Shown here one piece after another: positions 1-64,000 of a stretch of DNA of 64,000 bases (its first letter is position 1; each line of letters begins with the position of its first letter). The DNA lies in assembly GCA_032433765.1 (NCBI GenBank), contig JAVIAB010000160.1, forward strand, positions 39,491,917 through 39,555,916, read 5' to 3'. The notes beneath the pieces were generated by a model that did no database searches, was not told the DNA's origin, and worked only from the letters and a program-made list of their open reading frames with translations. This stretch comes from Megaustenia siamemsis. Lineage: Eukaryota; Mollusca; Gastropoda; Stylommatophora; Ariophantidae. Made by a program: the position numbers and the translations under genes.

Positions 1-400
1 CACACCACCCCTCCCGGGATCCGTGAAGTAGTAACAGTTGTTCCGCGAAGACTTTTATTTTACAGCAAAATGGAAAGAGACAAGGAATTAATGAAAGCAC
101 AAAATAACATGAATCGAAAAAAATATAAGATAGTTTGAATTGAAGTTGAATCCTGGAGGTCCGCGACTACAAAACGTATTTAAAGGGTTTCCACAGTAAA
201 GAAGGTTTGAGAACCGATGAAATAGAGTATTCAGAGGAGCTATTATAGTACGCAAGCCTGTTACAAGATACTATTATAAAGGGCGTGAGCCTGCCCTGTT
301 ACAAACAGTGCAATAGACTTGTAACAATTGTTGCCGTGGCCTTCAGCCATGGGCGGCAAACACAACGAAAACATTTGTGTGTGTGTATATATATGTGAGT
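1..400. other. Unassigned AT-rich DNA
   Basis: No open frame or recognisable element is seen. The stretch ends in a short TG/TA-rich run at about 376-398, just before a SINE. Confidence 0.4.
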
Positions 401-660
401 GGGAGCCGCGATAGCTCAGTTGTTAGTGAACTGGACTACAAAGGACAAGAGGTAGGGATCGATCCCAACCGACGGCTTCCGGTTCACCCAGCCTTTAATG
501 GGTACCGGATTTTTTTCTGCGAAAAGTAAAGCGGCATGGGCGTAATGCCGACCACATTACCCCATAAATCAAATGCCGAAGGTCTGTAAAATTTATGGTC
601 ACTAACACCATATTCCCTATACGCCACTTGGCGTGACAGGGGTACTTTACTTTTTTTTTA
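401..660 (+). repeat. tRNA-derived SINE, family S1, copy 1
   Basis: The head resembles a tRNA gene: an A-box-like tagctcagttgttag at about 412 and a B-box-like segment near 457-467 (atcgatccc). These are the internal RNA polymerase III promoter elements expected of a tRNA-derived SINE. The body runs through a shared core (gtaaagcggc, then the accacattacccc and ctatacgccacttggcgtgac blocks) and ends in ctttac followed by a T run. The same unit of about 255 bp recurs at 5486, 7107, 35595 and 40249 and in truncated form elsewhere, so it is an interspersed family and not a tRNA gene. Confidence 0.85.
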
Positions 661-770
661 AAATATATGTAAGTGAGTGTGTGTTTGTGTGTGTATGTGA
701 ATATTTCAGTGTGCACTTGTGTGTGTTTGTGTGAGAGTGTATGCGTGTATGTTTGTGTGTGTGTCGCGCT
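661..770. repeat. GT-rich microsatellite
   Basis: An imperfect (GT)n/(TGTG)n tract follows the SINE T-run. The open frame on the opposite strand, rich in His and Thr, is a by-product of this low-complexity DNA. Confidence 0.8.
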
Positions 771-889
771 CACCCGTTAATGACGTTCGGGTTACAAATG
801 CCACAATGTAACAAATGATGCTCTGCCAGATATTGCGGCTTCAACAATTAACCCTGTTATGACAAGTAACATACCGCTTGGAAAAAAAA

Positions 890-1130
890 AAAAAACTACC
901 CCACGGTCGACCCAGCCGTTGGCAGAAATGGGTACCAGTGTATCACCCTGGGAAGGTGAGGAATGTCGCCTCGCATCGTGAGTTTCCATGCTTGAGGCGA
1001 CACTATCCAGAAATCTCCGAACATTTCTGGATAGGCGGCCGAGCACATATGGGTGGAAACTCGCGTGCTAAGACGGCGGTTCATGTCTCGTACTTTACCT
1101 TTACCATACCGCTTACTGGAGAACTCCAAA
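890..1130. repeat. Imperfect foldback sequence
   Basis: A perfect 12-bp stem (ctatccagaaat at 1003-1014, its complement at 1023-1034) encloses an 8-base loop. The flanks continue as a diverged inverted repeat: gtgagtttccatgc on the left mirrors the sequence around ggtggaaactcgcg on the right. Overlapping open frames on the two strands have similar composition because of the symmetry. It may be a small MITE-like or hairpin element; no target duplication was found. Confidence 0.55.
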
Positions 1131-1269
1131 GTAAGGAGTGATAATCATTATTTAACGGGACAATTCTGTGAAGACGATTACTCGACATTGTCAGACGTAG
1201 AGACAAATCTTATCATGATCATCTATCGTCAATTATATCTGTCTCCATTATTTGCCTTTTAACTAAGAA

Positions 1270-1570
1270 ACTGGCTAAATGAGTAGGTAAATAACTAGTT
1301 AAATTAAATGACTGCTGGACCGAGTAACTAATCAACCATGTAGTTCCCTCATCATCAACATGTGTCATACCGGCTGGCGTAGGCGATCATGTCCTTACAC
1401 CATCTTCTATCTACAGTGCATCGTTACCTAGCTGACTAAATAAAAATAAAAAATTACTGCACCGACTAAGTAACTACTCAACCATGTAGTTAACTAGCTA
1501 ACTAAATACAAAAACTACAGGGACCGACTAATTATCAGCCGTGGAGTTAACTAGCTAACTAAATAAATAA
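1270..1570. repeat. Diverged tandem repeat of about 60 bp, interrupted by a LINE tail
   Basis: Variants of a motif containing accgactaa, accatgtagtt and aactagctaactaaat recur at about 1300, 1450 and 1520. Between them, at about 1350-1427, lies the antisense 3' end of a LINE family (family B here: cataccggctggcgtaggcgatcat), which splits the array. Confidence 0.5.
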
Positions 1571-1689
1571 CTACATTAGTTAATAGCAACAAACCAAATC
1601 CTCTATGTAAGACACTCGTTTATCGCGTCACTTTAAATGATTTCTTTCACATGAGAAATTATAGAACTATCAGTAACACATAACGTCAT

Positions 1690-2961
1690 TTGTGCCCTAC
1701 GATCATTGGCAGAGAGAGGCTTGGAGTTACAGAAAGATCTATATCTATGATTTATTGACTTCACCGAAGCTTTTCATAAGGTCAATCATGAATAGATGAG
1801 CAAAATACTAGAAAATATCAGTGTAGAAACATATATTGAAAACAAGAAACAGCCATCAGACTTCAAAACAAACATGGAGACTATCAACAAATAAGACAAG
1901 GTGTGCAACAGGGACGTGTATTGTCATCAGATCTATTTTCTTTGCACAGCGAAAATATTAAAAAAAAAACAATTGCCAAAAAAAGCTTACCATTAAAGTG
2001 TGTGCGGATAGAGGGGAACAACATAAACAACAGCTGGTATAATCTATTAGATGAATTTGTGATAGAATGTAAACACAAAAGCACCACACTCATCAAAAGG
2101 GCAGAAATTATAACATAAAATAAAACAAAGACACTTGATTATAGAGTAAAACTACGTGGTAAAATCATGAAACAAGCGCATAGATTCGAATACCTGCGAT
2201 CAATAATAACATCAGATGGCTGATGTGCTGTAGAAATTAGAAGCAGGGTAGGACAGGCAAAGACAGAATTCCATCGAATGAAAGACGTCATTTGTAACAA
2301 ATCATTGTTAATTAATGTTAGAAAGCATGACCTAAAGTGCTACATCGAACTACTCCACTATATGGAAGTGAGACAGAGATAAGCAAGACAAAATAAGAAC
2401 ATTAGAGGCAGTTGAGATGTGGTTTATAAGAAGAAATCTACAAATGCCATGGATAGCAAAGATGACAAATGAAGGTTTAAAAAAAGATGAAGCAACCAGA
2501 AATACCATCAGAATCATAGGAAATGATAATCTACATTTGTTGAGCATGTCATGAGAAAAGAATGCGTTGAGAATACTATAACAAAGGGCAGAATTAATGG
2601 AAATAAGAGCAGAGGAAAACCAAAAGAGAAATATTGAACAGCTTATCCCAATGTCAAGCATAAAAGATCATCATCATCATCATCATCGAGTGCCGTCTCC
2701 GCAACGAAGGTTGGCTACCATGGAGCGTCATTCTGATCTGTCTCTTGCTTTGATGGTGCTGGTTGTCATAGGCTGATTTGTTCATCTTTTGATGTTACTC
2801 GTCCATGTTAGTCTTGGTCTGCCTCTGCCTCTTTTACCTTGTAATTTCCCCCAAAAAGATATCCATAAAAGATAACCGACTGACATTATGACATGCATGA
2901 AGGAGAGCTGATCGCCTACACAAACCGGCATGACACCTGATGATGATGATGATGATAATAA
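1690..2961 (+). pseudogene. Degenerate non-LTR reverse transcriptase copy (family B-like)
   Basis: Translated in shifting frames, the segment resembles a LINE reverse transcriptase. Around 1735-1790 is an IDFTEAF-like motif corresponding to the IDYTKVFD segment of the better copy at 15.0 kb. At 2130-2660 come the thumb and C-terminal pieces (RFEYLRS, then a FIRRN-like segment, then the GRI-like basic segment). The coding end at about 2655 is followed by a separate insertion at 2669-2863, after which the 3' end resumes (gatcgcctac...cggcatgacacc) and closes in (GATGAT)n near 2940-2961. Stops and frameshifts are frequent, so it is not functional. The RTE-type assignment is tentative. Confidence 0.65.
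2669..2863 (-). mobile_element. Truncated LINE 3' end (family C) with target duplication
   Basis: The antisense 3' end of family C (tail catcatcatc, then gagtgccgtctccgc) sits inside the reverse transcriptase relic above. The flanking 10-bp direct repeat cataaaagat (2659-2668 and 2864-2873) is a target-site duplication, so this insertion is younger than its host copy. Related copies lie at 13875-14145, 29985-30079 and 42556-43135. Confidence 0.75.
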
Positions 2962-4117
2962 ATAGCCGTTAATATTTCACCATTCCATTACTCAAACAAA
3001 ACCAGCGAAATAAAAAAAAATGAGCTAACACAAATTTATCGTAATTAACATTGAGTTATTGAGTTATTTGCGGGTCATCATCATTGACTCATTTAACATA
3101 ATTAACATTTTAACGTAATTAGCCCTCAATCAGACTACTTATATCATTTCTACAAAAAGATCTATTACTAGTAATCCAAGAACGTTAATTCACTATTATT
3201 GTTGTTAAAGCGAAACAATGTTGACAAGTCGCTGTTTGGATCAACCTTGACACGTCAAACATGTAGGATATATTTGTTCTTGTTTGTATTGTTAGTCAAA
3301 GAAACCAACCAATCAATCAAGCCAGCTAGTTAGCCAGTCAACTAACATACTAATCTACTATCTAAGTTATAAACTGTCACATTAAGTGTTATAATTATTC
3401 AAAATCGCTGAGAATTAGTTTATGATGAAGCAAATAGTAATCCGGTTGATGCGGCCGGCCTAGATATCTGCGTGGTCGAATTTGATTCAGGACCAGCGAC
3501 ATTTCTGCTGTAGTGTTTTTTTTTTTTTTCAAATAATTCTTTCTGGCTTGGATTTTCGCTTGTGGAGACAGCCTTAGTCCTGTCGAATTCTCCTGATCAC
3601 AAAATCAACATTGTTTTGGCGACTGCGCACTGAGATATTGCTGCAGGCGACTAGCCGTGGAGTGTTGTGTATCGGTACCAGGTCCTGGATTGCCCTGGGA
3701 CAAGATGATGTCTTTTTCGAGTGCAAATTTGACACCAGCTGGACTGCGGTCTCATCGAGTATTCTTAATTTGTTAGGGCAGCGATTATTGTTGTGGCATA
3801 TTCACTGGTCATGAGGTACACACAAATTTGTCTCTAGCGCGTGGGAGATTGTACTGCCCGTGACGGCGACCTGGAAATGGTCACTATGAGCTGTGCGCCA
3901 TTTGTGCAGAGTGCAGCTCTACAATAGAACAGTGTCAAAGTAATGCGCTCCATTTTCACGGAACGCAATGCGTTCAATTGAACAGCATGAGGAATCGAGA
4001 TGGAACGTGGTAGTTGGAATGGGAACTGAGCAGATAAGGGAATACCTCGCCTGCATTGAAGCAATTCCGTTCTAAAGTCTAAGATAGCAATCGCAATCGA
4101 CTTTTTGGAAACGCATC
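2962..4117. other. Unassigned DNA with one LINE tail
   Basis: At 3050-3092 is a short antisense match to the 3' end of the RNase H LINE (gttattgagttatttgcgggtcat), ending in the same gagttatt tail. The rest is AT-rich. A 12-base T run at about 3519-3530 follows a tRNA-like head that I could not classify. No credible gene was seen. Confidence 0.4.
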
Positions 4118-4690
4118 ATCATCATCATCAAGTGCTATGCCTGCAGGCATAGGTGATCATTTATTTTCACAACTTTCGATCTCGACAGTTATTTAACATT
4201 TCTGTTGTTCACCTTCTACTAAGCCATTCTTTTAAGCTGTCTTGTAACTTTCCTCTTTGCTTCCCTCTATCTCTTCGTCCCACTAATTTTTACAGTTGTC
4301 ACAATATATTCCAGCTGTTCCCTTCTCATTACATGGCCCAAAAAAATGATCATTATTGCTTCCTATTTTGGAAACTAGCTCTCTTTTTGCTTTGGCCTCT
4401 TTCAAAACGTTTTCATTATTCTTCTTAGTTGCCTATGGTATTCTCAACATTTTTTCTGTAAAACACATTTCTTCCGGTGATTTTCTTGTCTGTTTTCCTT
4501 TGTCCGTGAATCACATACATATGTTAAGTCTAGATTCACACAACATTTTAGAACCCTTTTTCCTGTACCTATTGTCAAAAATGGATTGCACGGTATCTTC
4601 CTCATATTTTGGAAAGCTGCTTTTGCCTGAACTATTCTGCATCTCACCTCTGTTGTACATCTACCATCTGAGATTAACATTGTTCATTTG
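4118..4690 (-). pseudogene. LINE family A, 3' part, antisense
   Basis: Reading leftwards, the segment encodes the reverse transcriptase C-terminal region (RCRIVQAKAAFQNMRKI, near 4600-4650) down to the terminal segment and a (GATGAT)n tail at 4118-4130. It is 5' truncated near 4690 and carries several stops and frameshifts. Copies of this family occur at 14.64, 15.0, 30.36, 35.37, 40.0 and 61.43 kb. Confidence 0.75.
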
Positions 4691-5485
4691 AAACGCATAG
4701 GAAACAGCTATCAGTGAAAAGAAAAAACAGATAAATAAGATGTAGAATAATTAGAATGAAACAAATCGCGGTTAGAGAAATATTTCGAACCAGTTCAAAT
4801 TCAATATACACCGAAGACGAATAAACTCCATTATACGATGTCTATCACTTTGCACGTATTGCATTCCGTGTATAAAAGCACGGTATAGAACGTATACCAG
4901 GTGAAAGTATGCAGCTATTCTGGTATCGTGCAAGCGTCATTTTATGCCCCAATCTATCTCTGGCACATTGTACATTAATAAAAGAAAAAAATAGAGAATC
5001 ACGTGGTTTGAATCTCTTCTTACCATTTTGTTGTTCGATACAAAAGAGGAAATGCACATGCCGTCTCCAGATTAATTACTGTTGGTGCTTACAAATGAGT
5101 GATAGTTTATGCTCTTTTCATCCTTTTTTTTTATTCTCTTCGTTCCTCATCTAACTTACAGCGTCGATGAAACGATGGAATTAGAAGGAAAGGACACAAT
5201 TTATGATTCCAGTATAGAAGCGTTGGGGTTAAATAAAAGACATCCTGTTCAAAGCCTGGATTTTTCTATTTTCTGACTGTATCATAGCTTTTGTTAATCC
5301 TTGTTGATGTGCATATAAACAACCACTCACAACAAGAACGAAGTGGAAAGTGATCAGAATGGACAAAATTAGAAATGAAAGAACAGAGACACAAATCTGC
5401 ATCGAATCAATATTAAATTACAAAGACAATAAATAACTTGATCAGCCTATCTAGAGAGAATACTTTGTGATGATATTACCAGTGG
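4691..5485. other. Unassigned AT-rich DNA
   Basis: Short open frames on both strands overlap one another and have no recognisable motif. I see no gene. Confidence 0.4.
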
Positions 5486-5742
5486 GGAGTCGCGACAGCT
5501 CAGTGGTTAGTTAACTGGACTACTGAGGACAAGAGGTATGGTTCGATCCTGATCGACAGCTTCAAGGTTCACCCAGCCTTAAATGAGAACCAGATTTTTT
5601 TTGTGTGAAATAAAGCGTTCCAGGCGTAATAATGATCACATTACCCCAAGAATCATGCGCCGAAGGTCTATAAAAATGATGGTCAATAACACCATATTCC
5701 CTATACGCCACTTGGCGTGACGGGGCTCTTTACTTAATTATA
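5486..5742 (+). repeat. tRNA-derived SINE, family S1, copy 2
   Basis: Full-length copy with A box (cagctcagtggttag) and B box (ggttcgatcct). It is bounded by a 9-bp direct repeat taccagtgg (5477-5485 and 5743-5751), a likely target duplication. Confidence 0.85.
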
Positions 5743-5751
5743 TACCAGTGG

Positions 5752-6424
5752 CTCCAAAAGAATCCGTCGCGGCTCCCAGGGGGCGTCACTCCAAGGATAT
5801 TGTCGTGTGTTTAATCAGGGGAGTAAATCCATGTAGGCTTACGTGTTTTTTTTTTTCAGTACATACATAAGTTTCTACAGGATAACATTAATTATGTGGT
5901 CATTTATTCTCTATTATAACCTCTCAGGGAATTAGGGGGTTATCCGACTTGCCATTGAAACTTTCACGAGGCTTCCGGCAATATATGATCAGCCGAGAAA
6001 TTTACGTCGCGGGTGTTAAAAGTTTGGGAATCACTGCTTTGTATCCATTTAAGGCACACACGGAAATAGCACAGAGCGTAGTAGACTTTAAGTAAGAACG
6101 TGAGACAATATCAGACTCTGCAGCAGCATCACCTGGTAATGCTTGAGACCGTCAGAGGAGAGAGACCAAGAACTGTGTACCTCCCACCGACCCCTAAAGG
6201 TAATAAATAAGAAGGCAGGAATAATAGAGAAAGGATAATATAATTTTTCTATGGTACTTTCAAGTTGATGAGAAGACAGACGCTATAATAAGTTACCTAC
6301 GAGTGATGGGTAGAACAAATGACCTTAACAGAAGTATAAATACATGGCTATCCAGAATGTATGAACTGGGGATAAGTGATAATCAGTGTTGTCAGAACAG
6401 AGCGATATTCTGAACCAATGAGAG
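5752..6424. other. Unassigned DNA
   Basis: Mixed composition without a coherent open frame. Short A/G-rich stretches at 6190-6240. Nothing else is recognised. Confidence 0.35.
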
Positions 6425-6505
6425 GATCTGTCAACCAACACCGAACTGACACAATTAGTCGATGTGTGGGGTGGAACATTTTGAAAAGATCGGAGCACCT
6501 ATAGA
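6425..6505 (+). pseudogene. Remnant of the RNase H LINE 3' end
   Basis: The words gtcaaccaacaccgaactga, aaaagatcggagcacctat and the order between them match the end of the LINE at 47930-48005 (atcaaccaacatagaactgg, ggatctgagcacctatgg). It is diverged and abuts the minisatellite that follows. Confidence 0.6.
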
Positions 6506-7016
6506 TGAGTCCGTCATGCAGCTATGATGAGTCAGTCATGCAGCTATGATGAGTCAGTCATGCAGCTATGATGAGTCCGTCATGCAGCTATGATGAGTCA
6601 GTCATGCAGCTATGATGTGTCAGTCATGCAGCTATGATGAGTCAGTCATGCAGTTATGATGAGTCCGTCATGCAGTTATGATGAGTCCGTCATGCAGTTA
6701 TGATGAGTCCGTCATGCAGTTATGATGAGTCCGTCATGCAGTTATGATGAGTCAGTCATGCAGCTATGATGAGTCAGTCATGCAGCTATGATGTGTCAGT
6801 CATGCAGCTATGATGAGTCCGTCATGCAGCTATGATGAGTCCGTCATGCAGTTATGATGAGTCCGTCATGCAGTTATGATGAGTCAGTCATGCAGCTATG
6901 ATGTGTCAGTCATGCAGCTATGATGAGTCAGTCATGCAGCTATGATGAGTCAGTCATGCAGCTATGATGTGTCAGTCATGCAGCTATGATGAGTCCGTCA
7001 TGCAGCTATGATGAGT
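6506..7016. repeat. 22-bp minisatellite, about 23 copies
   Basis: The unit is tgatgagtcagtcatgcagc plus ta, with a/c, c/t and a/t variants that recur in blocks, so copies have been duplicated several units at a time. Many units contain TGAGTCA, the consensus of AP-1 (bZIP) sites; whether this matters is unknown. Confidence 0.95.
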
Positions 7017-7106
7017 TAAAAGTAAAATATTTTATAATCAAAAGTTTAATTTTATAATTTTATTTTCAAATGGTATATTTTATATATTTATTATAATATT
7101 ATAATT

Positions 7107-7369
7107 GGGGAGCCGCGATAGCTCAGTGGTTAGTGAACTGGACTACAAGGGACAAGGGGTAGGGTTCGATCCCAACCGACGGCTTCCGGGTTCACCCAGC
7201 CTTAAAAATTGGTACCGGATTTTTTTCTGGGAAAGTAAAGCAGCACGGGCGTAAAACCGACCACATTACCCCAAAAATCATGTGCTGAAGGTCTGTAAAA
7301 TATAGGGTCACTAACACCATATTTCCCTATACGCCACTTGGCATGACGGGGGTACTTTACTTTTTTTTA
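7107..7369 (+). repeat. tRNA-derived SINE, family S1, copy 3
   Basis: Full-length copy with A box (tagctcagtggttag), B box (ggttcgatccc), core, and a ctttacttttttt end. It lies in an AT-rich segment just right of the 22-bp array. Confidence 0.85.
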
Positions 7370-7431
7370 TTAACAGATAAGAAGACAACTTTGGCGGTTA
7401 CACAACCGAGAAACAACAGTTATGTTAGCAT

Positions 7432-7545
7432 ATCATCATGATGTGCCATACCGGTTGGCGTAGGTGATCATAACCCTCCACAATCTTCTATCTACAGTGC
7501 ATCGTATCAGTTCTGTTGTTGACTGTTTTGTTAGCATATAGGAAA
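7432..7545 (-). pseudogene. LINE family B 3' end fragment
   Basis: Antisense tail catcatgatgtgccataccg followed by gcgtaggtgatcat and the conserved ctatctacagtgcatcg block, shared with 1360-1427, 38978 and 46400. Confidence 0.7.
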
Positions 7546-7609
7546 ACCTTTACTAACACAAGCAGCGCAAGCAAGAACACTAGCTGGCTGTTCAAACTTT
7601 CACAATCAG

Positions 7610-7960
7610 ATCAGAAGTGGGGTCTAGATGGTCGTGGGGTAAGACGTCGGACTTCTGGACAGTAAGGTCTCGGGTTAAAATTCCGTAGCAGGTGCTGGAG
7701 TTTTTTTACTTAAAATCCATCATTACTTCGTGGATTTACACTCCCCTGGTCATTGAGTAGTGAGATCCGATGTCTAGCCCTATCGGATAATGACGTAAAA
7801 CAGGAGATTCCGTTCACTCGAGCACGCTAAAGAACACTTGGCAGTTAAAAGTCGAGATGAGGAAACTAAAAATTTCCGTTACCAGGGCACAATTGTTAAA
7901 CAAACTATACCCATGCCCAAGTCGGATGTGTCGGGCCGAAAGGCGTAGATATCGCATATT
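7610..7960 (+). repeat. tRNA-derived SINE, family S2, copy 1
   Basis: The tRNA-like head (ggggtctagatggtcgtggg, then gtctcgggttaaaattccg) is followed by a body with tgagtagtgagatccgatgt and ctaaagaacacttggcagtt. The same order is found at 51819, 59435 and 61264 (+) and at 10.3, 35.0 and 39.3 kb (-). Confidence 0.7.
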
Positions 7961-8011
7961 TGCAGTAAATTTGATACGAAACACGTCCACGCCATTTTAA
8001 CGGGTTAACAC

Positions 8012-8383
8012 GGCAGAAGCGCCTGTGACCTGATGTCACTATAGCAGGGTCGGCGCACCATCAGCCGACCAAGACCTAGCAGTTCTACCTCCTCGTGATC
8101 TCCCCTGGAAACAGTCTGCGTCAAACCAGACTGGCTAACAGAAGCTAGGATCGCCGTGTTCCCTGTAGTGGTGGTGTTACTGATATAGAGGACCCACTAT
8201 TGCAGTACCTCTGGTCTGTACAAGTAGTTTCCCAGCATAGCCTGGGACAGATGAACTCCAACTTCTCCGGTAAAAGTCGGGAATGTCACGAAAGCCATTA
8301 CGACCCGCCACATCTTATGAGTCAAAGGGCAACCTGCCCGCATCAACTCGTGGTAATCCGTCAACAACAACGACAACAACAAC
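8012..8383 (+). mobile_element. Retroposed insertion with (CAA)n tail, family not recognised
   Basis: A 372-bp insertion is bounded by the perfect 13-bp direct repeat aacgggttaacac (7999-8011 and 8384-8396). It ends in caacaacaacgacaacaac just before the right repeat, the arrangement expected of target-primed retroposition. It is relatively GC-rich and has open frames on both strands of about 80 codons without known motifs. It could be a SINE or the 3' end of a LINE with a (CAA)n tail. Confidence 0.75.
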
Positions 8384-8447
8384 AACGGGTTAACACAAAG
8401 AAGAGAGACTGGAAGCACGACAGATATGTGCATTGTCAACCCTGCTG

Positions 8448-8590
8448 ATTTTGGTTATTGGTTATGGAAGGCCTCGGTATCACTGCAAACGAATTAAAAT
8501 CCATAATTGCTCAACCGCCCGTGCCAGTGGAATTATCCGAATTACTAACTCATCTCCCAAACAAAGAAAGGAGTTAATAAGGACCTGGCC
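8448..8590 (+). repeat. Interspersed repeat R, copy 1
   Basis: The segment ttggttatggaaggcctcgg, then aattaaaatccataattgc and caaccgcccgtgccagtgg, recurs at 48048-48200 and antisense at 55801-56062. The family is unidentified. Confidence 0.7.
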
Positions 8591-9057
8591 TTATTGTCCC
8601 TGCTGATAATCAACGCGTAGATCGCGTACAAAAAAATAAATAACGCAAATGAAGATAACTACCACAGAACGCTTTTTGCCCCTTAACCAATCATTAATAA
8701 CAACAGAACAACCAATTTAACAGCACCTAAATGATCTGAGAATAGTGTACACGAATCAGATTAATGAAAACTGGTACAGACAAAAAAGAAGCAATGAAAG
8801 AATATGATGCACAAATCTTCACTTTGAACAACATATTAAAATTGGCTTTAAATACTTGTGATTGTGTAATTTAATCCAATGAGAAAATACAATATTTGAC
8901 CACAAATATTGTGAAGCAGATGAATTCATTGGTTACTTGGTTCCAATATTACAGAACAAACATGTAACGTCTAAAATAAAGATGGCAGCATATAACACAA
9001 TATTTCTCTCAGTATTCAGTGTCAAAATACAGGTGAGATGTATAAGAATAACACTGA
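8591..9057. other. Unassigned AT-rich DNA
   Basis: No coherent open frame or repeat match was noticed. Confidence 0.35.
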
Positions 9058-9690
9058 ATTGCGTTATTGAGTTATTAGCGGGTCATTATCGTTACACTCC
9101 GAACATGTCCACAGGTGCTCAGATATCCTTCTCAGCAAGTCCCGCAGTGTCCAGCAACTGACGACTCCAGTTTTTGTGTTGGTTGATAAATCTTCTTATA
9201 CGCCCACTAAGTTCCTCGTTTCTGGCTGTGCCCATCTTAACTCCCATCTCTTTCATCCGAAGGAGTGACGTGGACTCATGGTTGTCGAAGTCCTGTGTCC
9301 TTCCCACTTCCCGGAGGGCATTGATGACTTCCGCACGATCCATTGATTGACCGTCCTCAACAATAACGCAGCTAGCCAGCCTGTCCGCTCTTTTATTTTC
9401 CCGTACTTCCGCATGTCCTGGGACGTAGACAATGGTGACCTTACGTATTTTTTTTTACGTCTGCAATAACTCTAACCATTGCATGCGTACAGAACCCGCT
9501 TCCACATGTTTGTTTCATACTCATCGAATCACTTAGTATGCAGTCGTGAGTGTAGTCTAATACTCTAACCAGACGAATGCCCTGGTCACTGCCATCACCT
9601 CCATCGTCATGCTACTCGTGGTCATAACGTATGAACCACTGTCTTCCTGGACTATTCTGCCTGCCGAGCGTGCTGTAAAACAATGAATGT
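9058..9690 (-). pseudogene. RNase H LINE (I/R1-like), 3' end, antisense
   Basis: The reverse strand encodes the same C-terminus as the long copy at 46.5-48.0 kb: a DRAEVINALREVGRTQDFD segment, then SLLRMKEMGVKMGTARNEE, followed by the shared 3' end (cataatgacc, gctaataactcaataacg). Fragments of the RNase H part (EVMAV-like and LSDSM-like) are present near 9530-9620, with stops and frameshifts. It is 5' truncated near 9690. Confidence 0.8.
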
Positions 9691-10214
9691 GACAATATAT
9701 GAAGAGTATAAATAGTTGGAGTAACACCAGTTTTGAATCATATTAGGAAACAGTAGATCACATGGGTTAGACAAATAACACGATTACCACCATACAGCTT
9801 CCCTGTCTGAGAGTTGTATACTCTGAAGCAATGAAAAAGGGGAAAAAGCAGACCTAGAAAATGATGGATTAATTAAATAGCAAATGTCATGAGTAACCGT
9901 GCAGGATACACACTCTGCAGAGCAATGTCCCGAACTTTTCATTTTGTAACCGAACGCTGAAAGGCAACAGAGGCAGAAGAAGACAAAGACAAATTCGGCC
10001 AGAAAGTGTACATTTTGTCATAGTGTCACAAATTGGAAACACTCCCATATAATATCAGTTTTAAAAATGGGTGGAATGTAGTAGACTCTGAGCACATTCA
10101 CACCACATAAATGCTTCTAAATGTAAAGATTAAAATATTACTTGGGGACTAAAGGCTGACACTGTGTCAATGCCTGCCTCGAACACATTCTCTTCTTGCT
10201 TCACCTCCAGCACA
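9691..10214. other. Unassigned DNA
   Basis: No repeat match or open frame of note. Confidence 0.35.
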
Positions 10215-10695
10215 TGCGTTCTATTGTTGTTGTTGTTGTTGTTTAAGGATCATCATTACTGCACACCGGGTGAACCCATAGGTGCTCCATATTACCCTAG
10301 AGAATCTCGAGAAAATCCGAGGTGAACCCCGACCCATGTTCACTAACTCTGCATCACGGCCTGGGATCGAGTGTTGCTAGGTTTTTGCTTTCAGTTTTGT
10401 CCTAGCAGCGATCACATTTATGGACTACTAAATATGCCCTACTCTTGTCCATTTCAACTGCCAAGGGTTCTTTAACGTACACAAGTGCGGGATCTTCTGT
10501 TTATTGCCGTTATCCGAGAGGCCTAGTCATCGTATCCCACTATTCAAGAGATCAGGGGAGGTAGCCTCACGAAGAAACTACGGATTAATTTTCTCGTTTA
10601 ACAAAAAAAATTTCTACTGCCTACTGTGGGCTTTGAACCCATGTCCTTATTGTCTTGAGGCGGCACCGTGCTACTTGACTACGCAGCCCCCCAAC
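10215..10695 (-). repeat. SINE family S2-like copy, antisense
   Basis: A (GTT)n run at 10215-10240 is followed by a body containing ttaacgtacacaag and cattt caactgccaaggg (the complement of the cttggcagtt block of S2). A tRNA-like head lies at about 10615-10690 (tttgaacccatgtcc, the complement of a B box). Confidence 0.6.
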
Positions 10696-10894
10696 CTACT
10701 ATGGCATAGAATAACAAGACAATTCTATCAGAGAAACTATTTTATTTTGTCGCTAAATCTCCCACAAGGTTGGCACTTTAAGGACTCTATTTTAAAAATA
10801 ATAATAATAATAGTAAAGACAGTAATACTGTAAGTAATATAACGTTGTCTTCTCCGAGTTGTTATTTCTTTAGAGAAGGAGAAATGAAAAAATA

Positions 10895-11060
10895 GATATA
10901 AATTGTATGGTTAAAGATTTAGGTAATTAATGGACGTTTGAACAACGTTTCGGCTCAAAGGGCCTTCAGCAGGAACAAACAAACAACACACACAGATATG
11001 TAAGTTAATCAAATTAGTCCTACATAGCTAACTAATAATGAAGAATCTAACATCAAATAA
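10895..11060 (+). repeat. Interspersed repeat F, copy 1
   Basis: Shares taggtaattaatggacg, acgtttcggctc and ggccttcagcaggaacaaac plus a short CA-rich segment with 16600-16705, 56880-57060 and 57950-58060. No coding content. Confidence 0.7.
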
Positions 11061-11342
11061 TTTGTATTTCTCTTAAGCTTTGTCTTGTCCTGTTCTCTAG
11101 TCATTTCTTTTTCGCTACCGCGTCGAAAATAAAAAAAAAAAATGGTTTTAACAATCCTTTTTTGGTTAACTTCAACGAAGCGCTATCTATGTTCGGCGTC
11201 AGGTATTTTGCTGGTGCATCTTCTGGAAGGACTTTCTCTACTCTTTCTGTTGCCTATTCGGGTGGTTAATGTTCGTTGTGGAATGTTATTTATCGGTGAC
11301 CGCATTACATGTATAATTTACATACTTTTAGTTTGTTGTTTC

Positions 11343-11455
11343 ACGATTATCAACCAGTGGAGTCGTCAGTCACTGGGCACTGCTGGATTTGCTGAGGAGG
11401 GGATCTGAGCACCTGTGGACATGTTCGAAGTGCAATACCCACAAATAACTCAGTT
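11343..11455 (+). pseudogene. RNase H LINE 3' end fragment
   Basis: The words atcaaccagtggagtcgtca, ctgaggaggggatctgagca and gtggacatgttcga match the end of the LINE at 47925-48020. It ends in caaataactcag, the family tail. Confidence 0.8.
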
Positions 11456-11509
11456 CTGTCTCATGATATAATTTCGAACTGTTAATATAACATTAATTTG
11501 TTTTTCTAG

Positions 11510-11805
11510 TTCCGTCATAACACAAACAGGGAACTCTTAAAAAAAACATCAGAAAGAAACAATCAACATTTTTCGGGCACATCATGAGAAGAGGAAACTT
11601 TAAATACTTGGAATACTTGGTTACAACTGGCAAAATAGAAGGAAAGAGAGATCGCGGACGACAAAGAGAGAAAATACTGGATAGCTTGGTGTCATGCCAT
11701 GGAAAACAGTCAACAACAGAACTGATACTATGCACTGTGGATAGAAGTTTGTGGAAGGACATGATCACCTACGCCAAATGGTATGGCACATGCTGATGAT
11801 GATGA
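11510..11805 (+). pseudogene. LINE family B, 3' end
   Basis: Encodes the reverse transcriptase C-terminus (HIMRRGNFKYLEYLVTTGKI near 11580-11640, then a basic RGRQREKILDSL segment). It closes in the family 3' end with gatcacctacgccaaatgg and a (GATGAT) tail. It is heavily 5' truncated. Confidence 0.75.
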
Positions 11806-11810
11806 GTTCC

Positions 11811-12339
11811 TTCATTTCTTTTTCCTTTTCTTTAAATGTCACGTTAAAAGTGATTTCTCGTAAACATAACATTTCTGTTCTGATCTTTCGCTCCATTTTT
11901 TTTCTTTTTACTGTCAGCGTCCAGGCACTGTTAAAACATTGGCAGAAATAAGTAAACATTTATTTGTTGCCTAATCGATCACACAAACTTGTTTCATCAT
12001 TTACGATGACAAGGCATACAGAAACATGGTTACTTTATTGAAGAACGATCTGTTTTTTTATCTTTAAAGACGAGATCTGCACTTAAAGATAAAATAAAAA
12101 CACCTGCCGTTTCGTTTGTGCTTGGGGCTGACGTACTATTCCAGTCGCCTTGCAGCAGGTACACGCTTCATAATAACATGGCACGACCGTTATATCGTCA
12201 GGTGTGCCAACATTCATAAAAAGGTATAAATTAGCTAAGTTTTTTATGGGTCATTTGCCTCATGCGAAAACAAACGAGAAAAGTTTAAAGTTGCACAGTT
12301 TTGGTCAGAGGAGTATTAGTCATGGGGGTTTGTAAGGGG
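11811..12339. other. Unassigned AT-rich DNA
   Basis: Overlapping short frames on both strands only; no known motif. Confidence 0.35.
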
Positions 12340-12640
12340 GAATCAATTCAGAGGAAGAGGTATGTTTACAGCACTCGAAAAAAAAGACAAATAATCAACA
12401 ACAGAAAAAAAACAAAGAACAATATATGGACCGAAGCAGAATCGAACCCGTACTCAGTGGTACAGCGCCTTGCCACGAAAAGCCAAATATATTGTTCTTT
12501 GTTTTTTTCTGTTGTTGATTATTTATCATTTTTTCAGAGTGCTGTAAACATACCTCTGCCTCTGAATTGATTTGCTGATTATCGCCTCGGAAGTTTCCCT
12601 CTATAATAATATTAATTTATTATTATTTGTCTCCCGTTTG
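12340..12640. repeat. Foldback built from SINE family S4
   Basis: The left segment (tcaattcagagg at about 12343 to gaacaatatatgg) is the near-exact complement of the right one (ccaaatatattgttc to cctctgaattga near 12570), giving arms of about 88 bp. Between them is a tRNA-like piece read antisense (agaatcgaacccgtactc, complement of a B box). On the right the family body continues (gcctcggaagtttccctct), as in the ordinary copy at 30080-30295. So it is a SINE with its body duplicated in inverted orientation. Confidence 0.75.
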
Positions 12641-12884
12641 TAAGGGGGTGGGGGATGAAGGGTAGAGAATATGGTATTATTTGTACCCGAAGACAGTACT
12701 GAAGGAGTAATTGTGACTAAAGGAAGAAATGTGTGGACAAAACGAGTGATCACGAGTACACCAACCACTGACTCGTTGTATGTGCAGTCTATGAAATAAG
12801 ATATCCAATAACTTATATGTTGTCTTCACGATAAAATAATATTATAAAAACATTTGCTAGTGTAAATTAATATCTTCAGTAATC

Positions 12885-13215
12885 AAGAAAAGACGATGGT
12901 CATATGTTGGACATGTGATGAGAAGAGATCATAACCGAATAGTAAAGCAAGCCCTCATGGGGGAAACAACAGGAAAAGAGGAAGACCCAGAGAGACACTG
13001 AGACGAACATTGACGAGAGAGGCAAGAGCAGCAGGAATCGGCTCCCTCAATGAGATAGAGCTGCTTGCACAGAACAGAGACAAATGGCGAGATTTGATAA
13101 AATATCTTTAAAAGAATTGAAAACAGCTAGAACAAAAATTTAGATAAGAGAGGGAGTATCTTGGTCTACGCCATATGGGCCGGAACGGCTCGAAAGGTCA
13201 ATAGATAGATAGATA
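12885..13215 (+). pseudogene. LINE family D 3' end with (GATA)n tail
   Basis: Encodes, with frameshifts, the terminal segment GHVMRRDHNR, a KRGRPRETLRRTL-like basic patch and ARAAGIGSLNEIELLAQNR, followed by a 3' UTR (aaatttagataagagaggga) and a gatagatagata tail. Related copies lie at 29025, 36540, 40625, 43437, 50525, 52975 and 63410. Confidence 0.75.
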
Positions 13216-13874
13216 TAATAATAAAGGTAGACCAGTGATGACATATAAGGATGTTTGCAGTGCTTCCTTGAGGGAATCCTCTATTAGTGAAATAAACTGT
13301 GAAAATATGGCTGCAGATCGTAGCACATGGAGAACAAAAATAAAAATAAAAATAACACATCAACTTTCGAGGTAGTGCTGATATCAAATTCATAAGACAA
13401 AAGGCGTAGGTGAAAGGAGTGGAGACCATGCACCACGAATACATCTTGTTCGTTCTGCGGATGAATCTATCTGTCCAATATTGACAGATTCAGCCACGAG
13501 AGAAGCTGTTGAGCAAAGCGGCATCCAGCATATGATGCTATATAATATTTTTACCAAAGCACTGGCTTATCATGACTGCTTGCTACCAACCCTCTGTCAA
13601 AACGACAAATGCCATATATAATAAAACTGTTTATTAATTTCAGAGTAAAACAATCTACAATGTGAGAAAAATGTATTCAGTGTGTAGTTATTCTCATACT
13701 AATAAAACGAAAAATATCGAATACGTATAACAAGATAATAAATCATAAAACTTTTGCTTTATTTTAATCAGCAAAAGTGAATTTCACTTTTATTTTTGGA
13801 TGATTTTTGTGATGTAATATAACTTCTATAAGAATTATAAGAAAACAAACGATGAAGTCTTAAAACAAAACAAC
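13216..13874. other. Mostly unassigned DNA; LINE-like fragment at its left
   Basis: 13216-13440 looks like another LINE C-terminal piece (aaggtagaccag, then gcttccttgagggaatcc), strongly decayed. 13600-13874 is very AT-rich without features. Confidence 0.4.
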
Positions 13875-14145
13875 TAAAATGAAAGAGAACTACTAAACAC
13901 AATTCAAACAAGACAAATGCAATTTTTGGACCATGTTAGAAGACACAGCAGCCTACTAAAAGTAATCCTGGAGGGGAAAATACAAGGTAAAAGATGCAGA
14001 GGTAGACCAAGACTAACATGGACAATTAACATTAAAAGATGGACAAACCAGCCTACGACAACCTGCACCATCAAAGCAAGAGACAGAACAGAAAGGCGCT
14101 CCATGGTAACCAACCTTGCGGAGATGACACTCGATGATGATGATG
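13875..14145 (+). pseudogene. LINE family C 3' end, sense
   Basis: Open for about 80 codons from 13917. It encodes the C-terminus with RRHSSLLKVILEGKIQGKR followed by CRGRPRLTW, and ends in the family 3' end and gatgatgatgatga. It corresponds in reverse to 2669-2863 and 42556-43135. Confidence 0.75.
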
Positions 14146-14635
14146 AATATAACTTCAAAGACTTAGTCTGAGATTTAAAGGACCGCGTCTCATCAAAAAG
14201 TAGACAAAAACCTGCAAGATAACGTTTATTTTATACTGCTTTTATTTTCAACTTTTATGCGTTTTTTTTAAATTAAATGATAGGTATTTCGTTTATTTCT
14301 GACTTAAATCGTACACCGAAACTAACATTCTGAAACAGATTTGATTGCAAATTTAATTCGTAAAACCTGCACAGGGCGATTTAAAGGGAGACGATTCAAT
14401 ATATTGAACGTTTTAATAAAAAAACACGAGTGTTTTAACTTAGTTATTCCTTTATGTTATCGTCACATTTACTATAGTAGGTTATCTCGTGTGAAGGTCA
14501 CTAGTCGGCGGACACGTAGAAATCAGTTTTGCAAAATGGTAGTACCATATTTGAGTCTAATCTGGTTTGGTCTTGGTCCCTTCTGGTCTGGTCCCTTCTA
14601 ATTCTGGTCTGCCCCCTTCTGGTCTAATCTAGTAT
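14146..14635. other. Unassigned DNA with a CTGGTCT-rich end
   Basis: 14570-14635 repeats ctggtctggtcccttct variants. Similar words occur just right of the palindromic element at 27205-27240. Otherwise AT-rich. Confidence 0.4.
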
Positions 14636-14960
14636 AGTCATCATCATCATCAAGTACCGGGCTTGCTGGCGTAGGTGATCATGTCTCTCCACAACTTTCG
14701 ATCACGACAGTTATTTATCGTTTCTGTTGTTGACCTTCTGCTAAACCATTCTCTTAAGCTGTCTTGTATCTTTTCTCTTTGCTTCCCTCTATCTCTTCGT
14801 CCCTCAATTTTCCCAGTTGTTACAATATATTCCAGTTGTTCTCTTCTCATTATATGACCAAAAAATGATGATTGTTGCTTCCTAAATATTGGAAATTAGC
14901 TCTCTTTTTGCTTTGGCCTCTTTCAGAATGTTTTCATTACTCTTCTTAGCTGTCCATATG
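14636..14960 (-). pseudogene. LINE family A 3' end, antisense
   Basis: Starts with the catcatcatcatc tail. Leftward it encodes RREQLEYIVTTGKIEGRRDR and the following basic segment. It stops near 14960, head-to-head with the next copy. Confidence 0.8.
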
Positions 14961-14989
14961 TTATTCTAGTATAATATGATAAAGAAAAA

Positions 14990-16335
14990 TCGGGTGCGAT
15001 TGAATGCGATGATTATCGCACAATAAGCCTTATGAGTCATATGACTAATATATTATTAAGAATCATAATGCGAAGAGTGCGAAACAAAATCAGTCCAGAA
15101 ATTAGCGAAGAACAGTGTGATTTTGTTAGAGATAAAGGAACAAGCAATGTCATTTATATCATAAGATCTTTAGTAGAAAGAGCCATAGAGGTGAAAACAG
15201 ATCTATACCTATGTTTCATAGATTACACCAAGGTATTTGACAAATTAAAGCACCAAGAAATAATCAACATTTTAGAAAGCATAAACGTAGACAGCAAAGA
15301 TCTAAGAATAATAAAGAACATGTACTGGCAACAAACAGCGGCCATAAGAACTGGAAACCAATTGGGAATGTTTCAACAAATAAAACAGGGTGTTAGACAA
15401 GGTTGTGTGCTGTCACCAGATTTGTTTAATATTTATAGTGAGATTACTTTATCCATAACTAGATCTAGATATCTAGTATCTAGGATACTAGATCCATAAG
15501 GGGCATGCCTGTAATAACAATTGGAGGTCATAATATAAATAATCTAAGGTATGCTGATGATACAGTATTAATCGGTAAGAGTGAAAATGAGTTACAAGAA
15601 ATGTTGGACATTATAGTGAAAGAAAACAAAAATAAAGCACAGCCTTAATAGCAAAAAGACAGAGATAATGGTAACAACAAAGAAAAAGACATCACCTCAG
15701 TGCAAAATAAAGACAAGTGGAACAATATTAAAACAGGTAAATGAATTTAAATATTTGGGAACTTTGTTAACTTCAGACGCAAGATGTACAAAAGAGGTGA
15801 GATGCAGAATGGCTCAGGCAAAAGCAGCTTTCCAAAAAATGAGGAAGATACTATGCAATCCATTTTTGACAATAAAAACAAGAAAAAGAGTTCTTAAATA
15901 TTACGTAGAGCCAGTCTTAACATATAGATGCGAATCATGGACAATAGGACAACATACAAGAAAATCACTGGAGTCTGTAGAAACGTGGTTTTACAGAAGA
16001 ATGTTGAGAATACCCTAGACAGCCAAGAAGAGTAATGAAAACGTTTTGAAAGAGGCCAAAGCAAAAGAGAGCTAATTTTCAATATTAGGAAAAAACAATC
16101 ATCATTTTTTTGGCCATGTAATGAGAAGGGAACAGCTGAAATATATTGTAACAACTGGGAATATTGAGGGACAAAGAGATAGGGGAATCAAAGAGAAAGA
16201 AATAACATACAGCTTAAGAGAATGGCTTGGCAGAAGGTCAGCAACAGAAATGATAAAGAAGTGTCGAGATCGAAAGTTGTGGAGAGACATGATCACCTAC
16301 GCCAGTAGGCCCGATACTTGATGATGATGATGATC
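14990..16335 (+). pseudogene. LINE family A, partial reverse transcriptase
   Basis: This is the best preserved reverse transcriptase of the family. At 15032-15440 one frame carries motif-like segments IDYTKVFD (fingers/palm, catalytic Asp region) and [14 protein letters not shown]. After a break, tatgctgatgataca at about 15551 encodes the YADD catalytic box. The thumb and C-terminus follow at 15668-16018 (FKYLGTLLTSD, then YRCESWTIG) and the terminal basic segment at 16121-16320. It closes in gatgatgatgatga. Frameshifts near 15480 and 15650 and a stop at 16016 make it inactive. The endonuclease and 5' half are absent. The layout fits RTE-type LINEs, but the clade is inferred. Confidence 0.8.
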
Positions 16336-16559
16336 CTTTGTGACAAAGCAGTCAGTCACTGTATGCCTTATTCATCAGCATTCACGTACTTTTGAGCATG
16401 CGGACTTGACTGATTGTCCTGTATTATTATGGATGTGTAGGAACACCATCATGCTACAAGATGAGCTGGTCGCATGGTCGACATTCATGTTCACATGTAG
16501 AACAACATTTTCTCCTGAAACCTACGCCATGGCTGGCACACTCCGAGTTTGGTAGACTG

Positions 16560-16713
16560 GATCTTTGTTATAATGATGAACATTTTTTTAAAAATAAAAG
16601 ATGGAATAAGTGGTATGGTAATAGCTTTACGTAGGTGAGAAACAAGACAAAAGTTGAACGACGTTTTGGCTAAAAAGGCCTTCGGTTAGAACAACAAACA
16701 ATGTTTGTTTGTG
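16560..16713 (+). repeat. Interspersed repeat F, copy 2 (Polinton target)
   Basis: Contains ggtatggtaatagctttacg, acgttttggc and ggccttcggttagaac, matching the repeat F copies at 10.9 and 56.9 kb. The palindromic element is inserted directly after it. Confidence 0.6.
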
Positions 16714-16719
16714 GTAGTT
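16714..16719. repeat. Target-site duplication, left
   Basis: GTAGTT, identical to 27123-27128 immediately outside the other end of the palindrome. Six-base duplications are typical of Polintons/Mavericks. Confidence 0.85.
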
Positions 16720-17208
16720 AGTAGTATAGCAGGAAGGATCTGGTTAGTATTTAGGCGCTAAATTAACAAAGATATATAGTAGGTGCGCGGCGCACCTAAT
16801 GTACCGTAGGTGCAGGGGGAGTTAACCGTGACATTTCGTGTCGGGATGTTGACCTCTAGGCCCGGTGACCCGGAAGTGACCTGTTTATGTCTGGTGTGTC
16901 CTGGCTTTGGAGTTCTTGAGCGATAGTGATAGGTTAGTAGATTATACAACATCATTGACAAACAATCAATATAAAATAGAAGACAGAGATATATTTTATT
17001 CTTTTATTATCTCAATAGGTGTATAACATACATTGAAATTATATAACATTACAAAAATATTCAGTACATTGAGTAAATATATAGTACAAGGATAATATTT
17101 ATTTATAGCTATGTAGTTGGGTGTCCGCTTAGCTCTATGTCACAAATGAATCATAAGGGGTGAAACTGTTAGAGGTTGCTGGGTAGTCTAAGTTAGTAGT
17201 GTAAATAG

Positions 17209-17580
17209 TTAAATATCTAGTGGCGTAGTCGAGACATTATCATCAGCGACCTTTCTTTTTATATAGAAATAAGAAAGAGCATTTCTTGTTTGACTGTAGG
17301 AAAATATGGAATTATTTAAGACTTTGAAACCTACATTTTTTCCACCCTTGGCCTTTTGCGTAGCGAGAACCTCTAAAAACATATCTTTATCTAATTTGTT
17401 GTGTTGCTTGCTTAACCCCTTACAACTGATTTTATCGTAATCCCCACTACAATGGTACGTCTTACTACATAAGCTAACAAGAGCTGTCCCTTCGTACTCT
17501 AGTTTAAAAAGCCCGGGCGTTCGTTTGGTGTATGCTTTAACACCCTTACAGTTTATACAGTCTGTCTTGCTAGTATGTTC
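17209..17580 (-). pseudogene. Polinton DNA polymerase B, C-terminal remnant (left arm)
   Basis: The reverse strand is open for 123 codons ending in TAA at 17211-17209. Recognisable words are CINCKGVKAYTK, KRTPGLFKLEYEG, ALVSLCSKTYHC, DKISCKGLSKQHN and, at the end, KRKVADDNVSTTPLDI. This is the characteristic C-terminus of Polinton/Maverick protein-primed B-family polymerases. Only this tail remains; the exonuclease and palm motifs are missing because the minisatellite begins immediately upstream. It reads outward to the element terminus. It has exactly the same length as its partner at 26262-26633, so no indel has entered it. Confidence 0.8.
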
Positions 17581-17589
17581 ATCGCAGCG

Positions 17590-18255
17590 ATGGGTGTATG
17601 GAGGTCGCCTAGTGTGTAATAAGGGCTGTATAGGGGTCGTCTAGTGTGCCGTGATGGGTCAATGGAGGTCGGCTAGTATGTCGTGATGGGTGTACGGAGG
17701 TCGTCTAGTGTGTCATATTGGGTGTATAGAGGGCGTTTAGTGTGTCATGATGGTTGTATAGGGGTCGTCTAGTGTGTCATGATGGTTGTATAGGGGTCGT
17801 CTAGTGTGCCGTGATGGGTGTACGGAGGTCGTCTAGTGTGTCATATTGGGTGTATAGAGGGCGTTTAGTGTGTCATGATGGTTGTATAGGGGTCGTCTAG
17901 TGTGTCATGATGGTTGTATAGGGGTCGTCTAGTGTGCCGTGATGGGTCAATGGAGGTCGGCTAGTATGTCGTGATGGGTGTACGGAGGTCGTCTAGTGTG
18001 TCATATAGGGTGTATAGAGGGCGTTTAGTGTGTCATGATGGTTGTATAGGGGTCGTCTAGTGTGTCATATTGGGTGTATAGAGGGCGTCTAGTGTGTCAT
18101 GATGGGTGTATGTAGGTCGTTTAGTGTGTCATATTGGGTGTATAGAGGCGTTTAGTGTGTCGTGAGGGGTGTATGGAGGTCGTCTACTGTGTCGTGAGGG
18201 GTGTATGGAGGTCATCTAGTGTGGTATGGGGTGTATGGCGGTTGTCTGGTATATC
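17590..18255. repeat. 32-bp minisatellite, left arm
   Basis: About 20 copies of a 32-bp unit built on gtcgtctagtgtgtcatgat and ggttgtatag, with variant units that recur in the same order in groups. It begins right where the polymerase frame loses similarity, so it may have grown out of, or replaced, polymerase coding sequence. Confidence 0.9.
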
Positions 18256-18579
18256 ATACTTTAATCAACCAATAAGAAAAATGAAGGAACATTACATTCA
18301 ACATTACTTATCTTAACTACTTTACATCAATACAGTTGAATAACGTGTTATCGGTAAGTCTTACCATACTTTAAGAGAAAACATTCAAACTTACAGCGTA
18401 AAATATAGTCTCAATCATCTACACCGAATATAACCTGTTATCGATAAGCCTTAACATACGTTAAGAGAAAACAAGCCAACTTACTGTGCAAAAATCCGCT
18501 AGTGTGAACAGTAACTTTCCTTGAATCAACCAAACTTATAACGCCGTCTAGTTTAAATATAACCTGGTAAGAAATGAAT

Positions 18580-18720
18580 AAATTAGCCAATCAGCGAGTG
18601 ACTATGCCAACATCGCTTGATATCGGGATTAACCAATCAGAAAAGAGTATTAACATAGGAGGCGGGGCGAAGAAATGGCTGACAGGTGGATTAACCAATC
18701 AGAAAAGCGCGTTAGCCCAA
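18580..18720 (+). promoter_or_regulatory. CCAAT/GC-box promoter-like block, left arm
   Basis: Three CCAAT boxes in the same orientation (18587, 18633, 18695; contexts gccaatcag and aaccaatcag) and a GC box (aggcggggcg at about 18659-18669) cluster within 115 bp. They read toward the centre of the element. NF-Y and Sp1 are the usual binders of such motifs; use here is inferred. Confidence 0.5.
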
Positions 18721-18978
18721 GCGTAGGTAGTGGCTGTCGGGTCAGCAGTGGGGGAAAAATGCGGGGTGGTGGGTTACTTGAACTCGTTTTGACCCTGAGG
18801 CAATTCCAGAAGAGTTCTATGACCTCATTTTGACCGCTGAAGGCTTTAATACCAGTGTTGCCCACTTCAACGAACGACAGACATCATTAAAGGTGATTAA
18901 TTCAGCTCTTAGACTTTGGAGTTCCATATCTTTATCACTTCAACGAATGACAGACAACAGTAAAGATGATCATTTCAG
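18675..18978 (+). pseudogene. Possible first exon, frameshifted copy (left arm)
   Basis: ATG at 18675 opens a frame (MADRWINQSEK...) that breaks near 18795. There the left arm has three Cs (gaccctgagg) where the right arm has four. Downstream words such as EEFYDL and TSVAHFNERQ are therefore out of frame here. The block ends at a perfect splice donor (cag|gtaagaaa, donor at 18979). I do not recognise the product. Confidence 0.45.
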
Positions 18979-19024
18979 GTAAGAAAACTTAGTTTCAAAC
19001 CCTAAAATTTTGGTTCATACTCAC

Positions 19025-20185
19025 AAAGTTGAACTCAAAACCCTAAAAATTTAGTCCCAAAGTGATACTAGTTCACCTCAAAAGGCCTAAATGTTATATG
19101 CAAAGTCCAAAAGTTTGTCAAAAAGACAACCTAAACTCAGAATAGTTAGATGCAAAGCTCAAAAATGTATATGCAAAGTCCAAAATTTACTCCAAAAGAC
19201 AACTAATGTAACACTTAACCCCAAAAGTTCGTCTCATAACCAAAAAGTTGAACTCAAAACCCTAAAAAATTAGTCCCAAAGTCGTAATTGTTCGACACGA
19301 AAGTCGTAAATGTTATATGCAAAGTCCAAAAGTTTGTCAAAAAGACAACCTAAACTCAGAATAGTTAGACACAAAGCCCAACAATTTATAGGCAAAGTCA
19401 CAAAAGTTACTCCAAAAGACAACTAATATAACACTTAATCCCAAAATTTCGTCTCATAACCAAAAAGTTGAACTCAAAACCCTAAAAAACTTAGTCCCAA
19501 AGTGGTACTAGTTCACCACAAAAGGTGTAAATGTTATATGCAAATCCAAAATTTTGTCATAAAGACAACCCAAACTCAAAATTGTTAGACACAAAGCCCA
19601 ACGATTTATATGCAAAGTCCAAAAAAGTTACTCCAAAAGACAAATAATGTAACACCAATTCACAAAAATTTCGTCTCATAACCAGTTGAACTCAAAAGCC
19701 TAAAAATTTAGTCCCAAAGTGATACTAGTTCGACACAAAAGACCAAATAGTTACATTCAAAGTCCAAAAGTTTGTCAAAAAGACAACCCGAACTCAAAAT
19801 AGTTAGACACAAAGCCCAACAATTTATATGCAAAGTCCAAAAAGTTACTCCAAAAGACAACTAATGTAACACTTAACCCCAAAATTTCGTCGCATAACCA
19901 GTTGAACTCAAAACCCTACAAAATTTAGACCGAAAGTCAAAATAGTTAGACACGAAAGACCAAATAGTTATATTCAAAGTCCAAAAGTTTGTCAAAAAGA
20001 CAACCCAAACTCAAAAGTTTGTCAAAAAGACAACCCAAACTCAAAATAGTTAGACATGAAAGGTCAAAAAAAGGTATACTCAAAGTCCAAAATGTTACTT
20101 CAAAAGACAACTAATATAACAACAAGCCCCAAAACTTCGTCTCATAACCAAAAAGTTGAACTCAAAACCCTAAAAAAGTGTCCAC
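19025..20185. repeat. 220-bp tandem array, left arm
   Basis: About 5.2 diverged copies with starts near 19025, 19244, 19464, 19684, 19900 and 20154, each opening with agttgaactcaaaacccta. Internal sub-repeats such as caaagtccaaaagtt suggest growth from a shorter A-rich unit. Not coding. Confidence 0.9.
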
Positions 20186-20524
20186 TTATCAACCAAAGTC
20201 TTTAATACAGCTGAGAAAACCCTAATAAATAATTACAATTTACTAAAAAGGTTGCCCTTGATGATAGTTGCGACTGTGTCTAAATCATTATTGAAAATAT
20301 TCATAGAACTCTAGTAAAAACCAAACACACTAAAACACCACATTGAAAGAATGAACTTAAAGTTCACGCCCTGTCACAACTCTGCTAAGAAAAGTACTGC
20401 AAAGCATGAAAGTTATGTCCCCTGCTATAACTCTACTAAACGAAAGTATTACCAAACACGTAGGTTACACTCCTACCATAACCCACTAAGAAAAAACAAG
20501 ATTTTGCTTAAAATACCACATTTA

Positions 20525-21690
20525 TGATTGTTACGCCCCTTGTCCCTTTATGAGGGGTACGCCCATGAAACTGTTAGAAATAGTAAATTTAACCTAGTGG
20601 CATACCCCAGATGTTATATTAGACATCCCCATAGCAAAAATTTACTTAAAAGTCACTTTTATGGTGGTTACGCCCCTTGACCCTTTATGAGGGGACGCCC
20701 ATGAACTGTTAGAAATAGTAAATTCACACTCTAGGGTTACTCCAAACTTTACATTAGACACCCCCATAGCAAAAATTTGCTTAAAAGTCACTTTTATGGT
20801 TGTTACTCCCCTTGAGCCTTTATGAAGGGACGCCCATGAAACTCTTAAAAATAGTAAATTTAACCTCTAGGCTTACCCCAAACTTTATATTAAGCATCCC
20901 CATATCAAGAATTTACATAAAAACAACTTTTGAAATTACTACCCCTGTACCCATTTTTGGTGGTTACGCCCATGAAACTGTTAAAAATAGTAAATTTAAC
21001 ATATAGACATACCCCAAACTTTATATTTAGCATCCCCGTATCAAGAAGTTACATAAAAACAACTTTTGAAATTACTACCCCTGTACCCATTTTTGGCGGT
21101 TACGCCCACGAAACTGTTAAAAAATAGTCAATTTAACATCTAGACATACCCCAAACTTATATTAAGCATCCCCGTATCAAGAATTTACATAAAAACACCT
21201 TTTGAAATTACTACCCCTGTACCCATTTTTGGCGGTTACGCCCACAAAACTGTTAAAAAATAGTCAATTTAACATCTAGACATACCCCAAACTTTATATT
21301 AAGCATCCCCGTATCAAGAATTTACATAAAAACACCTTTTGAAATTACTACCCCTGTACCCATTTTTGGCGGTTACGCCCATGAAACTGTTAAAAATAGT
21401 CAATTTAACATCTAGACATACCCCAAACTTTATATTAAGTAGCCCCGTATCAAGAATTTACATAAAAACAACTTTTGAAATTACTACCCCTGTACCCATT
21501 TTGGCGGTTACGCCCATGAAACTGTTAAAAATAGTCAATTTAACATCTAGACATACCCAAAACTTTATATTAAGTAGCCCCGTATCAAGAATTTACATAA
21601 AAACAACTTTTGAAATTACTACCCCTGTACCCATTTTTGGCGGTTACGCCATGAAATCGATAAAAAAAATTGAAGTTTAACCTATTGGCA
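20525..21690. repeat. 136-bp tandem array, left arm (9 copies)
   Basis: Units are marked by tacgcccatgaaactgtta at about 20558, 20696, 20831, 20965, 21102, 21239, 21375, 21511 and 21646, with outer and inner units more diverged. The period is 136 bp, one more than a multiple of three, so the short open frames (MKLLPLYPFL-type) simply restart in each unit and are not genes. Confidence 0.95.
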
Positions 21691-21767
21691 TACATCAAAC
21701 ATAATATTTGTCACGCCCATGTATCAAATTTACCTGAAAAATCAATCAAAATTAGTAGTATACAATG

Positions 21768-21941
21768 GCACTTAGGATGGATAGACTATAAGGAAAAAAA
21801 CGGTTGACTCTCATATAAGGAAAAACGGTAGACTCTCATATAAGGAAAAACGGCACCAAAAAAATGTGCCTCGATCTGCGGGTAGACTATTTATATAAGG
21901 ATTTACGTGCCTTCAAAGGCACATTAACGCATCTTAATTGA
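21768..21941. other. Central spacer of the palindrome
   Basis: Non-symmetrical 174-bp loop. It has three tandem copies of a 25-bp unit (ctcatataaggaaaaacgg at about 21785-21855) and two small hairpins: ggcac...gtgcc at 21851-21869, and gtgcct-tcaa-aggcac at 21907-21922. The second sits almost exactly at the midpoint of the element. Confidence 0.85.
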
Positions 21942-22009
21942 CATTGTATACTACTAATTTTTGATTGATTTTTCAGGTAAATTTGATACATGGGCGTGTC
22001 AAATATTAT

Positions 22010-23330
22010 GTTTGATGTATGCCAATAGGTTAAACTTCAATTTTTTTAATCGATTTCATGGGCGTAACCGCCAAAAATGGGTACAGGAGTAGTAATTTCA
22101 AAAGTTGTTTTTATGTAAATTCTTGATACGGGGCTACTTAATATAAAGTTTGGGTATGTCTAGATGTTAAATTGCCTATTTTTAACAGTTTCATGGGCGT
22201 AACCGCCAAAAATGGGTACAGGGGTAGTAATTTCAAAAGTTGTTTTTATGTAAATTCTTGATACGGGGCTACTTAATATAAAGTTTTGGGTATGTCTAGA
22301 TGTTAAATTGACTATTTTTAACAGTTTCATGGGCGTAACCGCCAAAAATGGGTACAGGGGTAGTAATTTCAAAAGTTGTTTTTATGTAAATTCTTGATAC
22401 GGGGCTACTTAATATAAAGTTTGGGGTATGTCTAGATGTTAAATTGACTATTTTTAACAGTTTCATGGGCGTAACCGCCAAAAATGGGTACAGGGGTAGT
22501 AATTTCAAAAGGTGTTTTTATGTAAATTCTTGATACGGGGATGCTTAATATAAAGTTTGGGGTATGTCTAGATGTTAAATTGACTATTTTTAACAGTTTT
22601 GTGGGCGTAACCGCCAAAAATGGGTACAGGGGTAGTAATTTCAAAAGGTGTTTTTATGTAAATTCTTGATACGGGGATGCTTAATATAAAGTTTGGGGTA
22701 TGTCTAGATGTTAAATTGACTATTTTTTAACAGTTTCGTGGGCGTAACCGCCAAAAATGGGTACAGGGGTAGTAATTTCAAAAGTTGTTTTTATGTAACT
22801 TCTTGATACGGGGATGCTAAATATAAAGTTTGGGGTATGTCTATATGTTAAATTTACTATTTTTAACAGTTTCATGGGCGTAACCACCAAAAATGGGTAC
22901 AGGGGTAGTAATTTCAAAAGTTGTTTTTATGTAAATTCTTGATATGGGGATGCTTAATATAAAGTTTGGGGTAAGCCTAGAGGTTAAATTTACTATTTTT
23001 AAGAGTTTCATGGGCGTCCCTTCATAAAGGCTCAAGGGGAGTAACAACCATAAAAGTGACTTTTAAGCAAATTTTTGCTATGGGGGTGTCTAATGTAAAG
23101 TTTGGAGTAACCCTAGAGTGTGAATTTACTATTTCTAACAGTTTCATGGGCGTCCCTCATAAAGGGTCAAGGGGCGTAACCACCATAAAAGTGACTTTAA
23201 GTAAATTTTTGCTATGGGGATGTCTAATATAACATCTGGGGTATGCCACTAGGTTAAATTTACTATTTCTAACAGTTTCATGGGCGTACCCCTCATAAAG
23301 GGACAAGGGGCGTAACAATCATAAATGTGG
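22010..23330. repeat. 136-bp tandem array, right arm (10 copies)
   Basis: Complement of the left array, with unit marks (tttcatgggcgtaacc) near 22055, 22187, 22323, 22460, 22595, 22730, 22868, 23006, 23142 and 23275. Three near-identical inner units lie between the diverged innermost unit and the gtgggcg variants, where the left arm has two. Confidence 0.95.
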
Positions 23331-23659
23331 TATTTTAAGCAAAATCTTGTTTTTTCTTAGTGGGTTATGGTAGGAGTGTAACCTACGTGTTTGGTAATAC
23401 TTTCGTTAGTAGAGTTATAGCAGGGGACATAACTTTCATGCTTTGCAGTACTTTTCTTAGCAGAGTTGTGACAGGGGCGTGAACTTTAAGTTCATTCTTT
23501 CAATGTGGTGTTTTAGTGTGTTTGGTTTTTACTAGAGTTCTATGAATATTTTCAATAATGATTTAGACACAGTCGCAACTATCATCAAGGGCAACCTTTT
23601 AGTAAATTGTAATTATTTATTAGGGTTTTCTCAGCTGTATTAAAGACTTTGGTTGATAA

Positions 23660-24822
23660 GTGGACACTTTTTTAGGGTTTTGAGTTCAACTTTTTGGTTA
23701 TGAGACGAAGTTTGGGGCTTGTTGTTATATTAGTTGTCTTTTGAAGTAACATTTTGGACTTTGAGTATACCTTTTTTTGACCTTTCATGTCTAACTATTT
23801 TGAGTTTGGGTTGTCTTTTTGACAAACTTTTGAGTTTGGGTTGTCTTTTTGACAAACTTTTGGACTTTGAATATAACTATTTGGTCTTTCGTGTCTAACT
23901 ATTTTGACTTTCGGTCTAAATTTTGTAGGGTTTTGAGTTCAACTGGTTATGCGACGAAATTTTGGGTTAAGTGTTACATTAGTTGTCTTTTGGAGTAACT
24001 TTTTTGGACTTTGCATATAAATTGTTGGGCTTTGTGTCTAACTATTTTGAGTTCGGGTTGTCTTTTTGACAAACTTTTGGACTTTGAATGTAACTATTTG
24101 GTCTTTTGTGTCGAACTAGTATCACTTTGGGACTAAATTTTTAGGCTTTGAGTTCAACTGGTTATGAGACGAAATTTTGTGAATTGGTGTTACATTATTT
24201 GTCTTTGGAGTAACTTTTTTGGACTTTGCATATAAATCGTTGGGCTTTGTGTCTAACAATTTTGAGTTTGGGTTGTCTTTATGACAAAATTTTGGATTTG
24301 CATATAACATTTACACCTTTGTGGTGAACTAGTACCACTTTGGACTAAGTTTTTTAGGGTTTTGAGTTCAACTTTTTGGTTATGAGACGAAATTTTGGGA
24401 TTAAGTGTTATATTAGTTGTCTTTTGGAGTAACTTTTTGGACTTTGCCTATAAATTGTTGGGCTTTGTGTCTAACTATTCTGAGTTTAGGTTGTCTTTTT
24501 GACAAACTTTTGGACTTTGCATATAACATTTACGACTTTCGTGTCGAACAATTACGACTTTGGGACTAATTTTTTAGGGTTTTGAGTTCAACTTTTGGTT
24601 ATGAGACGAACTTTTGGGGTTAAGTGTTACATTAGTTGTCTTTTGGAGTAACTTTTTGGACTTTGCATATACATTTTTGAGCTTTGCATCTAACTATTCT
24701 GAGTTTAGGTTGTCTTTTTGACAAACTTTTGGACTTTGCATATAACATTTAGGCCTTTTGAGGTGAACTAGTATCACTTTGGGACTAAATTTTTAGGGTT
24801 TTGAGTTCAACTTTGTGAGTAT
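23660..24822. repeat. 220-bp tandem array, right arm
   Basis: Complement of 19025-20185 with the same number of units. Single-base length differences occur in homopolymers such as ttttt and ggggtt. Confidence 0.9.
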
Positions 24823-24856
24823 GAACCAAAATTTTAGGGTTTGAAACTAAGTTTTC

Positions 24857-25165
24857 TTACCTGAAATGATCAACTTTACTGTTGTCTGTCATTCGTTGAA
24901 GTGATAAAGATATGGAACTCCAAAGTCTAAGAGCTGAATTAATCACCTTTAATGATGTCTGTCGTTCGTTGAAGTGGGCAACACTGGTATTAAAGCCTTC
25001 AGCGGTCAAAATGAGGTCATAGAACTCTTCTGGAATTGCCTCAGGGGTCAAAACGAGTTCAAGTAACCCACCACCCCGCATTTTTCCCCCACTGCTGACC
25101 CGACAGCCACTACCTACGCTTGGGCTAACGCGCTTTTCTGATTGGTTAATCCACCTGTCAGCCAT
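24857..25165 (-). CDS. Possible first exon / 102-codon ORF of unknown function (right arm)
   Basis: Intact version of the frame broken in the left arm. It starts MADRWINQSEK, has a Gly/Ser-rich stretch (GSGCRVSSGGKMRGGG) and then an acidic-to-amphipathic part (PEEFYDLILTAEGFNTS, SLKVINSALRLWSSIS). At its end the sequence reads cag|gtaaga, a consensus splice donor, within the last codons. It may therefore be a 5' exon whose partner exons were lost. CCAAT and GC boxes lie just upstream. No known domain is recognised. It could be a captured host exon or a chance open frame. Confidence 0.35.
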   Translation of the reverse strand: MADRWINQSEKRVSPSVGSGCRVSSGGKMRGGGLLELVLTPEAIPEEFYDLILTAEGFNTSVAHFNERQTSLKVINSALRLWSSISLSLQRMTDNSKVDHFR

Positions 25166-25262
25166 TTCTTCGCCCCGCCTCCTATGTTAATACTCTTTTC
25201 TGATTGGTTAATCCCGATATCAAGCGATGTTGGCATAGTCACTCGCTGATTGGCTAATTTAT
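25120..25262 (-). promoter_or_regulatory. CCAAT/GC-box promoter-like block, right arm
   Basis: Mirror of 18580-18720. Three ctgattgg boxes (complement of ccaatcag) and cgccccgcct precede the ORF starting at 25165, reading toward the centre. Confidence 0.5.
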
Positions 25263-25589
25263 TCATTTCTTACCAGGTTATATTTAAACTAGACGGCGTT
25301 ATAAGTTTGGTTGATTCAAGGAAAGTTACTGTTCACACTAGCGGATTTTTGCACAGTAAGTTGGCTTGTTTTCTCTTAACGTATGTTAAGGCTTATCGAT
25401 AACAGGTTATATTCGGTGTAGATGATTGAGACTATATTTTACGCTGTAAGTTTGAATGTTTTCTCTTAAAGTATGGTAAGACTTACCGATAACACGTTAT
25501 TCAACTGTATTGATGTAAAGTAGTTAAGATAAGTAATGTTGAATGTAATGTTCCTTCATTTTTCTTATTGGTTGATTAAAGTATGATAT

Positions 25590-26250
25590 ACCAGACAACC
25601 GCCATACACCCCACATACCACACTAGATGACCTCCATACACCCCTCACGACACAGTAGACGACCTCCATACACCCCTCACGACACACTAAACGCCCTCTA
25701 TACACCCAATATGACACACTAAACGACCTACATACACCATCATGACACACTAGACGCCCTCTATACACCCAATATGACACACTAGACGACCCCTATACAA
25801 CCATCATGACACACTAAACGCCCTCTATACACCCAATATGACACACTAGACGACCTCCGTACACCCATCACGACATACTAGCCGACCTCCATTGACCCAT
25901 CACGGCACACTAGACGACCCCTATACAACCATCATGACACACTAGACGACCCCTATACAACCATCATGACACACTAAACGCCCTCTATACACCCAATATG
26001 ACACACTAGACGACCTCCGTACACCCATCACGGCACACTAGACGACCCCTATACAACCATCATGACACACGAGACGACCCCTATACAACCATCATGACAC
26101 ACTAAACGCCCTCTATACACCCAATATGACACACTAGACGACCTCCGTACACCCATCACGACATACTAGCCGACCTCCATTGACCCATCACGGCACACTA
26201 GACGACCCCTATACAGCCCTTATTACACACTAGGCGACCTCCATACACCC
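25590..26250. repeat. 32-bp minisatellite, right arm
   Basis: Complement of 17590-18255 (unit with atgacacactagacgacc). Unit order is largely conserved with a few substitutions and small indels. Confidence 0.9.
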
Positions 26251-26261
26251 ATCGCTGCGAT

Positions 26262-26633
26262 GAACATACTAGCAAGACAGACTGTATAAACTGTAAGGGT
26301 GTTAAAGCATACACCAAACGAACGCCCGGGCTTTTTAAACTAGAGTACGAAGGGACAGCTCTTGTTAGCTTATGTAGTAAGACGTACCATTGTAGTGGGG
26401 ATTACGATAAAATCAGTTGTAAGGGGTTAAGCAAGCAACACAACAAATTAGATAAAGATATGTTTTTAGAGGTTCTCGCTACGCAAAAGGCCAAGGGTGG
26501 AAAAAATGTAGGTTTCAAAGTCTTAAATAATTCCATATTTTCCTACAGTCAAACAAGAAATGCTCTTTCTTATTTCTATATAAAAAGAAAGGTCGCTGAT
26601 GATAATGTCTCGACTACGCCACTAGATATTTAA
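26262..26633 (+). pseudogene. Polinton DNA polymerase B, C-terminal remnant (right arm)
   Basis: Open for 123 codons from GAA at 26262 to TAA at 26631-26633, with the same words as the left copy (CINCKGVKAYTK, TPGLFKLEYEG, SLCSKTYHC, VSTTPLDI). The frame stays open further left through the edge of the minisatellite but loses similarity there. It reads outward, so the stop codon lies about 490 bp from the element end, the normal position for a polymerase gene at one end of a Polinton. No catalytic residues remain. Confidence 0.8.
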
Positions 26634-27122
26634 CTATTTACACTACTAACTTAGACTACCCAGCAACCTCTAACAGTTTCACCCCTTATGATTCATTTGT
26701 GACATAGAGCTAAGCGGACACCCAACTACATAGCTATAAATAAATGTTATCCTTGTACTATATATTTACTCAATGTACTGAATATTTTTGTAATGTTATA
26801 TAATTTCAATGTATGTTATACACCTATTGAGATAATAAAAGAATAAAATATATCTCTGTCTTCTATTTTATATTGATTGTTTGTCAATGATGTTGTATAA
26901 TCTACTAACCTATCACTATCGCTCAAGAACTCCAAAGCCAGGACACACCAGACATAAACAGGTCACTTCCGGGTCACCGGGCCTAGAGGTCAACATCCCG
27001 ACACGAAATGTCACGGTTAACTCCCCCTGCACCTACGGTACATTAGGTGCGCCGCGCACCTACTATATATCTTTGTTAATTTAGCGCCTAAATACTAACC
27101 AGATCCTTCCTGCTATACTACT

Positions 27123-27128
27123 GTAGTT
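27123..27128. repeat. Target-site duplication, right
   Basis: GTAGTT, the partner of 16714-16719. Confidence 0.85.
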
Positions 27129-27359
27129 TTCCTTCTCGAAGAGAGATCAGTTTGCGCACCAACCATGTTTCAGTCTAGTCTAGTTCGATTTTGTAGGACC
27201 TGGTCCTCTCTGATCCCTTCTGGTCTGGCATAATCTAGTGAAATAAAGAAAAAAAAGGAGAGTACTCCTTTGTTTGGGACATCATGCTTGAGTGTTGCTT
27301 TCTTGATGAACTTACCATGTTCTTCAACTATGGGCGTGGCCAAGACGCCATCCAGCAAC

Positions 27360-27840
27360 TGATCAGAGTTCCGCCAGCGATCTACAGCTGACTGAATGCG
27401 TCAGGATCGACTTACAACTGAGCTGAGTTCGGCCAGCGATCTACAGCTGACTGAATGCGTCAGGATCGACTTACAACTGAGCTGAGTTCGGCCAGCGATC
27501 TACAGCTGACTGAATGCGTCAGAATCGACTTACAACTGATCTGAGTTCGGCCAGCGATCTACAGCTGACTCCGTGCGTCAGGATCGACTTACAACTGAGC
27601 TGAGTTCGGCCAGCGATCTACAGCTGACTGAATGCGTCAGGATCGACTTACAACTGATCTGAGTTCGGCCAGCGATCTACAGCTGACTCCGTGCGTCAGG
27701 ATCGACTTACAACTGAGCTGAGTTCGGCCAGCGATCTACAGCTGACTGAATGCGTCAGAATCGACTTACAACTGATCTGAGTTTGGCCAGCGATCTACAG
27801 CTGACTGAATGCGTCAGGATCGACACACAAATGAGCAGAT
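27360..27840. repeat. 59-bp tandem array, about 8 copies
   Basis: Unit contains gagttcggccagcgatctac, agctgactgaatgcgtcagg and atcgacttacaactga. Two variant types (tgaatgcg and tccgtgcg) alternate, showing multi-unit duplication. It lies 230 bp right of the palindrome, outside it. Confidence 0.95.
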
Positions 27841-28639
27841 CAAGACCCGCTTTTTCTATTATATATATTATATTGCTTGATCGCAGATAGACACCATAAT
27901 AGCTTCCTTCCAAACTGTTAGAAGTTAATTTCCAGTTCTCTCAACCATATGCCTGTTTTTATATGAGGCATACAAACATATGGCTTGAGCTACGATAACA
28001 TTAATTAATTACAAGAACAAGTGAATTATAAATTTTAAAGCTTGTAAATATATAAATACAACTAAAGTACGACTACGCTGGTTAAAAAAAAAAAAGAAAA
28101 AAGTTTCCACTTCACTTTTTAATGGCCATTATGGTCTCATATAACGTAGAAGTCACAATCTGGGCTAACAGATCGTACCCTGCCTAGTAGGCAAAATTTC
28201 CGAGAACAACCAGTCACCAAACTTGCAAAAATGAACAATTTTGTCAATACTAGGAAAAAAAAACACATAAAGTATACACACCACGAACACATCGATAAAT
28301 TATTTTTTTAAAAGTTAAAAAAAAAAAAGAGCACACGTAAAGTAAATGCGCACGGAATACCACTATGGACTCAAATATTACAATTATATAAGAGAAATGA
28401 TTAAAAGCAAAACTAAAAGGTCAGAAAAATCATGTAATGTAGCAGATAAGTTTAATAGTTACTAGGGAATAGGACGTTTAGTGACAAACGACAATTCACA
28501 AACAGCAGAGATAGACTCAAGATGCATCAAGGCTTGTCAAACAATTGGACAGCTACCACTATTGTCCAACAAGGAAATAACTATACTAGTCCTGTAATCT
28601 AGATGCAAGAACAATAAGAAAATTAACCTCTACTGAGAT
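27841..28639. other. Unassigned AT-rich DNA
   Basis: A-rich runs at 28087-28105 and 28311-28330. No gene or repeat recognised. Confidence 0.4.
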
Positions 28640-28985
28640 GAAATGTGTTAGACCAATGGCAGGAAACAGTCTGAGAGGCAAGATTAGACAAATAAGAACT
28701 GAGAAAAAAAGCTAGGAATAGCCCCCGCCATAAAATATATAAAGAAACAACATATAAAATGGTTTGGCCACGTGTCAAGGGAGAGTGATCAAAACACAAC
28801 GCAACGAACCCTCAATAAACGTTACGAGAACACCAGACCCAAGGGTCGACCACGAAAATTATGGATCCATGGAATATTAGAAACACTAGGAAACATAACA
28901 GCAGCAGAGGCGAACAGAAGAGCAAAAGACCGCAAATTATATCTCTCCTCGATGCTGAATGACAAATGAGGAAGGAAAGAAGAAG
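28640..28985 (+). pseudogene. Non-LTR retrotransposon C-terminal fragment
   Basis: From about 28740 one frame reads KWFGHVSRESDQNT, then RPKGRPRKLWIHGI, then ANRRAKDRKLYLSSMLND and a stop at 28967. This is the layout of the C-terminal end of LINE reverse transcriptase proteins. It is a different family from A to D. Confidence 0.65.
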
Positions 28986-29016
28986 TTAATCGGCATGGCA
29001 CACGATTTCATTTTTA

Positions 29017-29120
<104 letters not shown>

Positions 29121-29255
29121 CCTTTCAAGCCGTAGCCGGCCCATAGGGCATAGACCCAGATACTCTTTCTCTTATCTAAATTTTTGTTCTAGCAGTTTTC
29201 AATCCTTGTAAAAATCTTTTATCAAATCTGGCCATTTGTCTCTGTTATGTGCAAC

Positions 29256-29289
<34 letters not shown>

Positions 29290-29390
29290 GAGGGAGCCGA
29301 TTCCTGCTGCTCTTGCCTCTCTGATCAATGTTCTTCTCAGTGTCTCTTGGGTCGGCCTCTTTTCCTCTTCATTTTTACAATGAGGTCGTA
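29121..29390 (-). pseudogene. LINE family D 3' end, antisense
   Basis: Complement of the family 3' UTR (tactctttctcttatctaaa), then the terminal coding segment (attgagggagccgattcctg). A (CT)n run of about 35 bases interrupts it at 29252-29286. Confidence 0.75.
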
Positions 29391-29984
29391 AAATATAAGC
29401 AAACTTTTGACATTATTATTTACAATTATGTAAAATAATAAATTATTTTTTTGTAAATATTTGATAAAAATATAGAAAAAAAGTAACATTATTTTTTTGT
29501 AAATATTTGAAAAAATATAGAAAAAAAAGTAACAACTAAAGAACATTACAACATATTTAGAATAATAGTATTGTTGTTTGAATTGTTGTACGACATGTCA
29601 ATTTGTCAAGAAGAACTCTTATGTCTTAGAGGTAAACAAACGTGTTTCCTGGTCGATCATGGTAGGTGTTTTCTACACACTTTTTGGGGACGCTTGCACT
29701 TTTATCATAGTCTCTGGTGTTTATCTATCAATGTAAGTACATATATCATATATTATATTGTATGCATTTCCTCATAACACACTGAAAACTGCAGATTTAG
29801 TACTTTGACTTTATAATTTAAAAAAATTATATAAAATATAAATTTTATTTTTACAAAATAACAACGAATAGTCACAATAATAATAGTAATTAATTAAATT
29901 TAAATAGACTTGACTAAGACTAAGTTGACTCGTCTTCAAGACGAAAACGGTCTTGGTTGCCCTATAGCCCTATATAGTATAATA
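29391..29984. other. Unassigned AT-rich DNA
   Basis: 29430-29530 contains a 49-bp direct repeat (ttttttgtaaatatttga...aaaaaagtaac). Nothing else is recognised. Confidence 0.4.
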
Positions 29985-30360
29985 TATCATCATCATTGAG
30001 TGCCTTCTCCGCAACGAAGGTTGGCTACCATGGATCGCTATTCTACTCTGTTTCTTGCTTTGATGGTGCAGGCTGTCATGTGGCAGAGTGTTCCCTCGTT
30101 TGGCTTTTCGTGGCAAGGCGCTGTGCCACTGAGTACGGTTTCGGTTCGATCCTGCCTTGGTCCATATTTTTTTCTGTTGTTGATTATTTGTCATTTTTTC
30201 CGAGTGCTGTAAACATACCTCTTCCTCTGAATTGATTCACTGATTATTGCCTCGGAAGTTTCCCTCTATAATATTCATTTATTAATATTTGTCTCCTGTC
30301 ATAGAGATTGACTTGTTCATCTTACTCTTGATGTTATTCGTCCATTAATTTGATTAAATA
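29985..30360 (-). pseudogene. LINE family C 3' end, split by a SINE
   Basis: The complement of the family C end (catcatcattgagtgcc...gctttgatggtgcaggctgt) runs to 30079. It resumes at 30296 (ctgtcatagagattgacttg...ttcgtccatt). Confidence 0.75.
30080..30295 (+). mobile_element. SINE family S4 with target duplication
   Basis: 216-bp insertion bounded by ctgtcat (30073-30079 and 30296-30302). The tRNA-like head holds gtggcaaggcgctgtgccac and a B box (ggttcgatcctgcc); the body matches 12490-12640. It provides the reference layout for the foldback at 12.34 kb. Confidence 0.75.
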
Positions 30361-30361
30361 G

Positions 30362-30915
30362 TCCGACGGAAGATGTACAAAAGAGGTGAGATGCAGAATG
30401 GCTCAGGCAAAAGTAGCTTTCTAAAAAATGAGGAAGATACTATGCAATCCATTTTTGACAATAAAAACAAGAAAAATTAACATTCTTAAATGTTATGTAG
30501 AGCCAGTCCTAACATATGGATGTGAATCAGGGAAAATAGGACACCAGACAAGAAATCACTGGAGTCTTTAGAAATGTGGTTTTACAGAAGAATGTTGAGA
30601 ATACCATGGGCAGCTAAGAAGAGTAATGAAGATGCTCTGAAAGAGGCCAAAGCAAAAAGAGAGTTAATTTCCAATATTAGGTAGAAACAGTCATTATTTT
30701 TTGGCCACGTAATGAGAAGAGAAGAGCTGGAATATATTGTAACAACTGGGAAAATTGAGGGACAAAGAGATAGAGGGAAGCAAAGAGAACAGATACCAGA
30801 CAGCTTAAGAGAATGGCTTGGCAGAAGATCAACAATGGAAATGATAAATAACTGTCGAGATCAAAAGTGTGGAAAGACATGGTCACCTACTCCAGCAGGC
30901 CCGGTACTTGATAAT
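30362..30915 (+). pseudogene. LINE family A, 3' part
   Basis: Starts within the thumb region (tgtacaaaagaggtgagatg), continues through a CESGKIG-like segment and RREELEYIVTTGKIEGQRDR, and ends near gcccggtacttgat. It is frameshifted in several places and was 5' truncated at insertion. Confidence 0.8.
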
Positions 30916-30919
30916 AATG

Positions 30920-31045
30920 AAAGCGGCATGGGTGTAATACTGACCACATTACCCCAAAAATCATGTGCTGATGGTCTGTAAATATTATTATCAGTAACAC
31001 CTTATTCTGTATATGTCACTTGGTGTGATGGAGCTCTTTACTTTA
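30920..31045 (+). repeat. SINE family S1, 3' half
   Basis: Starts at aagcggcatgggtgtaatac and ends in ggagctctttacttta. The tRNA head is absent. It directly follows the LINE A copy. Confidence 0.75.
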
Positions 31046-31154
31046 CTACCTCAAAAGTTGCCACAGTGTAAAATAAAAGAAAGAGTAATAGCCAAGGTGT
31101 TGCACTGATGGAGAGATAATTTTGTATTTACTAAAAGCCATATTATGATGAATC

Positions 31155-31430
31155 CTGTGTGGTACCGGGGCCTCATTATGAGGGAGGTAAAGAATAGTGA
31201 CACTGTGACCTTCCAGGCATGTCGTAAGAGGCGACTAAGGAGGTTGATCGATGGCTTGACAAGCTGTCATTGTAAAAAGTATTGTTATGGAAACAGTGCC
31301 ATAGATTTTAGAGCAGTGATCTCTGGAATATGTGCCATTTTGGCAAGCAAGGCTTCTGTTTTTGAGATTGTGGTTCTGCCCTATGTGCCGTCTTCGGCTC
31401 GAAAGGACAATAGATAGATAGATATTATGA
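31155..31430 (+). repeat. Interspersed repeat E with (GATA)n tail
   Basis: Ends in ccctatgtgccgtcttcggc and gatagatagatat. The same 3' end recurs at 43165-43265. It is probably a LINE or SINE 3' end; the coding part is not recognised. Confidence 0.55.
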
Positions 31431-31724
31431 TGAAAGGAAAAATCTGTAAAAGTAGCTTTGCAGCAGGAGGAGGCAAGCTGATCATCAGAAGTAGACCCTC
31501 TTGAGCAAGTGTTTCAGACGTTTTTGGTATTTTGACATTCAAGGGAGGTTGGGTCATGACTCCTTCTTGTCAGCCTCCTTCTACTGCAATCAGCCTGAAG
31601 GTTGCTACTATTTTTGAGCAACAGCCACAGTGTTATTTTGATAAAATGATAACTTTGTATTTGGTAAAATTAAAATGTTACATTGTTGATAAATTTGCAA
31701 AACAAACATTGTACCTGAACTAAA

Positions 31725-31862
31725 GCCTCAGGTGTTACATTGATAGAGTGACAACAAGACTGTACTTAAACAACAGCCTCAGGTGTTACATTGATAGAGT
31801 GACAACAAGACTGTACTTAAACAACAGCCTCAGGTGTTACATTGATAAGATGACAAGACTTC
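31725..31862. repeat. 51-bp tandem repeat, about 2.7 copies
   Basis: Units start at cctcaggtgttacattgata near 31726, 31777 and 31828. Related diverged units (cctctgtattaattgat at 32106, cctcagatttactttgatag at 33179) lie further right, so an older, larger array was broken up by insertions. Confidence 0.8.
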
Positions 31863-31864
31863 TT

Positions 31865-32085
31865 CTTCTACCTTTCAGCTCCCTGTGGAGCATAGGTCTT
31901 CAACAGACACTTTCCAAGTCGTTCTGTTTCTTGCCATTCTTTTAAGATCATTCCATGTTTTCCCCAACATCTTCATCTCTGCTTCTATCTGTCTTCTCCA
32001 AGAATTCATTGGTCTTCCTCTTTTTCTTTTCCCCTGGGGATTCCAAAAAAGGGCTTGTTGTGTAATACTCTCAGTTGGCTTATGA
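31865..32085 (-). pseudogene. LINE 3' end fragment, family G, antisense
   Basis: Complement of a C-terminal coding end (ggtcttcctctttttctttt and aaaagggcttgttgtgtaat correspond to a basic GRP-type patch). A second copy is at 33800-34040. Confidence 0.55.
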
Positions 32086-32210
32086 CAAGACTACGTAAAG
32101 AAAAGCCTCTGTATTAATTGATAAAATGAACTTGAGTGAAAGAAGTACCCCCATCCTTTAAGGTGAAATCCTTTCTATGCAAGCTCTTGTATATTTCACC
32201 ATCTGTGCTT

Positions 32211-32337
32211 CACGCCATGTGGCGTATATGGAATATGGCGTTAGTAGCCATAATTTTTACAGACCTTCACTACATTATTTTTTGGGTAATGTGGTCAGTA
32301 TTACGCCCGTGCCACTTTACTTTCCTATAAAAAAATC
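32211..32337 (-). repeat. SINE family S1, antisense fragment
   Basis: Contains acgccatgtggcgtatatgg through attacgcccgtgccacttta; the head is missing. Confidence 0.75.
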
Positions 32338-32819
32338 AAGAGCTTGTTTTTTATGGTATATGCCCTCCGCATTCCAGTGTAATATATTCAGCTGTTTCTT
32401 GAAGCCTTTCCGGTCAGCGGTAGTTTCTATCATATTTAGAGTCTGTTAGATCCAGTCTGATTGATTACTTGTTAAAACGTTGCACTGTGTTCTGTGCCAG
32501 TGGCCCAGTTCATCCGATTTCAGCTAGCATTTTATTCAGGTTTGCTTTCCTTAGCCCTTGATTGTCCCCAATCTTCCTGCAAGGCAGCAGATTGTCTTTT
32601 CTGTAGGGGGATTCTGCCCTTAGATGGTCTGCCCTCCAGGCTTACGAGCACCATCTGCCCAAGCTTGTTGGAGTAATTAGTTGGTGATTAGACCATCACC
32701 ATCATCACGATGACGTAGCACACAAAAATGTCGTACACACAATTTCGCTCCCTTTAGATTCTCAATTACTCTAGTGAAAGCAGCCTACAGCAAACAAAAC
32801 ACAGTGCAAATTCCCTAAA
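32338..32819. other. Unassigned DNA
   Basis: Pyrimidine-rich; no motif recognised. Confidence 0.35.
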
Positions 32820-33165
32820 GAGATAAAACTGTGGCTGATGAAGTACTTTACATTAATAAGTAACATGGAAATAACTTGCATCAAGGAATTCCAACAACGG
32901 TCATGAACAGCACCAATGTAACGTAAAGCGCAGATCAAGTCTAAACATTGGAAGGTCGCATTCACAACACTTGATTTGTCAAAAAAGGACTGTTGCTGGC
33001 GTACAACTTCGCTTTAGCCGCACAGATGTAATAAGTAGATCATCATTTATACTTTAACGTAGAAAAATACTACGGAGAACTGAAATTAATCAGATTCCAA
33101 ATGCACTTTCTGCAGCAATCAAGATAACGTGACATAGATCCACCATCTTACCGGATGTCAATCAG
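32820..33165. repeat. Interspersed repeat H, copy 1
   Basis: Shares gaaggtcgcat, the caaaaaaggactg region and a tccaccatctt end with 58500-58785. The family is unknown. Confidence 0.5.
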
Positions 33166-33549
33166 TATTTAAATAAAAGCCTCAGATTTACTTTGATAGA
33201 GTGACAACAGAGATGTACTTGTGTGAAAGAAACACACCTATCCTTTAAGATGAAATCATTTCTATGCAAGCCCTTGTATATTTCATCATCTGTGCTTCAA
33301 ATCATTCCTGTGTGAACCTATGGTGTGATTTAGTCTCAAGATTAAGCAGCCAGATAGTTATCTAATGTGCACATTCCTCTGTTCATCTGATTTTTTGCTT
33401 AGCTGTGTTAATAAGTGAAACCTTACTTTAGCTTGCTGGCTTTGTATACAGCTTTTTCTTTTATTTTGGGAGTGACTACTTGCTTATCAATACAGAGTTG
33501 AGATTTATGCTGAATTTATACAAATGTAATTGAATTTTACCTTGGAGGT
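33166..33549. other. Unassigned DNA with a second copy of a local segment
   Basis: 33215-33300 repeats 32135-32215 (gaaagaa...cctttaa, then gaaatcctttctatgcaag in the first copy), so this part is a local duplication. Confidence 0.5.
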
Positions 33550-33800
33550 TTTTCTTTTTCTCTCCCTCTTCCTCTTTTTTCATCTTCCTCCTTCTGTTCC
33601 TTCCCCATTTCTTCTTCTTTCTTCTCCTGCTCCTCACCAGTCCTCTCTTTTCACATTCTTATTTTCCCTCCCTTTTCTTCTTTTCTTCTTCCTCCCTCTT
33701 CTTCTTTTCTTCTTTTTCCTCCCTCTTATTCCTTTTTCCCTCTTTTTTCTTTCTCCTGCTCTTTCTCTTCTTCTACCTACTTTTCCTCCTCTTCCTTTTC
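33550..33800. repeat. CT-rich low-complexity tract
   Basis: Almost pure pyrimidine (ttcctcc/tttcttc). The Leu/Phe/Ser-rich and Lys/Arg-rich frames on the two strands are artefacts of it. Confidence 0.9.
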
Positions 33801-34040
33801 TTCGAACTCTCTGTGGAGCAAAGGTCTTCATCAAGCACTTTCCACACCATTCCATTCTCTTAATATCATTCCATGTCTTCTCCAGTGTCTTCATTTCTAC
33901 TTCTGCTTATCTACTTCAAATATATTTTGACTTTCCCCCTTGTCTCATCCCCTAAGGATTCCAAAAAAGAGCTTTTTGTGCAATACTTCCAGTTGGTTTT
34001 CACAGTGGTATCCTATCTAGCAGTATCTCTTTGTCCACTG
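33800..34040 (-). pseudogene. LINE 3' end fragment, family G, copy 2
   Basis: Matches 31865-32085 (ctctgtggagcaaaggtctt, attccaaaaaagagcttttt). Confidence 0.55.
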
Positions 34041-34610
34041 GTGTTTGTCTGGTACTTTCCCATAATTCTAAGTTAGTAATTTTGTCCATGACCTTTAGTG
34101 TGGCTATTGCAGATGTCAAAATATTTAATCTGGTTCATTCGCATTTAGATATATTTTCCTGACTTTATTTGTTGTTTATTTTGATCTGTTTACATACATT
34201 TTTTATATTTAAAATTTGCAAAACAATCAGCGTGTCTGTTTACTTACTATTTTGAAATTTGGGGAAAATATTTTATTATCAAAATCATAAGGTGTAGCAG
34301 ACATAATTTAACTGCAATAGAAATTCAACTGCTTTGAAACTGTAAACACAGACCTACTTTCTTCCTGGTTTGTACAGTGGCATTTTTTATGTATTGTTGA
34401 ATGTCATACACTCACTACTCCTTGAATGCCAGATTAGCCACCTCTACACAGTTATATTAATAGGATTACAGTGACATGTGATGTTTATGTGACGTGGTAG
34501 AGGTGTGTTATTGGTTAAGATTTATTGGGTTCTTAAGAACAAATACTTTCCATTTGTTACAAGGCAGCTCAAATTACACAGGTACATGGGTATTTTTAGA
34601 GCACTAAAAA
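34041..34610. other. Unassigned AT-rich DNA
   Basis: No gene or repeat recognised. Confidence 0.35.
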
Positions 34611-34880
34611 TATCCAGCGAGGGAACTTTCAGTCAAGAACTGTTGTACCTGCATTGTGCTACAGGTGCCAGACAGTGACAGTTCTTGAAAGTCACAAGTA
34701 TATCCAGTGAAGGAACTTTCAGTCAAGAACTGTTGTACCTGCATTATGCTACAGGTGCCAGACAGTGACAGTTCTTGAAAGTCACAAGTATATCCAGCGA
34801 AGGAACTTTCAGTCAAGAACTGTTGTACCTGCATTGTGCTATAGGTGCCAGACAGTGACAGTACTTGAAAGTCACAAGTA
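34611..34880. repeat. 90-bp hairpin-forming tandem repeat, 3 copies
   Basis: Units start at tatccag near 34611, 34701 and 34791. Each unit is itself an imperfect palindrome: actttcagtcaagaactgt faces acagttcttgaaagt, and an inner gtacctgca faces tacaggtgcc. An RNA copy would form a string of hairpins. Confidence 0.85.
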
Positions 34881-34989
34881 TAAAATCATGCCATGTGAAA
34901 TGAGATTCTTAAGAAATGCTACAAAGGAAAAATATTAAATGGGTAGAGTAAAAATTGAAGCTGAGAAAAATGGTGAGGATAATTTTGAA

Positions 34990-35345
34990 AAACTCCTTAG
35001 CATTCACTCATTGAATGAGCGTGGATGTGCTCTGTCACTAGTTTGCTGCAAAGCCGTGATATCTGCGCCTTTCAGACTGACACGTCCATCTTCTGAGATT
35101 TGTTTTGTTTAACAATTTTTACCCAACAGCAGTAATTTTGGCTTACTCTTTTCGACTTAACTGCCAAGGATTATTTAACATGCGTGAGTGCCCACGGGAC
35201 TTCAAGTTTTCCGCTGTTATCCGAGATGGCTAGACACTGGATGTCACTACCCAGGGGGATAAAACCATAGATTGGAAGTGAAAATTCCAGCCACCTGTGG
35301 CAGGATTCATACCCATGATTCTCCTACTGGTTTCCAACATCAGAA
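34990..35345 (-). repeat. SINE family S2, antisense copy
   Basis: Contains cttaactgccaaggattatt (complement of the cttggcagtt block) and, at the right, a tRNA-like head in complement (aggattcatacccatgattc). Confidence 0.6.
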
Positions 35346-35364
35346 GAAAACAATCGTAATTTAT

Positions 35365-35565
35365 TGCCCTTGTATTGAGAAGGGGTCTATTTTGTGACAA
35401 CATGAAATTTTTATGGACTAGTTATGGAGGGAGAAAGGATGCAAGACAATTCAAGAGAATTTGGTTGGAAGTCACAACAGAATTTATAAACAACTGTAAA
35501 GATAGAAAATTGAGGAGAGTCATGATCAACCACACCAGCTGTCATGGTACTTGATGATGAATCTA
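35365..35565 (+). pseudogene. LINE family A 3' end, decayed
   Basis: Words such as ggatgcaagacaattcaaga, acaactgtaaagatagaaaa and ggtacttgatgatga match the end of family A. Confidence 0.6.
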
Positions 35566-35594
35566 ATTAACAATAAAAACCCTATGAAAAAAAT

Positions 35595-35857
35595 GGGAGC
35601 CACGATAGTTTAGTGGTTATTGAACTGGACTGCAAAGGGCAAGAGGTAGGGTTCGATCCCAACTGACGGCTTCCGGGTTCACCCAGCCTTAAATGGGCAC
35701 CAGATTTTTTTCTGGGAAAGTAAAGTGGCACGGGCATAATACCGACCACATTACCCCAAAAATCATGTGCTGAAGGTCTGTAAAATATATGGTCACTAAC
35801 ACCATTTTCGCTATACGCCACTTGGCATGACGGGGGCTTTTTACTTTTTTTTTAACT
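35595..35857 (+). repeat. tRNA-derived SINE, family S1, with target duplication
   Basis: Full length with B box ggttcgatccc. The direct repeat accctatgaaaa (35579-35590 and 35858-35869) is a clear target-site duplication. Confidence 0.9.
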
Positions 35858-35904
35858 ACCCTATGAAAATATCAAGAACAAAACAAAGAGAATAAATTTT
35901 AATT

Positions 35905-36420
35905 TACTGGGATTTGGATGGGACTGAATGATAAAGAGGTAAAGACATCTCCTCTTGACAAGAAGGTCCTAGTTCAAATCCACCACAGGGGACTGGAAGT
36001 AAGATGTTGGCCTCTGGAGAAGAAATCCCAGATTTGATTTCCACCTCAAGCAGTGGGAAAAAAGGGCACCAGACAAAATTGATGGAAATGGAATATATCC
36101 AAAACGTCAAAACTTGGGACAATAAAAAAAACACACGAGTGTGCCTCTAAAGTTGGAGAATATCTGCCTGTATGATGGGAGACACTTGAACACGTGGGCT
36201 GCAGGTATGAACAAAAAATAAGAAATGGTAATATTCACACACAATTTAGCTCCTTGAGACTTTACCTTGGAGGTAAAGCTAACTTACAAAAAAAAATACA
36301 CAAATTCCACCACCACTTTTCATGTGAGTTTGTGTTTTCCTTGTAATTTTATTTCTCCCATCTCAAAGTAGTGAGATCCAATGTTTAACCTTCTTGGGTT
36401 ATGGGCAAGTAAACAGTGCA
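35905..36420 (+). repeat. SINE family S2 with two tRNA-like heads
   Basis: Two head-like segments follow each other (aaggtcctagttcaaatcc at about 35965, and aaatcccagatttgatttcc at about 36025). The S2 body follows at 36360 (tagtgagatccaatgtttaa). Confidence 0.5.
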
Positions 36421-36539
36421 CTCCGCAAACATTAAAGTATCCATGACAGTTACAAGAAAAGGGTAGACCTAGACCTTCACTACTCAGGCAATTAAAAATC
36501 TCCATGTGTATAAGTAAATAATGTATGAGTAATATTGCA

Positions 36540-36785
36540 ATAATAACCGAATAGCAAAGCAAGCCCTCATATGGGAAACAACAGTTATGAGGAAAAGAGG
36601 AAGACCCAGAGAGACACTGAGAAGAACATTGATGAGAGAGGCAAGAGCAGTAGGAACCGGCTCCCTCAATGAGATAGATTTGTTTGCACAGAACAGAGTC
36701 AAATGGCGAGATTTGATAAAATATCTTTAAAAGAATTTAAAACTGCTAGAATAAAAATTTAGATAAGAGAAGGAGTATCTTGGAG
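36540..36785 (+). pseudogene. LINE family D 3' end
   Basis: Encodes KRGRPRETLR-like and ARAVGTGSLNEIDLF-like segments and the 3' UTR aaatttagataagagaagga. The (GATA)n tail is missing. Confidence 0.7.
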
Positions 36786-38977
36786 TACCTAAATGTGATG
36801 CCAGAATGCAAAAGAAGGATGGTAGTGGGGTGTGTTATTATATCAATGTATTACATAGTGCAACACAAACCACTAATAAGCGAATGAAGGAAAATAGTTA
36901 GTCTTTTTCTTCCTTTACTGCCATTGGTCAATTTTTTTCGGGTATGAGGGTCATATGAATAATATTTAAATAATTATTTGTTTATAGTTAAGATCAGGAA
37001 ACTCTCTCTATGGATTTCTTATAATGAGTAGTTTATATGGCATTTGGTATTTTGTTGCTTTATCTTTTGGGAAGTCTTCTTTTGCCTCATTTGTTACATC
37101 TTGTTGCTCATGAGTAGTCACTGATGCTGTTTGTTTCTCCAGTGTTATCCATTCAAATTATTTAATTTGCCCTGTCACAGAACTAACGTTACACCTAATT
37201 AAAAAAAAAAAAGAAAATGATATAGGCCTTTGATTTTGTTACATGAAATATTCTTCTATGTCATCTATTTGAGTACTTGTGAGTGGTCGCTCTTTTGTTC
37301 TTTATAGTCGTTGTCCATGTTTGACATTGACAACACAATGTTGGTAAAAAAGATTGTATTGCTCTCCACATATCAAGTGTCGCATGTTTAATTTTTAATG
37401 ATTGGTTTGCTTTGTTACAATTATTCTTTTTCACTTGTTTTCTTTTTTTTTTTTTAAATTTAATGATACTATACTTCCCAGACATTTGAAATCTTTAACT
37501 TGTTACACTTCCTTACTTGAGGTTGTATGTGTTTATAAACCAAGAAGGGAATTTTTATATAAGACATAAGTGTAATTTCACTCAGTAACTTGAGTATGGT
37601 ATAAGTCATATTGTATCACTGACACTCCTTATGGTCGGAGGAGGGAGGGGGGGCTTTGGTAACCCGCCCTTACGTACACCGCCTCTACAAAGTGAATAAC
37701 TAACAATCGTGACAGAGCGGAAGCCACGTAACTGTAGTACTTTGTGTTACACCCTTCCCGATCAGATACAAAAAGCTATTTTCTGCTTCTCTGCCGATGG
37801 CTGAAAATGTTCTGAAAGTACTTTGCTCGATTCTTTATGCCTCCGTAGCTGTGTTTTGCTTGCCCGTGAATTACCAAGAACTTGCTCTGCTTCCCTTTGT
37901 GATCTGCTTCAAATGGTGTACTTCGGGCTGGTTTTCTGCTGTAACGTCCCCACATAAATCAGAGGACTCCGTCTTCTCCGCGACCTGAATGTTCGTTCTT
38001 CACCACGCCGTTTATCAACCACAACACTGACAAAAATGTACTATTCAAAATGTCCACTCATAAAATATGACTTGAGTTTATTATCCAAAATTGGTCAAAT
38101 AACACAACAGTTTAAAGCCAGCGACTTACTTTGCGCTTGGCTGCTCATACACGCAATATACCACAGGCACTGTTCATTACAATTGTGTGGCCCTCACTCT
38201 CTCACACTAATTGTCCACACTGGAAAATCCTCTTAATATGTCACTGAAATATAATCTCCAGTCTAAACACAAGAATTGCCTCGACTTTCAACACGAGACT
38301 TACTTCTGTACTAATATCACTCTTGCTACTCTTGTGCTAACTCTTAGCCCTTTGTTGCTTCCATGAGCCATTGGCCTACCGCCAAATCTAGTTAGGGTTT
38401 CTATAACATTGGCCGTTCTGGCCATCCCTTGTGTGAAAAATCTACAGTCTCCCAGACTATCTCCATTTCACAAAAAGCTTAAGAACAACTCTTAACTACA
38501 ACTGAAGTCCTCGTCTAACTCCTTGCTAAACCTAACTAACATAAACATTTAACATTAACACTATGGCTACTGCCTCCTGGCTACACTGCTCTCAAGCCGT
38601 CCCGTGTGTCCATTCTCCCCTATCTAACCTTATACTTTAACTATATCTTTTCCCCTCAACCAACCATAAATCCTTTTATATTTTCTGCCCCCTTCCAACT
38701 GAACTCTCTCACTATTCACGGGAAAACCGTTATTCTGTCTCAGTTAATTTTCACACTTTCTCCCTGTGACTTTGCTCACTCACTCACCTCATTGTTACCC
38801 ATTTTAACCTCCACTGTTATAATATGTGTTGCATATATCTTTTCCTATTCTATTATATTGTATCTATGTCACTGCTTGTGTCATTTATGAAGTGATATTT
38901 GTACATTATAGATTTGTTTCTAATGGATTATTTTTGGTATACACTGATGACACTTATACAAGTTACCTCTTCTTATC
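36786..38977. other. Unassigned DNA, the longest stretch without a known element
   Basis: 36.8-37.6 kb is AT-rich. 37.63-38.6 kb has a higher C+T content and begins with a purine-rich ggtcggaggagggaggg run. It holds short open frames (37797-37988, 38036-38236, 38606-38890) without known motifs. It may be an old repeat or contain non-coding 5' sequence of the downstream kinase gene; I cannot tell. Confidence 0.35.
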
Positions 38978-39250
38978 AACATGTGCCATACCGGTTGACG
39001 TAGGCAATCATGTCCTTCCACAATCTCTCATTGTCATCCACAATCTCTCTTTCCTTGTATTTTGCCAGTTGTAACCAAGTATTCCAAGTTTCCTCTTCTC
39101 ATGATGTGCCCGAAAAATGTTGATTGTTTCTTTCCAATGTTTCTTAGGAGCTCCATTTTTGTGTTGGCCTTTCTGAGAATTTCCTCTGGTCTTTTTAGCT
39201 GTCCAGGGAACTTTCAACATTCTGCTGAGAAGATTATCTATTAACAAAAT
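38978..39250 (-). pseudogene. LINE family B 3' end, antisense
   Basis: Complement encodes RRMLKVPWTAKKT near 39180-39230 and the family end (catgtgccataccggttgac). It carries the same cttccacaatctct block as the copy at 7.43 kb. Confidence 0.75.
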
Positions 39251-39309
39251 TAGCCTCTCTTAACTCTGGTAGTGGTTCTAGCTACCCTTTAGCTGTCAAA
39301 GATTACCCT

Positions 39310-39682
39310 TGCTGCTTGTTTAGTTATTAGTGTTTACCAATTAAGCGGCGTGAGTGTGACGCATCGCTAATTTATGGCAAAACTGCAGTATCTGCACCTG
39401 CACTTTTAGGCCCAACACGTCAGTATTTGGCATGGGCAGCAGCCATTTTGGTCTACTCTTACAGACTTTTAATTGTCAAGTGTTCTTTTACTGCACACAC
39501 TGGGCTGCCTGTTTTTTGCTGAGAGGGCTAGCCATCTCACCAACTAGAGACCATGGGAAGGTAACACCACTAAGAAACCACAGATTCAAGTTTGAAAAAT
39601 TGCCACCACCTGTGGAGGATTTGAACTCTGGACCTTACTGTTCAGATGCCAATGTCTAGACCACCTAGCCTCCATTAGTTTA
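39310..39682 (-). repeat. SINE family S2, antisense, complete head
   Basis: The complement of 39600-39682 reads as a tRNA-like head (gctaggtggtctagacattg, then aggtccagagttcaaatcct as B box). The body extends left with taattgtcaagtgttctttt. Confidence 0.7.
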
Positions 39683-39994
39683 GTAATCCACATACTTTTT
39701 ATGAACTCTATCAATTGACCATCTTTATTTATTTCACTCTTGACTCTGGGTTCCTTCATATTCAGGACTATAGTTAAAGTAATTGTCATAACTGTTGGTG
39801 TCAGGTCGGGTCATTTTACCTGCTGTTGTATGCAGTAGACAGTACAACCTGCGGCTGCCCTGCAGCCTTGCAGGTATGCTCGGGAGAGTAAAAGACTAAG
39901 GGAGGGTACCCTGAGATAAAAAAAAAACCCACTACCTTATTGGTGAGACTTTAGTCAAAGACTAGCGGAGCCAATTGTAAACAAACCGACGGAA

Positions 39995-40248
39995 GGCAAC
40001 AGAAAATCACTGGAGGCTGTAGAAATGTGGTTTTACAGAAGAATGTTGAGGATACCATGGACAGCTAAAAGAGTAATGAAGATGTTCTGAAAGAGGCCAA
40101 AGCAAAAATAGAGCTAATGTTCAATATTAGGAAGAAACAATCATCATTTGTTGGTCATGTAATGAGAAGGGAACAGCTGGAATATATTGTGACAACTGGT
40201 AAAATAGAGGGAAGCAAAGAGAAAAGATACCAGACAGCTTAGGAGAAT
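39995..40248 (+). pseudogene. LINE family A 3' part, cut by a SINE
   Basis: From aatcactggaggctgtagaa through RREQLEYIVTTGKIEG to ccagacagcttaggagaat, where a SINE S1 copy begins. The rest of the family 3' end is absent. Confidence 0.75.
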
Positions 40249-40505
40249 AGGGAGCCGCAATAGCTCAGTGGTTAGTGAACTGGACTACAAATGACAAGGG
40301 GTAGAGTTCTATCCCAACCGATGGCTTCCAGGTTCACCCAGCCTTTAATGGGTACCAGATTTTTTTCTGGGAAAGTAAAGCAGCACAGGCGTAATACCGA
40401 CCACATTACCTCAAAAATCATGTGCTGAAGGTCTGTAAAATTTATGGTCACTAACACCATATTTCCCTATACGCTACTTGGCGGACGGGGGCACTTTACT
40501 TACTT
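40249..40505 (+). repeat. tRNA-derived SINE, family S1
   Basis: Full-length copy joined to the LINE A fragment; it ends in ctttacttacttactta. Confidence 0.85.
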
Positions 40506-40624
40506 ACTTATTATATTAGTCTTGAATTCATTACCTTTTACATAGAGTATTATTATTTGTGCCCTATTCCTGGCCATCTAGTTTCACTAGTTTCTATATA
40601 TCAAGGTAGTATTGCATATTATCT

Positions 40625-41000
40625 GTCTGTCTGTCTATATCTATCTATCTATCTATCTTTCTATCTATTTTTCTTTCGAGCCATAACCGGCTCATAGGGC
40701 ATAGACATAGATACTCTTTCCCTGTTTAGAAAATTATTCTTTCTAGCAGTTTCAATCCTTGCAAAGATCTTTTATCAAATCTCACCATTTGTCTCTGTTC
40801 TGTACAAGCATCTCAATCTCGTTGAGGGAGCAGATACCCGCTGCCTTTGCCTCTCTAATCAATGTTCTTCTCAGCGTTTCTTTGGGTCGGCCTTTTTCCT
40901 CCTACCTATTTCCCACTCGAGGTCTTGCTTTGCTATTCGGTTATTATCTCTTCTCATCACATGTCCAATATATGACCATCGTCTTCTCTTATTTACTGAT
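40625..41000 (-). pseudogene. LINE family D 3' end, antisense, with (GATA)n tail
   Basis: Begins with (ctat)n at 40625-40675, then the 3' UTR complement, then coding complement (tctcgttgaggg...tctgggtcggcc-type segment) up to about 41000. Confidence 0.75.
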
Positions 41001-41496
41001 AATATTAGTGGTTGATTGGCAATTTTTCAAATTTCTTCTTAACTCATTATAATGCTACAAAATTCTACAACATCCATGGTTTTCCACCCAGTTTCCATTA
41101 TTATTTACTATGTACACATAAGACTGCAGGTATGCTCCATTTCTCCCTAACTCTTGTAAAGCACATAAAGTTCTTAATTAAGCTAACTAGTTCAGTGATT
41201 TCATTGCACTGAACCTGGGCAGTAGATTTGCTCAAATTTCTGAATATAAGAAGTCATTATATCTTACATCCAATTGTGCCTCAGCCATCCTTTATGAAAC
41301 TTTTAATTCATGGATTGAGGTCTCCTTTGTCTGTCCAGAAAGTAGAATCAGCTACAGCGAGTATCCAGCAGCTTACAGTAATGCTACAATCTTTTCAGCC
41401 TTTGAGTTTGACACATCCATTATATATTTATTTACTATATATATTTATGTTTGCAGTGTCTAGTGATAATCACTGTCTGGTACCTCCAATCACATT

Positions 41497-41721
41497 ATGG
41501 GAAATGAGGTCACCAAATTTCGAACGGCTTTGAAGGAAAGGCGAAGAAGAAGAGGTGGTCCACACATTTTGATGGCAACCCTGTTGATAGCCAAATTGTG
41601 AGTAGCAACCACCTGAATGGTGTTGAGTCTCGTGGTCCTGATCAAACAAGAGATCCTGTTTATGTACCAATTGGTGTAAGTCCATGGCCTGTACCAATTG
41701 CACCAAAGAAGATGATAAAAG
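41497..41721 (+). CDS. Src-type tyrosine kinase, N-terminal unique-region exon
   Basis: From 41508 one frame is open to a donor at 41722 (aaaag|gtacag). It encodes GFEGKAKKKRWSTHFDGNP, a Pro/Asp-rich stretch ending VPIAPKKMIK, and one extra base. That base (G) joins the TA starting the exon at 51106 to make a Val codon directly before the SH3 motif ALYSF. The join sits just before the SH3 domain, where Src-family genes have an intron. An ATG at 41497 opens MGNEVTKF, a good N-myristoylation signal (Gly2, Thr6, Lys7) of the kind that anchors these kinases to membranes, but it is one frame off from the rest. Either one base is missing near 41515-41520, or the true exon starts at an acceptor after the TGA at 41505 and the ATG is chance. 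The polybasic KAKKKR fits membrane binding. Confidence 0.6.
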
Positions 41722-41872
41722 GTACAGAATTGTGTATGTGTTTTTATGTTCATCTTGTCTGTAATAAAATGTTTTGCTTCTGTGTCACTTTATTTTTGAT
41801 GACAGACTTGGTTACATTGTTATCTAGTTGTTTTGCTTAGAGATGAAATAAACTGCCATGGGATGGTCTAAA

Positions 41873-42165
41873 AAGACGTGTTCTGGTGTAACTATTTCCA
41901 GTGTGACAAATAAGCATTTTGTTCTGGTGTAACTATTTCCAGTGTGACAAATAAGCATTTTGTTCTGGTGTAACTATTTCCAGTGTGACAAATAAGCATT
42001 TTGTTCTGGTGTAACTATTTCCAGTGTGACAAATAAGCATTTTGTTCTGGTGTAACTATTTCCAGTGTGACAAATAAGCATTTTGTTCTGCTGTAACTAT
42101 TTCCAGTGTGACAAAGAAGCATTTTGTTCTGGTGTAACTATTTCCAGTGTGACAAAGAAGTGTTT
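41873..42165. repeat. 41-bp tandem array, 7 copies
   Basis: Unit: ttctggtgtaactatttcca plus gtgtgacaaataagcatttt. It lies in the kinase gene's first intron and is related to the 40-bp array at 43.66 kb. Confidence 0.95.
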
Positions 42166-42555
42166 TGTTATATCTGGTGTCCTGTTCTGTTCATGGAATT
42201 AGTATGGCTACAGTCGTGAATTCCTCATATCAGATCCACATGTCACAGCTCCCGTCAAAGCATGTTGGCAAATTCTGTTAACAAGGTCAACTACTGTGCA
42301 GCCCTAATCGACACATAAGTGATGATTCCAAGTGACTTCCGTAGAATAAAGAGTGCACGGTCACTTCCTTGCTTTTCAAATGCTTGGAAACAAACATTTA
42401 AAACAAACTAAGCACCCAAAACAGTTTAAGCGTCCATGTTCATTTCTGCAAAAACAGGGCAATGAGCTGCCATTTATTTTTCATTCTTGGTTGAAGTTAG
42501 CAAAGTCAAACTCCTTATGAGCCAAATCAGCTGCGTGGGTACTGATTTCAAATAA
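42166..42555. other. Intron DNA, unassigned
   Basis: No repeat or exon recognised. Confidence 0.4.
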
Positions 42556-43135
42556 CATCATCATCATCGAGTGCCCTCTCCGCATCGAAGGTTGGCTACC
42601 ATGGAGCGCCATTCCACTCTGTCTCTTGCTTTGATGGTGCAGATTGCCATAGGCTGACTTGTCCATCTTTTGATGTTACTCGTCCATGTTAGTCTTGGTC
42701 TGCCTCTGCCTCTTTTACCTTGTATTTTCCCTTCTAATATTACTTTTATTAGACTGTTGTGTCTTTTAACATGACCAAAAAAATTTCATTTGTCTTGCTC
42801 TAATTGTGTTTAGTAGTTCTTTTTTCAATTTTAGTTGTTTTAAAACTTCTTCGTTTGTTTTCTTTTCTTTCCATCCAATTCTACCTATTCTTCTATAAAT
42901 CCACATTTCAAAGGCTTCAATTTTCTGTTCTGTTTTCTGGTCTAATGCCCATGTTTCTGCACCATACAGAAATATTGAGAAGATGTAACATTTTGCTATT
43001 CTTAGTTTCAGCCCTGGTGTTATTTGTTTTGATGTTAGTATATTTTTCATGACATTAAAATTACTTTTTGCCATTCCTATTCTTTTATTTATTTCAGCTG
43101 TACATTTTCCATCACTGGTTATAGTATTTCTAAGT
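42556..43135 (-). pseudogene. LINE family C, 3' part, antisense
   Basis: The complement is open for 102 codons (43074 to 42766). It encodes the reverse transcriptase thumb/C-terminal region (LRIAKCYIFSIFLYGAETWA, then FEMWIYRRIGRIGWKEKKTN). The 3' end and catcatcatcg tail lie at 42556-42765. It is the best copy of family C here, 5' truncated at about 43135. Confidence 0.8.
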
Positions 43136-43164
43136 AAGTAGTAAAATCACATCACTTATAAAAA

Positions 43165-43265
43165 TTTCCATGTGCCATTTTGGCACGCAAGGTTTCTGTT
43201 TTTTGAGATTGTGGTTCTGCCCTATGTGCCGTCTTCGGCTCGAACGAACAGTAGATAGAGATAAA
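43165..43265 (+). repeat. Interspersed repeat E, 3' end
   Basis: Matches 31335-31425 (tgtgccattttggca, gtgccgtcttcggctcga). Confidence 0.7.
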
Positions 43266-43436
43266 ATTGTGCCCACGGTCACTTCCAATTTCAATTCACT
43301 TGAAAACAATTTTTAAAAGTCACATAAAACCACCCCAAAACTGTTTTATTGTTGGCACTTTCTAAAGAGGTCTGTGGTAATGGCCGCCATCTTTCTCAGA
43401 AGTTCTGGAGTAATTATTTTCAATATGACAATCAGT

Positions 43437-43660
43437 ATGACACTGATGAGAGAGGCAAGAGCAGCAGGAATTGGCTCTCTCAATGAGATAGAGCTGCTTG
43501 CTTAGAACAGAGACAAATGGCAAGATTTGATAAAATATGTTTAAAAGAATTGAAAACTGCCAGAATAAAAATCTAGATAAGAGAAGGAGTATCTTGGTCT
43601 ACACTCTCTAGGCTGGCTACAGCTCGAAAGGTCAATAGATAGATAGATAGATAGATGACA
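43437..43660 (+). pseudogene. LINE family D 3' end with (GATA)n tail
   Basis: Coding end (ARAAGIGSLNEIELLA) then 3' UTR and gatagatagatagatagat at about 43638-43657. Confidence 0.8.
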
Positions 43661-43662
43661 AA

Positions 43663-44400
43663 ATAGCATTTTGTTCTGGTGTAACTATTCCCAGTGTGAG
43701 ATAAAAGATTTTGTTCTGGTACAACTGTTCCCAGTGTGAGATAAAATATTTTGTTCTGGTGCAACTATTCCCAGTGTGAGTGAGATAAAAGATTTTGTTG
43801 TGGTGCAACTATTCCCAGTGTGAGATAAAAGATTTTATTCTGGGGCAACTATTCCCAGTGTGAGATAAAAGATTTTGTTCTGGTGCAACTATTCCCAGTG
43901 TGAGGTAAAAGATTTTGTTCTGGTGTAACTATTCCCAGTGTGAGATAAAAGTTTTTGTTCTGGTGCAACTATTCCCAGTGTGAGGTAAAAGATTTTGTTC
44001 TGGTGTAACTATTCCCAGTGTGAGGTAAAAGATTTTGTTCTGGTGTAACTATTCCCAGTGTGAGGTAAAAGATTTTGTTCTGGTGCAACTATTCCCAGTG
44101 TGAGGTAAAAGATTTTGTTCTGGTGTAACTATTCCCAGTGTGAGGTAAAAGTTTTTGTTCTGGTGTAACTATTCCCAGTGTGAGATAAAAAATTTTGTTC
44201 TGGTGTAACTATTCCCAGTGTGAGTGAGATAAAAGATTTTGTTCTGGTGTAACTATTCCCAGTGTGAGTGAGATAAAGATTTTGTTCTGGTGTAACTATT
44301 CCCAGTGTGAGATAAAAGATTTTGTTCTGGTGCAACTATTCCCAGTGTGAGATAAAAGATTTTGTTCTGGTGTAACTATTCTCAGTGTGTGGAATAAAAG
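43663..44400. repeat. 40-bp tandem array, about 18 copies
   Basis: Unit: ttctggtgtaactattccca plus gtgtgagataaaagattttg, with gt/gc variants alternating. Shares its first half with the 41-bp array at 41873-42165. Some units carry a tgag insertion. Confidence 0.95.
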
Positions 44401-44877
44401 AGTTTGTTCTCTTGTGCATTTTTCATATGCGGGATCAAATAAAATCTTTTGTTGTAGTGTGTTTTCAAGAAGATCTCAAATGAAGAACAAAGAGCTAAAG
44501 AAAAGAGGCAGACCTAGAGAAACACTAATAGGAAAACTGAGGCTCAGGTCTCACTGTAACAGAGTTGTATATGCTTAGAGTGTTCATTCTGCAATGTAAT
44601 AGAGTCTACTGCCTGACCTGGGCAGACTTTTAAGTAGAAATACATGACTAACTTAAATAGAAATGGGTCAAGTTCGACGTGACATAGTACGTTGTGGAAG
44701 GCAGAGAAAAATAGTTAACTATAGACAAGTTTTACAAGGTTCCCATGAATTAAGGTGATCAGTTGAAGTTTACAGCAGTTTACTAATAAGAGAATAGCTG
44801 AAACCCACCTAGAACAAATTACAAAGAGCAAAAAACATGGGCAGAATTCATATATGCACACAGCAACCAGAGACTTA
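44401..44877. other. Intron DNA with a short LINE D-like piece
   Basis: 44490-44540 encodes KKRGRPRETLIGKL-like residues, a fragment of a family D terminus. The rest is unassigned. Confidence 0.5.
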
Positions 44878-45045
44878 AGATGTAAATAGCCACTTTTATT
44901 TTACCCACAGACCCAGTTGGTTTTGGGCGGGAAGATGTAAATAGCCACCTTTATTTTACTCACAGACCCAGTTGGTTTTGGGTGAGAAGATGTAAATAGG
45001 CACCTTTATTTTACTCACAGACCCAGTTGGTTTTGTGCGGGGTAG
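44878..45045. repeat. 55-bp tandem repeat, 3 copies
   Basis: Units start at agatgtaaatag near 44878, 44933 and 44988, each with cacagacccagttggttttg. Confidence 0.9.
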
Positions 45046-45189
45046 GACAAGTTAGATAGTGACAGTACTTGGTTAGGATTGATGAGAAAGATAATTAGTC
45101 AACTCCTTAGGTTGAATTTATATTATAGCTGTGATAAGAAATATGTTTAGGACAATTCAACAAGAATGTTTGAATATAGGAACCATTTC

Positions 45190-45628
45190 TGTAGATGTTA
45201 TGTATTTTAGTGCCATTGTAAGGATGTCATGTACGTGACAATAAATATGGAGAATGGTGTGGTGATAAACAGTCTCCAGTGCCATTGTTATGATGTCGTG
45301 TATGTGACAATAAATATGGAGAATGGTGTGGTGATAAACAGTCTCCAGTGCCATTGTTATGATGTCGTGTATGTGACAATAAATATGGAGAATGGTGTGG
45401 TGATAAACAGTCTCCAGTGCCGTTGTTATGATGTCGTGTACGTGACAATAAATATGGAGAATAGTGTGGTGATAAACAGTCTCCAGTGCAGTTGTTATGA
45501 TGTCGTGTACGTGACAATAAATATGGAGAATGGTGTGGTGATAAACAGTCTCCAGTGCCATTGTTATGATGTCGTGTACGTGACAATAAATATGGAGAAT
45601 GGTGTGATAAACAGTCTCCACTTCATTT
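45190..45628. repeat. 69-bp tandem array, about 6 copies
   Basis: Unit: acaataaatatggagaatgg, tgtggtgataaacagtctcc, agtgccattgttatgatgtc, gtgtatgtg. The period is a multiple of three and the unit lacks stops in several frames, so long open frames (119-154 codons) appear on both strands. No codon bias or known motif supports translation. Confidence 0.95.
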
Positions 45629-46034
45629 CAACCATAAGTTGGAGGCTTTGTTTTGTTGTGTCTCTATCAACCAGCTTAAGTAGACCATGATCACACGAAG
45701 TGAAGAAGAAGTGGACAGAAGTGAATGCAATGCTGAAGTTACAACTATATACGATTGTGGAACATGCTTATGAGAACCCAACATTGTTAAACCAATTGTG
45801 AGTTGGTGTCATGTTTTGACTAGTTGAATCTTATGTAGGGGATACAGCCACATAAAGGTACAAGGTGGTGTCATTACCCACTATACTGTCACATCTCACT
45901 TACACTCATTCCCCCTCACACACACACAAACGGATCCAAGCAGCCAAAGGCGATATATTGGGCAGGAATTCCAGACTCTCCAGATGATCTTCGCTAAGCA
46001 TTACTTAAGGATTACACTGAGCATAGTTGTAGTT
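45629..46034. other. Intron DNA, unassigned
   Basis: Contains a short (CA)n at about 45918-45930; nothing else is recognised. Confidence 0.4.
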
Positions 46035-46480
46035 ATTTGAAGGCCCCAGTATCATTACAACCAATTCTGACCTATGGAAGCGAATCATGGACAGTAGACA
46101 AACAAATGAAAAGGCGATTAGAGGCTACAGAGATGGGATTTCTTAGAAGAATGTTGAAAGTTCCCTGGACAGCTAAAAAGACCAATGAGGAAGTTCTCAA
46201 AGAGGCCAATACAAAAAGGGAGCTCCTAAAAACATCAGAAAGAAACAATCAACATTTTTTGGGGCACATCATGAGAATAGGAAAGTTGGAATACCTGGTT
46301 ACAACAGGCAAAATAAAAGGAAAGAGAAATTGTGGATGACAAAGAGAGAAAATACTGGATAGCTTGGTATCATGGCATGAAAAACAGTCAACAACAGAAC
46401 TGATACGATGCACTGTGGATAGAAGATTGTGGAAGAACACGATCGTCTAGCCAACTAGTAGGACACTTGATGATGAGTAC
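46035..46480 (+). pseudogene. LINE family B, 3' part
   Basis: An open frame at 46037-46339 encodes LTYGSESWTVDKQMKRRLEA, then FLRRMLKVPWTAKKTNEEVL, then LEYLVTTGKIKGKRN, the thumb-to-C-terminus of a LINE reverse transcriptase. After a stop the family 3' end follows to gacacttgatgatga. This is the reference copy for family B here; the 5' portion is missing. Confidence 0.8.
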
Positions 46481-46511
46481 CACTACAAACAAATTAAAAT
46501 CCATAAATTGA

Positions 46512-48047
46512 TATTCTGATGATATTCTGGTATATCGACAGGGAAGAGACAGACGGGGAATCGCCTCCACAATGCAAGACGAACTCGATCGCATTTCTTC
46601 CTGGTGTGGGGTTTCAGGTGCCTTGGTTAATCCTAATAAAGCATCAGTTTCATGGTTCTCCCTTAACAATCATATCGTTAATACGATCACACCGGTAGTA
46701 CGAATGGGAGCTGATGAGGTGACCAGGGACAAGTTGATGACATACCTCGGAGTTAAGTTTGATCGCAGCCTGTGTTTCGGGGACCACGTTGACCATGTGA
46801 TAACAAAATCCCGCAAAGGATTAGCCGCCTTGAAGGTCATGGCAGCTGCCAACATCGAGCAGAGGCTACTTACTCTTCTGTTCCAGGGATTAGTCCTCGC
46901 ACCAATCGAGTATGCCCTGGCCATTCTTACTGTCAGTACGACTCAAATTGATAGGCTGGAGAAAATACAAAATGAAGCCATGCGCATTATCCTGGGATGT
47001 ACGAGGGACACTCCCTGTGTGGCAATGAGGTATCTTCTTGACTTTCCAACCATGGATGACAGAATCAAGATCTGGAGAGCACGAGCATACCTGAAGATTA
47101 GTACAGATACAGAGCATCCATTGCACCACGTGCTCAACACAGAGAAAGGTACCAGGCTAAAAAGAGGCAAATCATGGGTGGGCCGAGCAGAAGATGTCAT
47201 CAAACAGGTCTGTGGGCTTACCAATCTCAGCGTTGGTGAGGAGTGGATACCGGTGCCTACGTCATTCAAGGGGACTTTCTCATGTATTGTCACACTCGAC
47301 AGGAAAAGTAGGGAACAGAACCCAGTCGTGGTTAATGCTGAGGTCAACTGTCTCATCTGCGATAACACCGATGAGAAAGATGCAGTCATCTATACAGACG
47401 GATCTGTAAGACGACACGAAAAAAGTGCATGGGCATTTACAGCACGTTCGGCAGGCAGAATAGCCAAGGAAGACAGTGGTGCATACGCCATGACCACGAG
47501 TAGCATGACAATGGAGGTGATGGCAGTGACCAAGGCATTCAAATGGTTAGAATCACAAGACTACATCCACGCATGTATACTGAGTGATTCGATGAGCATG
47601 ATAAAAAAAGTGGAGGCGGGCTTTGTACGCATGCAATGGGTAGAGTCGTTGCAGAAATCCAAAATACGTAAGGTCACCTTTGTCTATGTCCCTGGACATG
47701 CGGGAGTACGGGGAAATGAGAGAGCGGACAGGTTGGCTAGCTGCGCTGTCGTTGAGGACGGGCAACCGATGGATCGGGCGGACGTCATCAATGCACTCCG
47801 AGATGTTGGAAGAGCACAGGACTTCGACAAACACAGATCAACGTCGCTTCTTCGGATGATGGAAATGGGAGTTAAGATGGGCACAGCCAGAAATGAGAAA
47901 CTTGGTGGCCGTGTAAGAAGACTTATCAACCAACATAGAACTGGAGTCGTCAGTCGCTGGACACTGAGGGAATTGCTGAGGAGGGGATCTGAGCACCTAT
48001 GGACATGTTCGGAGTGCAATGATGATGACCCGCAAATAACTCAATAA
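46512..48047 (+). pseudogene. RNase H-bearing LINE (I/R1-like), 5'-truncated copy with intact C-terminal ORF
   Basis: The frame is open from the TGA at 46509 to the stop at 48045. It starts inside the palm: tattctgatgat at 46512 encodes YSDD, the catalytic box, so the protein continues upstream of the first ATG (46572). Then come thumb segments (YLGVKFDRSLCFGDHV; LVLAPIEYALAIL) and an RNase H domain about 273-390 residues after the ATG with its acidic residues: YTDGS, TMEVMAV, LSDSM and VPGHAGVRGNERADRLA. A terminal region ends WTCSECNDDD. The endonuclease and most of the polymerase were lost by 5' truncation on insertion. The 3' tail is aataactcaataactcaata. No frameshift over 511 codons suggests a recent insertion. 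Confidence 0.9.
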
Positions 48048-48200
48048 CTCAATAAAATCCATAATTGCTCAACCACCCGTGCCAGGGGAATCATCCGAAT
48101 TAACATCTCATCGAATATTCAAACAAAGGCAGCTGCAGTCCACATCATAGCAGCCACAGCACATGCCAAAGACACAAGGCCAATCTGTACTGAAAGTGGA
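48048..48200 (+). repeat. Interspersed repeat R, right part, split by the LINE
   Basis: taaaatccataattgctcaa continues the repeat whose left part (actacaaacaaattaaaatc, at 46483-46510) lies before the LINE. The duplicated words taaaatccata at both junctions mark the insertion. Confidence 0.75.
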
Positions 48201-48369
48201 TGCAGCAGGATTATCCTTCGTCATACGATATCATCATTCATCGTAAGCATTCTGAATATAGAAACACCATTTGGATGAAAAGCACAGCTCACAGTGTGCA
48301 CAGAGCACTAAACTCAGTAGCTCCAGCAGCAAGTCTGACTTGGAATATTAGGACATTCCACCCAGCATA

Positions 48370-50060
48370 CACTCAACAATATACGCAGATGATCTGGCAT
48401 TATGGGCTCGCGAGGAAAGTATGTCAGTGGCTGGTTCCAGGATGCAAGATGCCCTGGGTGAACTTGAAAAATGGACGAACACCTGGTTCTTACCAATTAA
48501 CAAAATAAAACTACATATACAATTTTCAGCCTATCAAGAAACATACTCTCTGCAAACTTGAAGATAAAAGACCATACACTCCCTATTGACCAAAACCCAA
48601 CATATCTTGGCGTCACCATGAATCGCAGAATGACTTGGAAAAATCAGATAGACAGGGCAAGAAAAAAAGCCAGAAACTAACTAATATTATGAAGAAATTG
48701 GCAGGAATGGACTGGGGAGCAGACAGCAATATCTTGAAACGACTATACATAGGAAGAGTCAGACGAGTCCTAGAGTATGGAGTCACAGCCTGGGCTATGG
48801 CTTCCAAATCACACCTTAACAAAATTAACAGAACACAAAATCAAGCTGCCCGTATCATCACTGGTGCTATGAAATCTACACCTATCAAGACTCTAAAAAC
48901 AGTAACAGGTTTACAACCCTTAGATGACAGACGGGTCACTAAAGTATTGCAACAAGCGGAGAAATATAGATGGCTCCTTAGCCACCCCATGCACCAAAGA
49001 ATAACTGGTTTCGAATTTGTACGACTAAGGAGGAGCAACTTCGCTGCAATCACCAATAAACTAACTACTGGAGACCCAGTACTTTTCCAAACAATATTGA
49101 AACCCTTGGGCCCATCTGATATGTCTCCTCATGGGAAACATAAAATACCAGAACTTAAGGAAAATATAACAGGAATCATGAAAAAAGGCACCCAATCAGA
49201 CACAGAAAGAAAACACATAGCAGAAAAACACATACACGATACCTACCCACAGGACTCTTGGTCCCACATATACACAGATGGCTCTGCTACAAATGCCACC
49301 AGAAATGGAGGGGAAGGTGTGTTCTTGACGCTGAATAACCAGTACGAGATCACCAAGTCAATAGCTACTGGGAAATTCTCAAACAACTTTAAAGCAGAAA
49401 CTGAGGACATCAGAGATGCTGCAACACTGGCTACTCAACACAAAAATAACATGCACAATAAATTGGTGATTCTGACTGATGCACTGTCAGTACTATCAGC
49501 TCTAAAAAGTCCCAAGAACAATGAACTAGATGACTTGAGAACAACCCTGGACCAACTATGCAATAACTTCCAGAGAGTAGTCATTCAGTGGATACCATCA
49601 CACTGTAAATATACACAGGAACGAACGCGCAGACAAATTAGCTAAAGAGGGAGGGAGATTACCACAAGAGAACCATCCGCTCAGTTATGATGAAGCCAAA
49701 TCCATCCTCAAAGGTCAGTTCCATGAAAAATGGAAATGAGAACACCCAAAGCATAACGAGAGTGACGGTCACCATCAACTATCAAGGAGGGATCAAGTCA
49801 TCATACTTCGCCTACGCACTGGCCACAATAGAATGAGGACATATTCACCAAATTCAAAATAGGTACAACCAGCCTATGCCACTGTACACTGGACAATATG
49901 ACTACAAAACATGTTCTACAGGATTGCCCCCCAGTACACAGACCTGAGAAGAGCAATGTGGTACGCACCCACTTCCCTGGAAGAGAAACAATATGGGGCA
50001 ATCGAATCGCTTAAACAGACAGCTGACTTTATGACTGGAATCCTACTCTGATTGAGTCTT
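48370..50060 (+). pseudogene. Second RNase H LINE (I-group-like), degenerate
   Basis: tacgcagatgat at 48382 encodes the YADD box, followed by LALWAREESM and LEKWTNTWFL. A break follows; then the frame 48635-49645 gives the thumb (YIGRVRRVLEYGVTAWAM; NQAARIITGAMKSTP) and an RNase H domain about 210-330 codons in (YTDGSATNATRNGGEG, FKAETEDI, LTDALSVLSAL, VIQWIPSHC). Near 49620 a single-base shift separates SHC from the ERADKLAKEG-like end in the next frame. A C-terminal zinc-knuckle-type region follows to about 50050, decayed. It is a different family from the copy at 46.5 kb and older. Confidence 0.85.
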
Positions 50061-50062
50061 GA

Positions 50063-50135
50063 TCGCAGAGGGAGAGAGAAAGAGAGAGAGAGAGAAAGAG
50101 AGAGAGAGAAAGAGGGAGAGAGAAAGAGAGAATAT
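50063..50135. repeat. (GA)n microsatellite
   Basis: gagagagaaagagag runs next to the LINE 3' end. Confidence 0.9.
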
Positions 50136-50524
50136 GAGGAAACTGCAACAAAGAAAAACTTTTCAGATAGTGCTTCAACAGTTCCTTTCACCCATCCACC
50201 AAATTGACCTGAAGTCCAACACTGAGCATAACAGAAACAAGTAACAAGATAAATTGTGGGTTCTGTGCAAAGTCGGATACTTATTGGTGGATATGGAGGG
50301 TCTGGAATTTTTGCCCTATGTAACATCTTTGGCTGGCTGGATGGATGAGTTTTGTGAGAGGGAAAATGAGTGAGAGAGAGACCTGGCCAGGTGACTAGGG
50401 ATCAAAAGAGAAGGCAGCCGCTCAAAAATGTCACAATAAAGATTGGTGTGTGTAGTTAAAAGACACACATGAAATGACAACACAATACATCTACACTCAC
50501 TTAATGTACATTTAAGAGTGGGTG
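50136..50524. other. Intron DNA, part LINE-like
   Basis: 50230-50345 (ttctgtgcaaagtcggatac, tgccctatgtaacatctttg) resembles the 3' ends of families D and E (compare 63640-63720). The rest is unassigned. Confidence 0.45.
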
Positions 50525-50775
50525 ATGAAGGGGTGCCGCATAAGGCTCGTAGTGTTTTTCACCATTTATCTCTATTCTTGACGAGATGTTTGATCTTATC
50601 TAATGAGTCTGTGCCTGCCAACCTTGCTTCTCATACAAGTGTTAGTTTTAGTGTCTCTCTGGGTCTTCCTCTTTTTCAGTATCCTGATGTTTCCTATAGA
50701 AGAGCATGTTTTTAAATTCTCTTGCTGTCTCTTCTTATCACATTCTGACACATGGTCCATCTTCTCTTCCTAATT
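50525..50775 (-). pseudogene. LINE family D-like end, antisense
   Basis: Complement of a family D-type terminus (ctctctgggtcttcctcttt corresponds to GRPRET-like residues), diverged. Confidence 0.55.
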
Positions 50776-51105
50776 GTAGAAGAGATTGTTGTAAAAGCAT
50801 TTAGTTTTCTCTCATTCTCTTTTGTTGTTGATGAAGGGAAGCAAGAGACAATTTCTTTAGTTCTCTGGTGCAACCAAATAGACAGCAGGCAGAAACCTGT
50901 TATATGTTGAAGATTGCTGTTTGACTTTCATAAGCTCTGGTCGAGATGGCCCATTAAGTGAGATATGACATTCATTTGGGCTATAATTTTTAAAAAATTG
51001 TGTTTATATGTTATTGTGCCCTCTTTTCTCAATTATAAACTATAAAATGTGTATGTTGTTGTGCTTTGCATTCTATTTACATGTAGTTAATTAATTCTAT
51101 TTCAG

Positions 51106-51190
51106 TAAGAGCACTTTATTCATTTCCTGGGGTCAACGACAATGATTTACCCTTCAGCAAAGGTGACCTTCTGGAAGTGGATGAATCTTT
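51106..51190 (+). CDS. Src-type tyrosine kinase, SH3 domain exon, first half
   Basis: An 85-bp exon follows a pyrimidine-rich acceptor (ctatttcag) and ends at a gtatgt donor. It reads (V)RALYSFPGVNDND, then LPFSKGDLLEVDES, which is the ALYDY strand, RT loop and diverging turn of an SH3 domain (proline-rich ligand binding). Two bases of a codon are carried over on each side: TA completes Val from the upstream exon, and the final TT joins A of the exon at 59061 to give Leu. The domain is cut in the middle, as in Src-family genes. It is shorter than the usual 100-bp exon because the unique-region joint lies closer to ALYSF. Confidence 0.85.
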
Positions 51191-51818
51191 GTATGTATTT
51201 ATATGTGTTATGCTTTTATGTGTATGAATTTCACTATATAATCCTGTATTTAAAAAAAAAATCAGTAATGAGGTCTGTATGATTATAGTATCAACCAATC
51301 AATCCTCTTCAGGTCCCTTTTTGGTATATCGGTCTCAGACAAGGTCTCTCCATCCATCTCTATTCTTGGACATTTTCTCTACTTCTCAGTCTAAGCCAAT
51401 ATTTTCCAGGACTTCCATGACATCTCTTCTTTGTGTTTATATGCTGTGGTTTAGTTATGTAATATTGGCATGAGCAGGAAAGGAGATCAATTAAAGCAAC
51501 TGAGATGTAGTTAACATATGAATATTGAGAAAACCATATTGTGCTAAGTAAACTACTATTGATGATGATGATCATCAAGTACCATTTCTAAATACCCACC
51601 CCACTTCTGCCAATGTTTTGGCAGTGCCCCTGGGAGCTATGGTGCACACTTTGAGAACACCTGCTTTAAAAGGGTGTTAAGTGAGTGTAGATACATTATT
51701 CTGTAGCTTACAACACACTAGGTATCTACACTCCTTCGTCATAATTTGTTAGTCTTTGCATTATATTTTTGGTTACCTGATTGCCTTCCATTTTGATCCC
51801 TACTTACTTGGCCAGACG

Positions 51819-52450
51819 GGGGGGCTGGGTGGTTTCGAGGTAAGATGTCAGCCTCTGGGCAAGGAGGTCCTGGGTTTGAATCTGCCACTGGCGGTGGGAA
51901 TTTTTGTCTTCGAATCCGGTGTTTCTTAATGGCTTTACTGGTCTCTGGGTCATGAGATCTTATGTCCTGCCCACTCTGGGTAGTGAGATCTAATGTCTAC
52001 CCCTCTCTGGGTACTGGGATCTGATGTGTAGCCCTCTCTGGGTAGTGAAATCTGATGTCTACCCCTCTCTGGATACTGAGATCTGATGTGTAGCCCTCTC
52101 TAGGTAGTGAGATCTGATATGTAGCCCTTTCAGGGTAGTAAGATCTGATGTCTAGCCCTCTCTGAGTAGTGAGATCTGATGTCTAGCCTTCTCTGGGTAG
52201 TGAGATTTAATGTCTAGCCCTCTCAGGGTAGTGAAATCTGATGTCTAGCCCTCTCTGGGTAGTAAGATCTGATGTCTAGCCCTCTCTGGGTAGTAAGATC
52301 TGATGTCTAGCCCTCTCAGGGTAGTAAGATGTGATGTCTAGCCCTCTCAGGGTAGTAAGATCTGATGTCTAGCCCTTGGATAACAATGGAAAACCAGAAA
52401 AATCATGTGTACTCTTCGAATGTTAAAAAACCTTTGACAGTTAAAAATAA
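51819..52450 (+). repeat. SINE family S2 with an internal 31-bp expansion
   Basis: tRNA-like head (ggctgggtggtttcgaggta; aggtcctgggtttgaatctg) at 51825-51900. The body's tagtgagatctgatgtctag segment is then repeated about 12 times at a 31-bp period (51985-52375), and the normal body end follows (ttaaaaaacctttgacagtt). A minisatellite thus arose inside one SINE copy. Confidence 0.85.
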
Positions 52451-52974
52451 AAGAGAGAGGGTCAGATACAGTCACTCCCAAAACAAATTTTAAGAAATGG
52501 TTCTTTTTGAAATCCACCCATGCTGAAGATGTGTTGAGCTGCAAGACACATTATATCTTACTATAAACTAGAGTCGCTGCATACCTACACAGACTTAATG
52601 GGGATAATGCTAAAAAGAAGAAGTCAGGCTAGTTAATCTGTTACCCTACATTGCAAGGGGGTGAATAGGATCTTGGTCAGTTATTGCTACTGATCCTAAT
52701 ACCAGTGGCCAGCTAAGAGTTGTTGTGTTGCATCCAAGATGCAGCACATGATGATGATATTTACTCAGAATTTTAATGGTTTATTCATCATATTATTATA
52801 TGTACTCAGAATGTTAATATAGCTATTTGATAAAATTGTATATATGTAACTAAAACCTGATGCATTTGAAAACAAATGACTCATTAAAATATTTTGTATA
52901 CCATGGAATACATTTAATACTAGTGCAGAAATAAGAGAAATGACAAATCATCTTTAAAATACAAACTTTAATCA
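52451..52974. other. Intron DNA, unassigned
   Basis: 52655-52760 looks like a LINE tail (gcatccaagatgcagcacatgatgatgat). The rest is AT-rich. Confidence 0.4.
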
Positions 52975-53310
52975 AGAGAAGAAGATGGTCATAGGTTGGC
53001 CATGTGATGAGAAGAGACAACAAGAGAATTTCAAAGCAGGCCCTCAAATGGGAACCAGAGGGTAAAAACAAAAAGTATAATTTTTCTGGCACGTCATGAG
53101 AAGAGGAAATTTGAAATACTTGGTTACAACTGGTAAAAATACAGGTAATGAGAGATCATGGACAACAAAGGGAGAAGATATTAGATAGCTTGGTGTCATG
53201 GCATGGAAAACAGTCAGCAATAGAATTGATACTACTCACTGTGGATAGAAGATTGTGGAAGGATATGATCGCCTATGCCAACTGGTATAGTACATGATGA
53301 TGATGATTAC
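52975..53310 (+). pseudogene. LINE family D fragment followed by family B 3' end
   Basis: 52975-53060 encodes a GHVMRRDNKRISKQALKWE-like segment of family D. 53085-53310 is a family B terminus (RRGNLKYLVTTGK, then the 3' end and gatgatgatga). The two are fused without an obvious boundary repeat. Confidence 0.7.
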
Positions 53311-53592
53311 ATTGAACCAGTCCTTTTTTAAAAGAAGCATTTTATGGTTCAGCTCCAGCCTGATACTCTACAGACAGCCCTGTAGGAAATAAAAAATATA
53401 TAGATATCTGGTTTGAAAAGTTACAGAATGTAATATCAAGGAAGTTTGAAAAAAACATCTCACTTGTCTATTGGATTACATGTCACTGGATATTTTTTTT
53501 GGAAGGACCCACTATCAATTGTAAGAGAATGAAGATTGATAACAATGATCATGTTACATGATTGTAAGGTCTTGCTAAGACCATTCTGCGTG

Positions 53593-55800
53593 GAACAGTA
53601 TCTGGTAAAAGAAAACAAAGTAGATGTATAAAAAGGTGAGAACAGTATCTGGTAAAAGAAAACAAAGTAGATGTATAAAAAGGTGAGAACAGTATCTGGT
53701 AAAAGAAAACAAAGTAGATGTATAAAAGGTGAGAACAGTATCTGGTAAAAGAAAACAAAGTAGATGTATAAAAAGGTGAGAACAGTATCTGGTAAAAGAA
53801 AACAAAGTAGATGTATAAAAAGGTGAGAAAAGTATCTGGTAAAAGAAAACAAAGTAGATGTATAAAAAGGTGAGAACAGTATCTGGTAAAAGAAAACAAA
53901 GTAGATGTATAAAAAGGTGAGAACAGTATCTGGTAAAAGAAAACAAAGTAGATGTATAAAAAGGTGAGAACAGTATCTGGTAAAAGAAAACAAAGTAGAT
54001 GTATAAAAAGGTGAGAACAGTATCTGGTAAAAGAAAACAAAGTAGATGTATAAAAAGGTGAGAACAGTATCTGGTAAAAGAAAACAAAGTAGATGTATAA
54101 AAAGGTGAGAACAGTATCTGGTAAAAGAAAACAAAGTAGATGTATAAAAAGGTGAGAACAGTATCTGGTAAAAGAAAACAAAGTAGATGTATAAAAAGGT
54201 GAGAACAGTATCTGGTAAAAGAAAACAAAGTAGATGTATAAAAAGGTGAGAACAGTATCTGGTAAAAGAAAACAAAGTAGATGTATAAAAAGGTGAGAAC
54301 AGTATCTGGTAAAAGAAAACAAAGTAGATGTATAAAAAGGTGAGAACAGTATCTGGTAAAAGAAAACAAAGTAGATGTATAAAAAGTTGAGAACAGTATC
54401 TGGTAAAAGAAAACAAAGTAGATGTATAAAAAGGTGAGAACAGTATCTGGTAAAAGAAAACAAAGTAGATGTATAAAAAGGTGAGAACAGTATCTGGTAA
54501 AAGAAAACAAAGTAGATGTATAAAAAGGTGAGAACAGTATCTGGTAAAAGAAAACAAAGTAGATGTATAAAAAGGTGAGAACAGTATCTGGTAAAAGAAA
54601 ACAAAGTAGATGTATAAAAAGGTGAGAACAGTATCTGGTAAAAGAAAACAAAGTAGATGTATAAAAAGGTGAGAACAGTATCTGGTAAAAGAAAACAAAG
54701 TAGATGTATAAAAAGGTGAGAACAGTATCTGGTAAAAGAAAACAAAGTAGATGTATAAAAAGGTGAGAACAGTATCTGGTAAAAGAAAACAAAGTAGATG
54801 TATAAAAAGGTGAGAACAGTATCTGGTAAAAGAAAACAAAGTAGATGTATAAAAAGGTGAGAACAGTATCTGGTAAAAGAAAACAAAGTAGATGTATAAA
54901 AAGGTGAGAACAGTATCTGGTAAAAGAAAACAAAGTAGATGTATAAAAAGGTGAGAACAGTATCTGGTAAAAGAAAACAAAGTAGATGTATAAAAAGGTG
55001 AGAACAGTATCTGGTAAAAGAAAACAAAGTAGATGTATAAAAAGGTGAGAACAGTATCTGGTAAAAGAAAACAAAGTAGATGTATAAAAAGGTGAGAACA
55101 GTATCTGGTAAAAGAAAACAAAGTAGATGTATAAAAAGGTGAGAACAGTATCTGGTAAAAGAAAACAAAGTAGATGTATAAAAAGGTGAGAACAGTATCT
55201 GGTAAAAGAAAACAAAGTAGATGTATAAAAAGGTGAGAACAGTATCTGGTAAAAGAAAACAAAGTAGATGTATAAAAAGGTGAGAACAGTATCTGGTAAA
55301 AGAAAACAAAGTAGATGTATAAAAAGGTGAGAACAGTATCTGGTAAAAGAAAACAAAGTAGATGTATAAAAAGGTGAGAACAGTATCTGGTAAAAGAAAA
55401 CAAAGTAGATGTATAAAAAGGTGAGAACAGTATCTGGTAAAAGAAAACAAAGTAGATGTATAAAAAGGTGAGAACAGTATCTGGTAAAAGAAAACAAAGT
55501 AGATGTATAAAAAGGTGAGAACAGTATCTGGTAAAAGAAAACAAAGTAGATGTATAAAAAGGTGAGAACAGTATCTGGTAAAAGAAAACAAAGTAGATGT
55601 ATAAAAAGGTGAGAACAGTATCTGGTAAAAGAAAACAAAGTAGATGTATAAAAAGGTGAGAACAGTATCTGGTAAAAGAAAACAAAGTAGATGTATAAAA
55701 AGGTGAGAACAGTATCTGGTAAAAGAAAACAAAGTAGATGTATAAAAAGGTGAGAACAGTATCTGGTAAAAGAAAACAAAGTAGATGTATAAAAAGGTGA
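53593..55800. repeat. 47-bp satellite array, about 47 copies
   Basis: Unit: gaacagtatctggtaaaaga, aaacaaagtagatgtataaa, aaggtga. Almost all units are identical; exceptions include a one-base-shorter unit near 53727, gagaaaagtat near 53826 and agttgag near 54384. Because 47 is not a multiple of three and the complement has no stop in any phase, all three minus-strand frames stay open for over 740 codons. The hydrophobic repeat peptide is an artefact. It ends exactly at repeat R (gagaatagcattggagaatg). Confidence 0.98.
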
Positions 55801-56062
55801 GAATAGCATTGGAGAATGATTTGGATTCACTTGCCATATCTCAGACAGTTGGCTGTGTTCACTTTCTGCGCGGTTTCGCCTTATGTCTTTTGGCGTGTGC
55901 TGAGACTGCTACGATGGGGACTACAGTTACCTTTCTTTGTTTGGGAGATGAGTTGGTAATTCGGATGATTCCACTGGCACGGGCGGTTGAGCAATTATGG
56001 ATTTTAATTCGTTTGCTGTGATACCGAGGCCTTCCATAACCAATAACCAATAACCAATCTCA
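55801..56062 (-). repeat. Interspersed repeat R, antisense, longest copy
   Basis: Complement of the R sequence: ttggttattggttatggaag at the right end, then caaacgaattaaaatccata and cccgtgccagtggaatcatc leftward. Confidence 0.75.
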
Positions 56063-56120
56063 GACAGCAGCTCTTAATTGTAAAGACATCAAGAATGTTC
56101 CAATGACCTTGACAGTTATG

Positions 56121-56317
56121 TAAAGTAAAGTAAAGTACCCCCATCACGCCAAGTGGCGTATAGGGAATATGGTGTTAGTGACCATAAATTTTACAGACCT
56201 TCGGCACATGATTTTGGGGGTAATGTGGTCCGTACTACGCCCGTGCCGCTTTACTTTCGCAGAAAAAAATCCAGTGCCCATTAAAGGCAGTTCACTAACC
56301 ATTGAGCTATCGTGGCT
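56121..56317 (-). repeat. SINE family S1, internally deleted, with target duplication
   Basis: Antisense copy bounded by the 13-bp direct repeat cttgacagttatg (56108-56120 and 56318-56330). The B-box region is deleted (agtgcccattaaaggc joins directly to the A-box complement gttcactaaccattgagc), so this copy has lost its promoter. Confidence 0.9.
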
Positions 56318-56678
56318 CTTGACAGTTATGGGAGTAACAAATAAATATCCTTTCCATAGATAGTATGATATCTGCAGATTAAAATAATCAACTTCACTAC
56401 ACTTTGGGCACATCCTTAGGTTCTTAGTCCATATAAATAAATAAATACATATTGTTCATGTTATTAGTTGTTGTAACTTTCTGACTATTCACCCACCTAG
56501 TCCTACAGCCATTAAACACAGAAGAAAACCAGTGGAAATCGTTGATAATGTTATGGAGATTGCTCTAAGTGGAATAAAAGGAAGATCGTTACAGACCTAA
56601 CAATTCATGACAAGAATGTTACCTGGCAGGCTAGTGTCAGATGTTTTGTGTGAGAATTAATTATCAACAAGAGGTACA

Positions 56679-56795
56679 AGCGATGAGAAATAAAAAAAAA
56701 AATGGTATGGTTAAAGCATTACATAACAAGATGGGGTTGAGAAATAAAAAAAAAAATGGTATGGTTAAAGCATTACATAACAAGATGGGGTTAAG
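56679..56795. repeat. 54-bp direct repeat, 2 copies
   Basis: gagaaataaaaaaaaaaatg and gtatggttaaagcattacat repeat once; the right edge runs into repeat F. Confidence 0.85.
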
Positions 56796-56869
56796 GCAAA
56801 GAAATGCAAATGAATGCATAAAAATGCAAAGCTACAGTAAAGCTAAATGTGAGGGAGAAAAAAATATAG

Positions 56870-57060
56870 AAAAAAATGGTATGATAAAAGCTTTACGTAA
56901 TTAATAGACGACACAAATTTGAACGTTTCGGCTCAATAGGCCTTCAGCAGGAACAAACAAACAACACACACACATACACACAGATATGTAAATAAATAAA
57001 ACTAATCCTACATAGCTAACTAGTAATGAAACATCCAAAACAAAATAATCGAAACTGGTT
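56870..57060 (+). repeat. Interspersed repeat F, copy 3
   Basis: gtatgataaaagctttacgt, gaacgtttcggctcaatagg and cagcaggaacaaacaaacaa, as at 10.9 kb. Confidence 0.75.
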
Positions 57061-57440
<380 letters not shown>

Positions 57441-57451
<11 letters not shown>

Positions 57452-57949
57452 GTGCATACAAGCATACCTGTTACCTATACATATGAGCACAAGCATGCAT
57501 ATGCAAATCGATACAGGGACAATCATATATATGCATAAAAGTACACATAGCACCCCCATAACTAGAAGAATACACACCGAGGTTAGTGTGCATACACAAA
57601 GGAGAAAGAATAGAACAGGAGAAAGAATAGAACAGAAGAATAACTGGTACTCGAAAGGCAGAAAGAATATGTCTGAAGGTGGGGTACAATAAGAAATATG
57701 TGAAAGATAAGTAGCAATGACATAAGAGGTGTAGGAGACCACCTAAGTATCGAAGTGGAGTGTGGAGTCTAGTGGAGGAGAGCTATGAATAGTACAGCAT
57801 AGTGGATAGACCAAAGTACCCAAACATGGGCAGCAAAGAAGACTAGCAATAGGGAAAGAGAAATTAAAGGGAAACTATGTATATGTGTGAGATATATTCA
57901 TACCTCGTGGTGTCAGCGAACCAAATTTTACTATAAGATGACAACACAA
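57441..57949. other. Intron DNA, unassigned
   Basis: Contains a short duplicated aggagaaagaatagaac at about 57599-57633; otherwise unremarkable. Confidence 0.4.
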
Positions 57950-58060
57950 ACCAGAACGATGTTTCAGCTCATTAGGCCTTCAGCAGGAACAAACATACAA
58001 CACACACACACACACACAAATATGTATTTAAAATAATAAATAAAAACAACAGATCTGAAT
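57950..58060 (+). repeat. Interspersed repeat F, copy 4
   Basis: gaacgatgtttcagctcatt, aggccttcagcaggaacaaa and a CA run. Confidence 0.7.
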
Positions 58061-58167
58061 ACTTATATGCCTTCAGAACCGAAGAAGGCACGTAGGGCAG
58101 AAATTGTAGACTTTCCATGTCCAATGATCTTTGCTATCAAGTGTCAGACCTTTCACAGAACCTGCAT

Positions 58168-58169
58168 TG

Positions 58170-58224
<55 letters not shown>
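58168..58224. repeat. (CT)n microsatellite
   Basis: Uninterrupted tctctc for about 57 bases. Confidence 0.98.
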
Positions 58225-58228
<4 letters not shown>

Positions 58229-58499
58229 GGTGAGACTCTTAACTTCACCAAGGGTCTATGACTACTGTTGTTACTTCTCACCCCAGTGTTTTTTTTAGTG
58301 TTTTCTCTTTGTTGGCCACTTTTTGCTTTTACCCTGTGGTTCCTATTTGAGGTCTTACTTTGACATTCTGTCTTTTTTTAATCACATGGTCAACATCCAC
58401 TTTATACACATCCACATCATCCTGGCGTATGAACACCATAGCATCAATGCAGAATCCTTAAGTAGAACCTCTGGTTGACTTGGTACAACAATCTACATG

Positions 58500-58785
58500 A
58501 AGAAGCTGAAAGTAATTGATACTGAATAAATCCAATGGCAGTTATTGAAGAGCTCTCAGTGTCTTGATGTAAATACACATGTCAGCTTCATGACAGAGGA
58601 AGGTCGCATATACACAGCTTGATTCACCAAAAAGGACTGCAGCCAAGTGTACAAACTCCATAGTACTAGCAAATCCATGAAGGGGAACATTAGGTTTACT
58701 ATTGATCAACCTCCAAATGAAATACCTACAGCAGTCAATGGAGCACAAACTTTAATCCACCATCTTGGAATCTGAAGTCTTTTGG
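58500..58785. repeat. Interspersed repeat H, copy 2
   Basis: aggaaggtcgcatatacaca, ttgattcaccaaaaaggact and atccaccatcttggaatctg match the order at 32820-33165. Confidence 0.5.
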
Positions 58786-58799
58786 GTGGCTGATGATCT

Positions 58800-58990
58800 A
58801 TCAATCATCCTTCTCTCTTATGAATAGTGGGGAACTCATCCTTCTCTCTTATGTATAGTGGGGCACTCATCCTTCTCTTTTATGTATAGTGGGGCACTCA
58901 TCCTTCTCTTTTATGTATAGTGGGGCACTCATCCTTCTCTCTTACGTATAGAGGGGCTCTCATCCTTCTCTCTTATGTATAGTGGGGTAC
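58800..58990. repeat. 31-bp tandem array, 6 copies
   Basis: Unit: catccttctctcttatgtat plus agtggggcact. It lies just upstream of the second SH3 exon and is unrelated in sequence to the 31-bp SINE-derived array. Confidence 0.95.
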
Positions 58991-59060
58991 CTGTTTGGTG
59001 AGTTTGAGAATTATATTTTCCATTTTTAGTGCTATATTTTTCTTTTAAATTCGTTTGCAG

Positions 59061-59171
59061 AATAACAGATGACCTTGGATGGTGGTTTGCTACAAACACA
59101 AGAAATAATGAGTCTGGATATATCCCACATAACTATGTTGTCAGGGCAGACACTACACCCCAGACTCAGGA
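59061..59171 (+). CDS. Src-type tyrosine kinase, SH3 domain exon, second half
   Basis: A 111-bp exon after ttcgtttgcag, ending at gtgagt. Reading: (L)ITDDLGWWFATNT, RNNESGYIPHNYVV, RADTTPQTQE and two extra bases. It contains the WW of the n-Src loop side and the conserved GYIPxNYV signature that closes an SH3 domain, followed by the SH3-SH2 linker. The final GA joins T of the next exon to form Asp, then the Trp that opens the SH2 domain. Confidence 0.9.
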
Positions 59172-61036
59172 GTGAGTATACGAACACGGGCATTACGTTC
59201 ATTATGAGTTATTTTAGTTAAAGGCAGTGCCTGTTAAGAGAGATTAGTATTAAGTTATACTGGTGTGCAGTAAAGCTGGCAACTGATAGAATTGAGAAGA
59301 ACATACCTTGTGTCATCATTTAACACAGCAAAGCTGTAACCATACATTTCTTTTACCTTTATTATTACTCTCTTGCGGTGACTTTACCTTTATCATTACT
59401 CTCTTGCTGTGACTTACTTTACCTTCAAAGGTCTTGTAGGGGTCTGAGTGGTGTAAAGGTAAGACATTGACCTTTGGACAAGAAGGTCCTGGGTTTGAAT
59501 CCTGCCAAAGGCAGTGGACATTTTTTGCTTCAAATCCATATTTACTTCATGACTTTATCGGTCCCATATCTGTGGGTAGTGAGGTTTGGTGTCCAACCCA
59601 CTCAGATAAAGGCAAGAAACAGGAGCTCTTGTGTGCATTTTGTGCACTTTAACTCTTTCCGTATGGAAGCTTTTTATCAACGCAAAAGAAGGGATTTCAG
59701 AGACAAAATTGTTCATGGTTTTAAGAGTCAATCTACATATTTATATTTATCTAACATATAACATATTATATATGAATATTTAGATAATTAAACAAGATAT
59801 ATGATTTCACCAATATCCAGATGATACAAGACATGTAAAAAGAATATGGTTTGATGGTGTTCACACTATCATGGTCTTTGTAAAATTTTAAGAAGGTGTC
59901 ATAAGAACATAGCTGGTTTTTTGTTGTTGTTTTTTTTAAATATAAATTTTGCTCATTTTCAAGAAATTTGTTTTGTTTCTTTTTTTTTTCTCATGATGTG
60001 TGGAAATCTCTATGGCTGTCAGTGAGACATCAAGCAAATCTTATAACAAGGGATAGGCAGCGAACAATGCTAAGAGGAAGCCGAACATACAGCTCAAATA
60101 ACAAACTGACAGCCGATGTGTGAATAGACATTGTAACACCTCCAGTAGCCATGACGCCATGCGTCTGAATTTCAGACCATAAATCAAACATAAGAAAATG
60201 ATTACCACATTTAATTACCGTGTCTCTCTCAGTGTAAACACACAGCTGTGTAGCAAAAGTTCAAAGTAAATTCTATTTTTGGAATCCAAATGTAACATTT
60301 ATGATTCGTAAATTTTACAAAGGTGTTGTAAAAATGCGATTCGCTGATAGGTGATGCAACCTAGGGTTAAATAAATCATATAAAATCATTGCCAAAGTGT
60401 GCATCACTGATCAGTGACATATTTTTGAACACCATGATAATGGCAGGCTACACTTTGTAGGCGCAGTGCCTGGAACACCTGCCAGCTGAAGATGGGGTGT
60501 GTCCATCTTGAAATTTGACCAAACTATAATATGTCAGATATATCATGGGAGTCAGCTTAAGAGACAGAATTAAAGGTGAACAACTAAGAAGATAATAGAG
60601 ATCACAGAATATATAAATAACCAATTAATGAAGCCAGCAAATTAAATGACTGTAGACAAGATAAAACGCAGAAACACCTAAACAAGTCCACCAGCTGTCC
60701 ATAAATGCTGTAAAATCAACAGTCTTTGAAACAGAAGGATAGATAATATACTAGAAACACTCAGAGTGTGACCAATGGGCAAAAGGCTGACAAATATTTT
60801 ATACCTTTGGTGTTGAAAAGCAAATGTGGAAGGAAAGAGAAAATAAAGCATTTGTTGATTCACTGGGGCAATAAGTAATAACTTTACTATTACTGTACTC
60901 ATACACCTTGATATTAGCTTGTAACATAGACTCTTTGTATATAGAAATTGTTATATAGAAACTTTGTATTCTCTCTCATTTGTCACCTTGATCTTAGCTC
61001 GTAACAAACTGACTAATAATTTTTTGTTCTCTCTAG
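59172..61036 (+). other. Intron between SH3 and SH2 exons (1.87 kb)
   Basis: Donor gtgagt, acceptor ttctctctag. Apart from the S2 SINE at its left, 59641-61036 is AT-rich and unassigned. Confidence 0.85.
59435..59640 (+). repeat. SINE family S2
   Basis: Head ggggtctgagtggtgtaaag with B box gggtttgaatcctgc, then body (gggtagtgaggtttggtgtc). Confidence 0.75.
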
Positions 61037-61128
61037 TTGGTACTTCAATTTTGATCGCCATGATGCAGAAAAGATATTGCTTTTGCCTGGCAATAAGAAA
61101 GGAACATTTTTAATCAGAAAAGCAACAG
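61037..61128 (+). CDS. Src-type tyrosine kinase, SH2 domain exon, first half
   Basis: A 92-bp exon between ctctctag and gtaaat. Reading: (D)WYFNFDRHDAEKILLLPGN, KKGTFLIRKAT. WYF opens the SH2 domain, DAEKILL is the first helix, and FLIR carries the arginine that contacts phosphotyrosine. The residue after Arg is Lys where most Src-family members have Glu/Asp-Ser. One base carries over; it joins AT of the next exon to give Asp. Confidence 0.9.
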
Positions 61129-61263
61129 GTAAATCTCAGTTATTATGTTTCATATACAGTGATTTTACACTATTTCTGTATAAAGTTTTCTTCCTAGGGT
61201 AAATCTGTACATCAAAAGCATTCACTCTCACTCTTTCATTAAGACCCACCTGGGTCATCACTT

Positions 61264-61420
61264 CCAGCAGGGGTCTGAGTGGTCTAGCGGTAGGAAGCCT
61301 GCCTATGGTCCTGAGCTTGAATCTTGTCACTGACAGTGAGAATGTTTTTTTATTGTGGTTTCTTCATTTCTTTTCCTTCCCCCAGTCTCTCAGTAGTGAA
61401 ATCTGATGTCTATCACTTTA
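61264..61420 (+). repeat. SINE family S2, short copy
   Basis: Head ggggtctgagtggtctagcg; B box agcttgaatcttgtc; body tagtgaaatctgatgtctat. Truncated at the right by the LINE A tail. Confidence 0.75.
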
Positions 61421-61424
61421 AGAT

Positions 61425-61800
61425 AATCATCATCAGGTATCATGCCTGCTGGCGTAGGTGATCATTTTCTCTCCACAACTTTCGATCTTGTTAGTTATTT
61501 ATCATTTCTGTTGTTGACCTTCTGCCAAGCCATTCTCTTAAACTGTCTGGTATCTTTTCTCTTTACTTCCCTCTATCTCTTCATCCCTTAGCTTTCCTAG
61601 TTGTTACAATATATTCCAGCTGTTCCCTTCTCATTACTTGGCCAAAAAATAATGATTGTTTCTTCCTAATATTGGAAATTAGCTCTCTCTTTGTTTCTCT
61701 TTCAGAACGTTGTCATTACTCTTCTTAGCTGTCCATGGTATTCTCAACATTCTTCTACAAAACTACATTTCTACAGTCTCCAGTGATTTTCAGATAATAG
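61425..61800 (-). pseudogene. LINE family A 3' part, antisense
   Basis: Tail catcatc, then gcctgctggcgtaggtgatc, complement of the RREQLEYIVTTRK-like segment and the RRMLRIPWTAKKS-like segment near 61735-61770. Confidence 0.75.
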
Positions 61801-62808
61801 CACACATTAAAGAATCATTTGTTAAGTCTAAGAGTGTAGGCCAACAGTTGCAACCCTGACAAACATTTTCACAAAAATATATTTATATGGATCTGAGGGT
61901 GTGCAGCACATGGGTTTGGGTTTTTCTTGGAGGTTCTCAGTATTTTGAGGAAAAGATCAGAACATCTATGAATAGAGTCCAGAGTGCAGTGACATAATAT
62001 AACTTTCAGATATCTTGCATTGTGAGTATAAAAGTTTGTGAAACTTCCAGATCAAACCTAGTTACTTTCAAATCTAGCCTCAATTGCATTTGTGTAATAA
62101 AGCTACATCTGACAGGACGAGTTCACATTTAATCCACAAGGACTTATTATAGCGGTAAATATGAACTTCAATACTTGATGATCACGTGGCACAGGCAGTT
62201 GTTAGTTTAAGTTGTGATAAATCAAAAGTTGTGTATCATTTGATTTGTGTTAAATAGCAATTTCATTTTCATCTGTTTCAGAACTTGATCATATGTTTTG
62301 TTCAAATATTTTTCTTTAACATGCTTCAGTAAACCCACATTTCAAAGACTTTATTTTCTGTTCATCTTTCTTATTTAGCATCCATGACATTATTTTGGGA
62401 TTAATTTATTACTCATTTTATTAATTTGAGGAGGTGGAGCATTTTAACTTAAATGGGAAGAAATTATGTCGGACTCCTAACCTATTTATGAATTTAAAAA
62501 AAAAAAAAAATATCTTTACGGCATTATCCCATTTCCGTGGCCTGTCAGTGGGAATTATAGAGCAAGAGAATAAATGTTGCATGTCCAGTTTAGTTGCCAC
62601 GAAGTGTTTTCCCACCCACGTCCCTCAAGAAAAAATTGCTGACGCCACCATGATTCTAACTCAAGTTCTCCTGATTTTGAGGATGATAAGTTATCGATTC
62701 GGCCACCGGCTCGCCACTCTTCTCCAATAATGAATAGAGGGTAAAAATGAGAGCTTAAAAGTTAATATCCATACTTCGTTCAGCTTTTTCTTTTAACCAT
62801 TTCTGCAG
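61801..62808. other. Rest of the intron inside the SH2 domain
   Basis: 61930-62000 holds a decayed RNase H LINE end (ttttgaggaaaagatcagaa). 62510-62730 is unassigned, with a tRNA-like segment near 62645. Acceptor ttctgcag ends at 62808. Confidence 0.5.
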
Positions 62809-62970
62809 ATGGAGCCAGTTTTGTTCTCTCAGTTTTGGACATTGACAAGATGGGTGACTTGTCAGTCAAACACTTTCGTATCAAAACAATGGATGATGAT
62901 GCAGGCTACTATATAAGTCCAAATAAATTATTCAAAGACATGTTTGAACTGATAGACCATTTCAAAGAGA
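62809..62970 (+). CDS. Src-type tyrosine kinase, SH2 domain exon, second half
   Basis: A 162-bp exon between ttctgcag and gtaagt. Reading: (D)GASFVLSVLDIDKMGDLSV, KHFRIKTMDDDAGYYIS, PNKLFKDMFELIDHFKE plus one base. KHFRI is the conserved strand D (His and the following residues line the phosphotyrosine pocket), GYYISP and ELIDHFK close the SH2 fold. The frame is continuous with all upstream exons. The next exon should carry the SH2-kinase linker and lies beyond the window; 62971-64000 is intron. Confidence 0.9.
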
Positions 62971-63409
62971 GTAAGTTCTGGTTAGATAAATAAACTGTAA
63001 ACTATTAGAAATAAGCAGATTTTACTCGTGAAACATTCTTTACTTATTAGTCATACCATTTTTATTTAATGCAGTGTAATTAGTGTATCTCTCTCTCTTT
63101 CTCTGCGATCAGGACTCATTCAGAGTAGGACTCCATACTCTCACAAGAAGTCAGCTGTCAGATTAAGTGTGTTGATCGCCCCCACAATTACATCTATTAG
63201 GGAGAGTGAGTGGCGAGAGTAACAATGACTGTCAGTCACGTTGATTAAATATGGAAGTGAAAGTTGCTTGTGCATGCGAGCGCTAGAAGGCAGCTGGGGA
63301 GATAGAAAGTAGATTGGATGCTTTTTCTAATGGGGGGAGGGGTGCGGCGTGTGTATGTATTTCATGTGCCATGGCATGAATGAATTTAGGATTAGTTCAG
63401 AGGTGGAAG

Positions 63410-63745
63410 AAGTGACACGACATCAAAGTTGATCAAGAGAGGAGGTTAGTCATGTGGTGGCAGGTGACCAGCAAGAGAATTTCAGGGCAGGCTCTCAGGT
63501 GGGAGCTAGAGGGTAAGAGAGGTGGAGGCTGACCTGGAGAGGGGTTAAAGAGAGCATTGAGGCCAGGGGCAGCAGTGCCGGGCATTGGCTACCTCGCTGT
63601 GCCACTCGTCTGGAGCAGGAATGTGTGGGGAGATTGCAGGTCCTGTGCAAGATCTGACAGTTGAACAAAGATCGTCTGACATAAGACAATCTAGAATTTC
63701 TGCCCTATGTCTATCTTCAGCTTGAAAGGCTAAGAGCTAAATAAA
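63410..63745 (+). pseudogene. LINE family D-like 3' end
   Basis: Contains aattt cagggcaggctctc (compare 53025), a basic coding end, then tgccctatgtctatcttcag and ttgaaaggctaagag. No (GATA)n remains. Confidence 0.6.
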
Positions 63746-64000
63746 GTCACTATATTTATTTATTAGTTCGGTATCACATTTATACAATGTACTGTTAATT
63801 GACGCTTGTGCTCTGACAAGGGCTCAATTCTAGCAGACTACTGTCCTGGTATACATTTAAAAACCAGGACAAAATATTGAAATCAGAAATACTAAGCAAG
63901 AAAGCTAAACTAAACTGTTTAAGCTCCCTCACTAAATGAATAAAGAAATAGACACCAGATACAATAAGGTAAACTAAATAGTGGAAAAGTTGGTTGCTTT
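63746..64000. other. Intron DNA, unassigned
   Basis: No exon of the kinase domain and no repeat recognised. Confidence 0.4.

Follow-up and report, generated by a model that had tools for sequence, protein, structure and literature searches.

The 10.4-kb element described here, which lies in a 64,000-nucleotide stretch of the Megaustenia siamemsis genome (the window), is, with a probability that we put at roughly two in three, a non-autonomous member of a palindromic, PolB-only lineage derived from Mavericks/Polintons. Its arms would have been copied from each other, probably by way of a hairpin replication intermediate, and the copy would have been integrated in trans.

Anatomy of the window element

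The element is a palindrome between GTAGTT repeats (Table 1). When positions 16720-21745 were aligned with the inverted stretch 27122-22105, the identity was 98.81% over 5040 aligned positions, with 24 mismatches and 35 gap openings; for a 5-kb inverted repeat at such identity, no test against chance is needed. In a global alignment, the arms ran unbroken to positions 21767 and 21942, leaving exactly 174 bp between them, and differed by 17 mismatches and 23 indels. Six of the mismatches are clear substitutions and the other 11 lie beside indels or are compensating shifts; 21 of the indels involve a single base, mostly in homopolymers, one involves two bases, and one is an extra 136-bp unit in the right arm. 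The palindrome, the 174-bp gap, and the GTAGTT duplication had been predicted from the letters of the window, and the alignments show that the coordinates were right to the base. The two flanks of the element, judged by eye, are dissimilar, which excludes a simple fold-back read artefact at this site.

On each side of the centre, nine of the outermost 12 bp still form an inverted repeat. The inner AGTAGTATA is not enriched across the window (six matches with one mismatch, 4.29 expected), and only its position is notable.

Table 1. Coordinates of the palindromic element and its parts within the window
Feature	Position	Strand	Remarks
Left 6-bp target-site duplication, GTAGTT	16714..16719	+	Directly outside AGTAGTATAGCAGG
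Left arm	16720..21767	+	Outer end AGTAGTATAGCAGG, (AGT)2 motif; from alignment, motif compared with excerpts of PMC8097293
PolB remnant, left arm	17212..17580	-	Maverick-type, last 123 codons, reading toward left end
32-bp tandem array, left arm	17589..18223	+	About 20 units, starts where PolB breaks off
217-bp tandem array, left arm	18998..20016	+	
136-bp tandem array, left arm	20558..21656	+	8.1 units; within arm part matching PolB-bearing arms
Inner AGTAGTATACAATG, left	21754..21767	+	At arm/centre junction, resembles outer end
Centre	21768..21941	.	174 bp, non-palindromic; partly similar centres in other copies
Inner AGTAGTATACAATG, right	21942..21955	-	
Right arm	21942..27122	-	Inverted left-arm copy (98.8%), one more 136-bp unit; from alignment
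136-bp tandem array, right arm	22054..23288	-	9.1 units
217/219-bp tandem array, right arm	23831..24814	-	
32-bp tandem array, right arm	25593..26253	-	
PolB remnant, right arm	26262..26630	+	Same remnant, reading toward right end
Right 6-bp target-site duplication, GTAGTT	27123..27128	+	Directly outside CCTGCTATACTACT

The family in the host genome and the likeness of its arms

A search for further copies with the same termini, as the original prediction had proposed, revealed a family: the exact 20-bp end occurs in 658 copies in the host genome, and a reversed-pattern control gave 0. Among 100 listed end places, 74 form 37 inward pairs and 26 are unpaired. Nineteen pairs were compared by halves, and a perfect 6-bp duplication was present in 17 of them; together with that of the window copy, all 18 duplications are different. 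Half of the duplications (9/18) have a CG centre, with a bias to the symmetric NACGTN that might resemble the product of a DDE integrase. In ten of the 19 pairs, the arms are 4-6 kb long and match, at an identity of 97.9-99.9%, right up to a centre of 27-336 bp, and an A-rich stretch with AGTAGT was found at or just beyond the arm ends in nine of the ten centres read. Several distinct internal arrangements exist, each of them symmetric, and several symmetric types are without the PolB body.

The best match of an arm was its own partner in 34 of 40 arms (in one example, 99.9% compared with 94.7% for the next element) and another arm in the remaining six. Between elements, aligned arm identity ranges from 99.9 to 93.8%, apart from L047/L048, in which about 3.35 kb is missing from one arm only. 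In the same palindromic Maverick family, this likeness could have been maintained once the copies were inserted, through gene conversion between inverted repeats in the chromosome instead of by hairpin copying. Conversion between palindrome arms is documented on sex chromosomes (excerpts of PMC6790999), and the pair L043/L044 is patchy, identity falling from 99.0% over the first 1311 bp to 95.8% nearer the centre. However, the spread of identities looks as if the likeness had been fixed at insertion and had decayed afterward, and the several symmetric arrangements would demand long conversion tracts in each subfamily; we consider gene conversion an unlikely source of the symmetry.

PolB in both arms and the genes not recognised

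The C-terminus of a PolB gene is present in both arms of the window element, which, with the end motif and the 6-bp duplication, upholds the Maverick/Polinton ancestry originally proposed, as well as the proposal that the inverted-duplicated shape was built from the polymerase end. The gene was identified as PolB from its motifs, from named relatives, and from a single Pfam match below threshold; the predicted structure was of too poor quality for a decision. To judge from its sequence, this PolB would be of the protein-primed kind. Pieces of the PolB body were found in both arms of four of the 19 pairs, all four of which have KLLGNSAYG, and DTDS is present in frames of at least 250 aa in L037/38 and L055/56; eight of the 19 pairs with these ends gave no match to the PolB piece. 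Near its end, and again close to the centre, the window arm resembles the arms that bear PolB, and the middle has been replaced, a change common to both window arms.

From 6234 candidates, 150 PolB ends were scored, of which 104 form 52 outward pairs and 46 are unpaired; pairs of any other orientation numbered 0. Both frames exceed 1,400 aa in five of the 52 pairs. When frames are classed as shorter or longer than 200 aa, the two members of a pair agree in 50 of the 52, a figure that counts copies and not independent events, few subfamilies having turned symmetric.

No retroviral-like integrase was recognised by eye in the frames of three PolB-bearing copies (L037/38, L055/56, and L057/58), nor were capsid, packaging ATPase, or protease genes; the frames of at least 90 aa in these copies are parts of PolB or overlie PolB, arrays, or flank. 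Pfam scans of seven large frames from these three copies gave no integrase, and none was recognised in the five window frames scanned, in agreement with the earlier view that the element has no integrase of its own. A P-superfamily transposase was likewise not found among the frames scanned from the window and the PolB-bearing copies. Genes of the Peptidase_C5 (adenovirus-protease) family are present elsewhere in the genome, and Mavericks carry genes of that family (excerpts of PMC6431247).

Relation to known systems and a candidate replication cycle

The family is like Mavericks/Polintons in its (AGT)2//(ACT)2 ends, one of the end motifs reported for that class (PMC8097293, in part), in its 6-bp duplication, and in a PolB of the apparently protein-primed kind. 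Intact vertebrate Mavericks, according to the same partial source, measure 12.7-24.6 kb and have inverted repeats of 46-1447 bp and seven or eight core genes. In contrast, the arms of the present family reach near the centre in the ten pairs described above, PolB lies in both arms of some copies, a coding centre flanked by short inverted repeats is absent from those ten pairs, and no integrase, capsid, ATPase, or protease gene was recognised in the three PolB-bearing copies read. We found no description of a twin-PolB palindromic body plan for the Maverick/Polinton class, and such copies may be filed in annotation as unclassified inverted repeats.

Fold-back inverted duplications likewise turn at a short inverted sequence with a single-copy spacer, but they are chromosome rearrangements and not transposable units (PMC3907307, in part). 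Mitochondrial plasmids of the invertron type, such as pAL2-1, are linear, with a terminal protein and strand displacement, and the long inverted repeats at their integrated copies have been ascribed to panhandle-like intermediates; those repeats, however, are mitochondrial flanking DNA and not the element itself (portions of PMC1864894). A cut-and-paste transposon of the foldback type (Galileo/FB-like) that had acquired a PolB fragment would account for the very long, internally repetitive inverted arms and the several non-autonomous forms, and Galileo likewise has tandem repeats in its long inverted arms, numerous non-autonomous copies, and internal sequence recruited into the arms. Galileo has a P-superfamily transposase; its chimeric copies have 7-bp boundary sequences, whereas the present family has 6 bp, and its inverted repeats are no longer than about 1.26 kb (passages of PMC3573991). 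The 6-bp duplications and (AGT)2 ends match Mavericks instead, and long PolB frames occur in both arms of some copies, so that this origin is highly improbable.

Inverted-duplicated forms of protein-primed replicons are usually regarded as dead-end by-products. The symmetric defective genomes of adenoviruses, which contain the same genome end twice in opposite orientations, are such by-products, whereas the palindromic Maverick form is inherited and multiplied. The original prediction took the window element for one isolated defective genome of inverted-duplicated form that had been integrated in trans a single time, which would fit the PolB end, the symmetric shape, and the lack of a recognised integrase. 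This reading is contradicted by the hundreds of ends in the genome, by the many palindromic pairs inserted at different targets, and by the existence of members that bear PolB and of several types that are symmetric but have no PolB body, and it has almost no likelihood. An assembly or sequencing artefact from fold-back reads is scarcely credible, given that the window copy and 17 of the 19 pairs have perfect direct duplications and that their targets differ. In its favour, the arms are distinguished by many single-base homopolymer indels, which suggest errors in the consensus, and two of the 13 pairs examined first are flanked by reverse complements without a duplication, as such artefacts would produce.

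For the palindromic Maverick-derived lineage, we infer a single origin, hairpin copying, and integration in trans by a helper integrase. The PolB-bearing members would each be made up of one protein-primed PolB gene in two inverted copies, with nothing else recognised; both copies would read outward, starting at a short centre that is not palindromic and ending at the (AGT)2//(ACT)2 ends. The palindrome would have arisen, probably once, when a Maverick strand folded back at an inner AGTAGT inverted repeat and copied the polymerase end, and would thereafter have been inherited as a unit. In each cycle, protein priming at an end would displace a single strand, and this self-complementary strand would form a hairpin with its arms paired, so that mismatches and rearrangements in one arm would be passed on to the other. 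Synthesis around the turn would restore the duplex palindrome, which a Maverick-type integrase acting in trans may insert, producing a 6-bp duplication. In both arms of the window copy and of its subfamily, minisatellite DNA would have taken the place of the PolB body. No intermediate of such replication was observed.

We tentatively propose, at slightly under even odds, a self-complementary Maverick lineage in which the single strand forms a hairpin that has only one type of end, the twin-PolB palindrome replicates itself, each cycle repairs arm from arm, and the whole persists as a satellite of Mavericks in that genome that carry capsid and integrase genes. The suggested route would start with a large virus-like element, pass through PolB-only elements, and end in non-autonomous ones filled with minisatellite DNA. 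If this is true, an inverted-duplicated protein-primed replicon can become a stable, prolific lineage, and a palindrome with one gene per arm would be its own repair template; its arms could act as a clock for each insertion and could test strand-displacement replication in Mavericks.

Anatomy of the window palindrome

The original prediction of a palindrome at this site, including its coordinates, was borne out by alignment, which placed 174 bp between the two arms, and the predicted target duplication was recovered as well, with GTAGTT lying immediately outside both ends of the element. In a local alignment spanning 5040 positions the arms were 98.81% identical, differing by 24 mismatches and 35 gap openings; global alignment showed that the majority of the differences are indels of one base, chiefly in homopolymers, and distinguished six clear substitutions and one additional 136-bp unit. 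Both arms carry, from the end inward, a remnant of a Maverick-type B-family DNA polymerase (PolB) and then tandem arrays with units of 32, 217 and 136 bp, in that order. A protein search found no relatives of a separate 109-aa frame in the right arm.

Coordinates of the window element and of features in and around it
Feature	Positions	Remarks
Left arm	16720-21767	
Right arm	21942-27122	
143-aa frame	26202-26630	mirrored in left arm
Truncated PolB end	26262-26630	
109-aa open frame	24860-25186 (-)	right arm; GTAAG donor-like sequence then follows
Left-arm counterpart of 109-aa frame	~18653-18979	frameshifted by a one-base difference
59-bp tandem array	27356-27836	~230 bp right of the element
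Direct copy, left of element	15773-16330	88.7% to right copy; overlaps reverse-transcriptase-like frame (by eye)
Direct copy, right of element	30362-30920	88.7% to left copy
Large tandem array	53590-55812	period ~47 bp; strong strand skew

The element starts with AGTAGT and closes with ACTACT. According to PMC8097293, vertebrate Mavericks most often end in 5'-(AGT)2//(ACT)2-3' and have 6-bp duplications; the window element shares both features.

A genome-wide family with the same ends

A search of the host assembly (2.59 Gb) with the 20-bp end of the element returned 320 exact forward and 338 exact reverse copies, and none of the reversed control pattern; with 658 such ends in the genome, the idea of a single one-off element was not upheld. 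Among the 100 end places listed, 74 formed 37 inward-facing pairs, whose lengths range from 606 to 13,044 bp, and the other 26 were unpaired. We compared 19 of these pairs by halves, and two short ones (L049 and L050) as a whole. Perfect 6-bp duplications, no two alike, flanked 17 of the 19, and in the other two the flanks were reverse complements instead of direct duplications. These two, L010/L011 (C1:37578005) and L017/L018 (C1:45280334), were among 13 pairs examined, and have about 175 bp of flank inverted at 95-98%, plus further blocks. The duplication of L050 matches at 5/6 bases; that of L049, a miniature of 606 bp that shares these ends and whose inverted repeats are about 220 bp long (84% identity), is uninformative because L049 sits inside a GATGTG repeat. 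The 18 perfect duplications, including that of the window, revealed a symmetric target preference, with A at position 2 in 10, and C at position 3, G at position 4 and T at position 5 in 12 each.

In 10 of the 19 pairs the arms matched as far as a centre measuring 27-336 bp (an 11-base overlap was subtracted for the first nine pairs of halves); the remaining nine aligned only partially. Of the latter, the middle of L039/L040 contains a LINE frame and that of L069/L070 LINE-like frames, one arm of L047/L048 has lost a part, and the others are more diverged. The right arm of L047/L048 is short of about 3.35 kb, corresponding to positions 69-3422 of the L033 arm; its left arm is 99.8% identical to L033 and its duplication is perfect.

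The polymerase and probable copying between arms

Of 38 candidate proteins, 33 matched the 143-aa frame with E <= 1, the best at 4.3e-44; they include one from the snail Bradybaena similaris and a protein of the sea cucumber Holothuria leucospilota that bears the UniRef name DNA-directed DNA polymerase. Several relatives extend upstream into MDTDS or a similar motif (13 of the 33 aligned with the window piece). In longer genome copies the window piece is the end of frames that contain KLLGNSAYG and, in some, DTDS, which we take to be the B-family polymerase motifs B and C; the N-terminal part of these frames has C2H2 zinc fingers. One PolB piece matched DNA_pol_B_2 at a sub-threshold E of 0.0037.

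When the genome was searched with the 123-aa piece and 150 of 6234 candidates were scored, all 150 places listed were 100% identical over 123 aa. These comprise 52 outward-pointing pairs (<25 kb apart) and 46 singles, with no pair in any other orientation. Both frames are <200 aa in 30 of the 52, and a longer frame is present in at least one arm of the other 22, two of which mix frame types; in five pairs both frames exceed 1,400 aa. Among the 19 pairs compared by halves, both arms carry PolB body pieces in four (L037/38, L045/46, L055/56 and L057/58), the C-terminal remnant alone is found in both arms of six and one arm of one, and eight have no match to the piece. Frames of at least 90 aa in three PolB-bearing copies were, by eye, PolB parts, frames overlying PolB, arrays or flank; therefore, judged by their frames, the PolB-bearing members look like two back-to-back PolB genes without anything else. 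A long PolB frame is absent from the window copy, L031, L033, L041 and L047. The truncated end in the window differs from those of L031, L033, L041 and L047 by 10-11 synonymous and no non-synonymous changes; comparison with L037, L043, L051 and L055 gave 1-5 non-synonymous changes. The truncated end may have been either exchanged with PolB-bearing copies or selected as a peptide.

Positions 1-867 of the window arm match three of the four PolB-bearing copies at 89-92%, and blocks near the centre match L055 (4383-5175, 89.6%), L057 (4247-5045, 89.1%) and, more weakly, L037 (4028-4440, 75.6%). Between the outer and near-centre blocks the window arm has no match in these three copies, and global alignment found the same replaced middle in both window arms. 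A diverged middle of the window type also occurs in L031, L033, L041, L043 and L069, whose own arms match each other wholly or partly. Since a double independent origin of each replacement is unlikely, we infer that one arm was copied into its partner. When the first 3 kb of 40 arms (19 pairs and the window) were compared, the best match was the arm's own partner for 34, against a chance expectation of 1 in 39 per arm. In L047/48 and L051/52 both arms fell outside this pattern, as did a single arm in L045/46 and in L059/60, six in all; L051/52 is nearly identical to another element.

Centres, classification and possible origin

Ten centres were examined. In seven (L031, L033, L041, L051, L055, L057 and L061) the aligned arms finish with an A-rich stretch, TTAGTAGT or TAGTAGT and a few additional bases; in L035 and L037 such a stretch lies just beyond the aligned arm end, and in L053 none was present within the bases printed. 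Within the spacer, GGTAGACTCTCATATAAGG is common to the window, L031, L041 and L051, and a near form of it occurs in L033, L055 and L057. At the window junction the inverted repeat is near-perfect outward, matches at 9/12 positions inward and then stops, a structure that could result from folding back at a short and imperfect inverted repeat; PMC3907307, on fold-back inverted duplications, offers a short inverted sequence at the turn for comparison. The inner AGTAGTATA at the junction of arm and centre resembles the outer end. It is not enriched across the whole window, and by its place it may be the trace of an internal Maverick end.

The palindromic elements are Maverick-like in their ends and polymerase, but they depart from features that define a standard Maverick: no integrase or capsid gene was recognised in the copies read, and a coding centre flanked by short inverted repeats is not what they show. 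We therefore call them a Maverick-derived variant. No palindromic Maverick was recognised among the literature matches listed. Their anatomy, the family, the ends, the duplications and the symmetry of the arms were established directly. Their replication would be protein-primed and pass through a hairpin intermediate, arm-to-arm copying would take place during replication, and integration would occur in trans.

Scoring of 150 candidates found adenovirus-protease-family genes elsewhere in the host genome, with 10 places above the Pfam cut-off; in 14 control genomes no place was above it. At one place (L071) a 176-aa Peptidase_C5 frame (E 9.7e-9) adjoins a 407-aa frame with no convincing database match, which, by resemblance, may be a capsid gene of a fuller Maverick. 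Because such protease-family genes exist elsewhere in it, the M. siamemsis genome probably contains fuller Mavericks.
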